A DNA stretch of 64,000 nucleotides from an uncultured Chitinophagaceae bacterium. GTDB lineage: Bacteria > Bacteroidota > Bacteroidia > Chitinophagales > Chitinophagaceae. Where the stretch lies: positions 1-64,000 of the forward strand of contig CAISCV010000087.1 in assembly GCA_903883945.1 (NCBI GenBank). Direction: 5' to 3'. Of this stretch, positions 1 to 64,000 are shown piece after piece. The notes beneath the pieces were generated by a model that worked only from the letters and a program-made list of their open reading frames with translations, did no database searches and was not told the origin of the DNA. The position numbers and the translations under genes were made by a program. The number at the start of each line of letters is the position of its first letter. Positions within the stretch are counted from its first letter, which is position 1.

Positions 1-3000
1 ATGGAGTATAAGTAAAGGTATTAATGCTTGTAGTTCCCGATTTTGAATCATTTACATACCATAGGTAGGTCAATCCTGCTCCACCATTGGAATAATCTGA
101 TGCGTGTAAAGTAATACTTGTACCCGGACAGAAAGGATCAGTAGGAGCAAGAGTTACCATTGGTTCAATAATCGAATTGATGGTTAAGTTCAAAGTAGTT
201 AAACTATCACATCCACCCACGTTCAAGCTATCAAAAGTGTAGGTGCCACTTGTTGTATACGTGTTGCCATGCCAAGCAAAGCTACTACAAGCAGTTTGGG
301 TGATAGTTGCCGTAGTAGGAACACAACAAACAGTAGGCACATTGCCTATAAAACTACCTGTAGCCTCCGAACCAACTCCACATGGTATGGTACTTGTTAC
401 CGAATCATTTGCCGTATTAATAATACTAATGGTATTATCACCATTCAATACATAGGCTTTTGTGCCATCGGGGGTAAATCTTACCTCCCAAGGTTTGTTT
501 CCTACTTTTATAGTTTTGGTTACGGTGTAATTAAGGGTATTAACCACGCTTAAAGTATTGGCCCCATTATTTATAAAATATGCTTTGCTACCATCTGGCG
601 TAACGTTTACCATAGAATAGGAATTGGAGTTACCACCAAAACTGACAGATTTTATTAATGAATTGTTTGCAGTGTTATATATGTGTAGTCCTTGCCCATC
701 AGCTATAAATGATTTAGAACCATCAGGGCTTAAACTAACTCCCGTATAAGATAAAGCAAAATCACCCAATACACTGTCTGCCACTGCATCAAACTCGCCA
801 ACTGGTCCATAATCATCACTACCAACATAAATCTTCTTCCCATCGGGACTGATAGCTATAGTCCAACCACTATAGGTATTAATCGATGCAGTTAAAGTAG
901 TATCTATCAAATGTGTATTAGTGTTAATTACCGTTAAAGTAATTAATGGAAGAGAATTTGCTACAAATGCTTTTTTCCCATCTGGGCTAAAACATACTGC
1001 ACCCGGTCCATTACCAGCAGGTATGGTATTAACAACGGTGTTGCTAGCAGTATTTATAATACTAATAGTATTATCGTTTAAGTTGGACACATATACCTGA
1101 GTACCGTCTGGGCTAACACTTGAACAAGAAGGGCTACTACCTACTTTTATCTTTGTTACCAAAGAATTTGTAACAGTATTTATAACGGATACGATATCGA
1201 TACCATTAGGCACATAAGCAAAAGCGGTATAGCTATTTTTATTATTAAAGCTGTTAGCACTGCTGCCTAATCCACTTGTCGTCGTCACCTGTATTTTGCC
1301 AGTATCACCTGATGGAATTATAGCGGAAATATTATTATCACTATTAACAGTAAAAGCAATAGGAGTGCCCCCTACTTTTACGGCTGTAGCACCCGTAAAA
1401 CCACTACCAAATATGTTAACTGTAGTACTGTTACCCGTACAATTACCAGGAGGATTGAATGAGTAAATAACTGGTGGAACTGAAATGGTCAAATTCAGCG
1501 TTGTTAAACTATCGCAACCGGCAACATTAAGTGTGTCAAAAGTATAAGTACCACTTGCGGAATAAGTTTTACCATGCCAAGCATAGCTACCACAAGCAGT
1601 TTGGGTGATAGTTGCCGTTGTAGCTTGTTTTACCGTCAATTTCATTGGAGCAGCACTATCGCAACCTACACTGTTGGTAAGGTGTGCAATGTAGATACCT
1701 GCAGCATTTGCCGTAATGCCATTCCAGGTATAAGGCAACTGAGAGCTGCAGATAGTTAATTGTGTAGTATCGGGTATGTAAATTAAAGAATCGTAAGTAA
1801 TGGCAATGGAACCATTTCCAGAGTTTAATCCTTGCGTGTGTACTACATTAGTACAAAGAATAGGAGAGGTATAGGAGCTTCCACCACCTGCACCTAAAAC
1901 CTGATTACTATAAAAGGAAGGTGAACCACCACCATAATAACCGGCACCGCCACCGCCGCCATATGTATTATTAGCATTTGAACCTCCGGTACCCAATGAT
2001 CCATTGGCGGCGTAAAAATTACCTAAACCAATACCTCCTGCAGCCTGTGTGCCACCAGAACTGCTAGGGCCACCACCAACAAGCCCACCACCAGGGTAGC
2101 CATTATATTGATTAAAAGATTTAAAACCGCCGCCGCCGCCAGCACCTGCTACTAGTACACGATTGGCTAATGCAGTTCCTCCAATACGGATATCGGTAGC
2201 ACCACCACCACCAGCACCAGTAATAGACATGGCTCCATACGCGTTGCCACCTCCATTATAACCACCTGTTTTCCCAACTGCTGCACCACCCACATAAATG
2301 GAAAGTACTTGCCCTGAAGTTACGGACATATTAGCCTGAACCCTTCCACCAAGCCCCCCAATTCCTGTGAAAGCCGATCCTCCGCCAGCAGCACCTAAAG
2401 CATCAACGCTTAAACTTTGAGCACTAGAAGGTACTGTGTAAGATTGTACAGTACCTGTGTAATTAAAAGTTTTGGTAACAGGCTGAGTGGAAGATTTAAC
2501 CGAAAAGGTTGGCTGTTTTATAGTAAGGTTCAAGGTCGTTAGACTGTCACATCCATTTACATTTAATGTATCAAAATTATATGTTCCACTAGTAGTATAA
2601 GTGTTGCCATGCCAAGCGTAGCTACCACAAGCAGTTTTAATTACGGTGCCAGATAGACTGATAGGAGTAAAGCCATACACCCAATTAGATGTTGAACCAT
2701 TTAATGAAAAGTTTTGTAGTGTTCCATTGTACACACTTCCGGTGGTTGCATTATTAGACAAACTCGTAATACCGGCATTATTTGCAGACGCACTACCTTG
2801 ATTAAAATTGTAATAGGCAACTAGACCAGATTCATTACCCACCAATGCACTATTCATAGAAGCTCTAATCTCACATTGCGTAAGTGCTTTGTTATACACT
2901 CTAAGTTCATCAATGGAACCATTAAAAAAGGCTGATGTACAATTTGAGCCAATATTTCCTATGGTAAATTGGTCGGTGTTGCTAATATTAGCAATGCCGG

Positions 3001-3445
3001 GCCCTGTGGAAGAACCTGAATTTTTTCCATCCACATAAAACTGAAGCGTAGCACCAGAGCGAACAAATGCAACATTATGCCAATTACCATCATTAACAGC
3101 TATATTTCCACTTAAAGTATTGTAATTTACTAGAGGCGAAGCTTGATCTATTTCGGCACTCAAGTATTGACCAGCAGCAAATTCAAAAAAGCTTTCTCCA
3201 CCACAAATACTTCTTTTGCTTACAATCCAACCACCAACAGTGGTTTTAATCCAGCAATCAATCGTAAAATTGGAAGAGCCAAAGTTGCCTAATGACGTAC
3301 CACAAGACACTGAATTGTTTGTGCCATTCAGATTTAAGGCATTATTTGGGGCAATTTGTGCCAAAGCCTTATTGGCAAATAACACAAGTATAAAAGCTAA
3401 TACCTTAGCCAGAAAAGAACCTTTAACTGATGCCATATTGTTCAT
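1..3445 (-). CDS. Large secreted LamG / glycine-rich / beta-propeller surface protein (3' end beyond window)
   Basis: The minus frame is open from an ATG at 3445 to the window edge, about 1148 residues without a stop. It begins with a signal peptide ending ANKALAQ. Next come a LamG/concanavalin-like domain (about residues 35-220), a glycine-rich region (about 350-520, resembling the ALK/LTK Gly-rich family), an LPYTWNG module, an IPT/TIG-like module (about 660-725, with NPPGNCTGNSTTV and FGSGFTGATAV) and a YVTN-type beta-propeller (about 730-1025, recurring SPDGTKAYV). A module centred on AWHGNTYTTSGTY with GCDSLTTLNLTI occurs three times, near 2610, 1580 and 280. This layout is typical of T9SS cell-surface adhesins, but the C-terminal sorting domain would lie outside the window. 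An alternative ATG is at 3436. The ligand is unknown. Confidence 0.85.
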   Translation of the reverse strand, partial: MNNMASVKGSFLAKVLAFILVLFANKALAQIAPNNALNLNGTNNSVSCGTSLGNFGSSNFTIDCWIKTTVGGWIVSKRSICGGESFFEFAAGQYLSAEIDQASPLVNYNTLSGNIAVNDGNWHNVAFVRSGATLQFYVDGKNSGSSTGPGIANISNTDQFTIGNIGSNCTSAFFNGSIDELRVYNKALTQCEIRASMNSALVGNESGLVAYYNFNQGSASANNAGITSLSNNATTGSVYNGTLQNFSLNGSTSNWVYGFTPISLSGTVIKTACGSYAWHGNTYTTSGTYNFDTLNVNGCDSLTTLNLTIKQPTFSVKSSTQPVTKTFNYTGTVQSYTVPSSAQSLSVDALGAAGGGSAFTGIGGLGGRVQANMSVTSGQVLSIYVGGAAVGKTGGYNGGGNAYGAMSITGAGGGGATDIRIGGTALANRVLVAGAGGGGGFKSFNQYNGYPGGGLVGGGPSSSGGTQAAGGIGLGNFYAANGSLGTGGSNANNTYGGGGGAGYYGGGSPSFYSNQVLGAGGGSSYTSPILCTNVVHTQGLNSGNGSIAITYDSLIYIPDTTQLTICSSQLPYTWNGITANAAGIYIAHLTNSVGCDSAAPMKLTVKQATTATITQTACGSYAWHGKTYSASGTYTFDTLNVAGCDSLTTLNLTISVPPVIYSFNPPGNCTGNSTTVNIFGSGFTGATAVKVGGTPIAFTVNSDNNISAIIPSGDTGKIQVTTTSGLGSSANSFNNKNSYTAFAYVPNGIDIVSVINTVTNSLVTKIKVGSSPSCSSVSPDGTQVYVSNLNDNTISIINTASNTVVNTIPAGNGPGAVCFSPDGKKAFVANSLPLITLTVINTNTHLIDTTLTASINTYSGWTIAISPDGKKIYVGSDDYGPVGEFDAVADSVLGDFALSYTGVSLSPDGSKSFIADGQGLHIYNTANNSLIKSVSFGGNSNSYSMVNVTPDGSKAYFINNGANTLSVVNTLNYTVTKTIKVGNKPWEVRFTPDGTKAYVLNGDNTISIINTANDSVTSTIPCGVGSEATGSFIGNVPTVCCVPTTATITQTACSSFAWHGNTYTTSGTYTFDSLNVGGCDSLTTLNLTINSIIEPMVTLAPTDPFCPGTSITLHASDYSNGGAGLTYLWYVNDSKSGTTSINTFTYTP

Positions 3446-3490
3446 ATTAAATATTTTGGTGCAAATATCAGCGATAGAAATGAGAACGTT

Positions 3491-3513
3491 TCTAAGCCCT
3501 AGGGCGTATTTTT
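3491..3513 (-). promoter_or_regulatory. Candidate operator, copy A (CCCTAGGGC motif)
   Basis: The 10-bp palindrome GCCCTAGGGC (3496-3505) is followed on the plus strand by GTATTTTT. A near-identical 23-bp block with two mismatches occurs at 5476-5498, upstream of the other minus-strand T9SS gene. It sits about 50 bp upstream of the start at 3445. A 7/8 match to the -7 box (GATATTTG on the minus strand, about 3463-3470) lies in between. Its role as a regulator site is inferred. Confidence 0.4.
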
Positions 3514-3655
3514 GGTTGGCTATATGGTCTACTTATACCCATTTAATCATATCGTTACAATCATTGAATATTTTGCACTACAAGTTGGAGTTAGAGATTT
3601 CTAAACTTTTGCTAAGCTGACAAATCTGGTATGGCAGGGTGATGCTGTTGTGAAG

Positions 3656-3821
3656 CTACCGTTAGGACACATCTTTATAGTTAGTTTTAAGAAAACTAAA
3701 AACCATACTTTCTGACTCAGATTTTAAACTCTTCGCTAAGGTCTCCCAGTTTCTCCTCCTTTGGGAGGAGGTGGGTCTAAAGTAGAGAAATGCTATTGAA
3801 AAAGATGTGTCCTAACGGTAG
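3656..3821. mobile_element. MITE-like element with 21-bp terminal inverted repeats and 9-bp target duplication
   Basis: The ends are perfect 21-bp inverted repeats (3656-3676 and 3801-3821, beginning CTACCGTTAGGACACATC). The element is flanked by an exact 9-bp direct repeat GTTGTGAAG (3647-3655 and 3822-3830), as a target-site duplication would be. The interior is about 124 bp, has no credible ORF and holds a GC-rich hairpin (CTCCTCC / GGAGGAG, 3753-3770). This is the form expected of a non-autonomous element moved by a transposase encoded elsewhere. No transposase is visible in the window. Confidence 0.75.
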
Positions 3822-3851
3822 GTTGTGAAGAGGATGGTGGGATGATAGGTT

Positions 3852-3884
3852 AGCCTTGTCCACTTTTGGAAAGTTGACAAGGCT
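3852..3884 (+). terminator. Intergenic stem-loop, terminator-like
   Basis: Perfect 9-bp arms AGCCTTGTC (3852-3860) and GACAAGGCT (3876-3884) enclose a 15-nt loop and are followed on the plus strand by TTTATT. It lies just beyond the 3' end of the minus-strand gene at 3920. The U-rich tail is on the plus side, so its role for that gene is uncertain. Confidence 0.4.
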
Positions 3885-3919
3885 TTATTGCTGCAGGTAT
3901 ACAAGTTCAATACAGAAAC

Positions 3920-4330
3920 TTACTTAACCACAAATCTATAACACTCAAAAATAAAAAGGCAAGTACAAAGCATTGCAGTCGTTGAAAAAAACAACGATAA
4001 TAACACTACTAGAGACAGTGTCTCTTCAATTGTCTTGAAGAAGCCCCAGAAAGGCTTTTGGGGCTTTGAATGAAGCTTGCTATTCATTTTGGTCTGAACA
4101 TATCCACCTTTTCTATGAAGGAACTTTTTACCCTTGTGGGTTATAAGCATTCGCTGTTCTATTTCAGTAACCACTATATATTGGTCTTCCACTAACCGAC
4201 TAACCAATATTGCTACATTACCAACTACATTGGCAAATGCAAACTCTCTCAACCTTATCACCTTAGCTTCTCTGTCCAGACATACCAAAATAGTATCTAG
4301 ATTTTGTTCAAATACCAATCTATTATCCAT
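3920..4330 (-). CDS. Hypothetical protein with winged-helix-like N-terminus and C-terminal membrane segment
   Basis: This 136-residue protein is not recognised as a named family. Residues 1-75 look soluble and loosely winged-helix-like, with the run RLVEDQYIVVTEIEQRMLIT followed by THKGKKFL. A basic linker (KLHSKPQKPFWG) then leads to one strong hydrophobic segment (about residues 105-130) near the C-terminus. It lies just downstream of the broken T9SS gene in the same direction (29 bp gap). A membrane-tethered small regulatory protein is possible, but the function is unknown. The in-frame context and composition look coding; nothing else supports a role. Confidence 0.5.
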   Translation of the reverse strand: MDNRLVFEQNLDTILVCLDREAKVIRLREFAFANVVGNVAILVSRLVEDQYIVVTEIEQRMLITHKGKKFLHRKGGYVQTKMNSKLHSKPQKPFWGFFKTIEETLSLVVLLSLFFSTTAMLCTCLFIFECYRFVVK

Positions 4331-4359
4331 ATAAAATTTATTTACTTATCCGCCATTAA

Positions 4360-5397
4360 CTATTGAACCACCAACTTTTCTGTTCTTTTACCCTCCGAGG
4401 TAATAATCGTTATTACATAGAAGCCAGAGGCAATTGAAGACAAGTCTACAGTTGTTCTCTTGCCAGCTAGCTTCTGAAGGCATACTACTTTTCCAAAGGC
4501 ATCTGTAATGTATAAATATCCTTTACTGTTAGCTTTTGGATCATCAATTGTCACCCTCTTACAAGCAGGATTAGGATACAGTTCGAAGGCTCTTTTGGGC
4601 AATAGAACAATTGTATTAGACCATACAGTGTCATTCACCGCGCAGGCAGCCTTACTGTAAACGCTGCATCTTACCCTATCTCCCCGCTTTAGGGCAGTTG
4701 CTTCATAGACAGAATCACTGCCAGACTGTACGGTAACCACATTTAAGCTAAAAGTATAAACAGGCGCATTCCCACCATTAGTAGTTGAAGCACTAAACAC
4801 AACGGGACTTCCATCTGCCACTTCCGAACTCGTTGTTAAAACTAACTAAGGCACTGCCTTTTCTTTTACCAGAAAAAAAAGGGTGTTGCTGTATACGGAT
4901 TGATGTGTAATACAAGCAGCAGCATCTTTCAAATCCATCCTTACTTTTACAGAATCGCCGTTTTTGGGTGTGTAGATAAAATTACTATCAGTACCATCCC
5001 CCACATTTACTGTGTAATTGGGGGTGAAAAGTGTGTAGTAAGGTTTTATCTTTAAATTGCTGGAAGCAACAATATCAACTACAGAACCCTTGCAAACCAC
5101 AAGTGCATTTGCGGCAATAGTAACCCTTGGCTCAACCGGCTTTATTACAGAAAGTACCAGCGTAGCTGTACTATCCAACCCAACAGAACTGATTAGATGA
5201 ACAGTATAAGTACCTGACAAAAAATAGGCATTTCCATTCCACCTGAACGGCAATTTGGATGAACAGATTTGAACACTGTCAATAGACCTGGCTGCTTTTG
5301 CGTGTGTACTGGCACTAGCCACAAAAACAATTAACAAAGCAATACCCGCAACCCCTCTCCACCTCTCCGTTTTCATCCAAGTAAAAATTTGTGGCAA
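4360..5397 (-). pseudogene. T9SS-sorted secreted protein interrupted by an in-frame amber codon
   Basis: Two minus-strand reading frames, 5397-4846 and the one continuing to 4360, are in the same frame and separated only by a TAG at 4846-4848. Reading through gives a continuous protein of about 345 residues: signal peptide, an LPFRWNGNAYFLSGTYT module also found in the 1-3445 gene, two Ig/PKD-like stretches, and a T9SS type A domain starting ELYPNPACKRVTIDD and ending EGKRTEKLVVQ. The join KEKAVP-stop-LVLTTSSEVADG fits one CAG-to-TAG change. As written, the N-terminal product lacks the sorting domain and should not be exported by T9SS. A GTG at 4821 could restart the C-terminal part, but without a signal peptide. 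Confidence 0.75.
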
Positions 5398-5430
5398 AGC
5401 AACTGAATCAAGCCAAAAAAGTATATACCA

Positions 5431-5498
5431 CCCAGGGCATATTTTGGGGCGTAATAACTATAAATTGTCTATTTATCTAAGCCCTAGGTAGTATTTTT
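5431..5498. promoter_or_regulatory. Candidate operators, copies B and C, in the divergent promoter region
   Basis: Copy B (5476-5498) reads TCTAAGCCCTAGG then TAGTATTTTT and matches the block at 3491-3513 with two mismatches. Copy C (5431-5445, CCCAGGGCATATTTT) is the same motif with one T missing. They lie between the minus-strand T9SS gene (5397) and the plus-strand kinase gene (5584). An additional inverted repeat CTACTG/CAGTAG is at about 5518-5536. NarL/LuxR-type regulators often bind short palindromes, so the neighbouring response regulator is an obvious but unproven candidate. Confidence 0.4.
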
Positions 5499-5583
5499 TA
5501 CGCAAAACAACCCATTAACTACTGCCTAGTCAGTAGAGAGTACAAATTAATATTACATTTATCCAAATTTTTATAAGGGGAAG

Positions 5584-7617
5584 ATGTCTATTAGGAAATT
5601 ATATTGCTTGCTTGCAGCTTCCATCTGCTTCTTACTGATAACAAGTTGCAAAGAAAAAAAAGAGCCTTCATCTGAAAGCAGTCAACAATTTCAGAATAGT
5701 TATAACGACATAAGTAATAGCAATAAAAGAGACAGTATAAAGGCTATCGAATTTGTACACTTACTGGATAGCATACAAATGCCAAGTGTAAAAAATGCCC
5801 CAACCATCGATAGCCTTTTTGAATACTTGTTTAATCAATGGGTAGCCAACCCGGAAAGCTTTGCCAATATACCAGAGGAATTTTCTAAGGCAACTAATAA
5901 CAATAAGCTTTCCGAGCATAGCAAAAAAGCTGCTGTATTATATCTTTCGCTTTCATTTTACATTCAATATAAGATTGAACAGATGGATAGCATTATTTTA
6001 CAAATCAGCAAGCATGAAAATGAATTAGACGATGCCAATAAAATATTATACTACCGAAATCTTGGATTGCAATTAACCCTTAAAAATAGAACTGGCGAAG
6101 CCGTTTCCTCCTTTCAAAAGGCATTAGAGTTGGTCAAAACCAATCCAAATTATAACAGTTGCGAGCTTGGCAATATTTACTGCAACTATGCCACGGTGTA
6201 TCTGAAAATGAACGATAATACAAAAGCATTGGAACTACTAAAAAAATCATATTCCCTTCTGGCAAACAACAACTGCAATGCAAATGATTTACAAACTACA
6301 ATTCTTAATACCGGAGTTGCCTACGTTAACCTTCATTTAATTGATAGTGCTATTTGCTATTATAAAAAGCAGTTGCCTTTGCTAACCAACAACTCTTTTA
6401 GAAACTATACAATGAGTTATGTGGCTTACCTTAATATTGGAGGGGCATATATTGAAGAGAAAAAGTATGACTCTGCCAGATACTATTTTGCTGAAGCTGC
6501 ACTCATAAATGATAAAGTAAAAGATGAGAATCTATCCATACTGCTCAATACATTTTCTGCCATTGCCAATGCGCCCATCAAAGATGTAAGTAAGGAAGTG
6601 AGCCAGATAAAAAACTACGTAGCACTCTTTTACAAAAACAATGATTTGTATGATGTTCAGAACGTCTATGAAGCATTGAATAAAATTGCTGTAATAAAAA
6701 ATCAGTACAAGGATGCACTATATTACTTGGAAAAGCTAGATTCTATAAAAGAACTTGCAACCTCTGCCGAGAACAAAAAGATGGTGGGTGAACTTGAATT
6801 AAAATACCATACTGCCGAAAAAGACCTGGAGATAACCAAGCAACAATCACAAATAAAACAAAGTCGTAACTTAACTTTCTTCCTCATAGCCTGCATCATT
6901 ATCCTGATTTTGATAGCCATACTAAGTATCAAAACAATAAAAGATAGAAAAGAACGAGAAGCAGAAACAATGCGGGAACATTTTACCCATCAACTATTGG
7001 AAGGCACTGAACACGAAAGGGAACGAATTGCCGGCGAGTTGCACGACAACATCAATCAGCGTCTTGTTATGCTAAAAAAAGACAACTTTATTTCCAACCC
7101 TTTGATGGCAGGAAGAATAGAAGACCTCATCAACAGCATACGTAACATAGCCCGAAACCTATACCCAGTTTCTCTTCCGCATATTGGCTTGCAGTACAGC
7201 ATAGAACACCTTTGCGAAGAAATGACAACCAACAGCGCCATGCTCATTACTTCAGAAATAAGCTTTAACGAAACTATTCTAAACAAAAGCACCGAGCTTC
7301 ACCTATTTCGTATTGTACAGGAAGCGCTAAACAATACTATCAAACACGCAAATGCTACCGAAGCAAAAGTTACCATAAAAGATTATACGCAACAGCATCT
7401 ACTCATGATAAATATTAAAGACAATGGCAGAGGTTTTGAGGTAGACACATCCCTGAAAAGTAAAGACTCATTTGGTCTCCTCAGCATCTTGCAACGTTGT
7501 AAAGCTATTAAGGGTATTTGCAACATCCATGCGGGCAATAATGGCACAATTATCAGCATTAACGTCCCCTATTCTTCTCATCAAATTCTAGAAAACATAA
7601 ATCAACAATATGTATAG
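5584..7617 (+). CDS. TPR-containing membrane sensor histidine kinase (HisKA_3 / NarX-LytS-like type)
   Basis: The 677-residue product starts with a lipoprotein-like signal (LLITSCKEKK). It continues with a TPR-rich sensory region (about 60-400), a coiled-coil stretch and one membrane segment (about 430-452). The HisKA_3 dimerisation domain has ERIAGELHDNINQRLV, with the phospho-acceptor His near residue 487. A HATPase_c domain follows, with N box EALNNTIKHA (about 575) and G box DNGRGF (about 613). The gene overlaps the response-regulator gene by 8 bp, so the two form a two-component pair. The ligand is unknown. The divergent T9SS gene and shared upstream motifs suggest a link to cell-surface protein expression, which is inference. 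Confidence 0.9.
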   Translation: MSIRKLYCLLAASICFLLITSCKEKKEPSSESSQQFQNSYNDISNSNKRDSIKAIEFVHLLDSIQMPSVKNAPTIDSLFEYLFNQWVANPESFANIPEEFSKATNNNKLSEHSKKAAVLYLSLSFYIQYKIEQMDSIILQISKHENELDDANKILYYRNLGLQLTLKNRTGEAVSSFQKALELVKTNPNYNSCELGNIYCNYATVYLKMNDNTKALELLKKSYSLLANNNCNANDLQTTILNTGVAYVNLHLIDSAICYYKKQLPLLTNNSFRNYTMSYVAYLNIGGAYIEEKKYDSARYYFAEAALINDKVKDENLSILLNTFSAIANAPIKDVSKEVSQIKNYVALFYKNNDLYDVQNVYEALNKIAVIKNQYKDALYYLEKLDSIKELATSAENKKMVGELELKYHTAEKDLEITKQQSQIKQSRNLTFFLIACIIILILIAILSIKTIKDRKEREAETMREHFTHQLLEGTEHERERIAGELHDNINQRLVMLKKDNFISNPLMAGRIEDLINSIRNIARNLYPVSLPHIGLQYSIEHLCEEMTTNSAMLITSEISFNETILNKSTELHLFRIVQEALNNTIKHANATEAKVTIKDYTQQHLLMINIKDNGRGFEVDTSLKSKDSFGLLSILQRCKAIKGICNIHAGNNGTIISINVPYSSHQILENINQQYV

Positions 7618-8233
7618 AGTATTAATAGCGGATGACTATCCTGCAATAAGTATAGGAACAAAGTTCTTTCTAGAACAAAAAGGACATCACATAGTGTCTG
7701 TTTGTACAAATGGTATAGAAGCCTACAATGAAATACTATCCAAACAACCCCAGATTGCAATACTGGATATTAGTATGCCTGGCATGAAAGGATTGGAAAT
7801 TCTGAAAAAAATAAAAGAACAAAAGTCTCCAACAAAAATCATTTTCTATACCATGCACAATGAAATCAGTATTTTCAATCTTGCCATTGCCTTAGGCGCA
7901 AAAGCATACCTCATCAAAGATTTACCTCTAGAAGAACTAGAAAAATGCATTCGTGAAGTAGGTGCGGGCGATATTTATAGCAGTAAAATAATGGAAAGCA
8001 AAATACTGCTAAATAATGAGGGGAATAATGAGGACATTCTATTGAAGCTGACCGTGTCTGAAAGGAAAATATTAGAAATGATTGCTGAACAAAAAAGTAG
8101 CAAACAAATAGGAGAAGGCCTTTTTATAGCAGAAAAAACAGTTAAGGTACACCGAAGAAATATCGCCAAGAAACTAAATATCCCACCATCCAACAATTCC
8201 CTGAGCATTTGGGTAGCAAAGAACTGGAAATAA
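7610..8233 (+). CDS. NarL/LuxR-family response regulator
   Basis: The 207-residue protein has a receiver domain with acidic pocket ADDY (residues 7-10), phospho-acceptor Asp53 in AILDISMPG and the conserved Lys in LIKD (about 103). A LuxR-type HTH (about residues 145-205) contains LTVSERKILEMIAEQ and EKTVKVHRRNIAKKL. Translational overlap with the upstream kinase gene implies they act as a pair. Candidate DNA targets are the CCCTAGGGC-type motifs at 3491, 5431 and 5476; this assignment is inferred from position and palindromic form only. Confidence 0.92.
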   Translation: MYRVLIADDYPAISIGTKFFLEQKGHHIVSVCTNGIEAYNEILSKQPQIAILDISMPGMKGLEILKKIKEQKSPTKIIFYTMHNEISIFNLAIALGAKAYLIKDLPLEELEKCIREVGAGDIYSSKIMESKILLNNEGNNEDILLKLTVSERKILEMIAEQKSSKQIGEGLFIAEKTVKVHRRNIAKKLNIPPSNNSLSIWVAKNWK

Positions 8234-8325
8234 GATAGAGGGAGTAGATTGAACCAAGAAACTGTTAGTTGTACTCATCAAAAAACTGAATTGAATCAAG
8301 AGTCTTATTGATTAAGACAATCAAA

Positions 8326-8700
8326 CTAGTTGATGTTAGTATACGTTTTCGCACGGCCATTGCAAGAAGCCAAGTCTTCGTCGATATTACAAATGCCATC
8401 TTTCCAGATTTTGTTCTTCCATTCAGGCGTAGGCAATTCATCTTTCAACACCCTTCCATAGCCATAAAGAGTAGCTAACTGACAAGTCTTTTCGTCTAGC
8501 GTCATCTGTGAAAGCAAATCCGCTACACGCTTTTCTACGGGTTGAGAAGGGTCTTCGAAGACATCTTTCTTGCCATTCTTATTAAAGTCAGTCCAGCCAT
8601 TTTTGTAGATAGAGGAATGATCTAGTTGGGCAGTAGCTGTAATAGCAAATAGAATAAAAGCAATGGATTGAACAATTACATACTTGAGAAAAGACATCAT
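8326..8700 (-). pseudogene. N-terminal stub of a GH3 beta-glucosidase
   Basis: The 124 residues comprise a signal peptide (ending ITATAQ) and the start of a family 3 glycoside hydrolase: a DFNKNGKKDVFEDPSQPVEK segment, then RVADLLSQMTLDEKTCQL and WKDGICNIDED. Full-length secreted GH3 enzymes are usually 700-850 residues with the catalytic Asp far downstream. Here the family resemblance stops at about residue 112 and a short unrelated tail ends in TAG. No further GH3 sequence is visible between 8234 and 8326, so the rest was deleted. The product would be catalytically inactive. Confidence 0.75.
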
Positions 8701-8863
8701 TAATGGCAGTTAAAAGTTTAATAACTTGACAAAAGTGAGAAATAACCGCAAACGATGCCGTCTTAATTACGAAAACGATTTTAGTAGGTAGTCGATTACT
8801 TGTATTAATATCGGGTTATACATTTTAACTAATCACTCCTGACAATTTATTTACTTTGCGCCC

Positions 8864-9772
8864 ATGTGTAAAATGTGGGTCAATCTGCTGTTGTTTATTT
8901 GTTTGGTTGCGTCAAAAAAGACCGTTGCCCAATCGAGCCCTTTAGATGGTAACTGGTACAGTAATGGAACTGTTATTATAGAAGGAAGCACCAATAGTTA
9001 TCTAGGTGAGCTGAAGCTAAAACAATATGGAAGGGCACTAAAAGGAGAATTCAACTATTATTTTAGGGATAGCCTCTTTACAAATCATATAGAAGGTGTG
9101 GTAGATATGGGCTCACGCTTTGTAGTATTTAACCCTTTTCCAATCATCCTGCACTCCTCAACCAGTACCAAAACGGGCGTGGATTGCTCAATGACTGGCG
9201 AGTTTATGTTGCGGATGTCGAGGGTAGGGTCCTATTTGGCAGGGAAGTTTGTGGCTGAGAAAACATATAAGTACACTTGTCCTGAAATAGCGTTTGATTT
9301 TGAAAAGAACAACGATTCTATTACCCCTATTCAAGAGGCACAACAAGCGACTATCGTTGCAAAAGCAACAGATACAGCCATCATTGCAAGAGATCCAGTT
9401 GCAGAGATTACCAAAAAACAATTTGACGAAAGACCTAAAGATTATTTTTTGGATGTTCCTGTAGTGTCAAAAACTATCAAGATAGAATTATATGATAATG
9501 GCGCCATCGATTACGATTCCATCAGTGTTTTCCTGAATAATAAACTGATACTTAAAGAAACCATGCTTTCGCATACTGCTATCAAATTGACATTGTCACT
9601 TGATGACAGTTTGCCTATCAACGAATTGGGTGTTTTTGCCAACAACGAGGGACTGATTCCGCCCAATACGTCTACGCTCATATTGATAGATGGCGACAAC
9701 AGGCAGGAGATAGAAATGAATAGTAGTTTGCACCGTACGGCTACCTTGCGATTAAGAAAGAAGAAGCAATAG
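8864..9772 (+). CDS. Secreted protein of unknown function
   Basis: The 302-residue protein has a signal peptide ending KKTVAQ, then a first domain (about 25-145, starting LDGNWYSNG) resembling small lipocalin-like beta sheets in Bacteroidota secreted proteins. A low-complexity linker follows (about 150-185), then a C-terminal beta domain (about 200-300; IKIELYDNGAIDYDSISVFL and TLILIDGDNRQEIEM) found in other Bacteroidota hypothetical proteins. It has no T9SS sorting domain or catalytic motif. The -7-like element TTACTTTG (8851-8858, 7 of 8) is only 5 bp before the first ATG, so the leader would be almost absent unless the second ATG (8873) is used. Confidence 0.75.
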   Translation: MCKMWVNLLLFICLVASKKTVAQSSPLDGNWYSNGTVIIEGSTNSYLGELKLKQYGRALKGEFNYYFRDSLFTNHIEGVVDMGSRFVVFNPFPIILHSSTSTKTGVDCSMTGEFMLRMSRVGSYLAGKFVAEKTYKYTCPEIAFDFEKNNDSITPIQEAQQATIVAKATDTAIIARDPVAEITKKQFDERPKDYFLDVPVVSKTIKIELYDNGAIDYDSISVFLNNKLILKETMLSHTAIKLTLSLDDSLPINELGVFANNEGLIPPNTSTLILIDGDNRQEIEMNSSLHRTATLRLRKKKQ

Positions 9773-10052
9773 CTTTTCTAGAGTGTAAGAAAAAATTTGC
9801 TTTGTGAGTGATGCATTTGAATAAGTCTTAAATGCAAAATTTTTGATAACCCATAGACGACTCCCTCTAAATTTTTCTTTGCAAGTGCAGCTATTTGAAT
9901 TACCCTTTTTTAAATATTTGATATCCGATGTTAGATAAATTAGGTCTGATGTTGGAATGTAGACACGTGATGATGTATAAATGATATGCAATGTTGGTGC
10001 AGAACACCCAATATCAGCGAGGTGGGCTACCAATTGCCAAACCCCATTTATC

Positions 10053-10199
10053 TTATAAAGATTCTTTTGCCTGCTGTACCAAGATTTTGTTTTCAGTATT
10101 CAATGTTCCTTGTTTTTTGAATTTCGAATATATATCTTGTAGTTTTTTTAGTGCAGGAATTGCAAATAATTCTTGAATCCCATTGCTTCTACGATGCAT
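10053..10199 (-). CDS. Small ORF or gene remnant (48 residues)
   Basis: An ATG at 10199 opens a 48-residue frame with protein-like composition (IPALKKLQDIYSKFKKQ, helical, ending ILVQQAKESL). It lies in an otherwise empty gap between 9773 and 10275. It may be a genuine small protein or the C-terminal leftover of a longer gene. No family was recognised. The rest of 9773-10052 shows nothing supportable. Confidence 0.3.
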   Translation of the reverse strand: MHRRSNGIQELFAIPALKKLQDIYSKFKKQGTLNTENKILVQQAKESL

Positions 10200-10242
10200 T
10201 TAACCTCATAGGCTTTTTTGTTGCTTAATGCAAATGAGCACA

Positions 10243-10267
10243 ACTACGAAACTTAAAGTTTCGTAGT
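10243..10267. terminator. Perfect 12-bp palindromic stem-loop after the VOC cluster
   Basis: ACTACGAAACTT (10243-10254) and its exact reverse complement (10256-10267) are separated by one base. The element sits 8 bp beyond the stop codon of the last gene in the minus-strand cluster (10276). It has no T-run, so it may protect the mRNA 3' end or be a recognition palindrome rather than a classical intrinsic terminator. Confidence 0.45.
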
Positions 10268-10275
10268 GCGGAGGT

Positions 10276-10719
10276 TTAGTATTCTCCAATTACAATTTTC
10301 TTCTGCTTCATCATTACTTGCCAGGCATTGGGTTTACGCATTAGTTCACCCAGATTTTTGGGTATCACTTGCCAACGAAGTCCATATTTGTCTATACACC
10401 AACCACACTGCACCTCTTTGCCGTCTTTGGTAAAGTAGTTCCAATATTTGTCGATATCGGTTTGGTCATCACAATTGATGGCAAATGCCAGTGAATCATT
10501 AAAAGGATGGTGCTCTTTTGCAGTACTCATCAACGTGTAGGACTGTCCAAATATTTTTACCTGGCACATCTCTGTGTTCCCACTAGGAGTTTCCCCCAAA
10601 GGCATGATGCCTCCCGCTTGAAATTCGGTATCAAAAATGGTTTTATAGTAGTCTACAACGGACGAAATCTTTCCACCATCTGCATTAAACCAAAGGCAAG
10701 GCGTTATTTTATTTATCAT
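10276..10719 (-). CDS. PhnB-like VOC-fold protein
   Basis: The 147-residue protein opens with KITPCLWFNADGG and contains VVDYYKTIFDTEF and the late motif WQVIPKNLGELM, the hallmarks of the PhnB/'3-demethylubiquinone methyltransferase-like' VOC family. Length matches the family. It is the last gene of a six-gene minus-strand run (12805 to 10276) divergent from a GlxA-type regulator, and follows the DUF4287 gene by 6 bp. VOC proteins bind divalent metals and small substrates, but the substrate here is unknown. Confidence 0.85.
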   Translation of the reverse strand: MINKITPCLWFNADGGKISSVVDYYKTIFDTEFQAGGIMPLGETPSGNTEMCQVKIFGQSYTLMSTAKEHHPFNDSLAFAINCDDQTDIDKYWNYFTKDGKEVQCGWCIDKYGLRWQVIPKNLGELMRKPNAWQVMMKQKKIVIGEY

Positions 10720-10725
10720 ATAATG

Positions 10726-10944
10726 TTATGCTGTTTTTCCTTTAAAAGCGGCAAATATTGCCATTGCATGACCATGTCCTAATTCGAAATCTTCTTTAAG
10801 CCAATTTGTAATCTCGGCTGCTTTAACCGTTTCTACTAATGACCCTTCTTTCAAGAATCCTTTTGCTTCTGCAAGCTTTTTGAATTCCTCAGGTGTTTTA
10901 CCTGTCTTAAGTTTTATATTATTTATGTATGCTTGAAATGACAT
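10726..10944 (-). CDS. DUF4287 small protein
   Basis: This 72-residue protein matches DUF4287: FQAYINNIKLKTGKTPEEF, then ITNWLKEDFELGHGHAMAI. It is small, soluble, and commonly found beside VOC and SRPBCC proteins in Bacteroidota. Function is unknown. It lies 6 bp upstream of the PhnB-like gene in the same direction, which implies co-transcription. Confidence 0.85.
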   Translation of the reverse strand: MSFQAYINNIKLKTGKTPEEFKKLAEAKGFLKEGSLVETVKAAEITNWLKEDFELGHGHAMAIFAAFKGKTA

Positions 10945-10968
10945 TGTAAATACTTTTTGCTTTGTTGA

Positions 10969-11331
10969 CTAGTCATTCATTTTGTGGTAATAAATGTAGG
11001 AAACAGCCAGAATGCCCAAGAATATGTATGGAAAGAAGGAAAAGAACACCACTCCTTCCACTGCAAAGTAGCTGATGGAGGCGAATATAAAGTCGAATGC
11101 AAAGCCGGCATAAGCCCATTCTTTTATTCGCTTAGGGACTTGTGGAATCATCAAAGCTAATACGCCTAATACCTTAAATGCTGCCAAGGCATCTCCAAAA
11201 TAGAGTGGATACCCTAGATGTTTGATACCTTCCTTGGCCATTTCTGTTCTAAAAGTTAAGGCGGGCATCACGCCTTCAAACAAGGCGATGATTGTCGTAC
11301 TTGTCCAAAAAAAAATCTTATAAAGTTTCAT
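10969..11331 (-). CDS. DoxX-like membrane protein
   Basis: The 120-residue protein has four predicted membrane helices (about 5-24, 45-63, 70-90 and 95-114). It has DoxX-like features: an early FWTSTTIIALFEGVMPAL segment, HLGYPLYFGDALAAFKVLG and VPKRIKEWAYAGFAFDFIFA. DoxX proteins are small integral membrane proteins, some linked to redox or stress responses. It lies inside the minus-strand VOC/SRPBCC cluster. Confidence 0.85.
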   Translation of the reverse strand: MKLYKIFFWTSTTIIALFEGVMPALTFRTEMAKEGIKHLGYPLYFGDALAAFKVLGVLALMIPQVPKRIKEWAYAGFAFDFIFASISYFAVEGVVFFSFFPYIFLGILAVSYIYYHKMND

Positions 11332-11495
11332 GTTATCTCGTTTAAAATTTTAATTGATTCATTGAATGAGTATTTGCATTTACTTAAAATATCCCAAATA
11401 CAAAAATGAGTACTTTAGTTGGGATGCTTACTCTCTTTCTTATTCTTTTTTTGCTTCTATGTTTTTTTTAGTCTTTGCGGCGAAAGAAGGCTTGC

Positions 11496-11933
11496 TTACA
11501 ATTGTCCTTTATACTTTGGATCAAAGTCCACCATCCATTCTATACCGTATTTATCCCTAAACATCCCAAAATAAGAACCCCAAGGACTGTCTCCAATAGG
11601 CATTTCTACTTGTCCGCCTTCCGAAAGTCCGTTAAATAGTTTGTCGGCTTCTTCTTTACTTTCGGCGCCAATGGCTATTTTGGATCTATTTTCGTTTTCA
11701 TTCACCCTGCCCAAAATTTCAGGTACATCATTACCCATCAACACATTTTTACCAATAGGCAATGCAATGTGCATAATCTTATTCGCTTCGCTTTCTGGAA
11801 TTTGATATCCCGGGCTTGATAAATCTTTGAAGCGCATAATCATTGCGAATTCTCCTCCAAATACTGATTTGTAAAAGTTGAATGCTTCCTCGGCATTCCC
11901 ATTAAAATTGATGTGCGGGTTAATTAGTGCCAT
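11496..11933 (-). CDS. PhnB-like VOC-fold protein
   Basis: The 145-residue protein starts LINPHINFNGNAEEAFNFYK and ends with the family motif DKYGIEWMVDFDP. FGGEFAMIMRF and LPIGKNVLMGND are also typical of PhnB-like VOC proteins. It is the second of three VOC proteins in the cluster and only distantly like the one at 10276. Substrate unknown. Confidence 0.88.
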   Translation of the reverse strand: MALINPHINFNGNAEEAFNFYKSVFGGEFAMIMRFKDLSSPGYQIPESEANKIMHIALPIGKNVLMGNDVPEILGRVNENENRSKIAIGAESKEEADKLFNGLSEGGQVEMPIGDSPWGSYFGMFRDKYGIEWMVDFDPKYKGQL

Positions 11934-11970
11934 AACTTGTATTTTATGTTGTTGTTAAAGTATTTGTTAT

Positions 11971-12384
11971 TCAGTTGCTTTCTGTATAAGCTTTAAAGTT
12001 ATTTAAGATTGCTTGCCAACCACCCTTTTGCATTTCTATGGGGTTTTCATTCTCCGGGTCAAAGAATACAATTACTTCAGTATCATTACCTAAATCATTA
12101 CACTTTACGGTTGCATGTCTATCACCAAAGCCATAGGTAAATTCTTTTCCATCTATTATTTCAGAATAAACAGCTTCAAAGTCGAAACCAAAACTACCAT
12201 CTCTGGCTTCCATTCTTGCTTTATAGGTACCGCCTACCTTCATATCGTTTTTGGCTTCAGGACAATGCCAGCTAGGGTCTGCAAAGTTCCAATGGATTAT
12301 ATGATTGGGGTTGGTATAATAATCCCAAACTTTCTTTACGCCTGCGCTCACTGATACTGCAACTGTGATCTTTGAATTGCTCAT
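11971..12384 (-). CDS. SRPBCC / AHSA1-like protein
   Basis: From the ATG at 12384 the product is 137 residues: MSNSKITVAVSVSAGVKKVW, then PNHIIHWNFADPSWHCPEA and a closing GGWQAILNNFKAYTE, the START-like fold of the AHSA1/SRPBCC family. The frame is open 28 codons further upstream, but that extension overlaps the neighbouring VOC gene and does not resemble the family, so the downstream start is preferred. Its function is probably small hydrophobic ligand binding. Confidence 0.85.
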   Translation of the reverse strand: MSNSKITVAVSVSAGVKKVWDYYTNPNHIIHWNFADPSWHCPEAKNDMKVGGTYKARMEARDGSFGFDFEAVYSEIIDGKEFTYGFGDRHATVKCNDLGNDTEVIVFFDPENENPIEMQKGGWQAILNNFKAYTESN

Positions 12385-12391
12385 TGTTATA

Positions 12392-12805
12392 CTATTTATT
12401 TTTTTTATTTTTAAATGCTTCCATATCCAAATATAGGATACCCCAGGCATGCCCATCAAAATCTTCAATCGTTCTCACCTGCATAAATCCTTCATCAATC
12501 ATGGGGGTGGGTTCTGTGCCACCTGCTTTCAATCCATTCGCCACTATTTCATTTACGCTGTCAATGCTTGCCACGGGTAATGTAAAAGAGGAGGATAAGT
12601 AGTTTTTTGTGTCTGACAATCCTTTCTTCTTACCCGTATTAAAAAAATGTTTCGATTGCAGCATCACATAAATGGATTCACTCCAAACCATACATTTCTG
12701 ATCATGAAAGGTAAATAGTGGATTGATAGTAAATCCTAATTCTGTATAAAAGTGCAATGATTTATCCAAATCTTCAACTGGCAAATTGATAAAAACCTGT
12801 TTCAT
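12392..12805 (-). CDS. Glyoxalase/VOC-fold protein
   Basis: The 137-residue protein has FINLPVEDLDKSLHFYTELG at the N-terminus and FDGHAWGILYLD near the C-terminus, as in the extradiol/glyoxalase-like VOC group, lactoylglutathione-lyase-like but not proven. It is the first gene of the minus-strand cluster, with its start facing the AraC-type regulator at 12945. Only 7 bp separate its stop from the SRPBCC start. Confidence 0.87.
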   Translation of the reverse strand: MKQVFINLPVEDLDKSLHFYTELGFTINPLFTFHDQKCMVWSESIYVMLQSKHFFNTGKKKGLSDTKNYLSSSFTLPVASIDSVNEIVANGLKAGGTEPTPMIDEGFMQVRTIEDFDGHAWGILYLDMEAFKNKKNK

Positions 12806-12944
12806 CGTTTAAAAATACAAATGGTTAACTACTCATGCAAAAGTGCAACCTCTGTTTAAATAAACCACTTGTTTAAAAAGACAAATTAAGGGTGTTTTAC
12901 GACAAACTTGTTATTTATCTTCGCCACCAAGAAAATATTAAAAA

Positions 12945-13922
12945 ATGCACGTAAGTATTCTTGTCCCTGAAAGTTCGGTTATGCAGGCGATTGCCGATCC
13001 ACAATATCTGTTTTCAGCAGTTAATCAATTTATGGTAGCTGCTGGCAAGGAGCCTTTGTTTGATGTGCAGTTAGTTGGAATTACAAAAGAAGTAAAAATT
13101 AATAATGGGTTATTCTCCATTAATGTTTCGCAACTGCTGGGAGACACAACCCAAACCGATCTGGTCATTATTCCTGCGTTGTTTGGTGATATGCCCACTG
13201 CCATTGAAGCAAACAAACAAATGTTGCCTTGGATCAGGGAGCAATATGATAACGGTGCAGAAGTGGCCTCCCTTTGTGTGGGTGCTTTTTTGTTGGCTTC
13301 AACGGGGTTACTCGATGGAAAAAAGTGTTCTACACATTGGGGTTTTCAAAACTTGTTCAGGACAATGTTTCCAAAGGTTGACGTAATAGATGGAAGTATT
13401 GTTACAGAGCAAGGGAGACTCTATTCGAGCGGTGGTGCCATGAGTTACTGGAACTTATTACTTTATCTGGTAGAGAAATATACGGATAGGCAAACGGCTG
13501 TATTGGCTTCCAAGTATTTTGCGATAGATATAGACAGGGAAAGCCAAGCCGCATTTGCCATGTTTCAAGGACAGAAGAATCATGCAGATGAAGCAGTGAA
13601 AAAGGCGCAGGACTTTATTGATACCAATATTAAAGAAAGAATTTCTATTGATGAGCTGGCAGGTTTAGTAGCAGTGGGCAGGCGTAGTTTTGAAAGACGG
13701 TTTAAGCTTGCCACCAACAACTCTGTTCTGGAATACATCAATAGGGTGAAAGTGGAGTTGGCCAAGCGTAACCTGGAGGTAAGTCGTAAAAACATTAATG
13801 AAGTGATGTATGAGGTAGGCTATGCCGATGCAAAAGCTTTTAGGACTATTTTTAAGAAGGTTACAGGTCTCACCCCTATTGATTATCGTGCAAAATACAA
13901 CAAGATAGCGGTGAGTGGTTAG
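12945..13922 (+). CDS. GlxA-family (DJ-1/PfpI + AraC) transcriptional regulator
   Basis: Residues 1-190 form a class I glutamine amidotransferase-like DJ-1/PfpI domain, with the nucleophile-elbow-like sequence VASLCVGAFLLASTGLLDG. The C-terminal portion (about 225-320) is an AraC-type double HTH: SIDELAGLVAVGRRSFERRF and EVMYEVGYADAKAFRTIFKK. The length of 325 is normal for the family. It is divergent from the VOC/DUF4287/DoxX/SRPBCC cluster, which it may control through the 139-bp intergenic region; that is inferred from position. Confidence 0.92.
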   Translation: MHVSILVPESSVMQAIADPQYLFSAVNQFMVAAGKEPLFDVQLVGITKEVKINNGLFSINVSQLLGDTTQTDLVIIPALFGDMPTAIEANKQMLPWIREQYDNGAEVASLCVGAFLLASTGLLDGKKCSTHWGFQNLFRTMFPKVDVIDGSIVTEQGRLYSSGGAMSYWNLLLYLVEKYTDRQTAVLASKYFAIDIDRESQAAFAMFQGQKNHADEAVKKAQDFIDTNIKERISIDELAGLVAVGRRSFERRFKLATNNSVLEYINRVKVELAKRNLEVSRKNINEVMYEVGYADAKAFRTIFKKVTGLTPIDYRAKYNKIAVSG

Positions 13923-14005
13923 TTGTGAGTGAATTATACACCTTGATTAGCAAGATGAGGAGCGTATTACTTTATACATCTAAGCTTGGAATTTTGAGAA
14001 AGGGT

Positions 14006-14245
14006 TTATTTGATACTATTGTAAATACCTATCAAGCCTACCAATATCCAAAAGGAATTAAGTACGATGTATGATTTGTTTTTTCTTTCTGACGCACAAT
14101 AGGTAAGTAGTAATGCACTTAGGGTATTGGCAATCCATAATGCCAAGAATGGTGTAGACTTACCCATTATACTTAAAGCCGAGAATGATAAAATTCTAAT
14201 TCCTACACCGACACCTTCCAAAAGGTTAATTATCTTTTCTGTCAT
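14006..14245 (-). CDS. Small integral membrane protein
   Basis: The 79-residue protein has three hydrophobic segments (about 14-32, 35-50 and 58-76), including LGIYNSIK-like and KSTPFLALWIANTLSALLLT stretches reminiscent of SemiSWEET-like or CBU_0592-like small membrane proteins. No exact family was recognised. It stands alone between the regulator and ychF, on the opposite strand from both. Confidence 0.6.
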   Translation of the reverse strand: MTEKIINLLEGVGVGIRILSFSALSIMGKSTPFLALWIANTLSALLLTYCASERKNKSYIVLNSFWILVGLIGIYNSIK

Positions 14246-14433
14246 TTATTTATTTGTTAAGTTTTCAAAGGTAAGTTTCCCAAACTGATGCATGAGTATT
14301 TTGAAATAAGGAACTCAGGCGGGGCCAATTAGTTGTTGTGGTTTTCATTTTATGTATAACAAGCTACCATTATTAGAATAGCCCTGCTTATAACTCATAT
14401 TTCACAATTCATGTTTCATAACTGCTTGGCTAT

Positions 14434-14441
14434 TACATTTG
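14434..14441 (+). promoter_or_regulatory. Bacteroidota -7 promoter element for ychF
   Basis: TACATTTG is an exact match to TAnnTTTG, 22 bp before the ychF ATG at 14464. A clear -33 element is not evident (a TTTC lies about 20 bp upstream). Confidence 0.55.
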
Positions 14442-14463
14442 CACCTCAAAAAATATAATTGTA

Positions 14464-15567
14464 ATGAGTTTGCAAGCAGGAATTGTGGGGTTGCCAAATG
14501 TGGGTAAATCTACTTTGTTTAATGCAGTTAGTAACAGTGCCAAAGCACAGGCAAGCAACTATCGCTTCTGTACTATTGAACCAAATGTAGGATTGGTAGA
14601 CGTGCCAGATACCCGCATTGATAAACTGGCAGAATTGGTAAAACCTAATCGTACTGTTCCTACTCAATTAGAAATAGTAGATATTGCAGGCCTCGTAAAA
14701 GGTGCAAGCAAGGGAGAGGGATTGGGTAATAAATTCTTAGGAAATATTCGGGAAGTAGATGCTATTATACATGTAATCAGGTGTTTTGAAGATGAAAACG
14801 TGTTGCGGGAAGAAGGTGCCATCAACCCGGTGAGTGATAAAGAGATAATAGATACCGAGCTGCAACTGAAAGATCTGGATAGCGTAGAAAGGAAGTGGAG
14901 TAAGGTAGAAAAGATGGCAAGAGTAGGAAGCGATACCAAAGCTAAAGCCGAGTTTGACATACTGAACCGTTGTAAAGATTGTTTATTGCAAGGAAAAAGC
15001 ATTCGTACCCTTAACCTAGATAAAGAAGAAAAACTAGCAGTTGCTGATTTGTTTTTGTTGACGGATAAACCTGTTTTATATGTTGCAAATGTAGACGAAG
15101 CAAGTATGCATACCGGCAACAAATATTCGGAAGCTTTAAAGGCGGCTGTAGCAGAAGAAGGTGCACAAGTGATAGTGATGAACAATAGTATCGAAGCACA
15201 GATTGCAGAACTGGAAGGTTCTGATGACAAGGCGATGTTTATGGAAGAATATAAAATGACACAACCTGCCTTAAATCGATTGATTCTCTCCGCTTACAAT
15301 CTATTAGGGTTGGAAACTTACTTTACAGCTGGTGTACAAGAAGTACGCGCCTGGACCATTCATAAGGGCTGGAAAGCACCACAAGCTGCAAGTGTGATAC
15401 ATACCGATTTCGAAAAAGGGTTCATCAAAGCGGAAGTAATTGCATTTGAAGACTTTGTAAAGTACGGAAGCGAAGCAGCTTGCAGAGACAATGGGAAACT
15501 AAGAATAGAAGGGAAAGAATATATTGTGAAGGATGGCGACGTAATGCACTTTAGGTTTAATGTGTAA
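14464..15567 (+). CDS. ychF: Redox-regulated ATPase YchF (Obg-like)
   Basis: The 367-residue protein is full length for the family. It carries the P-loop GLPNVGKSTLF at residues 8-18, switch II DIAGLVKGASKGEGLG, the YchF-type NVDE motif in place of NKxD (consistent with ATP preference), and a C-terminal TGS domain ending DGDVMHFRFNV. YchF binds ribosomes and affects translation and oxidative-stress responses in other bacteria. It is monocistronic, with a -7 box upstream and a hairpin downstream. Confidence 0.97.
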   Translation: MSLQAGIVGLPNVGKSTLFNAVSNSAKAQASNYRFCTIEPNVGLVDVPDTRIDKLAELVKPNRTVPTQLEIVDIAGLVKGASKGEGLGNKFLGNIREVDAIIHVIRCFEDENVLREEGAINPVSDKEIIDTELQLKDLDSVERKWSKVEKMARVGSDTKAKAEFDILNRCKDCLLQGKSIRTLNLDKEEKLAVADLFLLTDKPVLYVANVDEASMHTGNKYSEALKAAVAEEGAQVIVMNNSIEAQIAELEGSDDKAMFMEEYKMTQPALNRLILSAYNLLGLETYFTAGVQEVRAWTIHKGWKAPQAASVIHTDFEKGFIKAEVIAFEDFVKYGSEAACRDNGKLRIEGKEYIVKDGDVMHFRFNV

Positions 15568-15604
15568 GGAAAGAGTACTAGGTTATAAGTTAACACAGAA
15601 ATTT

Positions 15605-15636
15605 AATGGGTAATTGTCAATTGTCAATTACCCATT
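15605..15636. terminator. Bidirectional hairpin between convergent genes
   Basis: Exact 12-bp arms AATGGGTAATTG (15605-15616) and CAATTACCCATT (15625-15636) lie between the 3' ends of ychF and the minus-strand DUF6526 gene. There is no T-run on either side. A transcript end function is inferred from its position. Confidence 0.5.
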
Positions 15637-15647
15637 ATCAATTATAT

Positions 15648-16076
15648 CTATGCTCTGTGATAATCGGCGCGCCAGTTTTTGATTGATTCTTTTATTTGTT
15701 TGGGAGTGAGATTTTGATTTAATGTCTTAGAAATTAAATCTAAATACTCATTATCCGATGCAAAGCGAAGAGCAATTACCTGATTGATAGTTAGTTTGTC
15801 ACTTAAAGGTTTTCCTGTAAGTATAAAGTGACGCAAACTTTCTTCGGCACGGATAGCCCTATCCTGCGCTCTAAGCGGAAAAGTTCTTAGGAAAACAAAA
15901 AATAAGCCTAGAATTACTGCAATTAAACAAATAAGGGAAGCCGAATAAAGATTCTCTTTGGCAGAATGTGCCAGGTTTATAAAGGAACCAACCAGTAAAG
16001 CCAAAATAGCCACAAAAGAGATTACGTGGTATCCAATAACGAATCGAGCATGGTTCTTAAAATTTTGTTCTGTCAT
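15648..16076 (-). CDS. DUF6526 family membrane protein
   Basis: The 142-residue protein matches DUF6526: an N-terminal TEQNFKNHARFV, two membrane helices (about 14-33 and 43-62), FPLRAQDRAIRAEESLRHF, and a C-terminal soluble part with TPKQIKESIKNWRADYHR. Conserved in Bacteroidota, with no known function. It is convergent with ychF. Confidence 0.85.
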   Translation of the reverse strand: MTEQNFKNHARFVIGYHVISFVAILALLVGSFINLAHSAKENLYSASLICLIAVILGLFFVFLRTFPLRAQDRAIRAEESLRHFILTGKPLSDKLTINQVIALRFASDNEYLDLISKTLNQNLTPKQIKESIKNWRADYHRA

Positions 16077-16230
16077 TTTGTTGTTTTTTTAGATGATTAA
16101 TGAATGCAAGATGCAGGTTTAAATTAATATTGTAAAAGAATTTTGTTTACAACACGTAATAAAAATCAAAGGGCAGATGGTTATATACTACCAAGCTGCC
16201 CTTTATTGATTTAAAAGCTGTTTGAGTTAA

Positions 16231-16629
16231 TTAATCCTTGGTTAAATGAACCTTAGTCATTTCAAAATACTGGTTCTGTAACTCGTGTACATATTGTACA
16301 TGTGGGTTGTGGCGCTTGTCTTCTCTATACCACATCTCGAAATGAGAGAAATTGCCAGAGTCGGGCGTCACGAGTCTGAATGCTCCTTTTGTAAACTTTA
16401 TATTGCCTTGTTCATCTCTCAAGGGGGTAAAGTTGAGGTCGAGCATTGCTTTGGTTGATAAAGGAATGGGTAGCAGATGATTGGGTTCGAACCAAAAGTC
16501 CTGAACATTGGTTAAAACCTGAACCAATTGTTGGTCTTTTTGAAGTCCGATAACTTCTCCGTCCCATACCTTCCCTTCGTACTCGGCCTGAAGGTAGTCG
16601 CCGATTTGAATGTCTTGAAACTTAATCAT
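16231..16629 (-). CDS. Conserved hypothetical protein
   Basis: The 132-residue soluble protein begins KFQDIQIGDYLQAEYEGKVW, which suggests a small SH3/Tudor-like beta barrel. A central FWFEPNHLLPIPLS follows, and the C-terminus (HNPHVQYVHELQNQYFEMTK) looks conserved. No catalytic motif is seen. It resembles unnamed Chitinophagaceae proteins, and the function is unknown. A strong intrinsic terminator points into its leader from about 110 bp upstream (16739-16766), so expression may be controlled by attenuation. Confidence 0.75.
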   Translation of the reverse strand: MIKFQDIQIGDYLQAEYEGKVWDGEVIGLQKDQQLVQVLTNVQDFWFEPNHLLPIPLSTKAMLDLNFTPLRDEQGNIKFTKGAFRLVTPDSGNFSHFEMWYREDKRHNPHVQYVHELQNQYFEMTKVHLTKD

Positions 16630-16738
16630 AATGGTAGCAATTTGTTTTTGGAGGACAATGTAGTAATAAAATTTGTTTTTGCAATAAAATGTGCTGAAAA
16701 AATTGTTACTGTTACTATAAAATAGGATGTAAGGGTTT

Positions 16739-16766
16739 AAAAAAAAGCCCTTGTAGAGACAAGGGC
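16739..16766 (-). terminator. Intrinsic terminator upstream of a gene start (possible attenuator)
   Basis: On the minus strand GCCCTTGT-CTCT-ACAAGGGC is followed directly by eight T residues, a textbook Rho-independent terminator. It ends transcripts entering from 16767-16993, before the minus-strand gene starting at 16629. No gene lies upstream on that strand. The element either ends a short untranslated RNA or acts in the leader of the 16231-16629 gene. A CCCTT just beyond the T-run could pair with AAGGG of the stem as an alternative fold. Confidence 0.75.
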
Positions 16767-16965
16767 CGGAACATGAGAAAATCCTACTGTACTTTTTTGC
16801 TATTTAATGAACCGCTGCAAATGTGACGGAGTAGTGTTAACAAATTATTAAAGCAATGTGATGTTATTGTTAGCATTATAAAAATCTTTAAGGAATTTTT
16901 ATTTAAATCAATATTATCTTATTGTTAACTAATAAAATAATTAGAGCTATACGAAGTCATACCTC

Positions 16966-16973
16966 TATTTTTG
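16966..16973 (+). promoter_or_regulatory. Bacteroidota -7 promoter element for the phosphate operon
   Basis: TATTTTTG fits TAnnTTTG exactly and lies 20 bp upstream of the PhoU-like ATG at 16994. A TTAG sits about 21 bp further upstream in the -33 position. Confidence 0.55.
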
Positions 16974-16993
16974 CGTCACAAATTTTATTATAA

Positions 16994-17641
16994 ATGGGAC
17001 TTAACACAATCGGCAGTTTCTTTATGCCCAAGAATAAAATCTTCTACGAATTGTTCGAACAAGTTGCAGACACTGTTGAAGAAATGGGGGAACAATTAAA
17101 GAAAGTAGTAGCAGAACCCGATCGAGATAAAAGAGCCCCCCTCATAAAGTATGTGGAAGACCTTGAGCATAAAAACGATGACCATACCCATAAACTATTT
17201 ACTGAGCTTGGCAGAAACTTCATCACCCCTTTCGACAGAGAAGATATACACTACCTCGCTACCGCCTTGGACGACATCTGCGATTTGATATATAGTTCTG
17301 CTAAAAAGATTAATTTCTACAACATCAATCCAAACGATACAGGTATCCAGAAGATGGCAGACCTGATTGCGCAAGGATGTAGCGAAATAAAAGTAGCGGT
17401 ATATGGATTGCGCGACATGAACAACCTACGTAGAATGACCGAAGCTTTGGTAAAAGTAAACAGTGTAGAGAATCAGGCCGACGATGTATTTGATATGTGT
17501 ATAGAGCGTTTATTTGAAACCGAAGATGATGCTAAAGAGGTAATTAAGAAAAGAGAAATTTATCAGGCAATGGAAATTGCGACTGATAAGTGCGAAGATG
17601 CTGCCAATGTTATAGAAAGTATTATCATCAAATACTCTTAA
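16994..17641 (+). CDS. DUF47 / PhoU-like phosphate transport regulator
   Basis: The 215-residue all-helical protein is of the DUF47 (YkaA/PhoU-like) family: NTIGSFFMPKNKIFYELFEQ at the start, FITPFDREDIHYLATALDDI in the middle, and a C-terminal ATDKCEDAANVIESI. DUF47 proteins are usually encoded next to PiT transporters and modulate them. That is the case here: the pitA-like gene follows after 81 bp. A metal-binding PhoU-like ExxxD-type pattern is present in the helices. Confidence 0.93.
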   Translation: MGLNTIGSFFMPKNKIFYELFEQVADTVEEMGEQLKKVVAEPDRDKRAPLIKYVEDLEHKNDDHTHKLFTELGRNFITPFDREDIHYLATALDDICDLIYSSAKKINFYNINPNDTGIQKMADLIAQGCSEIKVAVYGLRDMNNLRRMTEALVKVNSVENQADDVFDMCIERLFETEDDAKEVIKKREIYQAMEIATDKCEDAANVIESIIIKYS

Positions 17642-17722
17642 TTGATTTTTCCAAGGGCATCAAATTGCTCATGTATAAACAATTAAACGTTTATTGAAGG
17701 CAATTCAAAAATTAGCTACCTT

Positions 17723-18763
17723 ATGTTTACTTTACTAATCGTAATTATAGTACTTTCTTACATTTTCGATTTTATCAACGGGTTTCACGATTCAGCCAAT
17801 TCCATCGCAACTATAGTATCCACCAAAGTACTTACGCCGTTTCAGGCTGTTATATGGGCTGCCTTCTTCAACTTTGCTGCCTTCTTCATTTCCAAGTATG
17901 TATATCATGAGTTTGGTATCGGTAATACCGTTGCCAAGTGGGTAAACGCAGACTTTATTAATCTTCAGGTAATTCTTTCGGGAATAGTTGCAGCCATCAT
18001 CTGGAACTTAATTACGTGGTGGTTTGGTATTCCGTCAAGTTCCTCTCATACTTTAATGGGTGGTTTTGTGGGTGCTGCTTTGGCGCACGCCGGCGGGTTT
18101 ACAAATGGTACCACTACCGTTATCAACTATGCTAAAGTTGTTCCTACCTTCTTGTTCATATTTTTGGCTCCGTTGATAGGGATGATTATTGCCTTCTTCA
18201 TTACGATAATGATTGTGCATATATGCAAGAAAAGTAATCCTTATAAAGCAGATAAATGGTTTAAAAAGCTACAGTTGTTGTCTAGTGCTGCCTTTAGTTT
18301 GGGGCATGGGGGCAACGATGCTCAAAAGGTGATGGGTATTATTGGTGCAGCTATTATTTTCTATCAAGGTAAGCTAGGGCATAAATTAACTTTCAATCAG
18401 TTTGCCGACGAATATCCATGGGTTCCATTCTGTAGCTTTCTCGCTATTGCATTGGGTACCTTGAGTGGTGGTTGGAAGATTGTGAAAACAATGGGAACAA
18501 AGATTACCAAAGTAACTCCTTTAGAAGGCGTTGCCGCTGAAACAGCCGGAGCAATTACCTTGTTTCTAACCGAGCATTTCAAAATACCCGTATCTACTAC
18601 TCATACCATTACTGGTTCTATCATTGGCGTTGGGGCAACTAAGCGTTTGAGTGCTGTAAGGTGGGGCGTAACAATCAATCTATTGTGGGCTTGGATAGTT
18701 ACCATACCTATTTCTGCTTTAATGGCTGCCTTAATTTACTATTTCTTCAATCTTTTCTTGTAA
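17723..18763 (+). CDS. PiT-family inorganic phosphate transporter
   Basis: The 346-residue polytopic protein carries both PiT signature repeats: FINGFHDSANSIATIVST near residue 20 and SLGHGGNDAQKVMGIIGAA near residue 195. Paired SSSHTLMGG and STTHTITGSIIG segments mark the inverted duplicated halves. PiT carriers import phosphate, often as a metal-phosphate complex, using the cation gradient. It is co-directional with the DUF47 gene just upstream, the usual arrangement in this family. Confidence 0.95.
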   Translation: MFTLLIVIIVLSYIFDFINGFHDSANSIATIVSTKVLTPFQAVIWAAFFNFAAFFISKYVYHEFGIGNTVAKWVNADFINLQVILSGIVAAIIWNLITWWFGIPSSSSHTLMGGFVGAALAHAGGFTNGTTTVINYAKVVPTFLFIFLAPLIGMIIAFFITIMIVHICKKSNPYKADKWFKKLQLLSSAAFSLGHGGNDAQKVMGIIGAAIIFYQGKLGHKLTFNQFADEYPWVPFCSFLAIALGTLSGGWKIVKTMGTKITKVTPLEGVAAETAGAITLFLTEHFKIPVSTTHTITGSIIGVGATKRLSAVRWGVTINLLWAWIVTIPISALMAALIYYFFNLFL

Positions 18764-18883
18764 GTATTCATTAAAAAGAATACTATGGTTTATTTTTGGA
18801 TAAGATAACTTCTCGGAAGAATCTGTTTAGGGTTAACAAAAATCTTCTTTTATATTTCCTACAAAACGTGGTTCTTTGCAGAC

Positions 18884-19930
18884 ATGTACAAACTACTCAG
18901 ATCTGTTTTATTTAATTTCAATACAGAGGCTGTTCATCATTTTAGTATGGGCAGTCTTTCTTTTGCCTGTAAAATTGGTTGGTTGAAGAAGATAATCAGT
19001 AATCATTTTTCTTATCAGCATCCAAAACTAAAAAGGGAAGTCTTTGGATTGAAGTTTAGTAATCCTGTTGGTTTGGGTGCTGGATTCGATAAGAATGCAC
19101 TATACCTGACTGAACTAGAAGCATTAGGGTTCGGATTTGTAGAAATAGGCACTGTGACTCCAAAGCCTCAATCGGGTAATGATCAACCTCGTCTTTTCCG
19201 TTTGCCAAAAGACAAGGCTTTGATTAATAGGATGGGCTTTAATAATGATGGAGTAGAAGTGATTGCACAGCGTTTGGAGGAATGGAGGAAGCAACAGTTA
19301 ACCGATGACCGTTTGCCGTTGACCGTTGGAGGAAACATTGGAAAGAATAAATTAACCCCCAATGAGGATGCTTGGAAAGATTATGAAATATGCTTTAATG
19401 CCTTGTTTGATGTGGTTGATTATTTTGTGGTGAATGTGAGTAGCCCTAATACGCCTGGGCTTAGAGCGTTGCAGGAGAAGGATGCGTTGAGGAAAATATT
19501 GGCGAACCTACAAGCCATCAATCAACAAAAAGAAAATCCTAAACCTTTATTGTTAAAGATAGCACCAGATTTAACCAACGAACAATTGGATGATATTGTA
19601 GATCTTGCCCTTGAAGTAAAATTAGCTGGATTGGTTGCAACGAATACAACTATAAGTCGAAACAATTTAGTTACACCTTCCACCGAAGTAGAAGCCATTG
19701 GGATGGGTGGGCTGAGTGGGAAGCCTGTACAGAAGCGCAGTACAGAAGTTGTTGCTTATCTTGCTAAACAATTGAATGGTCAAATACCTATTATAGCTAG
19801 TGGTGGCATATTTACGGGTGATGATGCCAAGGAAAAGTTGGACGCAGGTGCCACATTAATTCAAGTGTGGACTGGCTTTGTGTATGAAGGGCCTGGTATT
19901 GCCAAGCGTATTTGTGAAGGGTTAGTATAA
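18884..19930 (+). CDS. pyrD: Quinone-dependent dihydroorotate dehydrogenase (class 2)
   Basis: The 348-residue protein has the N-terminal extension with membrane-associating helices (MYKLLRSVLFNF) typical of class 2 enzymes, the FMN/substrate motif NPVGLGAGFDKNA, the catalytic-serine stretch VNVSSPNTPGLR, GGLSGKPVQKRSTEVV and the phosphate-binding IIASGGIFTGDDA. It oxidises dihydroorotate to orotate with quinone in pyrimidine synthesis. It appears monocistronic. Confidence 0.97.
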   Translation: MYKLLRSVLFNFNTEAVHHFSMGSLSFACKIGWLKKIISNHFSYQHPKLKREVFGLKFSNPVGLGAGFDKNALYLTELEALGFGFVEIGTVTPKPQSGNDQPRLFRLPKDKALINRMGFNNDGVEVIAQRLEEWRKQQLTDDRLPLTVGGNIGKNKLTPNEDAWKDYEICFNALFDVVDYFVVNVSSPNTPGLRALQEKDALRKILANLQAINQQKENPKPLLLKIAPDLTNEQLDDIVDLALEVKLAGLVATNTTISRNNLVTPSTEVEAIGMGGLSGKPVQKRSTEVVAYLAKQLNGQIPIIASGGIFTGDDAKEKLDAGATLIQVWTGFVYEGPGIAKRICEGLV

Positions 19931-20026
19931 TCTGCGCTTTCATATCTTATCTTCAATAATAATAATCTCCCGACACAAAGGTTTTTCTTTTCCCTGCCGT
20001 CTAAGGATAAATAAACAACTAGATTT

Positions 20027-22036
20027 ATGCAATTATTCAAACTCAGACACAGCATTTCAGTATCTATCCTATTCATTTTATTGCTTTGTAATAGTAAAGC
20101 AATCAGTCAGTACAATACCCTTTGGATACCAGATACACTCTCTGGTACAACTTTTAATTTAACAATCAAAGACACTTTTGCACAGTTCAAAAAAGGCAAT
20201 CAAACAATTACAGGTGCCATTAATAACAATAAGTTCTGGGGGCCCACCCTTATTTTCAATCAAGGCGATACCGTTCACATGTCTGTAACAAATAAACTAA
20301 ATGATTCTACCACTATTCACTGGCATGGAATGCACTTGCCTGCTGTTATGGATGGTGGCCCGCATCAGGTAATTCCAGCAGGCACTACTTGGCAACCCTA
20401 CTGGAAGGTGGTAAATAAAGCATCTACTTATTGGTATCATCCCCATTTGCACAACATGACCATGTCTCACCTCACAAAAGGAATTGGGGGGCTAATTATA
20501 GTAAGGGATGCTGAAGAAGCCGCGCTTGCTTTGCCGAGAACTTATGGTGTAGACGATATTCCATTGGTGGTAACTAGCCGCAGCTTTGATGCTTCCAATG
20601 CTTTTACAATGACCGACAATAAAACCATTAGCGAATATGGTGATACCCTCTTAACCAATGGCGTAACGCGTGCACAAATCAGTTTACCTAAACAGTATGT
20701 ACGCTTTAGAATACTGAATGCCGAAATAGAAAGAGGGTATAATATTGGCTTTAGTGACAACAGAATTTTCTATGTAATTGGCACGGATGGCGGATTATTA
20801 AATACGCCTGTTGCCCTCACTAGAGTTACCTTAATGGTGGGTGAAAGGGTAGAAATTATGGTAAACCTCGGTAATGATGCAGTAGGTAGTAGCTTGAACC
20901 TGATGAGTTACAATAATGGTCTTGCCTTCGGATTCCCTGGTGCAGAGCCCAACAAATCGGGGTTAAATGGTAGTTATCTAAACAACCTAAATTTTAATAT
21001 ATTACATATAAATGTGGTTGCCGCCACTGCAAATGCCATTACTTCGGTGCCTACAAAACTGGCTAACAATACTTACTGGAGTGCAAGTGATGCAACTGTT
21101 AGCCGATCTCTAACAGTTACTGCTGGTTCTGGTGTTGGGTTATCAGAGTTTTATTTTGACAATACTGCTTTTGTGTATAATACCATCAACAAAACGGTAA
21201 TCTTAAATAATATAGAAAAGTGGACAATTACCAATAGTCAGATATTTACACACGCCTTTCATATTCACGATGTAGAGTTTAAAGTTGTTGCAAGAAATGG
21301 TAGTGCCAGCAGCATTTATAGTTGGGAAACTGGCTGGAAAGATGTACTCTATCTGCCTAAAGGCGAGTCTGTTTCTTTTGTAGCCAAGTTTGATGATTAT
21401 TCCGATAGTATCCATCCCTATATGTATCACTGCCATTTTTCCAATCATGAAGATGGCGGAATGATGGGGCAGTTTGTGGTTAAGAACACGAGTAGTTTGC
21501 CCCTGAGTTTACTTAGCTTCACCACCGTATTGGCTGATAAAGAAGTTTCGGTAAAGTGGACGACTGCCAACTTGATTAGTACTAAGTCTTTTGCCATTGA
21601 AAGAAGTGCAGACGGCATTAACTGGTCTCAAATAGGCACTGTTTCTTCCAACAATTCTGCTAGCATAAACACCTATTCTTACACGGATGTAGCACCGCTT
21701 TTTGGTATCAACTATTATCGGTTAAAGATGGTAGACAACAACGCAAACTTCACTTATTCCAATGTACAATCTGTAGAGACAACTAGCAATGCCTTTCAGT
21801 TCAAAGTATATCCAAATCCTGCGAAGAGTAGGCTCTACTTCAACTTCACGGATCCTACTTATGAAGTTTATTATATGCGAGTGGTTAATCAATTAGGCAA
21901 AACAATCTTTATGTTGCCTCGTCCGCAATTGCAAAGTGGATTGGATATCAGTACTCTTGCCAAAGGAACTTATTTTCTTCAAGTAACGGATGAGAAAACG
22001 AAGAAAACGGTAACGAAGGAGTTCATTGTTAATTGA
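20027..22036 (+). CDS. T9SS-sorted multicopper oxidase
   Basis: The 669-residue protein has a signal peptide (to about residue 25) and three cupredoxin domains with all four copper-ligand groups: HWHGMHLP, YHPHLHNM, HAFHIHDVEF and YHCHFSNHEDGGMMG, whose Met would be the type 1 axial ligand. After residue 490 comes a linker beta domain (LPLSLLSFTTVLADKEVSVK), then a type A sorting domain from YPNPAKSRLYF to TVTKEFIVN. It is therefore an exported, probably surface-anchored oxidase of the CueO/laccase group. The redoxin gene follows after 15 bp. Confidence 0.93.
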   Translation: MQLFKLRHSISVSILFILLLCNSKAISQYNTLWIPDTLSGTTFNLTIKDTFAQFKKGNQTITGAINNNKFWGPTLIFNQGDTVHMSVTNKLNDSTTIHWHGMHLPAVMDGGPHQVIPAGTTWQPYWKVVNKASTYWYHPHLHNMTMSHLTKGIGGLIIVRDAEEAALALPRTYGVDDIPLVVTSRSFDASNAFTMTDNKTISEYGDTLLTNGVTRAQISLPKQYVRFRILNAEIERGYNIGFSDNRIFYVIGTDGGLLNTPVALTRVTLMVGERVEIMVNLGNDAVGSSLNLMSYNNGLAFGFPGAEPNKSGLNGSYLNNLNFNILHINVVAATANAITSVPTKLANNTYWSASDATVSRSLTVTAGSGVGLSEFYFDNTAFVYNTINKTVILNNIEKWTITNSQIFTHAFHIHDVEFKVVARNGSASSIYSWETGWKDVLYLPKGESVSFVAKFDDYSDSIHPYMYHCHFSNHEDGGMMGQFVVKNTSSLPLSLLSFTTVLADKEVSVKWTTANLISTKSFAIERSADGINWSQIGTVSSNNSASINTYSYTDVAPLFGINYYRLKMVDNNANFTYSNVQSVETTSNAFQFKVYPNPAKSRLYFNFTDPTYEVYYMRVVNQLGKTIFMLPRPQLQSGLDISTLAKGTYFLQVTDEKTKKTVTKEFIVN

Positions 22037-22051
22037 TAATTCTAATTGATA

Positions 22052-22645
22052 ATGAAAAGAGGCATTGCATTATTCATTTGTTTGATAGGATTTGTTTTGG
22101 CAGGTAATTGCCAGAGCGAAAAGAAGATTACTGACTTCAGGCTGTTAAACATTGAAGGCAAATACATTTCTCTAAAGGATTATCCCCACGCAAAAGGGTT
22201 TATGATTGTTTTTACGAGCAATCATTGTCCTTTTGCTAAGTTGTATCCGCCACGGCTCAATGCACTCAATACAAAATATAAGCCGTTGGGCATTCCGGTT
22301 ATTGCCATCAGTAGTACCGATACCGTTTCTTATGAAGAGGATACTTATGAGTCGATGGTTGCAAAAGCTACTAAAGAGCATTTCAACTTCCCTTATTTGT
22401 ATGATGGTTCACAGACTGTTGCCAAAGATTTTGCTGCGCAAAGAACACCCCACGCTTTCTTAATCTGGAAAGAAAGCGATAGCTGGACCATTAAATATAA
22501 TGGCGCCATCGACGATAACGGTGCTCATCCCGAGTTGGTGCAAAAGCATTATTTGTCGGATGCGGTGGATGCTTTATTAAAAGGAAAAGAAATTAATCCG
22601 AAAGAAACTAAGTCCATTGGATGCCAGATATATTTTAGAAAATAG
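22052..22645 (+). CDS. Exported redoxin / AhpC-TSA-like protein
   Basis: The start is taken at the ATG at 22052, because the frame 5' of it offers only a TTG. The 197-residue product has a signal peptide (FVLAGNCQ, possibly a lipoprotein) and a thioredoxin-fold domain: KGFMIVFTSNHCPFAKLY, IPVIAISSTDT and FAAQRTPHAFLIW. It has one active-site Cys in CPFA rather than CxxC, and a C-terminal IGCQIYF. It is likely co-transcribed with the multicopper oxidase and may serve periplasmic redox chemistry. Confidence 0.88.
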   Translation: MKRGIALFICLIGFVLAGNCQSEKKITDFRLLNIEGKYISLKDYPHAKGFMIVFTSNHCPFAKLYPPRLNALNTKYKPLGIPVIAISSTDTVSYEEDTYESMVAKATKEHFNFPYLYDGSQTVAKDFAAQRTPHAFLIWKESDSWTIKYNGAIDDNGAHPELVQKHYLSDAVDALLKGKEINPKETKSIGCQIYFRK

Positions 22646-22985
22646 GACTCTTGAATTTATTAAACAGCCTCAAATGTCCTTTTTCTAATGATCTGAGTAT
22701 GTGGCCACAAACGCTAGGTGTGTTTAACAAAGTGAGAAAGCGCTTAGAAGTTTCGCTAAGTATACCAGCCAACTAATTTATAGGGCCTAAAAAAAGTTGC
22801 AAGTACTATAAATTAGTTAGAAAGAGCTTTGAAACAACTTTCGGGATATCATTCTTATCGGTATTTAACTACTATTAAACAATGCTTTTGGTTTTCTTAG
22901 TAAACCTTTTGCCTTCATTGTATAGTTGCATTTATAAATTACCATATTTTTACGCCCAATTATTATCGTATCAGGGTACTAGATT
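22646..22985. other. 340-bp gap with a 13-bp inverted repeat before rpoN
   Basis: No gene is seen. A perfect inverted repeat, AACTAATTTATAG (22771-22783) and CTATAAATTAGTT (22806-22818), lies about 170 bp before rpoN. A smaller CTTAG/CTAAG hairpin occurs just upstream. TATTTTTA (22945-22952, one mismatch to TAnnTTTG) is a weak -7 candidate for rpoN. Confidence 0.45.
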
Positions 22986-24476
22986 ATGGCATTAGGACAA
23001 TCATTACAACAAAAGCTTCTTCAGAAATTATCTCCTCAGCAAATACAGTTGATGAAATTGCTTCAGGTACCTACGGCTAATCTGGAGGAACGTATCAAGG
23101 AAGAATTAGAAGAGAATCCTGCTTTAGAAATGGGAGAGGATGAGGATACTAAAGAAACGGAAGATGAAATAAAAGACGAATTTGAGGAAGAAGAAGAGGA
23201 AAACTTTGATTTGGATGGAAGCGAAGATGAATATGAAAACCCTGATGTGAGCGAATATGTGGTAGATGATGATGGCGAAATTGCAGACTATAAAATGAAG
23301 GATGATAACTATCCCGAAATGGACGACAAGCAAACACTGCCCATCAAACTAGAGAATAGCTTCTTCGATTTGGTATTGGATCAGTTGGGTATGTTGGAAC
23401 TAGATGAACGTCAATTTAAAATAGCCGAACAGATTGTGGGGAGTCTAGATGATGATGGTTATCTGCGGCGTGAGCTCAGCTCAATAGCCGATGACCTAGC
23501 ATTCAGGCAAAATGTGTTGACGGATGAAAAGGAAATAGAAAGCATCATCAGAGAAATCCAACACTTCGACCCGCCCGGAATTGCCGCCAGAGATTTACAG
23601 GAATGTTTAATTCTGCAACTGAAACGCAAGCAAGGTGAAGGTATCAGCGTTCAGGTGGCGATTGAAGTCTTGACAAAATATTACGAAGAGTTCATCAAAA
23701 AGCACTATGAAAAAATACAACGTGGGTTAAGTCTTACCGACGATCAACTAAAGGAGGTTATACACCAGATCATTAAGCTAAATCCCAAACCAGGGGGAAC
23801 AATTGGTGAAATGAACAAGGGTGAAACATACATAATTCCAGATTTTTATATTGTAAACAATGGTGGTATACTTGAACTTTCACTTAACTCACGGAATGCC
23901 CCCGAACTAAAAATTAGTGAAGGGTATCGAGAAATGATGAAGCAGTACGACCGTGGTAGCAAGAAAGACAAGCGGCAAAAGGAGGCAGTGATATTTATTA
24001 AACAAAAAATAGATAGTGCCAAATGGTTTATAGAAATGATTCAGCAAAGACAGCAGACATTGCTCTCTACAATGGGAGCAATTATGCGACATCAAGAGGA
24101 GTTTTTCCTTACAGGGGATGTATTGAATATGAAACCGATGATACTTAAAGATGTTGCCGAAAGAACCGGGCTGGATATCAGTACCGTTAGTCGTGTTGCA
24201 AACAGCAAGTTTGTTCAAACAGAATTTGGTACCTATCGGCTAAAATATTTCTTTAGCGAAAGCCTTAGTACAGACAGTGGCGAAGAGGTGAGTACCAGAG
24301 AAGTAAAAGAGATATTAAGTAATATGATTGATGCAGAAGACAAACACAAACCACTTAGCGATGAGTTTCTGACTGATATGCTCAACGAAAAAGGCTACAA
24401 TATCGCCCGGAGAACAGTAGCAAAATACAGAGAACAATTAAATATATCGGTCGCAAGACTTCGCAAGGAATTATAG
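22986..24476 (+). CDS. rpoN: RNA polymerase sigma-54 factor
   Basis: The 496-residue protein has the Gln-rich region I (QKLLQKLSPQQIQLMKLLQV then ELEENPALE), an acidic region II (about 45-115), the core-binding domain (about 120-330), DNA-binding region III with DVAERTGLDISTVSRV, and the RpoN box ARRTVAKYRE near the C-terminus. Length and layout are normal. It directs transcription at -24/-12 promoters with AAA+ activators, none of which is encoded in this window. Confidence 0.97.
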   Translation: MALGQSLQQKLLQKLSPQQIQLMKLLQVPTANLEERIKEELEENPALEMGEDEDTKETEDEIKDEFEEEEEENFDLDGSEDEYENPDVSEYVVDDDGEIADYKMKDDNYPEMDDKQTLPIKLENSFFDLVLDQLGMLELDERQFKIAEQIVGSLDDDGYLRRELSSIADDLAFRQNVLTDEKEIESIIREIQHFDPPGIAARDLQECLILQLKRKQGEGISVQVAIEVLTKYYEEFIKKHYEKIQRGLSLTDDQLKEVIHQIIKLNPKPGGTIGEMNKGETYIIPDFYIVNNGGILELSLNSRNAPELKISEGYREMMKQYDRGSKKDKRQKEAVIFIKQKIDSAKWFIEMIQQRQQTLLSTMGAIMRHQEEFFLTGDVLNMKPMILKDVAERTGLDISTVSRVANSKFVQTEFGTYRLKYFFSESLSTDSGEEVSTREVKEILSNMIDAEDKHKPLSDEFLTDMLNEKGYNIARRTVAKYREQLNISVARLRKEL

Positions 24477-24552
24477 CTCATGAGTTATCTAATACTCTTT
24501 GTTTCTTCTCTTTTCTATAACTCATAATTTATAACTCATAACTCATAAATAA

Positions 24553-25188
24553 ATGACTTTCGCCTCTCGTCTTATTACTATAATTGCTAAAGTTATTTCC
24601 TACGTCCTTCACCCACTTTTCATCCCTACTTATGTTTTTATGTATCTGGTGCATCAGTTTCGTTTCGAATTTGCAGGGATAACGGATTGGCAATTAAAAA
24701 TGAAGATATTCAGTGTTTTCTGGATGACGGCATTCTTCCCCGCTTTTGCAGTGTTTCTATTATGGAAGCTTCAGTTTAGCGAGAGTATCTTTCTTCGGAC
24801 ACAAAAGGAAAGAATTATCCCCTACTTCATTTCTATGTTTTTTTATTGGTGGATGTATTACTTAAGCAGAACCTTTACCGACCAGCCTGATGTATTAAAG
24901 TTCTTTTATTTTGGCATATTTGCAGCAACTTGCTTTGGGGTGTTCATTAATAATTACATCAAGATTAGCTTACATGGCATCGCAATGGGAGGGGCAATGG
25001 CAGCAATCATTATGTTTGCATTCATCTATCAAGCAGCAACAGGTTATGCTATTACAGCAGTGGTTATACTCACTGGTGTTGTATGTACCGCTCGCTTTTT
25101 AGTAAGTAATCATACAAGACTAGAAATCTATTCAGGCGTATTACTAGGAATTGTTTGTCAATTAATAGGGTATTGGTTTGTGTCATAA
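24553..25188 (+). CDS. PAP2-like integral membrane protein
   Basis: The 211-residue protein has six predicted membrane helices. ISLHGIAMGGAMAA and ARFLVSNHTRLEIYSGVLLG match the second and third PAP2 phosphatase motifs in degenerate form: the third keeps Arg and His but has Glu where Asp is usual. The first KxxxxxxRP motif is weak (TQKERIIPY). Such proteins are common in Bacteroidota. Whether it is an active lipid phosphatase is uncertain. Confidence 0.7.
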   Translation: MTFASRLITIIAKVISYVLHPLFIPTYVFMYLVHQFRFEFAGITDWQLKMKIFSVFWMTAFFPAFAVFLLWKLQFSESIFLRTQKERIIPYFISMFFYWWMYYLSRTFTDQPDVLKFFYFGIFAATCFGVFINNYIKISLHGIAMGGAMAAIIMFAFIYQAATGYAITAVVILTGVVCTARFLVSNHTRLEIYSGVLLGIVCQLIGYWFVS

Positions 25189-25365
25189 GTCTTAGGTTGT
25201 AAGTTTAAGACATAAGTAGTGAATACTAAGTAGTAGGTAATTGGTAATAAGTAAGCAACAGAATTTGGTAGAAAAGGTTACAAGAATGTATTTGTGGTTA
25301 AAGTTGTTTAGACTCCTTTTTTTAGACTTACCACTTATAAGTGTAACTAATAACTAATAACTAAT

Positions 25366-27705
25366 ATGTGGTATCGTTTAGGAGCGTTTGTTTTAAAAAA
25401 TAGAATAGCGTTATTAATTGGTTTATTGATAGCTAATGTATTTGCGATTTATGAGGCATCTCAGGTTAAGATGAGCTATGATTTCTCTCGTGCTGTGCCT
25501 TCTGATAATCCCAAATTAATGGAGTTTCAAGCTTTTAAAGATAAGTTTGGCGAAGATGCTGCTGCGGTTGTGGTTGGCATAGAAAGTAAAGACTTCTTTA
25601 CTCCCAAAGTATTTAATGCGGTAAGTCAGTTGGGTAAGGAGCTAAAGACTGTCCCTAATGTGCAAGATGTATTAAGTGTGCCAGTAACCTTAAATCTCAT
25701 CAATGATACCCTAAATAAGAATTTCAAGTCTAAATCTATCTTCCAATCCAACTATACATCCCAAGCTGTTTTAGATAGTGATAGGAGAACTTTCGAAGGA
25801 TTACCTTTCTATAGAAGCTTGTTGTACAATCCCCAAACTAATAGTTATATCCTAGCAATAACTTTAAATCAGGATACAGTTAATAGTCCTAGGCGTACTT
25901 ATCTAATCAATACCATGCTTGAACCTATAAGGAAGTTCGAGAAAGAAACGGGCATCACTACAAAAATTAGTGGTTTGCCCTACCTACGTGTAGTCATTGG
26001 TGATAAGATAAAAGAAGAAATGAAGTTCTTCCTCATCGGCTCTTTACTCTTATCTGCTTTCACTTTATTCCTCTTCTTCCGAAGTGTAAGTGCTACTATC
26101 ATGAGCCTATTGGTTGTAGGTATGGGTGTTATTTTCAGTGTAGCTACAATGGTTCTCTGTGGCTATAAAATTACCTTGTTAACAGCCCTTATCCCACCAT
26201 TGATAGTGGTGATTGGAATTCCCAACTGTATCTATTTTCTCAATAAATACCACACATCCTATTTAGATACCGGCAATAAGGAAGAAGCCCTCAAAACAAT
26301 GGTAGGGCGTATGGGTATTGTTACGCTGTTCTGTAACATAGCTGCTGCCATTGGGTTTGCGGTGTTCTCCTTTACGAGTAGTGCTTTGCTGCAAGAGTTC
26401 GGAGTGGTTAGTGGAATCAATATCATGCTGCTGTTTGTTATCTCCCTCATCTTTATTCCATCTGTGCTGAGCTATTTGCCTGCGCCAGAAGCAAAGCACG
26501 TCCGCTACCTGAACAACAAATTCCTTGAAGATATTTTAGTTAAGATAGATTATTGGGTCTTCAATCATTCACGTTGGGTTTATGCCGTAACAGCGGCTAT
26601 TACTGTCTTTGCCATAGTAGGACTTTTCAGACTTAAAAGTGAAGGATTTGTGGTAGATGATATGCCAAAGACCGATAAATTGTATATAGACCTCAAATGG
26701 TTCGAAACCAACTTTAAGGGTGTTATGCCTTTGGAGATTATGGTAGATACAAAAAAGAAAAAAGGACTGATTCGAAGTACCCGCCCATTGGCTAAGATAG
26801 ATGAATTTTCCGAATATATTGCCGGCAAGCCCGAAGCCGGTCGCCCATTAAGTTTGGTTGAAGGACTAAAGTTTGCCAAACAAGCCTATTTCGATGGGGA
26901 TAGTATGAGCTATAATGTTCCTGCGGATGTAGATATGGCTTTCCTTGGTGCTTATCTGGCTCCCAAACAAGATAGTAGTGCAAAGCTTACCACCAAAAGT
27001 AATGCTGCCCTCAAACTGATGAGTAGGTTTGTAGATAGCAACAAACAAGTAGCTAGGATCAGTGTAAATATGAAAGACATTGGCAGTTATGAATTGCCTG
27101 TGTTCTTGAAGGATTTAGAGAACAAAAGCAACCAGATATTTGATACAACAGCTTATAAAGTAACCTTTACGGGTAGTAGCGTTACCTTTTTGGAAGGGTC
27201 TTCTTTCATTATCAAAGGCTTGCGAGATAGTATTTGTTGGGCATTTCTACTTATTACCCTCTGTATGCTCTATCTGTTCAAATCTTTCAAAATACTAATT
27301 TGCTCACTCATTCCCAACATCATTCCGTTAGTAATTACGGCAGGTGTAATGGGGTGGGCAGGTATAACACTCAAGCCATCAACGGTATTAGTTTTTAGTG
27401 TAGCACTTGGCATTGCCATAGATGTCACCATAAGATTTCTCATCAATTACAAGCAAGAACTACCCTATTATAAAGGAAAAGTAACACCTACGCTCGAGCA
27501 AACGATTCGTCATACAGGCATCAGTATCATCTATACCTCTCTGGTCTTAATAGCAGGTTTCATTATCTTTTGTTTTAGTAGTTTCGGGGGTACCACCTCT
27601 CTCGGATGGCTCACCTCTCTTACCTTGGTCGTAGGTACATTGACTAACTTAATTTTATTGCCTGTATTGATATTAGGGACTTCTAAGAAAGAGGATAAGG
27701 TATAG
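25366..27705 (+). CDS. MMPL/RND-superfamily exporter
   Basis: The 779-residue protein has the two-fold RND/MMPL layout: an N-terminal membrane helix, a large periplasmic loop (about 35-210), a five- to six-helix bundle (about 215-375), a second helix (about 400), a second loop (about 425-620) and a second bundle (about 625-765). Both halves carry conserved helices such as ALIPPLIVVIGIPNCIYFLN and STVLVFSVALGIAIDVTIRF. It is half the number of residues expected of AcrB and resembles MmpL/HpnN-like lipid or hydrophobe exporters. The substrate is unknown. Confidence 0.88.
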   Translation: MWYRLGAFVLKNRIALLIGLLIANVFAIYEASQVKMSYDFSRAVPSDNPKLMEFQAFKDKFGEDAAAVVVGIESKDFFTPKVFNAVSQLGKELKTVPNVQDVLSVPVTLNLINDTLNKNFKSKSIFQSNYTSQAVLDSDRRTFEGLPFYRSLLYNPQTNSYILAITLNQDTVNSPRRTYLINTMLEPIRKFEKETGITTKISGLPYLRVVIGDKIKEEMKFFLIGSLLLSAFTLFLFFRSVSATIMSLLVVGMGVIFSVATMVLCGYKITLLTALIPPLIVVIGIPNCIYFLNKYHTSYLDTGNKEEALKTMVGRMGIVTLFCNIAAAIGFAVFSFTSSALLQEFGVVSGINIMLLFVISLIFIPSVLSYLPAPEAKHVRYLNNKFLEDILVKIDYWVFNHSRWVYAVTAAITVFAIVGLFRLKSEGFVVDDMPKTDKLYIDLKWFETNFKGVMPLEIMVDTKKKKGLIRSTRPLAKIDEFSEYIAGKPEAGRPLSLVEGLKFAKQAYFDGDSMSYNVPADVDMAFLGAYLAPKQDSSAKLTTKSNAALKLMSRFVDSNKQVARISVNMKDIGSYELPVFLKDLENKSNQIFDTTAYKVTFTGSSVTFLEGSSFIIKGLRDSICWAFLLITLCMLYLFKSFKILICSLIPNIIPLVITAGVMGWAGITLKPSTVLVFSVALGIAIDVTIRFLINYKQELPYYKGKVTPTLEQTIRHTGISIIYTSLVLIAGFIIFCFSSFGGTTSLGWLTSLTLVVGTLTNLILLPVLILGTSKKEDKV

Positions 27706-27782
27706 TTGTAAGTTAAAAGTTATAAGTTATTTGTGTGAAGTGTAGTATTTTACAATATTAACTAATAGCTTTTTGGGCTTGC

Positions 27783-27923
27783 CTAGTCAGCCCACTTCAA
27801 ATTAGTTACAATCTTCGCTGCTATCGCACGCTTTTCAGGTGTGGCTTCGATACAGTAAAACCCTACTGAAAAATACGCATCTTGTGTATTGAACCCAAAT
27901 ATGTTGCAGGTGTGTAGTAATAG
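27783..27923 (-). pseudogene. Short C-terminal gene remnant
   Basis: A minus-strand frame with no start ends at TAG (27783-27785) and encodes protein-like sequence (DAYFSVGFYCIEATPEKRA then IAAKIVTNLKWAD). Upstream it is cut off by a stop at about 27924, next to a tandem repeat array that begins about 35 bp further on. It reads like the last 40-odd residues of a lost gene; family not recognised. Confidence 0.4.
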
Positions 27924-27957
27924 TCAAAATTGCACAGATTACAGGCAGGCAACTAAA

Positions 27958-28290
27958 TAAACCCAATCATAGTAAGGATATAACGTATCGATGGTTAATA
28001 AACCCCATTCGTGTTAAGATAAAGGGTAGCCAACATAATATAAACCCTACCCGACTTACGATGTGGCGTATCAAAGCTACAATAAACCCCACCCAACCTC
28101 GGATAAACCCCACCCAACTGATGACATAGCATATCAAAGGACAGATAAACCCCGTCAGGGTTAAGATGAAGGAAATAAACCCCATCAAACTAAAGATTTA
28201 GCGTATCGAAGGTTAAATAACCCCTATCAAGGGTTAGATAAACCACATCTAAGGCTCAATAAATTCCATCAAGGGTAAGATATACCACTG
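27958..28290. repeat. Array A: degenerate 21-bp-periodic tandem repeats (TAAACCCCA type)
   Basis: TAAACCC-type cores begin at 27958, 27999, 28041, 28083, 28104, 28146, 28176, 28218, 28239 and 28260, with a degenerate copy at 28281. The spacings are 41, 42, 42, 21, 42, 30, 42, 21, 21 and 21. A second unit, GCGTATCRAAGG-like, is at 27984, 28067, 28130 and 28202. The region lies between the converging MMPL and M13 genes. Because the period is a multiple of three, a minus-strand frame of repeated GFI peptides stays open, but it has no other coding evidence. Confidence 0.85.
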
Positions 28291-28311
28291 GTGTTCAACC
28301 ATTTTTTATTC

Positions 28312-30339
28312 CTACCAGATTTTTATTCTTTCACTTTCGGGTTTATACATCTTATCGCCTGGCTTTACATCGAATGCTTTGTAGAAAGGAGTAAAATTAC
28401 TCAATGGTCCCAAGACCCTCCAGTTTTCTGGTGAGTGTGGATTGGTGAGAACCAACTGTCTCAGGCTTTCATCTTTTTGTTTGGCGCGCCATACTTGCGC
28501 AAATGAAATAAAAAAGCGTTGATCAGGCGTAAAGCCATCAATCTTTGTATTTCCTTTACCTTGCTTGGTCATTTTAAAGGCATCATACGCTATTGCCAAT
28601 CCGCCATTGTCTGCCATATTCTCGCCTGTTGTTAAAGCTCCATTTACATGTAGGGTATCCAATACGGTAAAGGAGTTGTATTGCTCAATTACTTTTTTGC
28701 TTCTTGCTACAAATTGCGCACTGTCATTGGTAGACCACCAATTGCTGAGGTTACCCTCTTTGTCATATTGTGCACCCTGGTCATCAAAACCGTGTGTCAT
28801 TTCATGCCCAATTACCAAACCTATACCACCATAGTTGATGGCATCATCTGCCTTGGGATCGAAGAAAGGAAATTGCAATATTCCAGCAGGAAATACTATT
28901 TCATTAAAAGATGGATTGTAATATGCATTAATGGTTGGAGGCGTCATATCCCATTCTGTTTTATCGACTGGTTTACCCACCTTATTAATAGAACGATTAA
29001 ATTCGAACTGACTACAAGCTTGTAGGTTTTCAAAGTAGGTATTTCTGTTAATGGTTACCTTGCTGTAATCTTTCCATTTTTCGGGATAACCAATCTTCCT
29101 TAAAAAGGCATGCAGTTTGTCTTTTGCTTTCGTTTTGGTGCTGTCGCTCATCCAGTCTACTTTATTAATTCTTGCTTCGAAGGCAATGCTTAGGTTGTTC
29201 ACCAATTCCTTCATACGCAATTTAGCATCTTCGGTAAAATATTGTTTTACGTACAATTGTCCAAGTGCTTCGCCCAGATTAGCGTCGGTAGAACGATACA
29301 TTCTTTCCCATCTTGGCTTAATTTTTTGCTGACCACTTAATGCTTTCTGGTACTCGAAAGAGGTATTTACAAAGTCGCTGCTTAATGCCGAAGATGCTCC
29401 CTTAATGATGGCTGCTTTAAGGTAAACTTTCCAGGTTGCTATTGGAGTAGCTTGCAATAATTCATCAATTTTTTTATAGAATGCAGGTTGATTTACATTC
29501 ACTGAGTCCACTTTTACACCAAGTGTACTCAAAACAGTCAACCAATCAAACGTAGGCATTTGTTTCTGAAGGTCTGCTACAGCCAGTTTGTTATAATTGC
29601 TTTGAGGATCACGTAGTTCTACTTTGGTACGATGACTACCAGCAAGTTGTTTTTCCAATTCATAGATGGCGTCTGTATTCTTTGCGGCAGTAATAGTGTC
29701 ACTTCCTGTAAGAACAAACAATTTTTTAAGTCTCCTTTTATAAGCGGCTTGTATCTTGAGAGTGGCTGCATCTGTCTTAAAATAGTAGTCCCTGTCAGGC
29801 AATCCAATGCCCGATTGATAGAAACCCAAGATGTTCATGCTGCTATTCTTATCGTCAGAACCAACGTAAGGGGCATAGAGAATGTCATTGTTTTTGGTTT
29901 GTTGTTTTGCAATGAAAGCAACTATTCCCTTTACATCTGTAAGGTCATCAATTTCTTTTAAAGTAGGCTTAATGGGGTCGTATCCACGTTTTTCTATAGT
30001 AGCAGAATCCATCCCTGCGGCATAAAAGTCGCCTACTTTTTGTTCGATACTACCAGCCGGTGTGCCACCCTTCGACACATCTACCAATATCCCTTTTACA
30101 TGTTCTTTAGTTACGTTATATACATCCAAAAAAGATCCAATCCTTGTTTCGGTAGGTGGTATAGTAGTGTTTTTTATCCATTTTCCATTTACATACAAAT
30201 AGAAATTATCTCCAGGCTTTACAGAGCTGTCAATATTTGCTTTCTCAATAAAAGCATGCCTCTTTTCTGTTTGTTGACCATAGGCCGATAGTCCTAATGT
30301 TACAAGGATTACAGCTATAAACAAGTGATGTTTCTTCAT
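28312..30339 (-). CDS. M13-family (neprilysin/PepO-like) zinc metallopeptidase
   Basis: The 675-residue protein has a signal peptide (ending AYGQQ), the M13 N-terminal domain (NFYLYVNGKWIKNTTIPP), NAYYNPSFNEIVFPAGIL, the zinc-binding helix VIGHEMTHGFDDQG, the third ligand in GENMADNGGL, and the C-terminal RIKIW that closes the family fold. M13 enzymes are extracytoplasmic oligopeptidases. The gene is monocistronic, ending next to repeat array A. Confidence 0.95.
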   Translation of the reverse strand: MKKHHLFIAVILVTLGLSAYGQQTEKRHAFIEKANIDSSVKPGDNFYLYVNGKWIKNTTIPPTETRIGSFLDVYNVTKEHVKGILVDVSKGGTPAGSIEQKVGDFYAAGMDSATIEKRGYDPIKPTLKEIDDLTDVKGIVAFIAKQQTKNNDILYAPYVGSDDKNSSMNILGFYQSGIGLPDRDYYFKTDAATLKIQAAYKRRLKKLFVLTGSDTITAAKNTDAIYELEKQLAGSHRTKVELRDPQSNYNKLAVADLQKQMPTFDWLTVLSTLGVKVDSVNVNQPAFYKKIDELLQATPIATWKVYLKAAIIKGASSALSSDFVNTSFEYQKALSGQQKIKPRWERMYRSTDANLGEALGQLYVKQYFTEDAKLRMKELVNNLSIAFEARINKVDWMSDSTKTKAKDKLHAFLRKIGYPEKWKDYSKVTINRNTYFENLQACSQFEFNRSINKVGKPVDKTEWDMTPPTINAYYNPSFNEIVFPAGILQFPFFDPKADDAINYGGIGLVIGHEMTHGFDDQGAQYDKEGNLSNWWSTNDSAQFVARSKKVIEQYNSFTVLDTLHVNGALTTGENMADNGGLAIAYDAFKMTKQGKGNTKIDGFTPDQRFFISFAQVWRAKQKDESLRQLVLTNPHSPENWRVLGPLSNFTPFYKAFDVKPGDKMYKPESERIKIW

Positions 30340-30569
30340 AAGTTACTTTTTAGTGACGTAGGTGTGCAATATATCTAGTTTTAAATTACAAAGCAGTTTT
30401 GATTGATTTATTTCATTCGGAAGATATCAATTAGATGCTGTTGGGTTACCAGTTTGTTTGAAATTGAATTCAATCCGAATGTTTTTACACAAACTTCTTA
30501 GTTCTGAATGACAACCAAAGATTTAAAAGTATTTAATTATTTGCTAATTGTACATTTCCCTTTACTTTT

Positions 30570-31955
30570 ATGCTTATGAAAAAGTTAATAGTACTGCTAT
30601 CCGCGCTGCCAGTATTGGGGTTGGCGCAAACAAATGATGATTCTATCTTCATTAAAAAGATTAGTGATGATGTATTACAAAACGGTCGTGCCTACGTGTT
30701 GTTGCACGATCTTACCAAGAGTATTGGGGGCCGGTTGGGAGGTTCGCCCGAATTTGCGAAGGCGATCCAATGGGGGAAAAAAACAATGGGTACGCTAGGC
30801 GCCGATAAGGTTTATTTGCAACCTTGCATGGTGCCTCGGTGGGTGCGGAATGGTAAAACAGACAAGGTAGCGGTAGTTTCTGTAAACAACAAGCCTTTGT
30901 TTAAACCGTTGGATGCACTTGCTTTGGGCAACTCATTGGGAACGCCAACCGAAAAAGGGATCACTGCGGAAGTGTTTGCAATAAACGATTTTGAACAGTT
31001 GGAGAAATATAAGGATCACCTGAAGGGAAAGATTGTTTTTTATAATTATCATTTCAACCCTACCAATATCTCCACCTTCACATCGTATGCAGATGCAGTT
31101 AGGTATAGGGGGGGAGGTGCAAGCAGAGCCGCCAAGTATGGCGCAGTGGGTATGATTGTACGTTCGATGAGTGAGTCTACTGATAATAATCCACATACAG
31201 GAGATATGGAATATAACGACTCTTTTCCTAAAATACCAGCTATGGCTATTGGATTGCAGGATGCAGATAAGTTGTGGAGACTATGTCAGTTGTCTACGTC
31301 TGTGATGTTGAATATTACTACCCATGGTAAAAAACTGCCAGATGCGACCGCAGCAAACGTAATTGCGGAAATAAAGGGAAGTGAATTTGCTGATGAGATT
31401 ATTACTGTTGGCGGTCATTTGGATAGTTGGGATGTGAATGAAGGAGCAACCGATGACGGTGCTGGGGTCGTACATACGATGGAAGTACTTCGAGTATTTA
31501 AAGCATTGGGATATCAACCTAAACGCACGATTCGTTTTGTATTGTTTGCTGATGAAGAAAAGAGTGGGAATGGTGCTCAAAAGTATGCCGATGAAGCAAA
31601 GGCAAAAGGTGAGAAGCATATTTTTGGCTTTGAAAGTGATGCAGGCGGCTTTACTCCTCGTGGATTTAGCTTTAAGGTTCCTCCGGCTGCGTGGAGTAAG
31701 TTAAATGAGTGGAAAGTATTATTTGAACCCTATGGTGGAAGCCGTTTTGTAGTTGGTGGCGGTGGTGCTGATACCGAACCGCTAGCGGAAGCATTCAATA
31801 CACCCGTTGCAGAGTTAAACCCTGATAGTCAGCGATATTTTGATATCCATCATTCTCGTGCAGATGTTTTTGAGAATGTGAATCGTAGGGAATTGTTGTT
31901 GGGTGCAGTAAACATTGCTGCCCTGATTTATTTGGTAGATAAATATGGAATGTAG
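30570..31955 (+). CDS. M28-family metallopeptidase (carboxypeptidase Q-like)
   Basis: The 461-residue protein has a signal peptide (LPVLGLAQ), a PA-like inserted domain (about 120-240) and the M28 zinc site: GGHLDSWDVNEGATDDGAG, the catalytic/bridging Glu pair in FADEEKSGNG, ESDAGGF and the late ligand in DIHHSRADVFENV. It resembles plasma glutamate carboxypeptidase/CPQ. An alternative ATG lies two codons downstream. It is probably a periplasmic aminopeptidase or dipeptidase. Confidence 0.93.
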   Translation: MLMKKLIVLLSALPVLGLAQTNDDSIFIKKISDDVLQNGRAYVLLHDLTKSIGGRLGGSPEFAKAIQWGKKTMGTLGADKVYLQPCMVPRWVRNGKTDKVAVVSVNNKPLFKPLDALALGNSLGTPTEKGITAEVFAINDFEQLEKYKDHLKGKIVFYNYHFNPTNISTFTSYADAVRYRGGGASRAAKYGAVGMIVRSMSESTDNNPHTGDMEYNDSFPKIPAMAIGLQDADKLWRLCQLSTSVMLNITTHGKKLPDATAANVIAEIKGSEFADEIITVGGHLDSWDVNEGATDDGAGVVHTMEVLRVFKALGYQPKRTIRFVLFADEEKSGNGAQKYADEAKAKGEKHIFGFESDAGGFTPRGFSFKVPPAAWSKLNEWKVLFEPYGGSRFVVGGGGADTEPLAEAFNTPVAELNPDSQRYFDIHHSRADVFENVNRRELLLGAVNIAALIYLVDKYGM

Positions 31956-32052
31956 GGAGAGAGTAGATAGTAGCTATGAGTTACTTGTTGTCTCTAATTA
32001 AAATCAATCTATTATCTACTATCTATTATCTGCTAGTACTAACTATAAAATT

Positions 32053-32445
32053 ATGAGTATAAAGAAAATAGGGTTTACAACGCTTGTAATTGTTGTACTT
32101 GTTTTGGCTGTAGTTGTTTATGCACGCTATTACTTTGTATTCGCAGAAGGAACAAAGGCAGGGCAGCTTAATACTTTTCAGCATAAGGGATATGTCTTTA
32201 AAACTTGGGAAGGTATACTCATACAAAGTGGTTTTAAGGCGAATGTACAGAGTAATGAATTCGAGTTCAGTGTACAGAAAGAAGAGGTTGCCAAGCTACT
32301 AGAGGAGAATTCGGGTAAGGAAATGGAACTGCACTACAAGCATTATTTTGGCGTGCTTCCTTGGCGAGGCAATACCGACTATGTAGTGGATAGTGTTTAC
32401 TATATATCCAATGCCAATGTTAAGGGAACTATTAGCCCCAAATAG
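32053..32445 (+). CDS. Conserved single-pass membrane protein
   Basis: The 130-residue protein has an N-terminal membrane anchor (about 5-27) and a small extracytoplasmic beta domain (FAEGTKAGQLNTFQHKGYVF, KTWEGILIQSG, then EMELHYKHYFGVLPWRG). Homologues are common in Bacteroidota. I recall some carrying the misleading label 6-phosphogluconate dehydrogenase, although no such domain is present. Function unknown. The upstream spacer carries the low-complexity hairpin type described in the findings. Confidence 0.75.
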   Translation: MSIKKIGFTTLVIVVLVLAVVVYARYYFVFAEGTKAGQLNTFQHKGYVFKTWEGILIQSGFKANVQSNEFEFSVQKEEVAKLLEENSGKEMELHYKHYFGVLPWRGNTDYVVDSVYYISNANVKGTISPK

Positions 32446-32538
32446 CTAAACGGAGATAAAAACTATTTTTCGAATACGTTAGCAACTTACAATAATCACT
32501 CGGCACTAATATTGTAATGTTGCGCAAAATACTTTTTC

Positions 32539-33138
32539 ATGAAAAGAAACCTTATTATTATTACCCTATTGTTTTGTACTGCATTGAGTTCTTGTATAAA
32601 AACAGAAGTGATACCTACACAATTAAAGATGCAGGTAATTGATGGACAAGGGTATACGGTACCTGGTGCGAGTGTGTATTTGTATGCAACAAATAATGAT
32701 TTTTATAAGGATATAAATGTAGTAGCCAAAGGAACTACCGATGCGAATGGGTACATATACTTTACGAATCTTTCAACACAGGTGGACTATTATTTCTATG
32801 TACAGGATGGGTGTCAGGATAATTTTAATAATGTTAATCATTTGTCTTATACCTTAGAACCCAATACCGTGAATGCGATAGAACCAGTTGTTGTTTCATC
32901 GGTAGGCAACATTGTTGTTCAAAGTAGTTTTTCCTATCCATACAAGATACTTATTGACGGGCAAGTATATCTTGACAATCTTCCTGCAATGAAGTCAGCC
33001 ACTTTTTATGAGATGCCAGCAGGTACGCATACCGTTGAAGTAATACAGTTTAGTGGATATATAGGGTTACCCAATGATGAAATATTTAATAATGTGACTG
33101 TTAAATGTGGTGCCTCCACTATCGTTAGTTTTCCCTAG
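32539..33138 (+). CDS. Lipoprotein with carboxypeptidase-regulatory-like domain
   Basis: The 199-residue protein starts with a lipobox (TALSSCIKTE) and continues with a beta-sandwich domain (VIDGQGYTVPGASVYLY, TTDANGYIYFTNLSTQVDYY) typical of CarboxypepD_reg-like or Cna B-type modules, then a second small beta domain (about 120-199). No catalytic residues are seen. It is probably an outer-membrane lipoprotein. A strong terminator follows. Confidence 0.8.
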   Translation: MKRNLIIITLLFCTALSSCIKTEVIPTQLKMQVIDGQGYTVPGASVYLYATNNDFYKDINVVAKGTTDANGYIYFTNLSTQVDYYFYVQDGCQDNFNNVNHLSYTLEPNTVNAIEPVVVSSVGNIVVQSSFSYPYKILIDGQVYLDNLPAMKSATFYEMPAGTHTVEVIQFSGYIGLPNDEIFNNVTVKCGASTIVSFP

Positions 33139-33215
33139 AGATTATCGAGTTCAAACTTCCTCAAAAGAATAACCTGAATATGGGTCTTGATTCAGGCTAT
33201 TCTTAATATAGCTAG

Positions 33216-33253
33216 AGTGCGACAACTATCAATTGGTAGGGTCGCACTTTTTT
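33216..33253 (+). terminator. Intrinsic terminator after the lipoprotein gene
   Basis: AGTGCGAC (33216-33223) pairs with GTCGCACT (33241-33248), followed by a T-run (TTTTT). The loop CAATTGGTAG-type region can extend the stem partly. The rest of the 33139-33534 gap is AT-rich upstream sequence of the next gene with no other supportable feature. Confidence 0.85.
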
Positions 33254-33534
33254 ATTGCCAAGCTTGTTGGTCATAGACTCCTTATGATGATGTAATTTAT
33301 GAAAATAATATATTAAGAAACAGCATCACTTGGAATAACCACAACAACCCTCACTTTATGTTAATAATATTGGCATATGTTCAAACTAGCATTAATTAGT
33401 CGTATTGTGTAATGTTTTATTCACTATTATTTTGTTATGTAAATAATAATCGCTTTATTGCACTCACTTTGCAAGTAAATTAAGTGCTTGTGTAAGTTTC
33501 AAAAAATTATTATCAGTACTAAAAAACGCAATTT

Positions 33535-36500
33535 ATGTTCAAACATTACAAACAAGCATTAACTGTTCTTTTGTTCCTTGTCACAACGTTTGCCCAGGCG
33601 CAGTCGCCACAAGCTTCTATTCGTTCGAATGGAAATGCAAAAAACAACTTCTTTACAACAGTTAGCCAAGCTGCTCTCCAAGTTAAGACGTTGAAAGCTG
33701 TGCTTCAAACGCCACAAATGATGAAAGCCAAAGAAACTTTAAAGAACTTTAAGCTTTATTCAATTGATGAAAATGCATTGAAGCAATATTTGGCACAAGC
33801 TCCTCTTGAAAACAATATTGGTAAGAATAAGCTCGATTTGCAAGTTCCGATGCCAAATGGAGAAATAGAAACATTTGAAGTTGTAAACTCTCAAGTATTA
33901 TCTCCAGAAATTGCTAAGCAATTTCCTTCTATTAAAACCTATAACGGTACTGGTAAGACCAACAAAGGTTTAATTATTCATTTTACAGTGTCAAATAGCG
34001 GTTTTAATGCAATTGTACTTGGTAGCAAAAATGATTTCTACATCGAAAGGCAAACCGACAACAAGACAAGGGTTGCAAATTATATCAGTTATTATGTAAA
34101 AGACATTGTTACACCTAAAGATTTCAGGAAAACGAATAATTCTTGTGGAGATAAAGGTCACACAATGCTGCATATAGAACCTAGTATGCCTGTGAGGTCA
34201 TTATTAGATTTTCAGCGTTCTTCATCTGGCAAAGGATTATATACGCCTAATTTTGGTGTTTCATTAAGAACATTCAGATTGGCTATGTCTGCTACTGGAG
34301 AGTATACAAATAACTTTCCTGGGGCTACTATTGCCGACAAACAACAAGCGGCTTTTGAATATATCGTTGCAGAAGTAAACAGAATGTGCGCTGTTTATAA
34401 AACTGATTTGGGGGTAACTTTTACGTTGGTAAGTGGTACCAATACAATTTTAACAGATACTAAAACCCTAAGTAATGGCGATCAAAGTGCTTTATTGGCA
34501 CAAAATCAAACACTTTTGGACAATGTGATTGGTTCTGATAAATATGATGTAGGTCATTCGCATACTTTTGATGGGGTAGGTACTTCTGGTGGCGGATTGG
34601 CTGTAAGCCCAGCCATTTGTAATGCGTCCTCAAAAGCGGAAGGGGTGAGTGGAACAGGAGGAGCTCCTTGGGTACAATTGTTTTTTGACCAAACATTCTT
34701 TCATGAAATGGGGCATCAGTTTGGCATGAGCCATTCTTACAACAGCAACATTCCTGTATGTACTACAAGAGAACAAAAAACAGCAGCAGAACCAGGTTCG
34801 GGTGCTACCATTATGAGTTATGGGTTTACTTGTGGGAGTGATGACTATCTTCAAAATTCTACAACTTTCGGTCCTATTCTTCACTTTCACACGCTAAATA
34901 TTGATCAGGCTCTTGCAACCATAAATGCTAATAGCTGTTACGTTTCTACTCCGTCGTCTAACATTGCACCTGTTATTACGGCTGTTACTCAAGGAACAAC
35001 GATTCCAAAATCTACTCCCTTCTCTTTGTCAGCAACAGCTTCAGATGAGAATGGTGATAACCTAACGTATACCTGGGATGGTAAAAATGTTGGGCTAGAA
35101 GCAACACCTGTACCTGGAGATATAGACAATACCGCAATTCCTCCCTACTCCAGAAGTTATGAGGCATCTGCTTCAGGAGATAGGGTTTTCCCTATTTTAA
35201 GTTCCATTTTAGATGGCACTAATCAAGCAAAAGGCGATAAACTTCCCTCCATAAGCACTACCTTAACCTATGGGTTAACAGTAAGAGACAATAATTCGGA
35301 AGTAGGAGCGATTGCTACATCGGATGTGGTTCTTACCGTTGATGGAAACGCTGGGCCATTCCTGATTACCAATGATTTAACGGGCATTCTTCAGCCAAGC
35401 TCAAACCAAACTATCACCTGGAATGTAAATAACACAGATGGTAGTAATGGAAGTACAGTGAATGTTCCTAATGTAAAAATTTCCTTATCCACTGATGGTG
35501 GGCAAACCTTTGGTACCGTATTGTTAGAGTCTACTCCCAATAATGGTTCCGCAAGTGTAACCCTACCCAACCTTACTACGAATTCGGCTAGAATAAAAGT
35601 AGAAGCTATTGGAAATATTTTCTTTGATATTTCTAATTCCGATTTCACGATAAGTTCAACTGCAACTGCTGTCAATACCTGGACGGGTGTTACCTCGTCT
35701 GACTGGACCGATGTTAGCAACTGGTCAAACAATGTAGTTCCAACTGCTACCGATGATGTAGTTATACCAGGTGGTAAAAATCCACCTGCTATTGCAGGAA
35801 CCCAAGCGGTGAAAAACATTACGATAAACAGTGGTGCAACTGTTACCCTAACAGGTGTTTTACAAGTAAATGGTAATATTCAAAATGATGGTGTTGTAAG
35901 CGATGCCGGAACCGTGGATGTAGTTGGTACAACAGCAGCAACAATTAGTGGAACAGGTACGGTAAATAATCTTACCCTAGATAATACTGGGGGTACAAGT
36001 ATTGCCCCAGAGATTACCAATAAATTATCTGTTACTGGTTTACTAACTGTAAATGCAGCCCTTCAAACCAACGATCACCTGGTTATAGTTAGCACTGCAA
36101 CCCAATCTGGGATGATTAAAGATGAAACAGGTGCGTTAAGCGGAAAAGCGTATATCCAACACTTTACTTCAGGCTCATTTGGTTACCACCATTTTAGTAG
36201 CCCTGTAAGTGATGGTATTGTGAATATGTGGGGCAACGTAGCATTTCCGATGTTTGGCGACGACGGGGTTGTTGCTTTGGGAAGTAACAGAGGTGCTTTG
36301 CAAATATATAATGAAGTAGATAATACCACTTCTGTTTTAGATTCCAGCTATTACAACTACACCGTTTTAACCAATCCGCTTACACCTGCACAAGGCTATA
36401 CGGCTTGGTTAAATAGCTTGCCTACGCTAAATACGTTTGGTACACCAAACAATGGAGGTATTGGTATTAATGTAACACATAGTGCCGGTACAAACGACCC

Positions 36501-37437
36501 TAAGGGTTGGAATTTTGTGGGTAATCCTTACCCGTCACCTATCAGCTGGACTGCGCTGAAAGCATTAAACCCCGATTTGTTTAGCAGTGATGCTGCCTGT
36601 TATATCTGGAAGACCTCAGGTGGTCTTAATGGAAGCTGGTCTACTTACGATGGTGTTGCGGGTGTAAATGGTGCAGGTGATGTGATCAATTCTTCTTTGG
36701 GCTTCTTTATATATGTTGATAAAAGTGGTACTCTGAAATTTGATAATACCGTAAGGACTTACTCATTTAATTCTCCTGAGGTATTTGGTACTAAAACTGC
36801 TTCTAGCAACATGCTACGACTATCTATAAAAGATGCCATCAATGGAACAACCGATGAAGCAGTGGCATATACAAGTAATAAAGCTAGATTCTCCAAAAAG
36901 ATTCCGCAACCAACTGGGGCTACCAATGCAACGATAGCCTTTGAAGTAAAAGGTTCAAAAGCGGCTATCAATGTTTTGACAGCGATAGACAGCAAGACGG
37001 AGTTGCCTGTTACGGTTCTTACACCAAAGGCAGGTACTTATACTTTAAGTTTAAGTACTAAGAACATCAGCTTGCCCGTTTACTTAAAGGATGCGGTAAC
37101 TGGAACATACACCGATTTATCGGCTGCAACCACTATCACTACAAGTGCTAAGGAAACAAGTGGAAGATACAGTATTGTATTCTCGAACCTTACTTCATTC
37201 ACCACAAACAACCTCACTACTTATCCAAACCCTGCAAAGAACGTGGTTACAGTAAAAGGAAGTCATATAGCTTCAGTTCAGGTTATTGATAATCTGGGAA
37301 GAGTTGTTAGGATTGTTTCTTTGAAAGATGCTACAAACCCAACTATATCTGTAAGTAATCTACAAGCAGGTGCCTATCATTTAAGGGTACAAACAACGGA
37401 TGGTAAGTTTAGTAATTTGGGTATTGTGAAGGAATAA
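33535..37437 (+). CDS. Large T9SS-sorted metzincin (reprolysin-like) metalloprotease
   Basis: The 1300-residue protein has a signal peptide (TTFAQAQ) and a propeptide-like region. Its protease domain has the metzincin zinc motif HEMGHQFGMSH (about residues 389-399) followed by the Met-turn-like GATIMSYGFTCG. A cadherin/FN3-type beta module follows (about 475-620), another at about 620-710, a beta-helix/autotransporter-like repeat (about 720-850), a jelly-roll region with NFVGNPYPSPISW, and a type A sorting domain (TYPNPAKNVVTVKG to FSNLGIVKE). It is an exported surface or secreted protease. A related fragment lies about 1 kb downstream (38511-38590). Confidence 0.92.
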   Translation: MFKHYKQALTVLLFLVTTFAQAQSPQASIRSNGNAKNNFFTTVSQAALQVKTLKAVLQTPQMMKAKETLKNFKLYSIDENALKQYLAQAPLENNIGKNKLDLQVPMPNGEIETFEVVNSQVLSPEIAKQFPSIKTYNGTGKTNKGLIIHFTVSNSGFNAIVLGSKNDFYIERQTDNKTRVANYISYYVKDIVTPKDFRKTNNSCGDKGHTMLHIEPSMPVRSLLDFQRSSSGKGLYTPNFGVSLRTFRLAMSATGEYTNNFPGATIADKQQAAFEYIVAEVNRMCAVYKTDLGVTFTLVSGTNTILTDTKTLSNGDQSALLAQNQTLLDNVIGSDKYDVGHSHTFDGVGTSGGGLAVSPAICNASSKAEGVSGTGGAPWVQLFFDQTFFHEMGHQFGMSHSYNSNIPVCTTREQKTAAEPGSGATIMSYGFTCGSDDYLQNSTTFGPILHFHTLNIDQALATINANSCYVSTPSSNIAPVITAVTQGTTIPKSTPFSLSATASDENGDNLTYTWDGKNVGLEATPVPGDIDNTAIPPYSRSYEASASGDRVFPILSSILDGTNQAKGDKLPSISTTLTYGLTVRDNNSEVGAIATSDVVLTVDGNAGPFLITNDLTGILQPSSNQTITWNVNNTDGSNGSTVNVPNVKISLSTDGGQTFGTVLLESTPNNGSASVTLPNLTTNSARIKVEAIGNIFFDISNSDFTISSTATAVNTWTGVTSSDWTDVSNWSNNVVPTATDDVVIPGGKNPPAIAGTQAVKNITINSGATVTLTGVLQVNGNIQNDGVVSDAGTVDVVGTTAATISGTGTVNNLTLDNTGGTSIAPEITNKLSVTGLLTVNAALQTNDHLVIVSTATQSGMIKDETGALSGKAYIQHFTSGSFGYHHFSSPVSDGIVNMWGNVAFPMFGDDGVVALGSNRGALQIYNEVDNTTSVLDSSYYNYTVLTNPLTPAQGYTAWLNSLPTLNTFGTPNNGGIGINVTHSAGTNDPKGWNFVGNPYPSPISWTALKALNPDLFSSDAACYIWKTSGGLNGSWSTYDGVAGVNGAGDVINSSLGFFIYVDKSGTLKFDNTVRTYSFNSPEVFGTKTASSNMLRLSIKDAINGTTDEAVAYTSNKARFSKKIPQPTGATNATIAFEVKGSKAAINVLTAIDSKTELPVTVLTPKAGTYTLSLSTKNISLPVYLKDAVTGTYTDLSAATTITTSAKETSGRYSIVFSNLTSFTTNNLTTYPNPAKNVVTVKGSHIASVQVIDNLGRVVRIVSLKDATNPTISVSNLQAGAYHLRVQTTDGKFSNLGIVKE

Positions 37438-37516
37438 TAGTGAGTGGTGAGAAATGAGTGGTGAGAAAGTGAGTAAGTAAGTGGTGAGTAGAAAACGCTT
37501 CAAATTACAATATAGA

Positions 37517-37562
37517 AAGTGCAGCTACTACCTTAAGGGTGGGGCTGCACTTTTAGTTTTAT
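37517..37562 (+). terminator. Intrinsic terminator after the metalloprotease gene
   Basis: AGTGCAGC (37518-37525) pairs with GCTGCACT (37544-37551), followed by TTTAGTTTTATTTT. The inner ACCTTAAGGG can extend the loop stem. From here to 37878 no gene was found. Confidence 0.85.
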
Positions 37563-37878
37563 TTTGGTCTGTTAAATTATCTAGCTTACAACTACTATTT
37601 AGTTGATTGTAGAACTTACAATGAACCTACTCTGAAATTGAAACAGAATGGTTTCTATTTTGAGCTAGCTCGTTCAAAATGAAGGCCTTGCGAGGCACTA
37701 AGCAATCTTTTTCTAATAATATAAGTCACTTATAATACAAAAAAAGGCTGATTCGTGACCTAAAAAGACGTTTACTAATTTTGAACAGATTAAATTTTCG
37801 AAGAGGTTTATTTTTTTAAAAATTGTAATACTTACCAGAGCGTCATTTTTTGTTATTTGCCCTATCTTTTTTCCTGAA

Positions 37879-38120
37879 GGTGTCATCTAAAACGTTACTT
37901 GCCCTACTCCTTTTTTGGGGAATGCCACCCATAACGTTATTCGCCCTATTCCCATTTTTAGGAATGCCACCCATAATGTTACTTGCCCTACTCCTTTTTT
38001 GGGGAATGCCATCCATAACGTTATTTGCCCTATTCCCTTTTTTGGGAATACCATCCATAACATTATTTGCCTTATTCCTGTTTTTTGGGATGCCACCCAT
38101 AACGTTATTTGTACTATTCT
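37879..38120. repeat. Array B: 42-bp tandem repeats (GGAATGCCACCCATAACGTT type)
   Basis: GAATGCCACCC-type cores begin at 37921, 37963, 38005, 38047 and about 38089, exactly 42 bp apart, with a degenerate first copy near 37879. The other half of each unit is TTGCCCTACTCCTTTTTTGG-like. Frames remain open on both strands because 42 is divisible by three (repeated GIPKKGNRANNVM-type peptides), but these have no promoter, no clear start and no relatives among other proteins here, so I treat the region as non-coding. Confidence 0.88.
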
Positions 38121-38510
38121 AGATTTCCTGAATGTTGGTTCTTTCCTTATTTAATCCGTTGCCGATATGTGGAGCATAATATGTAAGGGAATCCATTGGG
38201 GTTACAGATACTAATGCCGTGCAATAGCGGCAATTTGTCCCGCATTATAAAATAGGTCGTAATACAATGATTGCTGATGTGTAAGACAAACAAAATGGAA
38301 CAGCTCCAATTTGTAAAGGCCAGATTAAGAAAATAAAGATTGGTCTACTACTTTGCAAATATATTCCTATTCACTATTTATTGGAGGAGGGATTGCTGGT
38401 ACTTTTTGGCAAGTGGCAGCTTTGATGGGCTAGTTGGTTGTTTGTTGCTATTACAACTTTTAAAAAATTTATAATAGCTATGCGCCATCTGCCCAAACAG
38501 GAAGGCTTCG
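38121..38510. other. Gene-free stretch between array B and ccoS
   Basis: Nothing coding, RNA-like or mobile was recognised in these 390 bases. Short open frames are in random context. Confidence 0.4.
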
Positions 38511-38590
38511 ATGGAAGCTATCAACAAATTGACCGCTATATACAGCAAAACGGAGTTGCCGATAACCATCAGCACGCCAAAAGCGGGCAT
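38511..38590 (+). pseudogene. Degenerate copy of a piece of the metalloprotease C-terminal region
   Basis: The frame encodes EAINKLTAIYSKTELPITIS then TPKAGMY, which aligns with AAINVLTAIDSKTELPVTVL then TPKAGTY in the 33535-37437 protease (DNA about 36960-37040). Similarity stops on both sides, so this is a duplicated, decayed fragment of that gene or of a lost paralogue. Confidence 0.65.
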
Positions 38591-38728
38591 GTACTTCCCC
38601 TCACATTGCTCCTTTGATAACTTATATTTCCATTCGCCAACCCCTTTTTTAATTAATCATTCCATGAAATATGAGAATAATCAGTTTTTAAACTAATCAA
38701 TGTCACCAATGGTGGAAGTGCCAAAAAA

Positions 38729-38736
38729 TACTTTTG
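38729..38736 (+). promoter_or_regulatory. -7 element for the cbb3 operon
   Basis: TACTTTTG fits TAnnTTTG exactly, 19 bp before the ccoS ATG at 38755. No FNR/Anr-type TTGAT-N4-ATCAA site is visible in the 200 bp upstream. Confidence 0.55.
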
Positions 38737-38754
38737 CCCCATAATAAAACAACT

Positions 38755-38922
38755 ATGGGTGTATTAATCATTTTACTGATTGCTAGTATTGGCGTTGCCG
38801 TTACCTTTTTGTTTGCCTTCTTATGGGGCGTGAAAAATAAACAATTTGATGACAATTACGCTCCTCCATATCGTATTCTCTTCGATGATAAACCTACAAT
38901 ATCATCAACAGACGAGAAATAA
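38755..38922 (+). CDS. ccoS: cbb3 oxidase assembly protein CcoS
   Basis: From the ATG at 38755 the product is 55 residues: MGVLIILLIASIGVAVTFLF then AFLWGVKNKQFDD, with the single membrane helix and the FLWGVKNKQFDD motif of CcoS. The upstream in-frame TTG start (38734) falls within the -7 box and is rejected. CcoS is needed for haem/copper insertion into the oxidase. It is the first gene of the cco operon here. Confidence 0.9.
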   Translation: MGVLIILLIASIGVAVTFLFAFLWGVKNKQFDDNYAPPYRILFDDKPTISSTDEK

Positions 38923-38992
38923 ATAGATAACTAACCTTTTTTTCAATCAAATAATTCATAACATCTTTTTTCATTACTAAAACAACGACTAT

Positions 38993-41149
38993 ATGCAGGT
39001 AGAGAAATTTTATTACGACAACAAAACGGTTAAATGGTTTGCTTATGCCGTGATGGTATGGGGACTGGTAGGTATGTTGGCCGGCCTTTGGATTGCTATC
39101 GAAATGTATTATCCCCCACTAAGTATGGGTTTCGCTCCCACCACTTTTGGTAGAATGAGACCGGTACACACTAATGCCGTCATTTTTGCCTTTGTGGGTA
39201 ACGGTATTTTTATGGGAGTGTATTACTCCTTGCAACGCTTGTGTAAAGCAAGGATGTTCAGCGATACACTTAGTAAGATTCACTTTTGGGGATGGCAACT
39301 GATTATCGTTGCTGCTGCACTCACCCTTTGGGCAGGGTGTACTTCAGGTAAAGAATATGCCGAATTGGAGTGGCCAATTGATATTGCCATTGCTTTAGTT
39401 TGGGTACTTTTTGGTGTCAATATGTTTGGAACCATCATCAAACGTAGAGAAAGCCATATCTATGTTGCCATCTGGTTTTATATCGCCACCTGGGTTACAG
39501 TTGCCATGTTGCACATTGTAAATTCAATGGAGTTGCCAATTTCATTCCTTAAGAGTTATAGTATGTATGCCGGGGTACAAGATGCCTTGGTGCAATGGTG
39601 GTATGGTCACAATGCAGTAGCATTTTTCCTTACAACTCCTTATTTGGGGTTGATGTATTACTTCCTTCCTAAGGCAGCCAATCGTCCTGTGTATTCTTAC
39701 AGACTATCTATCATTCACTTCTGGGCATTGATATTTATCTATATCTGGGCCGGTCCTCACCACTTGTTATATACTGCTTTGCCAGATTGGGCACAGTCTC
39801 TAGGTACAGTATTCTCTATTATGTTGATTGCTCCAAGTTGGGGTGGTATGCTGAATGGTTTATTTACACTCCGTGGTGCTTGGGATAAAGTTCGTGAAGA
39901 ACCGGTATTGAAGTTCCTGGTAGTAGCAGTTACCTGCTATGGTATGGCAACCTTCGAAGGCCCTATGTTGAGTTTGAAGAATGTAAACGCTATCTCTCAC
40001 TTTACCGACTGGACCATCGCTCACGTACACATCGGTGCATTGGGATGGAATGGATTTATGACCTTTGGTGTACTCTATTTCTTGATTCCTAAAATGTGGA
40101 ATACACCATTGTACTCTAAGAAACTAGCAAACACACACTTCTGGTTAGGAACCATCGGTATTGTATTATATGCCATTCCTTTGTATTGGGCAGGTTTTAC
40201 ACAAGCAATGATGTGGAAGACTTTCACACCAGAAGGACAGTTGAAATTCCAGTTTTTAGAAACTGTTACACACATTCTACCTATGTACATCGCAAGAAGT
40301 GTGGGTGGGGCTATCTACATAGCAGGTGTGGTTGTAATGACTTACAACCTGATTAAAACAATTGGTAAAGGAAGTTTTGTTGCTGATGAAGCAGCCGAAG
40401 CAGCACCTTTCCCTAAAGAAATAAAAACACATAGCAACGAATACTGGCACAGATGGATCGAAAGAAGACCTATGCAAATGTTGGTGTTTAGCTTAATAGC
40501 AGTTGCCATAGGTGGTGCTATAGAAATTGTTCCTACCTTCTTAATCAAATCAAACATTCCTACCATCAGTAGCGTGAAACCTTATACACCATTGGAGTTA
40601 CAAGGACGTGATATCTACATCCGTGAAGGTTGTTACTTGTGCCACTCTCAAATGATCAGACCTTTCCGTGATGAAGTAGCCCGTTATGGCGAATACTCCA
40701 AAGCCGGTGAGTTTATATATGATCACCCTTTCCAATGGGGTTCAAAAAGAACAGGTCCAGATTTAGCTAGGGTAGGAGGTAAGTATCCCGACAGTTGGCA
40801 TTTCAATCACATGCAAGATCCCCAGTCTATGTCTCCAGGTTCCATTATGCCTTCTTATCCTTGGTTGTACGAAGATGACATTAATGCTTTCACTACCCCT
40901 AAGAAGATATGGGCTATGCGCAAATTGGGCGTACCTTATCCAGAAGGATATGAAGATAAATGTAATGCCGACTTGCAAAAACAAGCAAATGAGATTGCTG
41001 ATCGGTTAAAAGGCGATAAGCTGGATATTAAACCTCAAAAAGAAATTGTGGCACTCATCGCTTATTTACAAAGGTTAGGTAAAGACATAAAAGCGGCACC
41101 TAAGCAAGAAACAACTGTAACAGGCGACGCATCCGTTCCAGGTAACTAA
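38993..41149 (+). CDS. ccoNO: Fused cbb3 cytochrome c oxidase subunits I and II
   Basis: The 718-residue protein joins CcoN (about 1-500) and CcoO (about 510-700). CcoN shows the haem ligand in RPVHTNAVIFAFVGNG, the CuB ligand WWYGHNAVAFF, the His pair in WAGPHHLLYTALPDW and the haem ligands in VHIGALGWNGF. CcoO has one c-type haem site, GCYLCHSQMIRPF (about residue 545), and the axial-Met region SPGSIMPSYPWL. ccoN-ccoO fusion is characteristic of Bacteroidota. It reduces O2 with high affinity and pumps protons. Confidence 0.97.
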   Translation: MQVEKFYYDNKTVKWFAYAVMVWGLVGMLAGLWIAIEMYYPPLSMGFAPTTFGRMRPVHTNAVIFAFVGNGIFMGVYYSLQRLCKARMFSDTLSKIHFWGWQLIIVAAALTLWAGCTSGKEYAELEWPIDIAIALVWVLFGVNMFGTIIKRRESHIYVAIWFYIATWVTVAMLHIVNSMELPISFLKSYSMYAGVQDALVQWWYGHNAVAFFLTTPYLGLMYYFLPKAANRPVYSYRLSIIHFWALIFIYIWAGPHHLLYTALPDWAQSLGTVFSIMLIAPSWGGMLNGLFTLRGAWDKVREEPVLKFLVVAVTCYGMATFEGPMLSLKNVNAISHFTDWTIAHVHIGALGWNGFMTFGVLYFLIPKMWNTPLYSKKLANTHFWLGTIGIVLYAIPLYWAGFTQAMMWKTFTPEGQLKFQFLETVTHILPMYIARSVGGAIYIAGVVVMTYNLIKTIGKGSFVADEAAEAAPFPKEIKTHSNEYWHRWIERRPMQMLVFSLIAVAIGGAIEIVPTFLIKSNIPTISSVKPYTPLELQGRDIYIREGCYLCHSQMIRPFRDEVARYGEYSKAGEFIYDHPFQWGSKRTGPDLARVGGKYPDSWHFNHMQDPQSMSPGSIMPSYPWLYEDDINAFTTPKKIWAMRKLGVPYPEGYEDKCNADLQKQANEIADRLKGDKLDIKPQKEIVALIAYLQRLGKDIKAAPKQETTVTGDASVPGN

Positions 41150-41178
41150 CAATTTTCAATTTTCAATTATTAATTATC

Positions 41179-41340
41179 ATGAAGTTCATTCATTATCTCG
41201 AAAAAATAACTAGTGTCAGTATCTATGGCGTTGCAGCATTTGTAATTTTTAGTTCCTTCTTTATTGGTATGCTTATTTGGGCACTCAAAGCCGATAAGAA
41301 CATGATAGAAGAAATCAAACAAATACCGCTAAACCTCTAA
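41179..41340 (+). CDS. ccoQ: CcoQ-like small subunit
   Basis: This 53-residue protein starts MKFIHYLEKITSVSIYGVAA, has one membrane helix (about 14-35) and a short charged tail (ALKADKNMIEEIKQ). Its position between ccoNO and ccoP and its size identify it as CcoQ/FixQ-like, a stabilising subunit. Confidence 0.85.
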   Translation: MKFIHYLEKITSVSIYGVAAFVIFSSFFIGMLIWALKADKNMIEEIKQIPLNL

Positions 41341-41367
41341 CATTATTCAAACTATTAATCTATCAAT

Positions 41368-42549
41368 ATGAGCAATTTATTTAAAAAAATAGTACTACCA
41401 TTTGCCTTGGTTATTCTTGGTACGTTTAGCGCATTTGCAGATGGTCCCAAACCACCTTCTTCATTAACTAATCCGTTTGTGACACTTCTGGCAATTATTA
41501 TCGTTTTGTTGGCTGTTGTTATCGGAATATTAGCAAAGCTTGTTATTGGGTCTGCCTTTTTAAAATTACAAAAGGAGAAAAGTGATAAAGGCAAAGGTCT
41601 TACAACCTTTCTGACTCTGTTTTTCATTGGCTTGTCGATGAATCTTTTTGCACAAGACAAAGCAGTATCCGATTCTACAGCTAATGTAGCAGACAAAACT
41701 TTTGCAAGTGGATTGGCAGGTGTATCCGAGACAGCTTACTACCTGCTTGGTAGTGTGGTAATTTTGGAAGTGGTAATTATTGCTGCACTTCTTATGATGC
41801 TAAGAGCGTTTTTGGCTGTTGAGAAAAAAGCTGTAGTTACAGAAACTGCTGATGCTCCCGTTCCTGCTAAACCACAATATGACTGGTGGGAAAAAGTAAA
41901 TAGTTTTAAACCTATCCATCAAGAAGCTGATATCGATTTAGGTCATGATTATGATGGTATACGTGAGTTAGATAATCGTCTACCTCCTTGGTGGTTATAT
42001 GGTTTTTATATGTGTATTGTGTTTGCTGGTATCTATTTATGGCGTTATCATGTTGCGCAAACTGCTCCTTTAAGCAAGCAAGAATATGAAATTTCGGTGG
42101 CACAAGGCGAAGCGGAGAAAGCGGCATACCTAGAGAAGGCTGCTAATAATGTAGACGAAAATACCGTGAAGTTAATTGTTGATAAAGCCGAACTAGAGCC
42201 TGCAAAGAAAATATTTGAAACTACTTGTGCCGCTTGTCATACCGCTACAGGTGCTGGAAATGTAGGACCAAATCTAACGGATGATTATTGGTTGCATGGC
42301 GGCAGCATCAAGGATGTTTTTAAAACAATCAAATATGGATGGCCTGATAAAGGAATGAAGAGTTGGAAAGATGATTTTTCTCCTGTACAGATTGCACAAT
42401 TAGCTAGCTACGTAAAATCATTGCATGGTACCAATCCGCCAAATCCAAAGGCTCCACAAGGAACTTTATATGTAGAGGAAACGGCAGGCAAAGCAGTAGT
42501 AGATTCAACCAAAAAAGACAGTAGTGCTACAGCTACTGAAAAAAAATAA
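41368..42549 (+). CDS. ccoP: cbb3 oxidase subunit III (mono-haem CcoP)
   Basis: The 393-residue protein has extra N-terminal membrane segments (about 5-60 and 80-150). The FixP_N region follows (about 165-240, with YDGIRELDNRLPPWWLYGFY), then a cytochrome c domain with a single CxxCH, TTCAACHTATG (about residue 290), and a likely axial Met in DKGMKSW. Proteobacterial CcoP usually carries two haem c groups; only one is found here, as in other Bacteroidota. The C-terminal tail is Lys/Ala/Thr-rich. Confidence 0.93.
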   Translation: MSNLFKKIVLPFALVILGTFSAFADGPKPPSSLTNPFVTLLAIIIVLLAVVIGILAKLVIGSAFLKLQKEKSDKGKGLTTFLTLFFIGLSMNLFAQDKAVSDSTANVADKTFASGLAGVSETAYYLLGSVVILEVVIIAALLMMLRAFLAVEKKAVVTETADAPVPAKPQYDWWEKVNSFKPIHQEADIDLGHDYDGIRELDNRLPPWWLYGFYMCIVFAGIYLWRYHVAQTAPLSKQEYEISVAQGEAEKAAYLEKAANNVDENTVKLIVDKAELEPAKKIFETTCAACHTATGAGNVGPNLTDDYWLHGGSIKDVFKTIKYGWPDKGMKSWKDDFSPVQIAQLASYVKSLHGTNPPNPKAPQGTLYVEETAGKAVVDSTKKDSSATATEKK

Positions 42550-42676
42550 ATGAGTTAAGAACTTGGCTCACAAAGGATTTTGATAAGAGATGCAAAGTGT
42601 TGATATAATATAATTACAAATTCTTTGTGTCCCTTGTGTTTCTTTCCATTGTGTTCTTTGTGGTAAAAAAAATAAA

Positions 42677-44095
42677 ATGAGTACACACATCAATTATAGC
42701 GGAGTATTAGAAACAGAATCGTTTCGCAACAGCTTGGCTACTGTTGATAAAAGTGGTAAACGGAAATGGGTATTTGCACAAAGGCCTCAAGGTAATTTCT
42801 ATAATTACAGAACCTATGTAAGCTGGGTCTTTTTCCTGATATTCTTTGGACTGCCGTTTATTGAGTACAATGGGCAACCTTTGTTTCTATTCAATATTCC
42901 CAATGCTAAGTTTATAATATTTGGTAAGATATTCTGGCCGCAGGACTTCTTTATATTCGGACTCACCATGATCACTTTCGTCGTGTTCATCATCCTTTTT
43001 ACGGCTGCTTTTGGGCGACTGTTTTGTGGATGGGTATGCCCACAGACTGTTTTTATGGAGATGCTCTTTCGTAAAGTCGAATACTTGATATTAGGTGATG
43101 CCGCCAAACAGAAAGCATTAAAAGAGGCACCTTGGACAACGCAAAAGATTTTTAAGGTTGGATTAAAGCATGTAGTGTTCTACCTCCTCGCATTTATAAT
43201 TGCCAACTTCTTCCTCTCTTATATTATTGGTCTAAAAGAATTGTGGAAGATAATGGTAGAACCTATTAGCGCCCACGTCGGAGGATTTACGTCTCTCATC
43301 ATTTTCTCTAGTGTATTCTATGGGGTATATGCCTTCTTCAGAGAGCAGGTTTGTACAGTCGTTTGCCCTTATGGCAGGTTGCAGAGTGTACTATTAGATA
43401 AGAATTCTATGATTGTCGCTTACGACTATAACCGTGGCGAACCAAGAGGTAAGTTCACCAAACAGGAACATGCCAACCTAGGTGATTGTATAGATTGTTT
43501 TCAGTGTGTAAAGGTTTGTCCTACCGGTATAGATATACGTAACGGTACCCAAATGGAGTGTGTGGGTTGTACTGCTTGTATTGATGCATGTAATTTTATG
43601 ATGGAGAAAACAAACAGGCCATTGGGGTTGGTTAGATATGTGTCTGAAAATAATATCACCAACAAGGAGCCACTCCATTATACCACCCGTATGAAACTGT
43701 ACACGGGGTTGTTAAGTACTTTGCTTATTATTCTAATTACGCTTTTGATGAACCAAAAAGATGTGGATGCAACCATTATGCGTACACCAGGCATGTTATA
43801 TCAGGAGATTGGGAAGGATAGTATTTCTAATCTATATAATATCAAAATAGCAAATAAAACCATTAAGGGAATTCCGTTGAGTTTACGTATGGAAGATCAA
43901 CAAGGAAAAGTAGATATCATTGGAGGACAGAAAATAGATGTTAAAAAGGAAGATGAAAGCTCTGGCAATTTCTTTGTAACTCTCCCAAAAGAAATGTTGC
44001 ACAATAGAAAAACAAAAATAAAAATAGGGCTCTACCAAGGAACGGAAAGGATTGATGTAATTAGTACTAACTTTTTGGGCCCAATCGTAAACTAG
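42677..44095 (+). CDS. ccoG: cbb3 oxidase accessory protein CcoG (FixG/RdxA)
   Basis: The 472-residue membrane protein has four to five N-terminal helices with the conserved FCGWVCPQTVFMEMLFRKVE motif. Two 4Fe-4S clusters follow (CIDCFQCVKVCPTGID and CVGCTACIDACN, about residues 268-310), then a C-terminal Ig-like CcoG domain (about 370-472). CcoG is a ferredoxin-like Cu(II) reductase in oxidase assembly. It is preceded by a 127-bp spacer containing repeated TTTGTG motifs. Confidence 0.95.
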   Translation: MSTHINYSGVLETESFRNSLATVDKSGKRKWVFAQRPQGNFYNYRTYVSWVFFLIFFGLPFIEYNGQPLFLFNIPNAKFIIFGKIFWPQDFFIFGLTMITFVVFIILFTAAFGRLFCGWVCPQTVFMEMLFRKVEYLILGDAAKQKALKEAPWTTQKIFKVGLKHVVFYLLAFIIANFFLSYIIGLKELWKIMVEPISAHVGGFTSLIIFSSVFYGVYAFFREQVCTVVCPYGRLQSVLLDKNSMIVAYDYNRGEPRGKFTKQEHANLGDCIDCFQCVKVCPTGIDIRNGTQMECVGCTACIDACNFMMEKTNRPLGLVRYVSENNITNKEPLHYTTRMKLYTGLLSTLLIILITLLMNQKDVDATIMRTPGMLYQEIGKDSISNLYNIKIANKTIKGIPLSLRMEDQQGKVDIIGGQKIDVKKEDESSGNFFVTLPKEMLHNRKTKIKIGLYQGTERIDVISTNFLGPIVN

Positions 44096-44199
44096 TTAAC
44101 GATTAACGTTTAGTGATTAATGATTAATACACTTAATAATCGCTATTTGCTACACATTAATCATTAATCATTAAACATTAATCACTAAACATTAATAAC
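44096..44199. repeat. AT-rich inverted/tandem repeat spacer between ccoG and ccoH
   Basis: The left arm (GATTAACGTTTAGTGATTAA...) is complementary to the repeated CATTAATCATTAA-type right arm that ends directly at the ccoH ATG. The spacer can form a long imperfect hairpin. The same design recurs at 44638-44727. Confidence 0.7.
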
Positions 44200-44637
44200 A
44201 TGAACTTCGGAAACAAATTATTACTCGTATTTGCAGTCTTTGCAGGCTTAATGTCTTATATGGTCTATCGCTGTTTCAGCGTACCAGTAGATTTGGTAAG
44301 TAATGAATATTACAAAGATGAAATAGCCTACCAGGAAGTAATTGATGGCACTAAAAATGCCAATGCCTTGCACGCAAAGGCAACCGTCAAAGAAAGTGCT
44401 ACGGATGTTGTTATTCAATTGCCCGAAGAGATGAAGAACCATTCTGTGAAAGGAACAGTGTTGTTTTACTGTCCATCTAATATGGATAATGACAGACACC
44501 TCACCCTTGCAACAGATGCCGACGGAAAACAAACTATTGAACTAAAAAAGTTCAGTAAAGGAAACTATACAGTAAAGATTGACTGGCAAGACGCCACCAC
44601 ACACTTTTATACCGAACGACCTCTAACGATTCTTTAA
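44200..44637 (+). CDS. ccoH: CcoH/FixH family protein
   Basis: The 145-residue protein has one N-terminal membrane helix (about 5-25) and an extracytoplasmic beta domain. It contains VDLVSNEYYKDEIAYQEVID, then KGTVLFYCPSNMDNDRHLTL and NYTVKIDWQDATTHFYTERP, matching the FixH family. It acts in cbb3 assembly or stability. Its position between ccoG and the TauE-like gene is the usual one in Bacteroidota. Confidence 0.9.
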   Translation: MNFGNKLLLVFAVFAGLMSYMVYRCFSVPVDLVSNEYYKDEIAYQEVIDGTKNANALHAKATVKESATDVVIQLPEEMKNHSVKGTVLFYCPSNMDNDRHLTLATDADGKQTIELKKFSKGNYTVKIDWQDATTHFYTERPLTIL

Positions 44638-44727
44638 TTTCAATGATTAGTGATTAATGTTTAATGATTAATACTCAAGCGAAACATTAATCATTAATCA
44701 TTAATCATTAAACATTAATCTTTAAAA
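44638..44727. repeat. AT-rich hairpin spacer between ccoH and the TauE/SafE gene
   Basis: GATTAATGTTTAATGATTAA and its exact reverse complement (about 44652-44672 and 44696-44716) form a perfect stem of about 21 bp. Additional tandem CATTAAT copies run up to the next start codon. Confidence 0.75.
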
Positions 44728-45426
44728 ATGCTTCTCCCTGCCTTCCTTCTTGGTTTAATCAGTAGTTTCCATTGTGTGGGAATGTGCGGACCATTGGCTA
44801 TGGCCGTGCCCGTGCAGCATTTGTCGGTTACAGCAAAGAAGTTCGCCATTATCCTGTATCATACAGGGCGCATCCTCACTTATACCTTGTTGGGACTACT
44901 ATTCGGACTCCTAGGCCGACACATCTTCATTGCAGGTTTTCAGCAGAAAGCCTCGTTGATATTGGGAAGCATCATCCTCGCGGTGGTAGTCTACCAACGA
45001 CTTTCCCGCAACAGCTATACCCCGCCGTTCATCCAATCTTTCACCAATATGTTGCAGGATATCATGCGGAAGCTATGGGGAAAGCACTCTTCCTTAAGCG
45101 CTTTTCTGTTAGGGATGACCAATGGTTTGCTCCCTTGCGGAATGGTTTATTTCGCTTTGGCGGGTGCATTAAGTAATGACTCTATTACAGGAAGCATCTT
45201 CTTTATGGGATTTTTTGGGTTGGGCACTTTACCACTCATGCTCTCCGTTCATTTTCTAGGAACAGGCTATCTCACCCTATCCTTCCGTAGCAAAGCACGC
45301 AGACTAGTGCCTGTATTCATTGGTTTTATGGGTGTGCTGTTAATACTTCGTGGCTTAAACTTAGGTATTCCCTTTATTAGCCCTTATTTAGGCAATGATA
45401 TGGGCAAAGTAATTTCTTGTCATTAA
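44728..45426 (+). CDS. TauE/SafE or UreH-like membrane protein in the cco operon
   Basis: The 232-residue polytopic protein has six predicted helices. It carries SFHCVGMCGPLAMAVPV at the N-terminus (a paired-Cys motif, C-x3-C) and GMTNGLLPCGMVYFAL in the second half, both typical of the UreH/DsbD-like transmembrane family often labelled sulfite exporter TauE/SafE. In Bacteroidota this gene closes the cco operon. A role in copper delivery to the oxidase (CcoA/UreH2-like) is plausible but inferred. Confidence 0.88.
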   Translation: MLLPAFLLGLISSFHCVGMCGPLAMAVPVQHLSVTAKKFAIILYHTGRILTYTLLGLLFGLLGRHIFIAGFQQKASLILGSIILAVVVYQRLSRNSYTPPFIQSFTNMLQDIMRKLWGKHSSLSAFLLGMTNGLLPCGMVYFALAGALSNDSITGSIFFMGFFGLGTLPLMLSVHFLGTGYLTLSFRSKARRLVPVFIGFMGVLLILRGLNLGIPFISPYLGNDMGKVISCH

Positions 45427-45495
45427 ATAAGCGTTGAATTTTTTGTCAGTTACTAAAAGGGATATTTCGTTGGCAACTTGTCTTATAAAAAAGCC

Positions 45496-46269
45496 CTACT
45501 TGAACCGATAGCCCACAATACATTTAAAGATATTATTATCCGTGCTATGGGTTAATCCAAAGCCGTAACCGATATTAAATTCCCAATTGGGGTCGAAATC
45601 GGCATCTAAGGAAAGGAATAAATTGTGTTGCTGCTGCTGTTGGGGCAGCGGGTTATTCAGCCCCCCTACCGCTCCATAGTATTCTATTCCAGGCGACAGG
45701 GTTTTCGAAACATCATAACTAATTTTGGCATTTGGAGAGAAGTCATAACCAGAAGAAGCATTTGCACCGTGCAATGATTTGTCAAATACAGGATTAAAGC
45801 ACAGGTATAGTTTATTAATCTTTTTATCGATAATTGGGCGTATTTCCAGAGTCCAGTCATCCGCACTAAACTGTAGTTTCTGATACCCTACTTCCATTGA
45901 AAGGCTTAGTCCAACAGGAAAATGATATCTGGTTGGCAGCATTACTCTCGGTCTTATATGGCTGCCCAAATAAGCAGTACGGTTGTCGCTTCCAATTGAA
46001 TTAAAAAAGTAGAAACCCGTCTCTAGCCAATCATTCCAACCATGTGTAATTTCAACAGTTTCGTGCACGACCTGGTTGGTGGGAAGAACGCCTTTGTCCA
46101 TGCTAGTAGACCCCTCGCCCGTAAAGTTGCTGTGCAACTCGATCATTGTGTAGTTTTTGGTCATTGTTTCTGATCCGTATACTTGTATTTCGTAATTATC
46201 TTGGGCGGAAGCTATTTTTCCTGTTATTAAAAAGAAAACAAAAGCAATTAGTAATTTCATATTCATCAA
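45496..46269 (-). CDS. Outer-membrane beta-barrel-like protein
   Basis: The 257-residue protein has a signal peptide (GKIASAQ), beta-strand-rich sequence throughout (ELHSNFTGEGSTSMDKG, HGWNDWLETGFYFFNS, YHFPVGLSLSMEVGYQKL) and a closing aromatic strand NIFKCIVGYRFK, as in small outer-membrane barrels (MetA-pathway/DUF-type). ATG codons at 46269, 46266 and 46260 are all possible starts. It is the last gene of the minus-strand exosortase region. Confidence 0.8.
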   Translation of the reverse strand: MMNMKLLIAFVFFLITGKIASAQDNYEIQVYGSETMTKNYTMIELHSNFTGEGSTSMDKGVLPTNQVVHETVEITHGWNDWLETGFYFFNSIGSDNRTAYLGSHIRPRVMLPTRYHFPVGLSLSMEVGYQKLQFSADDWTLEIRPIIDKKINKLYLCFNPVFDKSLHGANASSGYDFSPNAKISYDVSKTLSPGIEYYGAVGGLNNPLPQQQQQHNLFLSLDADFDPNWEFNIGYGFGLTHSTDNNIFKCIVGYRFK

Positions 46270-46379
46270 TACAATAAATGATCTAAGTTGGTTTAATAAG
46301 AATGGATTTATTAATAGGCACTTTTAATCTAATTTAAATAAGTAGAATTGTCAGGAAGTATTTATTTTTACTTCAAATC

Positions 46380-46745
46380 TTACTTTTGTGCAGGTTTTAG
46401 TAGTTTATACAACAGATAAAAGATACCGAATGTTAGCGGAGACATGCCAAAACCTGCATAACTATGAACAATAAAATGCCCCTTTATAAACCCTTCAATA
46501 CTAAATATCCATCGAATGAGATAATTTAGTAAAAAGAACCCATATAAGACTGTCCACAGATATAATAGTAAAATATTCGACGCCTTTCGCCAATAAAGCC
46601 ACCCTACAATGCTTGTAAGTAGTAATTGAATGAATATAATCAGGTCGTTGTAATGTATAAATTGTAATTTATTTAAAAACAAGTTGCAAAGAATATCATT
46701 AACTATAATCAGGCTGACAGTAAGTAGTAAATGATAATATTTCAT
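46380..46745 (-). CDS. Four-helix membrane protein next to the exosortase gene
   Basis: The 121-residue protein has four predicted helices (about 3-22, 33-50, 55-80 and 98-115), with LTSIVGWLYWRKASNILLLY and HSYAGFGMSPLTFGIFYLLY. It begins 46 bp downstream of the exosortase gene. Exosortase loci in Bacteroidota usually contain such a small membrane partner (XrtX- or XrtF-associated proteins). Exact subfamily not determined. Confidence 0.65.
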   Translation of the reverse strand: MKYYHLLLTVSLIIVNDILCNLFLNKLQFIHYNDLIIFIQLLLTSIVGWLYWRKASNILLLYLWTVLYGFFLLNYLIRWIFSIEGFIKGHFIVHSYAGFGMSPLTFGIFYLLYKLLKPAQK

Positions 46746-46791
46746 AACGAAGTGCTTTCTTCTTTGGCAATTGATAATAATCTGGGGTTAT

Positions 46792-47346
46792 TTATATGAG
46801 CTTTCTATCTTTTAAAAACTTCACCCAAAGCATAAACATACAGGCATAAACAATTGTGGTAAATATATAATGATGTGCAACATTGGTCCATTCGGGCTTG
46901 TTGAAAAGTAACCAGATCAATGCAAAAAGTCTTACGAGATTGAGGACTAAAATCAGTACAATACCTATTGCAAAATAAATAAGTTTCTTCGCTATCTCTC
47001 CTGGAACACTTAAAAGAAAGCCAATATATAAAACATACAATTTGAAGGCGTTGCAGGCATCCCCTATTAGTAATAAGCCCTTTTTATTAAAAAGGATCAA
47101 TTCGCCTCTGTGGATTCCTTTTAAACTAAAGCCTGTTTTGTATAGATGATTGAGCAAGTAATGGGTAATTTCTGCGGTGAAATTGGTTAAAGGTCTGTCA
47201 AATAACCGGGTTGGGCTTAGGTAAAAGATATAAACTATATTAAATAGGATTGCTAGTATAAAAGCCTTTACGGCAAATCGTTTTGTATCGACAGACAACA
47301 GCTTATATTGCCTTTTTAATTCTATTTTTAATTCCGATACACTCAT
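46792..47346 (-). CDS. Exosortase/archaeosortase family protein
   Basis: The 184-residue, multi-helix protein has the three catalytic positions of the family: Cys98 in GDACNAFKLYVLYIGF, Arg139 in NLVRLFALIWLL and His158/159 in VAHHYIFTTIVYACMF. It lacks the long N-terminal helices of proteobacterial EpsH and matches the short Bacteroidota forms (XrtF/X/Y-like). It is a transpeptidase-like enzyme acting on C-terminal sorting signals. No PEP-CTERM-type substrate was recognised in the window. Confidence 0.85.
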   Translation of the reverse strand: MSVSELKIELKRQYKLLSVDTKRFAVKAFILAILFNIVYIFYLSPTRLFDRPLTNFTAEITHYLLNHLYKTGFSLKGIHRGELILFNKKGLLLIGDACNAFKLYVLYIGFLLSVPGEIAKKLIYFAIGIVLILVLNLVRLFALIWLLFNKPEWTNVAHHYIFTTIVYACMFMLWVKFLKDRKLI

Positions 47347-47409
47347 ATCTATGCGCTTAGTTAATAATCATCATTTGGGTTATATGCTTAACTTTTATCT
47401 TTAATGGGG

Positions 47410-48810
47410 CTATTTAGATGTTTGATAGCAACCCAGATCCGGTTTAGTTGCCGGGCGTGAATGCCCGTCCAGATCGGTTAACAAGTTTGTATTTGCACCT
47501 GCTTTAAGGGCAGGATTCGTATTGGTATTGGCTAAATGAAAGTCGAAGAATAGATTGCCCAAATCTATGTTAGTAAAGGTTGGAATTACATTTACCTGAC
47601 AATAAAAGTTAAGTTTTACATAAGGGGCTATGTCGTCCTTATCCTTGTATAGCACATTGTTGAAGTTTACATTGGCACTGGTAACTGTTTTGGCAAAAAC
47701 CACTTCATTCGTTACCAAGCTCCCCAACCCATACAAAATGCTGTTATTGAAGGTGCAATTAAGCGGAAAAGAAAGGTTGTAGCTATCGGTATTACTGATA
47801 CTCACCACCGGATTGGTGTGTGATACGTAGCTGTTGTCGTAGCTAGTTACCGTACATTGGTCGAATGTGTAGCTACCCCCTTCGGTTATGTTGATGTTGC
47901 TGCCACTGTTGGTAATCAAACAATTGGTTGCATTGATACTGCTGTAAGCGGCACCGATTGCGATGTTGTAGATATTGCTAAAAATACATTTATCCAGCGT
48001 AAGTACCGGATTAGTGGTGGCAGCGGGCCCAACCACCGATACGCCATTGTATCCATTTAGGATTGTACAATATTGCAGGAAATTGTTGCTGCTGCTTGCT
48101 GTGAAATAGATGCCTGGCCACGACCCAGGAAAGCCATTGTAGGGCGCATCGAGCCTGTCGCACCTAAAACTAATGCGGTTGGTGGTATCGCCCACTGCAT
48201 TCAAAGTTCCTTTGATGATGAGTGATGCTTTTGCGTTGGCATACACTTTTGTGCCTTTTTGTATGGTGAGCGTTTTGCCAGAATCTACCGTTACATCACC
48301 TAGCAATACAATGGGTAACTTATTGGTCCAGGTGGTATCGTTTTTAATCTCGGTTTTTTTAATAAAATTAGCATTATGACCATACGCAACCAGTTGCAGC
48401 CAGGTGGTATCTCCGTTGTAAGTGATGCGAATACTGTCTCTTCGGATAAAAAAAGTATCCTCGTTTGTTGCACTGATAGACACACTCACATAACCCCATA
48501 GACTATCATTGGCATCAATGGTTTGATTGTTAAAGGATGCACCAGGCGAACCATCTAAATTGAGTTTAAAAAAGGAGTTGGCACCGCCCATCAGTTGTAC
48601 ATTACTTAGTAAAAGTTTCTGGTTGTTGTTATTAAATATCCTGAAAGAACCAGTAATAGAACCTGTTGTGGTAAAGACAGTATCGAAGTAAAGGGTGTCG
48701 GAAGACAGACTAAGAGACGCATTTTTGCTCGTAATAAAAGTATCTTTCTTACACGAAGAAACAGATGCCATAATGAGAATAGCCAACAGTATAACAGAAA
48801 CAACTTTCAT
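47410..48810 (-). CDS. Lipoprotein with right-handed beta-helix (choice-of-anchor Q-like)
   Basis: The 466-residue protein has a lipobox (MASVSSCKKD), a beta-sandwich region (about 25-150, LYFDTVFTTTGSITGSFRIF), a parallel beta-helix with recurring ITN/CTILNGYNG turns (about 165-380), and the closing LLTDLDGHSRPATKPDLGCY, typical of choice-of-anchor Q proteins. It lies upstream of the exosortase gene on the same strand (63 bp gap). It is probably a surface polysaccharide-binding or polysaccharide-cleaving protein, but no catalytic site was seen. Confidence 0.82.
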   Translation of the reverse strand: MKVVSVILLAILIMASVSSCKKDTFITSKNASLSLSSDTLYFDTVFTTTGSITGSFRIFNNNNQKLLLSNVQLMGGANSFFKLNLDGSPGASFNNQTIDANDSLWGYVSVSISATNEDTFFIRRDSIRITYNGDTTWLQLVAYGHNANFIKKTEIKNDTTWTNKLPIVLLGDVTVDSGKTLTIQKGTKVYANAKASLIIKGTLNAVGDTTNRISFRCDRLDAPYNGFPGSWPGIYFTASSSNNFLQYCTILNGYNGVSVVGPAATTNPVLTLDKCIFSNIYNIAIGAAYSSINATNCLITNSGSNINITEGGSYTFDQCTVTSYDNSYVSHTNPVVSISNTDSYNLSFPLNCTFNNSILYGLGSLVTNEVVFAKTVTSANVNFNNVLYKDKDDIAPYVKLNFYCQVNVIPTFTNIDLGNLFFDFHLANTNTNPALKAGANTNLLTDLDGHSRPATKPDLGCYQTSK

Positions 48811-48943
48811 TTGGTAAAAATAGGCGTTAGCCGTTAAATAATATGAAGGCGTAATAATTTATGAGTTAATTACCGCTAGAAGCCCCTTTTCAGCTTCATT
48901 TTTTGCTATGAAAGGGTGAAATAGGGTTTGACTAGTGGGCGGG

Positions 48944-49120
48944 AAAACATTTCCTGTACACCAGAAAACATTCCGGGGGCACCAGAAAACATTCCGGGGG
49001 CACCAGAAAACATTTCGGGGACACCGGAAAACATTCCGGGGACACCGGAAAACATTTCGGGGACACCGGAAAACATTTCGGGGACACCGGAAAACATTTC
49101 GGGGACACCGGAAATGTTTG
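48944..49120. repeat. Array C: 21-bp tandem repeats (GGGGACACCGGAAAACATT)
   Basis: CACC(A/G)G cores begin at 48959, 48980, 49001, 49022, 49043, 49064, 49085 and 49106, exactly 21 bp apart, with a partial copy before the first. Units are nearly identical apart from AGA/GGA and C/T variants. The array lies between the divergent beta-helix lipoprotein gene and the restriction-gene remnant. Frames of repeated GVPEMFS-type peptides are open on both strands only because the period is a multiple of three. Confidence 0.93.
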
Positions 49121-49158
49121 CCATTGATTTGACCCCTCCTGAAATTACTTGACAGTTT

Positions 49159-49982
49159 TTGGTGTTAATATTACTATTTGTTTACCGTAATTTGGGTTAT
49201 TACTTATGCAAGAATACAGCTTTGTTTGCTACTCCTACTTTTCTAAAGATAGACGGCACAGTAAGAGAAAAGGTGTTAGCCTATATTCTTGACCCGGCAA
49301 AGAAGGATACTAGGATAAAGAACCTATCGAAAAGGGTGATGGATTTAATAGGTAATATGTACCCGATTGATGACAGGGAAATAGAAAAATATATAGTAGC
49401 CATCTTATCAGACTTTAGCGATGAACAGTTTACTGATCTTGCCAATAACGAATACAGCTATGTAAAAAGATTAAGGACAAAATAAATGCGCTATCAGAAG
49501 TATTTGCCGAAGAGCAATTTAGAAAGTTGTTGGATATAGATAAGATATTCATCAAGCCTACATATAGTTTACTAACACAAATTGCACCTGGAGAGACTTC
49601 CAAAGACATTGCTAAGTCATTGTATGAAAAAGAAGGCAGTATGAATGGGTTTGAAGAAAGGGTGATTAATGACATTGCCAATCTACAAAATATCCAATTC
49701 TGGACAAGGAACACGGATAAAAAAGGCATAGGCTTTTGCATTAATGGCTTCATTAATCATTATCCAGATTTTATCATTCAAACAAAAAGTGGAAAGACCA
49801 TAATAGTAGAAACAAAAGGAGATGACAGAGATAATAGTGACAGTGAAATGAAGATTAGGCTTGGTACAGCTTGGGCAAATAAGGCAGGTAGCAACTTTAA
49901 GTACTTTATGGTATTTGATAAGAAAGAAGTTATTGGGGCATATAAGCTTGATGAATTTATAAAGTTGATACAACAATTGTAA
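49159..49982 (+). pseudogene. C-terminal remnant of a type III restriction/DEAD-box helicase subunit, frameshifted
   Basis: Two frames join into one protein end. The first (to 49485) carries DREIEKYIVAILSDFSDEQF. The second, readable from about 49464 as KDKINALSEVFAEEQFRKLL, continues to IGFCINGFINHYPDFIIQTK then SGKTIIVETKGDDRD. The last part matches the PD-(D/E)xK nuclease end of type III Res-like proteins. A run of five A at 49464-49468 is one base short for the frames to join, so a deletion there explains the shift. The helicase body (about 700 residues) is missing. Inactive as written. Confidence 0.75.
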
Positions 49983-50010
49983 GAAATGAAATTCCCTGCC
50001 GGTTCCCACT

Positions 50011-50072
50011 GGAGCAAGTGTTCAGCGATAGCTGGTCACTTGTTCCTATTAGTCAAACCAGTTTTTAACTGG
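50011..50072. terminator. Two hairpins between convergent genes
   Basis: GGAGCAAGTG (50011-50020) pairs with CACTTGTTCC (50037-50046), with one mismatch. CCAGT/ACTGG (50058-50062 and 50068-50072) follows. They lie between the remnant on the plus strand and the MFS gene on the minus strand. Confidence 0.45.
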
Positions 50073-50126
50073 AATATGCTAAGAAAAAATTCCTGCTAAT
50101 ATAGCGTATCACTAGATTGGGTATTC

Positions 50127-51362
50127 CTAATATTCCATTTCTTTCAACGAAGGGGCTTTGAACCAAGTGGTGGTTACTACCAATAAAGTCATGCAGCCGC
50201 CAAATACCACTGAGGGAATTACGCCCAACAGCTTTGCAGCCACACCACTTTCAAACTGCCCAAACTCGTTGCTGCTGTTAATGAACATGGAGTTTACACT
50301 CATTACGCGGCCCCGCATATTGTCGGGGGTTTTTAATTGTAAGATGGTACCACGGATTACGACACTTATGCCATCTAGCAAGCCACTAATGACCAAGGCG
50401 GCAAAGGACAGCCAAAAAATTTTGGAGAGGGCGAAAGTTATGATACAAATGCCAAAACCTGCAATGGCATACATGAGCTTTCTGCCTTGAGCACCATTGA
50501 TAGGAAAGAAGGTAAGGGTAATGATGATAGTTACCGAACCAATATCAGAAGCTGCATTGAGCCAGCCATAACCAACAGGTCCACAATGTAAAATGTCTTG
50601 TGCAAAAACAGGAATCATGGCCACGGCACCACCAAAGAAAACCGCAAACAAATCGAGTGATAATGCACAGAGTAATTCTTTAGTTTTAAATACAAAGTGT
50701 AAGCCTTCTTTTACACTTTCCCAAGTTTTCTTTTCGGTACTTAGATTCAAAGCAGGCTTTTTTGGTAAACTAAATAACAGGCAGAAACCTAATGCCGCTA
50801 ATACAGCAACCACTATCAAAGCGCCTGTGTTCCCGAAACCGGCAATCAGGAAGCCTGCACCCGCATGACCAATTACTGAAGCTGATAACCAGCAGCCCTG
50901 GTTCCAGGTAATGGCATTTTGTAAGACTTCCTTTGGAACTGTGGTGGGCAGGATGGTATTGAAAACCGGACTAACAAATGAGCGTAAAATGCCTGTCAGG
51001 AATATTATGATATAGATACAAAACACAACAATGTGGGTGCTAAACATTGCAAATGAAACTTTGGAGGAAAGCGCAATAAGTGCTAAGACAGCCAGAAAAT
51101 AAAAGGCTACCCCTATTAGCATTAGCTTTCTTTTTTCGCTGATGTCTATAACGTGCCCTGCATACAATGCAAGCGAAAGCGCAGGTATCACTTCGCTTAG
51201 TCCTATCAATCCGATGGCAAAGGGTTCGTGTGTTAATTCGAAAACCCACCATCCCACCAATGTGCCTAGCATTCTTAAAGCCATAATGAAGGAAAACCTG
51301 CCCAATAGAAAGTTTCTGAATTCTGGAAATTGTATTGCTGAGAAAGCTTTGTGTTTATTCAT
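50127..51362 (-). CDS. MFS transporter
   Basis: The 411-residue protein has about 12 helices in two halves with a short central loop. MFS loop 2-3 signature positions include GHVIDISEKRKLMLIGV, and the second-half counterpart is NGAQGRKLMYAIAG. SVVIRGTILQLKTPDNMRGR and VMSVNSMFINSSNEFGQFES match the MFS_3/enterobactin-exporter-like (DHA3) group. The substrate is unknown. It is monocistronic, convergent with the restriction remnant. Confidence 0.9.
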   Translation of the reverse strand: MNKHKAFSAIQFPEFRNFLLGRFSFIMALRMLGTLVGWWVFELTHEPFAIGLIGLSEVIPALSLALYAGHVIDISEKRKLMLIGVAFYFLAVLALIALSSKVSFAMFSTHIVVFCIYIIIFLTGILRSFVSPVFNTILPTTVPKEVLQNAITWNQGCWLSASVIGHAGAGFLIAGFGNTGALIVVAVLAALGFCLLFSLPKKPALNLSTEKKTWESVKEGLHFVFKTKELLCALSLDLFAVFFGGAVAMIPVFAQDILHCGPVGYGWLNAASDIGSVTIIITLTFFPINGAQGRKLMYAIAGFGICIITFALSKIFWLSFAALVISGLLDGISVVIRGTILQLKTPDNMRGRVMSVNSMFINSSNEFGQFESGVAAKLLGVIPSVVFGGCMTLLVVTTTWFKAPSLKEMEY

Positions 51363-51450
51363 TAATTAAGTTGTATGTACGATCGTAAGCAAAATTATAA
51401 GTAGGAATACTTACAACGGCCAGTCAATTTAGTTTGGGGATAAGTGGGTT

Positions 51451-52611
51451 TTATTCTTTGTTTTTACGTTCTAGCCAAAGCCTTACTTCTCTCATCACTT
51501 TTTCATTACGAATGACTATACTAAACTTCTGGTCGTAATCCCACAGAGTTAGAGGGATATTCAATTCATCCATTATGTTTGTAATATCTTCTAAATAATT
51601 GCGACGATACTTTTCGTCTGCTTGGTTAATTACGCCTGCTTCAGTACATATTAAAGGCATACTTCTTTTTTTGCATTCCTCTGCTATTCGGCGTAGTCTC
51701 ACTGTAATATATTCTTTGGTGCCTTCGGCAGGGTATTTAGCGTAATCTTGTTCTATATCTGTGCCGGTGTAGGCTTTATCCAGGTTGGGCATTCTTCTTT
51801 TTTCATAGGGATAGGGTATATTCGTCACATAAGTATGGTCTTTAACCCATTCAGCCCCCTGATGTGTAAAAATGTAGGGCTCATAAAAATGGATGGTGTA
51901 AAGTATTTTGTCGTCATCAATTTTGCCTAAATCCAATAGTTCATCGGCATTGTTGTAGTTGGTACCACCTATAATATAATATCGCTCTTTTTCTTCCCAG
52001 CGTAATCCTTTAACAATGTAATTGATGTCTTCTTTCCAGGAAGTTCGTTCCTCTGTGGGTTCATTATACAGTTCAAAAAATAAAGATTGATAGCCCATAC
52101 CCCGGAATTTATTCTGCATTTGTTTCCACATCCACATGATTCGATCTCTTTCCAACATGCGGTTGTCGCTACCATAATATACCTTGCCGTAGTGATAGGT
52201 AATGATGAGTTTTAGACCCAATTTTTCACAGGTATTGTATGCATCTCCAAGTTTATCTAGCAAGGCAACCTGAAAATTGGACGAGTTTGGTTGCAGGTAC
52301 ATATCAAAAGCAACTGGCAGTCTTACTGTTTTGAAGCCGGCATTTTTGATAGCTGTTAATTTGTGGTTAATGTCTACATTCAACAAGCTGTCGGGAGGCT
52401 CCCAAGTATGTTCCAGTAGAGACAAATTCACTCCAGCGCCCATATTTGGGGGTATTTGGGCACAGTTATAATTTTTACTGCCGCAGTTATCCACACTGTT
52501 AGCAAAAAGTGGGAAGGTAATGGCATGTAATAGCACTAATAATATCATATTTGTACTAATTACAGCTATTTTCACAAAATAATTTGAATTTGTCTCTTTA
52601 ACCCGTGTCAT
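51451..52611 (-). CDS. Secreted GH5 glycoside hydrolase
   Basis: The 386 residues from the ATG at 52611 include a membrane/signal segment, then a GH5 (alpha/beta)8 domain: KNAGFKTVRLPVAF, LGLKLIITYHYG, the acid/base Glu in LFFELYNEPTEERT and the nucleophile Glu in MPLICTEAGV. An internal ATG at 52548 (MILLVLLHAITFPLFANS) gives a tidier signal peptide and may be the true start. Divergent from a polysaccharide-synthase operon, it may trim or release the polymer, as GH5/GH8 enzymes do in cellulose loci. That role is inferred. Confidence 0.88.
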   Translation of the reverse strand: MTRVKETNSNYFVKIAVISTNMILLVLLHAITFPLFANSVDNCGSKNYNCAQIPPNMGAGVNLSLLEHTWEPPDSLLNVDINHKLTAIKNAGFKTVRLPVAFDMYLQPNSSNFQVALLDKLGDAYNTCEKLGLKLIITYHYGKVYYGSDNRMLERDRIMWMWKQMQNKFRGMGYQSLFFELYNEPTEERTSWKEDINYIVKGLRWEEKERYYIIGGTNYNNADELLDLGKIDDDKILYTIHFYEPYIFTHQGAEWVKDHTYVTNIPYPYEKRRMPNLDKAYTGTDIEQDYAKYPAEGTKEYITVRLRRIAEECKKRSMPLICTEAGVINQADEKYRRNYLEDITNIMDELNIPLTLWDYDQKFSIVIRNEKVMREVRLWLERKNKE

Positions 52612-53989
52612 GCTAAGTGATTTGAAGTTCTCTTTTGTAAATATAGACCAAGAAAGTCTATCCAATGAACTTGGGGCTAAAGTAAAATATTATGCCAATG
52701 TTATACATTGGACATTAATATATTCTTTGCCACTGTTTTGGTTATTGGATTATTCTTTTTTGTCTACGGACTGGCTGCCACTATTCGGTACTAGGATTGT
52801 ATTGGTTATATTGTGTCATAGTATTTATTTGTATGGCGGAATGCCAAAGAATAATTGGGATACAGAGATTACAATGTCTTTCATCATAGGACTCAACACT
52901 GTCTTCTATGCAGTGGTTTGTTCTGTAATTTCTATTTCATCTGTATTACCTTATTTTTTGATGTTCTCAGTGTACTTTTTGTTGCTGAATATTTCTATTT
53001 TTTGGAAACCTGTATATTCAATCATACAATGTGGGGTAGCTTATTTTTTGATTATTGTAGTCTTCAGGTTAATAAATAGGTATGACGGATATGCGGTACT
53101 CATTTCCAATGGAGGGGGGCTTTTCTTTGTAATATCATCTTTTTCATGTCTCATTGGATTTAACAGATACCAATTAGCTAAGAAAGAGATTGCTAAAAAC
53201 GTAATGATAGAGATGGCCAATAATCGACAGATAGATCAGTATGAAAAGATAGTAGATCAACAAAAGCAAATAAATGAGGCAAATAGAAAGCTAACTAAGT
53301 TGAGTCAATACAGATATGATACGCTTAATATGATGCTCCATGATTTTAGAAATTTTACAGGATCTATACAGATGTCATTAGACTTGTTGGGACAAACTAA
53401 TGAAAACCTCACCGAGGAACAAAAGGAGATCTTGGGTTATATAGGTATAGGGAATGATAAGCTGAATTATTTATCTCAAAAGTTAACAGCTTCAGCAATT
53501 GACGATTCTGAGAAAATCGATTATAGTTTTACTCAGATCGATTTGGGCAAGAAAGTAGAACAGGCTGTCATTGATTTATCAGATGCTGCAACGATGAAGC
53601 AGATTAATCTTCAATTGAATATTGATCCTTCGTCCATGACTGTTTTTCTGGATGAGATATTCTTAGATCAGGTCTTAGCAAAATTATTATCTAATGTAAT
53701 CAGGTATGCGAGTAGTGGAACCATAGTTAGTGTGCATTTACACAAGACTGACACTAAAGCTATTGTAGATATTGCTAATAAGGGGAAATTGTTAGGTCGT
53801 CAGAAATTGGACGAATTATTCAACGACATTGAAAGTAAAAAGGATTCTTCAACAAATTCATATTCTGATAACACCTCTGGGTTTGCTGTGTCAAGAAATT
53901 TGGCAGAACAAATGGGAGGTAAATTAACGTACAACAGCGATGAAATGACTGGAAATTTTTATCGGCTGGAGTTTAATATTTATAAATAA
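52610..53989 (+). CDS. Membrane sensor histidine kinase opening the exopolysaccharide operon
   Basis: The 459-residue protein has six or seven N-terminal helices (about 25-205), a coiled coil, a HisKA-like H box MLHDFRNFTGSIQMSLDLLG (about 245), and a HATPase_c domain: LDQVLAKLLSNVIRYASSGT and DIANKGKLLG, a poorly conserved G box. The ATPase G boxes look degenerate (NTSGFAVSRNLAEQMGGK). No response regulator is adjacent. Its TAA (53987-53989) directly abuts the next ATG, so it is co-transcribed with the BcsB-like gene. Confidence 0.85.
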   Translation: MLSDLKFSFVNIDQESLSNELGAKVKYYANVIHWTLIYSLPLFWLLDYSFLSTDWLPLFGTRIVLVILCHSIYLYGGMPKNNWDTEITMSFIIGLNTVFYAVVCSVISISSVLPYFLMFSVYFLLLNISIFWKPVYSIIQCGVAYFLIIVVFRLINRYDGYAVLISNGGGLFFVISSFSCLIGFNRYQLAKKEIAKNVMIEMANNRQIDQYEKIVDQQKQINEANRKLTKLSQYRYDTLNMMLHDFRNFTGSIQMSLDLLGQTNENLTEEQKEILGYIGIGNDKLNYLSQKLTASAIDDSEKIDYSFTQIDLGKKVEQAVIDLSDAATMKQINLQLNIDPSSMTVFLDEIFLDQVLAKLLSNVIRYASSGTIVSVHLHKTDTKAIVDIANKGKLLGRQKLDELFNDIESKKDSSTNSYSDNTSGFAVSRNLAEQMGGKLTYNSDEMTGNFYRLEFNIYK

Positions 53990-56032
53990 ATGAAAATGAA
54001 ATTCAAATTTATTTTATTGGCAGCCCTAGTGCTTGGTGCGATTGGTGTGAATGCACAATCTATTCGTTCTTTTGAGTCTATGGGGTATGAGGATGCCGCA
54101 ATTACTGGGATAAACGGTTCGTTGACGTATTTTATAAAAGTAAAGCCGGATGATGATGTTAATAAAAGTAGGCTTGTATTAAACTTCTCTGCTTCGCAGG
54201 TTCTAAACCCCGTTTCCTCGTTTATAGTGGTAAGTATAAAAGATTTGCCTGTATTTACCCAACGAATAGCCGTTTCTCCTACAGATACATTATTTAGAAT
54301 TGAAGTTCCTTTAAACCAAACAGAGGTTCAACCAGATGGTAGGTATATTAAAGTCAAGATATCTGTAACAATGAGTATACACGAAGAGCAGTGTAAAGAT
54401 ATTGACAACATTTCTCTTTGGCTGAGTGTAAAAAATAGCTCCTACATGAATGTAGTTAGCCAAGATATTGTAGGCTATCAAAGGAGTTTGAAAGAGTGGA
54501 TTCAAGAATTTACTTCTGTTTACACTCCAGCAGTTGCAGATTTAAATGATATGACATCTGGAGGAGTGTTGTATACCATATTGAAGCAGGCTACCCAAAA
54601 GGAAATTTATACAGGGGTTTACAATACATCCGATTCATTACCTTATGGGGTTGTAACTGGGGTTGCAGACAAGCTTCCTTATTCTGTTCGCCAAGTAATT
54701 CCTTCAATGGGGAAAGGACAAGGGCTTATCTCTCTGGCTAGGGTAAATACTGGCATGGGGTTAAGAACGATTATGGTAGTCACCGGTGCAGATATAGAAG
54801 GATATAAGAAAGCAATTAATGCACTAACGAGTAATAAAAGGTTAAATAGTACCTTCTCTGAAAAGATGTTGATCGATGAGGCTGTTCCCAGTTATGCAAA
54901 TATCGAAAATAAGTCCCCTTTAATTACAAGCTTGGAAAGTTTAGGGGCTACACCTTCGTTGCTAGAAGGTATAGGTTCGTTAAAGAGTAAATATATTTTC
55001 TCGCTCACAGAGTTCAATGCAATTCCTACCAAATTAACTTTCCACTTAGAAAGTTACTTTTCTAACTTGAGACAAGATGATAGAGGCTTTATCAATATTT
55101 ACCTGAATCAAAACTTAGTTTACAGCTCTAATTTGGTTAATAGAACTAGTTTCATAGAAGATATAGACCTGAAGCCGTATATGTTGAGCAAATTCAATAC
55201 GCTCGAAGTTGAGTTTAGATTCCACCCTTACACAAAGGCTTGTGAAAGTGGGTTTAGTAGTTTCTTTGCCTTTACCAACGTAAAAACTTCAACGTTAACT
55301 TTTGTAGGTGAGCAGGAAAATAAGTTTTATAGTTTCTTCAACTTCCCTGCTGAGTTTAGAAAGGTGCCAACTAAAATAGTAGTTTCACCAATGTTATATA
55401 ATTCTAACATTATTTCTTCAATTGGGGAACTATTTTATCAATTAAATGCACCGTTCAATCCTAACTACAGTAGAATTATTGTACCACCACTTGTATCTGC
55501 TGATAATACAAAGATGGATGACTTAAAGGGATTCAACGTCATTGCACTTCTTAACAAAAATGATAAGTTTGTAGACAATTTCAAACAGTTGCCCGTAAAT
55601 TTTAAAAAGGACTTTCAATTATACAAAGATGACCAAGGCAAGTTGACCTATTCTATCAATGATTTTTCTAATAGTGGTTTGGCAGAAATATTTAAAGAAA
55701 GAGGTAGTACTATATTGATGGTTACTTCGTTGGGTGGTGACAGTGCCAATAAATCTGCGTTCGAAAGTGTAGTAAAGAACTTTAGTACACAGCTAACTGA
55801 AATTGAAAGTAATGTTTGTATTGCTAATAGTGGGGGAAAGAGTAATTATTTCTTTAAACTTCCTGAAGATAATGACTTAGTTACTTATCGTGGTGAAACT
55901 AATGGCTTCCAGATTTTCTACGAAAAATACAAATGGATATTGTTAGGCTTACTTCTCGTACTAGTACTATTAGCCTTCTTATTTGTTCGCAATAAAGTGA
56001 AAGAATCTCAAGAAACATTTAAGGAACTGTAA
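53990..56032 (+). CDS. BcsB-like exopolysaccharide synthase periplasmic subunit
   Basis: The 680-residue protein has a signal peptide (GAIGVNAQ), a long beta-rich extracytoplasmic part with the BcsB layout of repeated carbohydrate-binding and ferredoxin-like domains (RLVLNFSASQVLNPVSSFIV, EVEFRFHPYTKACES) and one C-terminal membrane helix (about 650-670). BcsB proteins guide the polymer across the periplasm beside the synthase, whose candidate gene is 22 bp downstream. There is no T9SS domain. Confidence 0.85.
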   Translation: MKMKFKFILLAALVLGAIGVNAQSIRSFESMGYEDAAITGINGSLTYFIKVKPDDDVNKSRLVLNFSASQVLNPVSSFIVVSIKDLPVFTQRIAVSPTDTLFRIEVPLNQTEVQPDGRYIKVKISVTMSIHEEQCKDIDNISLWLSVKNSSYMNVVSQDIVGYQRSLKEWIQEFTSVYTPAVADLNDMTSGGVLYTILKQATQKEIYTGVYNTSDSLPYGVVTGVADKLPYSVRQVIPSMGKGQGLISLARVNTGMGLRTIMVVTGADIEGYKKAINALTSNKRLNSTFSEKMLIDEAVPSYANIENKSPLITSLESLGATPSLLEGIGSLKSKYIFSLTEFNAIPTKLTFHLESYFSNLRQDDRGFINIYLNQNLVYSSNLVNRTSFIEDIDLKPYMLSKFNTLEVEFRFHPYTKACESGFSSFFAFTNVKTSTLTFVGEQENKFYSFFNFPAEFRKVPTKIVVSPMLYNSNIISSIGELFYQLNAPFNPNYSRIIVPPLVSADNTKMDDLKGFNVIALLNKNDKFVDNFKQLPVNFKKDFQLYKDDQGKLTYSINDFSNSGLAEIFKERGSTILMVTSLGGDSANKSAFESVVKNFSTQLTEIESNVCIANSGGKSNYFFKLPEDNDLVTYRGETNGFQIFYEKYKWILLGLLLVLVLLAFLFVRNKVKESQETFKEL

Positions 56033-56054
56033 GTTGCCTTAATTAAAAAGAAAT

Positions 56055-57908
56055 ATGGCTCAGTGTGTATTGCATAAAATGACATCAGAAGGTTCATTTT
56101 CGGATGAAAAGCTCGAAACTGTATTACATATTTCGGATGTTTATAGCTATGCTCCCATCAAAGCAGCACTAAACTTTGGATTTCTGGTAAGACGGGATTA
56201 TTTGGACTTCCTAGAAAAGCATAATCAGAGTATCATTGATATCAGAAATGAGGAATTAGATGAAGTGTATATCAATCAATGTGATATATCCCACATGAAC
56301 TCTTTTCTATATCTGCCATTAAGAAAAAATAGTAGTGGGGAGTTATTAGTAGCTGCGGCTGATCCTTTCGATGAAAAGCTTATAACTAGTCTGGTAATTA
56401 AATTCAAATGTAAAATTATATTACTAGCTGCCTCAGATTTGGATATTACATGGCTCGGACATAAACTAAGAGGCGAGTTTTTTGTGAAGGAAGCGGTTTT
56501 TAGTTTGATGAAAACACATCCGGAGAGCTCTGCACTAATAACTTTTACCGATGCTCAGCTTTACTTTATTTTTGGTTCAATTGGGCTTACGTTTGCGCTA
56601 ATCATTCTTTTCTTCAAGCCTACGTTCATAGTGTTGAATTTACTTTCCTCACTGTTCTTTCTCTTTTCAATTCTTTTTAAACTATATCTAGCGCTAACAG
56701 GGTCTAAATCTGAGTTGCATTCTGTAGTTTCTAAAAGTGAGATAAAGGGAGTAAATGAATCTACACTACCAGTTTACACAATCCTACTTCCGGTTTATAA
56801 AGAGGATAAATTGATTCGTAAACTTATTTGGAACTTAAGAAGCCTTGATTATCCTAAAGAGAAGTTGGATGTAAAGCTACTTATTGAAGAAGACGATGAT
56901 AAAACGTTGAATGCAGTAAGAAACCTTGACTTCCCTGCCAATTTCGAGGTAATCGTAGTTCCGTTTCATATGCCAAAAACAAAACCAAAAGCTTGTAATT
57001 ACGGGTTACACTTTTCTAGAGGAGAATATCTAGCAATTTATGATGCAGAAGATGTTCCGGATAGTGATCAACTTAAGAAAGTGGTATGTCAGTTTAGAAA
57101 ACTGCCAGAAGAGTTTGTGGTACTTCAGGGTGCATTGAATTACTTCAATAAAAATGAAAATCTTTTGACAAGAATGTTCACTTTAGAATATTCTTATTGG
57201 TTCGATTATATGCTTAGTGGGTTGGAGACCTTAGATGTTCCTATACCACTAGGGGGCACTTCAAATCATTTTAAGTTGGCAACCCTTCTGGAGTTAGGGG
57301 CTTGGGATCCATTCAATGTTACCGAGGATGCCGATTTGGGGTTAAGGGTATTTGACAATGGGATGAAGGTAGGGGTTGTAAATAGTACGACATTGGAAGA
57401 AGCAAACAATGAATTTTTTAATTGGATTCGTCAGCGTAGTCGTTGGATTAAAGGATATATGCAAACATACCTGGTTCACATGCGTGATCCTGCAAGATTG
57501 GTGAGACAGGTAGGTTGGAGAGGGTTCTTTGGATTCAACTTCTTTATTGGGGGTACTTCTTTTACTTTCTTGTTGTATCCGATATTACTACTCTTCTTTG
57601 TTATTTACATGATTTTCAAGTTCGCATTCATTCGAAGCATATTCCCAGACTGGGTATTGTATATTTCTATTTTTAATTTTGTTGCAGGAAATGTACTAAT
57701 GATTTATGTAAACATGTTAGCGGTGTTTAAGAGGCGTTATTATGAGTTGATATTGTTTTCGATACTGAATCCTATTTATTGGTTAATGCACTCAAGGGCA
57801 GCTTATATGGGATTGTGGCAGTTAATTACTAAGCCGTTTTATTGGGAAAAAACAAACCATGGATTAAGTAAATTGTCATCTACAAGTGCAGTTGTAACTC
57901 CTGAATAA
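56055..57908 (+). CDS. GT2 polysaccharide synthase with MshEN-like N-terminal domain
   Basis: In this 617-residue protein, residues 1-165 resemble the type II secretion ATPase N-terminal (MshEN/GSPII_E_N) fold (FLYLPLRKNSSGELLVAAAD). Two helices follow (about 170-215), then the GT2 domain with KTKPKACNYGLHF, DAED (about 327), TEDADLGLRV (about 423) and the processive-synthase motif QRSRWIKG (about 460), and four C-terminal helices. D,D,TED,QxxRW marks a processive beta-glycan synthase such as BcsA. No PilZ domain is seen, although some MshEN domains bind c-di-GMP, so the N-terminus may be its sensor. Product polymer unknown. Confidence 0.9.
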   Translation: MAQCVLHKMTSEGSFSDEKLETVLHISDVYSYAPIKAALNFGFLVRRDYLDFLEKHNQSIIDIRNEELDEVYINQCDISHMNSFLYLPLRKNSSGELLVAAADPFDEKLITSLVIKFKCKIILLAASDLDITWLGHKLRGEFFVKEAVFSLMKTHPESSALITFTDAQLYFIFGSIGLTFALIILFFKPTFIVLNLLSSLFFLFSILFKLYLALTGSKSELHSVVSKSEIKGVNESTLPVYTILLPVYKEDKLIRKLIWNLRSLDYPKEKLDVKLLIEEDDDKTLNAVRNLDFPANFEVIVVPFHMPKTKPKACNYGLHFSRGEYLAIYDAEDVPDSDQLKKVVCQFRKLPEEFVVLQGALNYFNKNENLLTRMFTLEYSYWFDYMLSGLETLDVPIPLGGTSNHFKLATLLELGAWDPFNVTEDADLGLRVFDNGMKVGVVNSTTLEEANNEFFNWIRQRSRWIKGYMQTYLVHMRDPARLVRQVGWRGFFGFNFFIGGTSFTFLLYPILLLFFVIYMIFKFAFIRSIFPDWVLYISIFNFVAGNVLMIYVNMLAVFKRRYYELILFSILNPIYWLMHSRAAYMGLWQLITKPFYWEKTNHGLSKLSSTSAVVTPE

Positions 57909-59494
57909 TGAATAGATTTATTGAGAAATATATAAATGGATTTCTGGCACTTGTTCTACTTGTGTTTTATCTGCTATTATCTTGGATAATACACAGGGCT
58001 GGGTATGACCATTCTGAAAATTTATTTATTGCTGAGAAAATAAAAATATTGTTTGACACGAATGAAAATAACCTTGTTACTGTAGGTACAACCTTTCCAA
58101 CTGTTGTATTTTTATCTTCCTTATTATTTACCCCTTTTGGACCTTTGTTCGCAACGGTTTTAGCTTCAATATCTCTAACTGTATTGCTGTATTATTCTAT
58201 ATTAAAAGATTTTAAGGAAACGTCGAAACTACCTGACTTTGTTTATATACCATTGGTGTCTTTACTTTTCTTCATGCACCCTGGTTTAATTTATGCTGCA
58301 ATTTCCGGAAGAGGTGTTGCAGCCATACTTCTTTTCTTTTATTATTTATTCAGAAGTCTATTCAGGTACTACAGAACCCAAACTACTTTCTATCTTTCAA
58401 TGGCAAGCATTTACCTTACAGGTCTTGTTTTCTGCGATTTCAATTTTATCTGGTTGTTGTTGGCATTCTTTCCATTTATAGTATTTGTTTCTTTAGAAGG
58501 ATTAAAAATCAATAAAGAACAGGCTCCTGTTGCCCAGTATTTTGAGTCGGTTAATAATTCTTCCCAACGACGTAAGCTCACAAACAGAGCTGTAGCAATA
58601 TATATAATCATATTCTTGTTGCCAGGGGGCGCATTACTTTTATTTGGCTACTTAAATGATAGTCACGCAGGTAACCCCACTTATTACCTAACGAGTCAAT
58701 ATGCAAACTGGCATGTGCTTGGCAATATTCCACTTGGGGATGTAATTAGTCAAAAGGGAACTAATGCCACCTTACAATCACAGATTGTTTTTCAAGCGTA
58801 TGTTCTTCTGCTTAATCCTTTGTTGCTATTAACTTTTTACTACTTTAAAGGCAAATTGTATGAGTTCTTTACAATTGTAGCCCCTTTCATATTGGTCGCA
58901 ATTTTAATTATTAATACACAATTTTATTTTCTAATAGAGTACTATCTAATCTTTTTGATATTAGGAATTGTTGGTCTAACTTTTTATGCAGGCAGACAGT
59001 TTACCAAAAAGGTTACTTGGTTCATTTTTTTTATTGTAGGTCTGCTGAATGTTTTTATGGGAATTTATTATTTCAAACGAACCAATGATGAAGAAGAAAA
59101 GAAATTTTTCTCTACACTTAGACATTATAAGAATTGGGGTAGAAAAAAAGAAACAGATGAAGATTTTAAAGTGGCTAGATACATTAATGAAATTGCGGAT
59201 GTTAACAATAAGGTATTGGTCGACGATGCTGCAGCGTTTAAAATTGTCGCGCAACTAAAATCTTTAGAAGGTATTGAGTTGCCAGCTAATAAAAGTTTTG
59301 GTACGGTAGTAGAAAATCCATTGGTTGGCGTAAAGTATATGTGTGTGGCAAAATTGGAAAATAAATATAAAAACTTTACTGTACTTAACTCGTATAACCT
59401 TGCTATGATGCAAGCAAAGGGGCAATTTATAACCGAATTGGTATATCAAACAGAAAATTGGGCCATCTATAAGCTGTATCCTGTAGAGGAGTAA
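57908..59494 (+). CDS. Large polytopic membrane protein of the exopolysaccharide operon
   Basis: The 528-residue protein has about 11 predicted helices and a large C-terminal soluble domain (about 400-528). It is not recognised as a named family. A long extracytoplasmic loop (about 250-290) and general layout resemble GT-C/PMT-like proteins, but no DD/DE motif was identified with confidence. Its ATG overlaps the GT2 stop (TAATG), so it is translationally coupled and probably part of the polymer machinery. Confidence 0.75.
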   Translation: MNRFIEKYINGFLALVLLVFYLLLSWIIHRAGYDHSENLFIAEKIKILFDTNENNLVTVGTTFPTVVFLSSLLFTPFGPLFATVLASISLTVLLYYSILKDFKETSKLPDFVYIPLVSLLFFMHPGLIYAAISGRGVAAILLFFYYLFRSLFRYYRTQTTFYLSMASIYLTGLVFCDFNFIWLLLAFFPFIVFVSLEGLKINKEQAPVAQYFESVNNSSQRRKLTNRAVAIYIIIFLLPGGALLLFGYLNDSHAGNPTYYLTSQYANWHVLGNIPLGDVISQKGTNATLQSQIVFQAYVLLLNPLLLLTFYYFKGKLYEFFTIVAPFILVAILIINTQFYFLIEYYLIFLILGIVGLTFYAGRQFTKKVTWFIFFIVGLLNVFMGIYYFKRTNDEEEKKFFSTLRHYKNWGRKKETDEDFKVARYINEIADVNNKVLVDDAAAFKIVAQLKSLEGIELPANKSFGTVVENPLVGVKYMCVAKLENKYKNFTVLNSYNLAMMQAKGQFITELVYQTENWAIYKLYPVEE

Positions 59495-59652
59495 AACATT
59501 CTGACTACCTACACAATTTGAATCTTTAGTATAATTCCCATCAATAGGACTTGTTTAAATATATTTTTCCATCGCCGAAGGTATTTCAAACATCCAGCGT
59601 CTCACTTGTTTAATGGTTTATCATATAGCTGTTAAAACAAAGCAATAACCAT

Positions 59653-60225
59653 TTGAACGAGCAATTACTCATACAACAACTACAACAAGGTATAGAGCAA
59701 GCGTTTGCCCAAGTGGTCGATGCATATAAGCACTTGGTTTATAATACTGTTTTAAGCCTTTTGCAGAATAAGGATGAGGCAGAAGACGTGTCACAGGAAG
59801 TATTTATTCAAATGTATCAGTCTATTGGTCAATTTAAAGGAGAGTCTAAACTTTCTACTTGGTTGTATCGGATTGCAGTTTCCAAGTCGCTCGATTGGCA
59901 AAGACGTAAGAATAGAAAGAAACGTTTTGCTTTTATCGAGGGATTGTTTGGCGCAGATGACAGCATCAAACATGATCCACCAGAGTTTAACCATCCAGGT
60001 GTAGTTATTGAAAACAAAGAGAAAGCCAGTTTGCTTTTCAGGGCAATCAAATCTTTGCCAGAAAATCAAAAGGTTGCTTTTACCCTCAATAAGGTAGAGG
60101 GGTTGAGTTATATGGAAGTGGCAGAAGTAATGCAAGTAACAGAAGCTTCTGTAGAAGCTTTGTTGCATAGGGCAAAACAAAATTTAAGAAAGGAACTAGG
60201 CAATTATTATCATAAACATAAATAA
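59653..60225 (+). CDS. ECF RNA polymerase sigma factor
   Basis: The 190-residue protein has sigma region 2 (YKHLVYNTVLSLLQNKDEAE then DVSQEVFIQMYQSI) and region 4 (LPENQKVAFTLNKVEGLSYM then EVAEVMQVTEASVEALLHRA). Its start appears to be a TTG at 59653, since no ATG occurs before sigma region 2.2. It is followed after 6 bp by a membrane protein gene that could encode its anti-sigma factor. Confidence 0.92.
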   Translation: MNEQLLIQQLQQGIEQAFAQVVDAYKHLVYNTVLSLLQNKDEAEDVSQEVFIQMYQSIGQFKGESKLSTWLYRIAVSKSLDWQRRKNRKKRFAFIEGLFGADDSIKHDPPEFNHPGVVIENKEKASLLFRAIKSLPENQKVAFTLNKVEGLSYMEVAEVMQVTEASVEALLHRAKQNLRKELGNYYHKHK

Positions 60226-60231
60226 ATTCTG

Positions 60232-60588
60232 ATGGAACATTTACACAATCAGGAGCTACAAATAGAAGAGGTTATCAATAGCATCCAGCATATTTCGAGG
60301 GCTGAAGCGCCACCTTTTTTCTATACCCGTTTGCAGGCAAGAATGCTAAAGACAGAAGAGCAGACTTTTATGTTACAACTTCTTGGAATAATTACAAGAC
60401 CTGTATTTGCAATAAGCACCCTCTCCTTGTTTGTATTACTAAATGCAGTTGCAATTACCTCTGTCTTGAAAGATAGTAGGGTAGTAGCCAATCGTGCAAT
60501 AAGTAGTGATGGGGCACTGCAATCTTTTGTAAAGGAGTATGATTTATCTGTTTCTACGCTATACAGCGATATAAAAACGAATGAATAA
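60232..60588 (+). CDS. Single-pass membrane protein, candidate anti-sigma factor
   Basis: The 118-residue protein has a cytoplasmic N-terminus (EVINSIQHISRAEAPPFFYT then RLQARM), one membrane helix (about 55-77) and a short outer tail. It lacks a zinc-binding ZAS motif. Position directly after the ECF gene and before a CnrX/CpxP-like protein matches CnrYXH- or RsiW-like modules, so an anti-sigma role is inferred. Confidence 0.7.
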   Translation: MEHLHNQELQIEEVINSIQHISRAEAPPFFYTRLQARMLKTEEQTFMLQLLGIITRPVFAISTLSLFVLLNAVAITSVLKDSRVVANRAISSDGALQSFVKEYDLSVSTLYSDIKTNE

Positions 60589-61163
60589 TGAAAAACACTA
60601 ATTCTAGAACAGGCTGGATAATAACTATATTGATATTGGTAATTATCAATATAACCACCTTGTTTACAATCTGGCACACCGTAAATGAACACCACCCACC
60701 TAAAAATGGAAAAAGTGCTTCAAACTTTCTCATAAAACAACTAGCGTTTGATAGTATTCAAAAAGAAAAATATTTGCTACTTGTTCAACAGCATCAACAG
60801 GATATAAGAGATATCAAGGAGCAAGCAAAGGAGTCTAAGGGAACTTTTTTTTCTTTAGTATCAGATACAACTATCTCTGATGAAACCATCAAGGCTCAAG
60901 CAATGAAGGTATTTGAAGGCGAGTATCAAATAGCAATCATAACATTTCACCATTTTCAACAGGTTCGAGCATTGTGTACGCCCGTACAAAAGAAAAAGTT
61001 TGATAGCATCATTAAAGAACTTGTGGCAATGATGGGACCTCAAAATGGGCCACACCAACCTCCTCATGAAGGAAATCCTAGTTCAAGGGAGGGGCATCAC
61101 CCACCACCACCAGATGGTGAAGGCTTTCCTCCCCCACCGCCAGATGATAATCCCAGACCCTAA
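60588..61163 (+). CDS. CpxP/CnrX-like periplasmic metal or stress sensor with His/Pro-rich tail
   Basis: The 191-residue protein has one membrane helix (about 10-32) and a helical hairpin domain of the Spy/CpxP/CnrX type (KQLAFDSIQKEKYLLLVQQH, then VRALCTPVQKKKFDSIIKEL). The C-terminal tail is rich in His, Pro and acidic residues (HHPPPPDGEGFPPPPPDDN), which could bind metal. It overlaps the preceding gene by one base (TAATG), so the sigma, anti-sigma and sensor genes form one operon. Confidence 0.82.
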   Translation: MKNTNSRTGWIITILILVIINITTLFTIWHTVNEHHPPKNGKSASNFLIKQLAFDSIQKEKYLLLVQQHQQDIRDIKEQAKESKGTFFSLVSDTTISDETIKAQAMKVFEGEYQIAIITFHHFQQVRALCTPVQKKKFDSIIKELVAMMGPQNGPHQPPHEGNPSSREGHHPPPPDGEGFPPPPPDDNPRP

Positions 61164-61410
61164 TAGTGGTCTCTTCTTTAGATTTATTCAGTAGAACCTT
61201 TTTTAAAGTCTAAGTACATATTTTACCAAAATATGCCTGCATCCTTCATACCCAGATTCAATATTTCAATAGAACCAAGGCTATCTTACCGTTTTGATGC
61301 CCTTTTGAGGAAGTATCAATAATTTAATAGTCAAAATATGTAATAGTTTATTATTATTGCATCTAATCATTTGTACCACCGTATATATGAACCTGAAAGC
61401 AAACAAGACA

Positions 61411-62169
61411 ATGAAAAATATATTTCGGTTTGGGTTCGCCTTCTTAATCCTTACTGTGCTTACACAAAATGCTTCTGCGCAAGGTACTCCTGTGTCAGCC
61501 GGTGGTGATGCTAAAGGGAGTGGAGGAACAGTAAGCTACTCCGTGGGAGAGGTGGTATACACCACCAAAAAGTCTACAAGTGGTTTCGTAATTGAAGGAA
61601 TTCAACAAGGGTATACTTCATCCGAATTGCCCATTTCACTTTTGGCATTTTCAGCCACCGTATCCAATAAATCACAAGTACAACTCTCATGGGAAACCTC
61701 CTCAGAACAAAATAATAAATTCTTCGATGTGGAGCGTTCTGTCAACGGGGTTTCTTTCAGTAGCATCCTTACTGAAAATAGTAAGGGAAATAGCACCAGT
61801 ATACAAGCCTATACTGCAGAAGATAATGACCCCTACATCGGTATTGCTTATTATCGCCTAAAACAAACAGATATTGATGGAAAAACTACTTATTCCAAAA
61901 CTATCACAGTTACGATTATTTCATCGGAAAGTGAGCTGAAAGCCTTTCCCAATCCAACTACCTCTATTTTGAATTTGCAAATTGATAATGCGGCTACCCG
62001 CAAACTGGTGTATGCATTATATACTATCGATGGAAGGTTAATTGTGCAACAAAACATAAATAATACCACCACTACTATTACTACCTCTAGTCTTGCCAAT
62101 GGCACCTACTTATTACACGTAAAAGACAAGGGAATTCTGGTAAAATCATTCAAAATAATAAAGAATTAA
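61411..62169 (+). CDS. T9SS-sorted secreted protein
   Basis: Start chosen at the ATG at 61411 (MKNIFRFGFAFLILTVL), which gives a clean signal peptide ending NASAQ; upstream ATG codons only extend it. The 252-residue product has an early glycine-rich module (AGGDAKGSGGTVSYSVGEVV), a beta domain ending YYRLKQTDIDGKTTYSKTI, and a type A sorting domain (KAFPNPTTSILNLQI to LVKSFKIIKN). Function unknown. The surface-protein gene that follows begins 14 bp later. Confidence 0.88.
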   Translation: MKNIFRFGFAFLILTVLTQNASAQGTPVSAGGDAKGSGGTVSYSVGEVVYTTKKSTSGFVIEGIQQGYTSSELPISLLAFSATVSNKSQVQLSWETSSEQNNKFFDVERSVNGVSFSSILTENSKGNSTSIQAYTAEDNDPYIGIAYYRLKQTDIDGKTTYSKTITVTIISSESELKAFPNPTTSILNLQIDNAATRKLVYALYTIDGRLIVQQNINNTTTTITTSSLANGTYLLHVKDKGILVKSFKIIKN

Positions 62170-62182
62170 TTAATTAATAAGT

Positions 62183-64000
62183 ATGAAACAAATAATCTAC
62201 CTCATTGCCATTCTCTTCATAACCATTCGAGTTCAGGCACAAGCACCTCAGCAGATAAGTTACCAAGCAGTTGTTCGTAATAGCAGCAACGTGCTTGTTA
62301 CCAATTCAACCGTGGGGGTGTCTATCAGTATTGTAAAGGACTCTGCAAATGGCGCCATTGTTTATAGCGAACTGCAAACTGCAACAACCAATGCAAACGG
62401 GCTTTTCAGTATTATTATTGGTAATGGTCTTTTTGCAAGTGGAAGTATTGCAGCAATCAACTGGGGTGTTGGCGTATACTACATCAAATCGCAAATTGAT
62501 CCTAATGGAGGCATCAACTTCTCTATCACAGGTACAAGCCAGTTGTTAAGCGTGCCGTATGCTTTATATGCTGCTAATGGAAACCCTTCTGGGAGAAACA
62601 AAGGTGATTTGCAATATTGGGATGGAAGTAAATGGGTTATTTTACCAGCTGGGGTTAATGGTAATGTTCTTACAATGGCTAATGGCATACCCACTTGGGC
62701 AACTCCTCCTCCTACTACTACCGTTTTAGCCCCTACTGTAGCCACTATTTCTGCTACAGCCACTGGTGCTACAACTGCTACCGTGAATGGTATTGTTACT
62801 TCCAATGGGGGAGCAACCGTTTCTGCCAGAGGCTTTTGTTGGTCTGCTACCAATACCAATCCATCTTTGTCGGACAATAATACAACTGGTACTTTTAAAT
62901 CTGTTGCTGCCGATACTTTCTTTGTTAATTTATCTAGCCTCTCTGCAAATACAACCTACTATATTCGGTCTTATGCTACTAACAGTTCTGGTACTGCTTA
63001 TGGCGCCACACTTAGTTTTACAACAGCAGCAGCCATCAGTGCTCCAACTGTTACCTTGCTTTCCGCTGTTGCGCCAGTATTTAGTCCCGGATTCTTTATT
63101 TCTGGATATGGTGCAAGTCTGATTGTTTCTAATGGAGGTGCACCAGTTACCTCTCAAGGTGTATGTTGGTCTTTATCACCCAACCCAACCTTGTCCAACT
63201 TCTACATTACAGGTACCTTCGTGGCTACAAATGATACTTTTAATACTACTTTTAATGGAATGAATCCATCATCACCCACTACCTATTACCTCAGGGCTTT
63301 TGCTACAAATAGTGTGGGCATTAGCTATAGCAACCAGATTATTTTGCAAGTACCCGGCTATGTAAGTGGTATTACTACTCCAAGTGTAACAACTGTTACC
63401 GCCACTGCTACCAGTACTACAACTGCGTCTACTTCGGCTTTGGTAACGCTCATTGGTGGGGCAAATGTTACTGCAAGAGGTTTTTGTTGGTCTACCAATT
63501 CCAATCCTACATTGTCGGATAACAACATTAGTGGAACCTTCGCTACACCTGCTACGGATACTTTTTATGCCAACTTAGCTAATCTCACCCCTAATACTAC
63601 CTATTTTGTAAGGGCGTATGCTACCAATAGTGCAGGTACTGCTTATGGCAACCAACTATCGATTACCACTTCATCGGGTACTACAGGCTCCCATAAAATT
63701 GGCGAAAGCTTTGGAGGCGGAACGGTGTTTTATGTAGATGGAACTGGACATGGGTTGATTGCAGCACTAAGCGATCAAGGGTTTATTCAATGGGATTTAA
63801 ATAAAAAGACTGATGGAACTTTTGTAGTTACCGGTGCTACTGATACTACGAATGGTGCGGGAGCTACTAATACAGCCACTATCAAATCGGTTCTTTCGGG
63901 TACTTCCTATGCTGCATATATGGCTGCTCAAACAGCAAATGGATATGACAATTGGTATTTACCATCCTTGGGCGAATTACAACTGATGTTTATCAATTTG
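62183..64000 (+). CDS. Large FN3-like repeat / DUF1566 surface protein (3' end beyond window)
   Basis: The frame starts at an ATG at 62183 and stays open to the window edge (606 codons). It opens with a signal peptide (ITIRVQAQ) and a head domain (QISYQAVVRNSSNVLVTNST) common in Bacteroidota repeat proteins. At least three FN3-like repeats of about 90 residues follow (GGATVSARGFCWSATNTNPS; NTTYYIRSYATNSSGTAYG; NPTLSDNNISGTF). From about residue 500 comes a DUF1566-like domain (GGTVFYVDGTGHGLIAALSD; YDNWYLPSLGELQLMF). Probably co-transcribed with the upstream T9SS gene. Confidence 0.88.
   Translation, partial: MKQIIYLIAILFITIRVQAQAPQQISYQAVVRNSSNVLVTNSTVGVSISIVKDSANGAIVYSELQTATTNANGLFSIIIGNGLFASGSIAAINWGVGVYYIKSQIDPNGGINFSITGTSQLLSVPYALYAANGNPSGRNKGDLQYWDGSKWVILPAGVNGNVLTMANGIPTWATPPPTTTVLAPTVATISATATGATTATVNGIVTSNGGATVSARGFCWSATNTNPSLSDNNTTGTFKSVAADTFFVNLSSLSANTTYYIRSYATNSSGTAYGATLSFTTAAAISAPTVTLLSAVAPVFSPGFFISGYGASLIVSNGGAPVTSQGVCWSLSPNPTLSNFYITGTFVATNDTFNTTFNGMNPSSPTTYYLRAFATNSVGISYSNQIILQVPGYVSGITTPSVTTVTATATSTTTASTSALVTLIGGANVTARGFCWSTNSNPTLSDNNISGTFATPATDTFYANLANLTPNTTYFVRAYATNSAGTAYGNQLSITTSSGTTGSHKIGESFGGGTVFYVDGTGHGLIAALSDQGFIQWDLNKKTDGTFVVTGATDTTNGAGATNTATIKSVLSGTSYAAYMAAQTANGYDNWYLPSLGELQLMFINL

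Follow-up and report, generated by a model that had tools for sequence, protein, structure and literature searches.

A 21-bp minisatellite beside an IS3-family relic in a Chitinophagaceae genome, and the putative preference of this element for the edges of period-locked arrays

The choice of target by a transposase is normally explained by sequence or by one conserved repeat family. One question raised by the locus described here, in which a block of direct repeats (array C) adjoins what looks like the end of an insertion sequence (IS), is then whether the repeats belong to the element, were made by it or were there before it arrived. The window, by which we mean the whole stretch of DNA analysed, comprises 64,000 nt of contig CAISCV010000087.1 (assembly GCA_903883945.1, uncultured Chitinophagaceae bacterium). 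A preliminary description of this DNA had noted eight cores 21 bp apart, lying between divergent regions, and had proposed that they could be the multi-repeat end of a lost IS21-type element, a proposal of which, as will be seen, only some parts survive.

The count and the spacing were correct. TRF reports a period of 21 with 8.2 copies and 92% matches, and a repeat search finds successive copies exactly 21 bp apart. No differences are found among the three full units closest to the IS end, as would fit local duplication, whereas the left-most units have diverged and the first (48942-48962) is degenerate. The unit contains the inverted repeat GGAAA-N3-TTTCC. The surroundings are divergent on the left, where a 466-aa gene reads leftward, but not on the right, where a transposon remnant is followed by a gene fragment (Table 1). 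Compared with a CRISPR array, the units run head-to-tail with no unique spacers between repeats; compared with a BrickBuilt-like MITE, the array has a single IS end alongside, and not a conserved leader and tail with an inverted repeat at either terminus. A search of array C and its flank against plasmids returned chance matches only. When 618 kb of the same genome were subjected to a Markov shuffle only four weak arrays were obtained, none of them with a period of 7, 14, 21 or 42, as against 72 arrays in the real sequence, and array C is therefore not due to chance. It is confirmed as a real minisatellite of eight 21-base repeats.

Table 1. Position, strand and character of the features discussed (window coordinates)
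Feature	Position	Strand	Remarks
Left neighbour gene, 466 aa, no Pfam family	47410..48810	-	upstream region carries array C; related array in G214
Array C	48942..49114	.	8.2 units of 21 bp, consensus GGAAAACATTTCGGGGACACC
Inverted edge unit, partial (CCGGAAATGTTTGCC)	about 49108..49122	.	arm of inverted repeat with 49089-49103
IRR end remnant, IS3-family insertion sequence	49130..49242	-	blastn 96.5% over 114 nt to L026 IS
Inward-reading terminal repeat of IRR, TGACCCCTCCTGAAATTACTTGACAG	49130-49155
Type III restriction (Res) gene, truncated, interrupted 3' end	49230..49983	+	84.6% nt identical to G138:C276
Two more intergenic arrays, same class	28173-28288 (42-bp), 37884-38119 (84/42-bp)		unrelated in sequence to array C

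The 72 arrays in these 618 kb constitute a class in which the period is a multiple of 7 in 56 cases, mainly 7, 14, 21 and 42. Those of at least 19 bp are mostly intergenic: 11 lie between genes in tandem orientation, 7 between divergent and 3 between convergent genes; 5 overlap predicted ORFs and 5 are unassigned. The same period bias is observed at other Chitinophagaceae loci, although the loci with the right IS end (IRR) among these are enriched in arrays through their selection. The short heptamer and 14-mer tandem repeats of the window (ATAACTC, CATTAAT and others, at 24517-24548, 44154-44195, 44682-44726 and 32007-32035) are part of this genome-wide bias. Palindromy, which to the eye appeared universal, is significant in 13 of 55 arrays, a frequency above chance but one that rules out a general property, such that hairpins can serve only a subset of arrays. 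Likewise, DNA curvature as an explanation of the class is unsupported, there being no excess of AT phasing at 10.5 bp in the arrays. Within the 21-bp unit, similarity at lag 7 is weak (0.298 versus 0.265, sd 0.013) and hints at a heptamer ancestry.

The right flank of array C carries GATTTGACCCCTCC, of which TGACCCCTCC is the tip of an IS end, and the earlier reading of this flank as the end of a lost insertion sequence was sound. Of the element itself 113 bp are left in the window, orfB, orfA and the left end (IRL) being lost, and the IS at array C is thus a relic. The assignment to IS21 fails. The transposase gene is absent from the window itself, but the transposase found behind the same end in another MAG (L026) matches NF033516 transpos_IS3 with 227 bits against a cut-off of 160, and its OrfB has both Pfam rve and rve_3 above cut-off. 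In L088 the opposite end, TGTCATCTCCTGAAATAGCTTGTCAG, lies upstream of orfA, whose product aligns with the N-terminal portion of NF033516 (20 bits, E 3e-4) and bears a weak resemblance at most to HTH_Tnp_1; this IRL was detected in 6 of 7 genomes. Both ends are terminal inverted repeats of the IS3 type starting with 5'-TG. IstB-like matches in the array C genome, by comparison, are partial, one of them barely above the Pfam cut-off, and none lies beside the end; given an IS3-family OrfB and no istA/istB pair with these ends, IS21 is excluded as the family of the flanking element. The match to an IS thus accounts for the flank but not for the array.

The place expected for the remainder of the IS is occupied by the Res fragment. 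A full-length copy of this gene, together with a methyltransferase gene, is found in G138:C276 (L265), and the window fragment is 95% identical to it at the protein level. Since the chromosomal gene next to it reaches 58%, far below this value, the fragment was probably acquired horizontally.

Which came first, the array or the IS, can be approached through the left neighbour gene, 132 bp upstream of which array C lies and which every one of the 13 genomes of the genus contains. In G214, a near relative (protein 90% identical; L206), an array occupies the same place; its units, among them GCCCCCAGAAACTTTTCTGTT, are motif-related to array C, and no IS sequence lies beside it, an arrangement which indicates that at this locus the array preceded the IS. 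No array is found upstream of the orthologue in G048 (protein 86% identical), nor in the upstream regions read from less closely related members of the genus, and arrays therefore come and go within it. These comparisons also bear on the possibility that array C is an operator or attenuator array for the left gene, with a dimeric regulator bound to each unit at GGAAA-N3-TTTCC. The inverted repeat, the upstream position and the retention of a related array in G214 are all compatible with such a function, yet the array is absent where the protein is still 86% identical, and arrays elsewhere occur irrespective of whether the spacer is tandem, divergent or convergent and have no motif in common, so that we consider a regulatory role unlikely.

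The behaviour of the IS can be followed in its other copies. A search of genome contigs with CTGAAATTACTTGACAG, taken from just right of array C, returned 51 stretches, of which about 40 are Chitinophagaceae MAG contigs; many of these stop within some 130 bp of the motif, as expected where assemblies break in a multicopy element. A scan of viral contigs for both IS ends found none. A tandem array stands next to IRR in 36 of 43 flanks, a sample drawn from draft MAGs of seven genomes in which two nested ends come from one contig. The periods of these arrays are 42 (18), 21 (13), 22 (2), 43 (2) and 14 (1), and the distance from IRR to the array has a median of 9 nt, being 0 nt in 12 of the 36. 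In the remaining seven flanks, among them that of C192, the second IRR of the array C genome, no array was detected. Beside IRL, in contrast, an array occurs in 3 of 45 flanks, which does not differ from the background of 4% of random windows from the loci examined (Fisher; IRR versus IRL about 4e-14, IRR versus background 2e-41). The arrays beside IRR share their period and not their sequence, the mean best identity between consensus units being 10.09/21 compared with 9.89 for shuffled units, with a few related pairs. With respect to strand skew, the IRR flanks have no GC skew and a slight AT skew. In related bacteria, on this evidence, the IS would nearly always land at an array edge, in one orientation and whatever the sequence of the array.

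The position at the edge rests on eight sites at which the two sides of an insertion were paired across the break in the assembly; since the genomes, all of them draft MAGs, have assemblies that break in the IS, most IRL and IRR contigs are unmatched. At the matched sites IRL is bordered by 1-3 units and IRR usually by at least 8, few on the left and many on the right being found at L154/L135, L158/L033, L103/L128, L105/L060, L089/L119 and L099/L124. For example, L154/L135, a typical case, has two GTCAGCAGTGTTTTACATAAA units at IRL and about ten at IRR, with AAG duplicated. A putative insertion rule emerges, by which the IS enters at the edge of an array with its IRR facing the larger part of the repeats. 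A second relic in the array C genome, in which a pattern search detects three IS ends in total, agrees with this rule, since an IRL fragment at C80:12315 is followed directly by a 21-bp array. Duplications of 3 bp are normal for IS3 elements, for which the type is 3-5 bp, and AAG, ACC, TGT, AGT and GTT are duplicated at matched sites. A 3-bp duplication is also supported by the terminal three bases of IRL and IRR flanks of the same genome, which agree 34 times against 14.4 expected. Exceptions are L099/L124, which is not clean, and L097/L139, which shares 22 bp; a target duplication of 21-24 bp, as the latter suggested, was rejected as the rule because 3 bp agrees with the pair statistics and with the remaining matched sites. 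At L046 a nested or collapsed insertion lies beside an array, with an IRL fragment 66 bp from an IRR that belongs to the same IS family.

The same data allow three further explanations to be weighed. It is improbable that the IS itself makes the arrays, activity at IRR repeatedly duplicating the adjacent 21 bp so that growth occurs on that side only. The strong one-sidedness, the identity of the array C units closest to IRR and the single 22-bp duplication would all be understandable on this account, but the G214 locus holds an IS-free array, the array C genome is rich in arrays yet contains so few IS ends, and at the matched sites units are already present on the IRL side while the duplication is usually 3 bp. 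Nor do we give much credence to passive accumulation, according to which arrays, being mostly intergenic, simply mark space where insertion is harmless and the IS has no real preference: arrays should then occur equally on both sides of the element, whereas the IRL side is at background, and a related IS3 element (45% aa, different ends) has an array beside neither of the two copies seen, albeit a small sample. No other multicopy IS family with the same one-sided association was seen in these genomes, again a small control. That the repeats are internal transposase-binding end-repeats of the lost IS, as in some IS21 ends and as initially suggested, is very improbable indeed, for although the flank is truly an IS end abutting the array, the element is of the IS3 family, array C is external to the terminal inverted repeat, the end adjoins arrays of unrelated sequence in about 40 other copies, and the orthologous array in G214 has no IS.

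The reading we prefer, with a probability of about 0.75, is that array C is one of a class of period-locked minisatellites, that an IS3 element targets the edges of such arrays and that the flank is a relic of this IS; the array, the IS end and its family, the array-first order, the orientation bias and the diversity of target sequences are the parts of it that the comparisons above directly support. The minisatellites would have a unit length locked to multiples of 7 (mostly 21 and 42) and a locus-specific sequence, and would arise and turn over in whole-unit steps, probably by replication slippage or unequal exchange. The IS3 element, bounded by IRL TGTCATCTCCTGAAATAGCTTGTCAG and IRR TGACCCCTCCTGAAATTACTTGACAG, would prefer array edges as insertion sites and enter with a 3-bp target duplication and IRR facing the array bulk, the array-like character of the target and not any one sequence being decisive. 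The cue received by the transposase complex could then be structural or a protein. At array C the IS would have entered an array that already stood upstream of the left gene, at its outer edge, and would later have been lost except for 113 bp of the IRR end, the type III restriction fragment replacing the rest. More tentative is the proposal, possible though in our opinion rather doubtful, that the IS3 complex reads the 21-bp periodicity itself, through DNA structure or a coating host protein, and so inserts at the edge in fixed orientation, the arrays being sequence-free but period-locked and kept at their loci while their sequence is replaced.

Several known systems resemble parts of this picture. 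Closest are the IS3 elements IS1397, ISKpn1 and ISPsy8, which insert within REP palindromes; for the first two this is known from experiments, for the third from an analysis of genomes (PMC1525189). As with these, the transposase is of the IS3 family, the target is intergenic repeated DNA and the preference is visible in genomes; however, their targets form one conserved palindromic REP/PU family, whereas those of the element at array C share a period and not a sequence, and they insert within REP whereas this element is placed at the edge of an array, which its IRR faces. The IS1397-like pattern of insertion into a single conserved family of palindromes was accordingly not found, the targets being unrelated and only 13 of the 55 arrays palindromic. 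The multi-repeat ends of IS21 are similar in that an IS end adjoins several direct repeats, but the transposase family is different, and the repeats here are external to the terminal inverted repeat and are not the same in each copy. BrickBuilt of Porphyromonas gingivalis is a 23-nt minisatellite in a MITE, with one sequence at 19 loci and its own leader, tail and inverted-repeat ends, no copy being bisected by an autonomous element (PMC4596501). It too is an intergenic minisatellite associated with mobile DNA in a Bacteroidota genome, but the arrays described here have a locus-specific sequence, and a leader and tail were not found. Heptamer simple repeats, for which polymerase slippage was proposed, occur in cyanobacteria, Beggiatoaceae and some Bacteroidetes (PMC4679880, with Mrazek 2007 cited therein). 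These are likewise intergenic tandem repeats built on 7 nt; the longer arrays in the present case, unlike them, have mostly 21- or 42-nt units and most sequences are unrelated between loci, although 7- and 14-nt arrays also occur. In the literature searched neither the array class nor the behaviour of the IS, nor the combination of both, is described.

That one IS should pick arrays sharing period but not sequence, and from the same side, calls for a structural or protein cue and opens such a cue to testing, and the comparison exposes in Chitinophagaceae a large and little-described class of period-locked minisatellites. The preference for array edges is read from patterns in draft MAGs; if true, the IS would be a natural probe of whatever marks these arrays, and the system would be a tractable one for the long-standing question of why bacterial tandem repeats favour multiples of 7.

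Some further loci illustrate the turnover of arrays between genomes. At the places in G048 corresponding to the two other arrays of the window there is an array at neither, candidate counterparts of window arrays A and B having been discarded on checking the orientation of the loci. One orthologous intergenic spot carries a different 21-bp array in each of three species (L184 5849-6050, L237 312-471 and L240 4264-4480). With respect to the L184 array, that of G214 is related, both palindrome arms having changed together from TCCAAG..CTTGGA to TCCGAG..CTCGGA, while that of G048 is unrelated but has the same 21-bp period and lies exactly between the same flanking sequences. Similarly, for L184 13063-13346, G048 carries a different array beside the same downstream gene. 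L184 3000-3095 is a dispersed element of about 95 bp, of which G214 has over 15 additional copies, about 80-84% identical, and G048 several. Finally, a Bacteroidales MAG, from another order of Bacteroidota, has four distinct loci with a related terminal repeat, and a 21-bp array adjoins every one of them; at L257, L259, L261 and L262 (MAG STD2_97) an IS-like end, TGTCGCTTCCTGAAATTACTTGACAG, stands in solo or tandem copies at the edge of 21-bp arrays of the GGAACTGTGGAACGACACTCG type.
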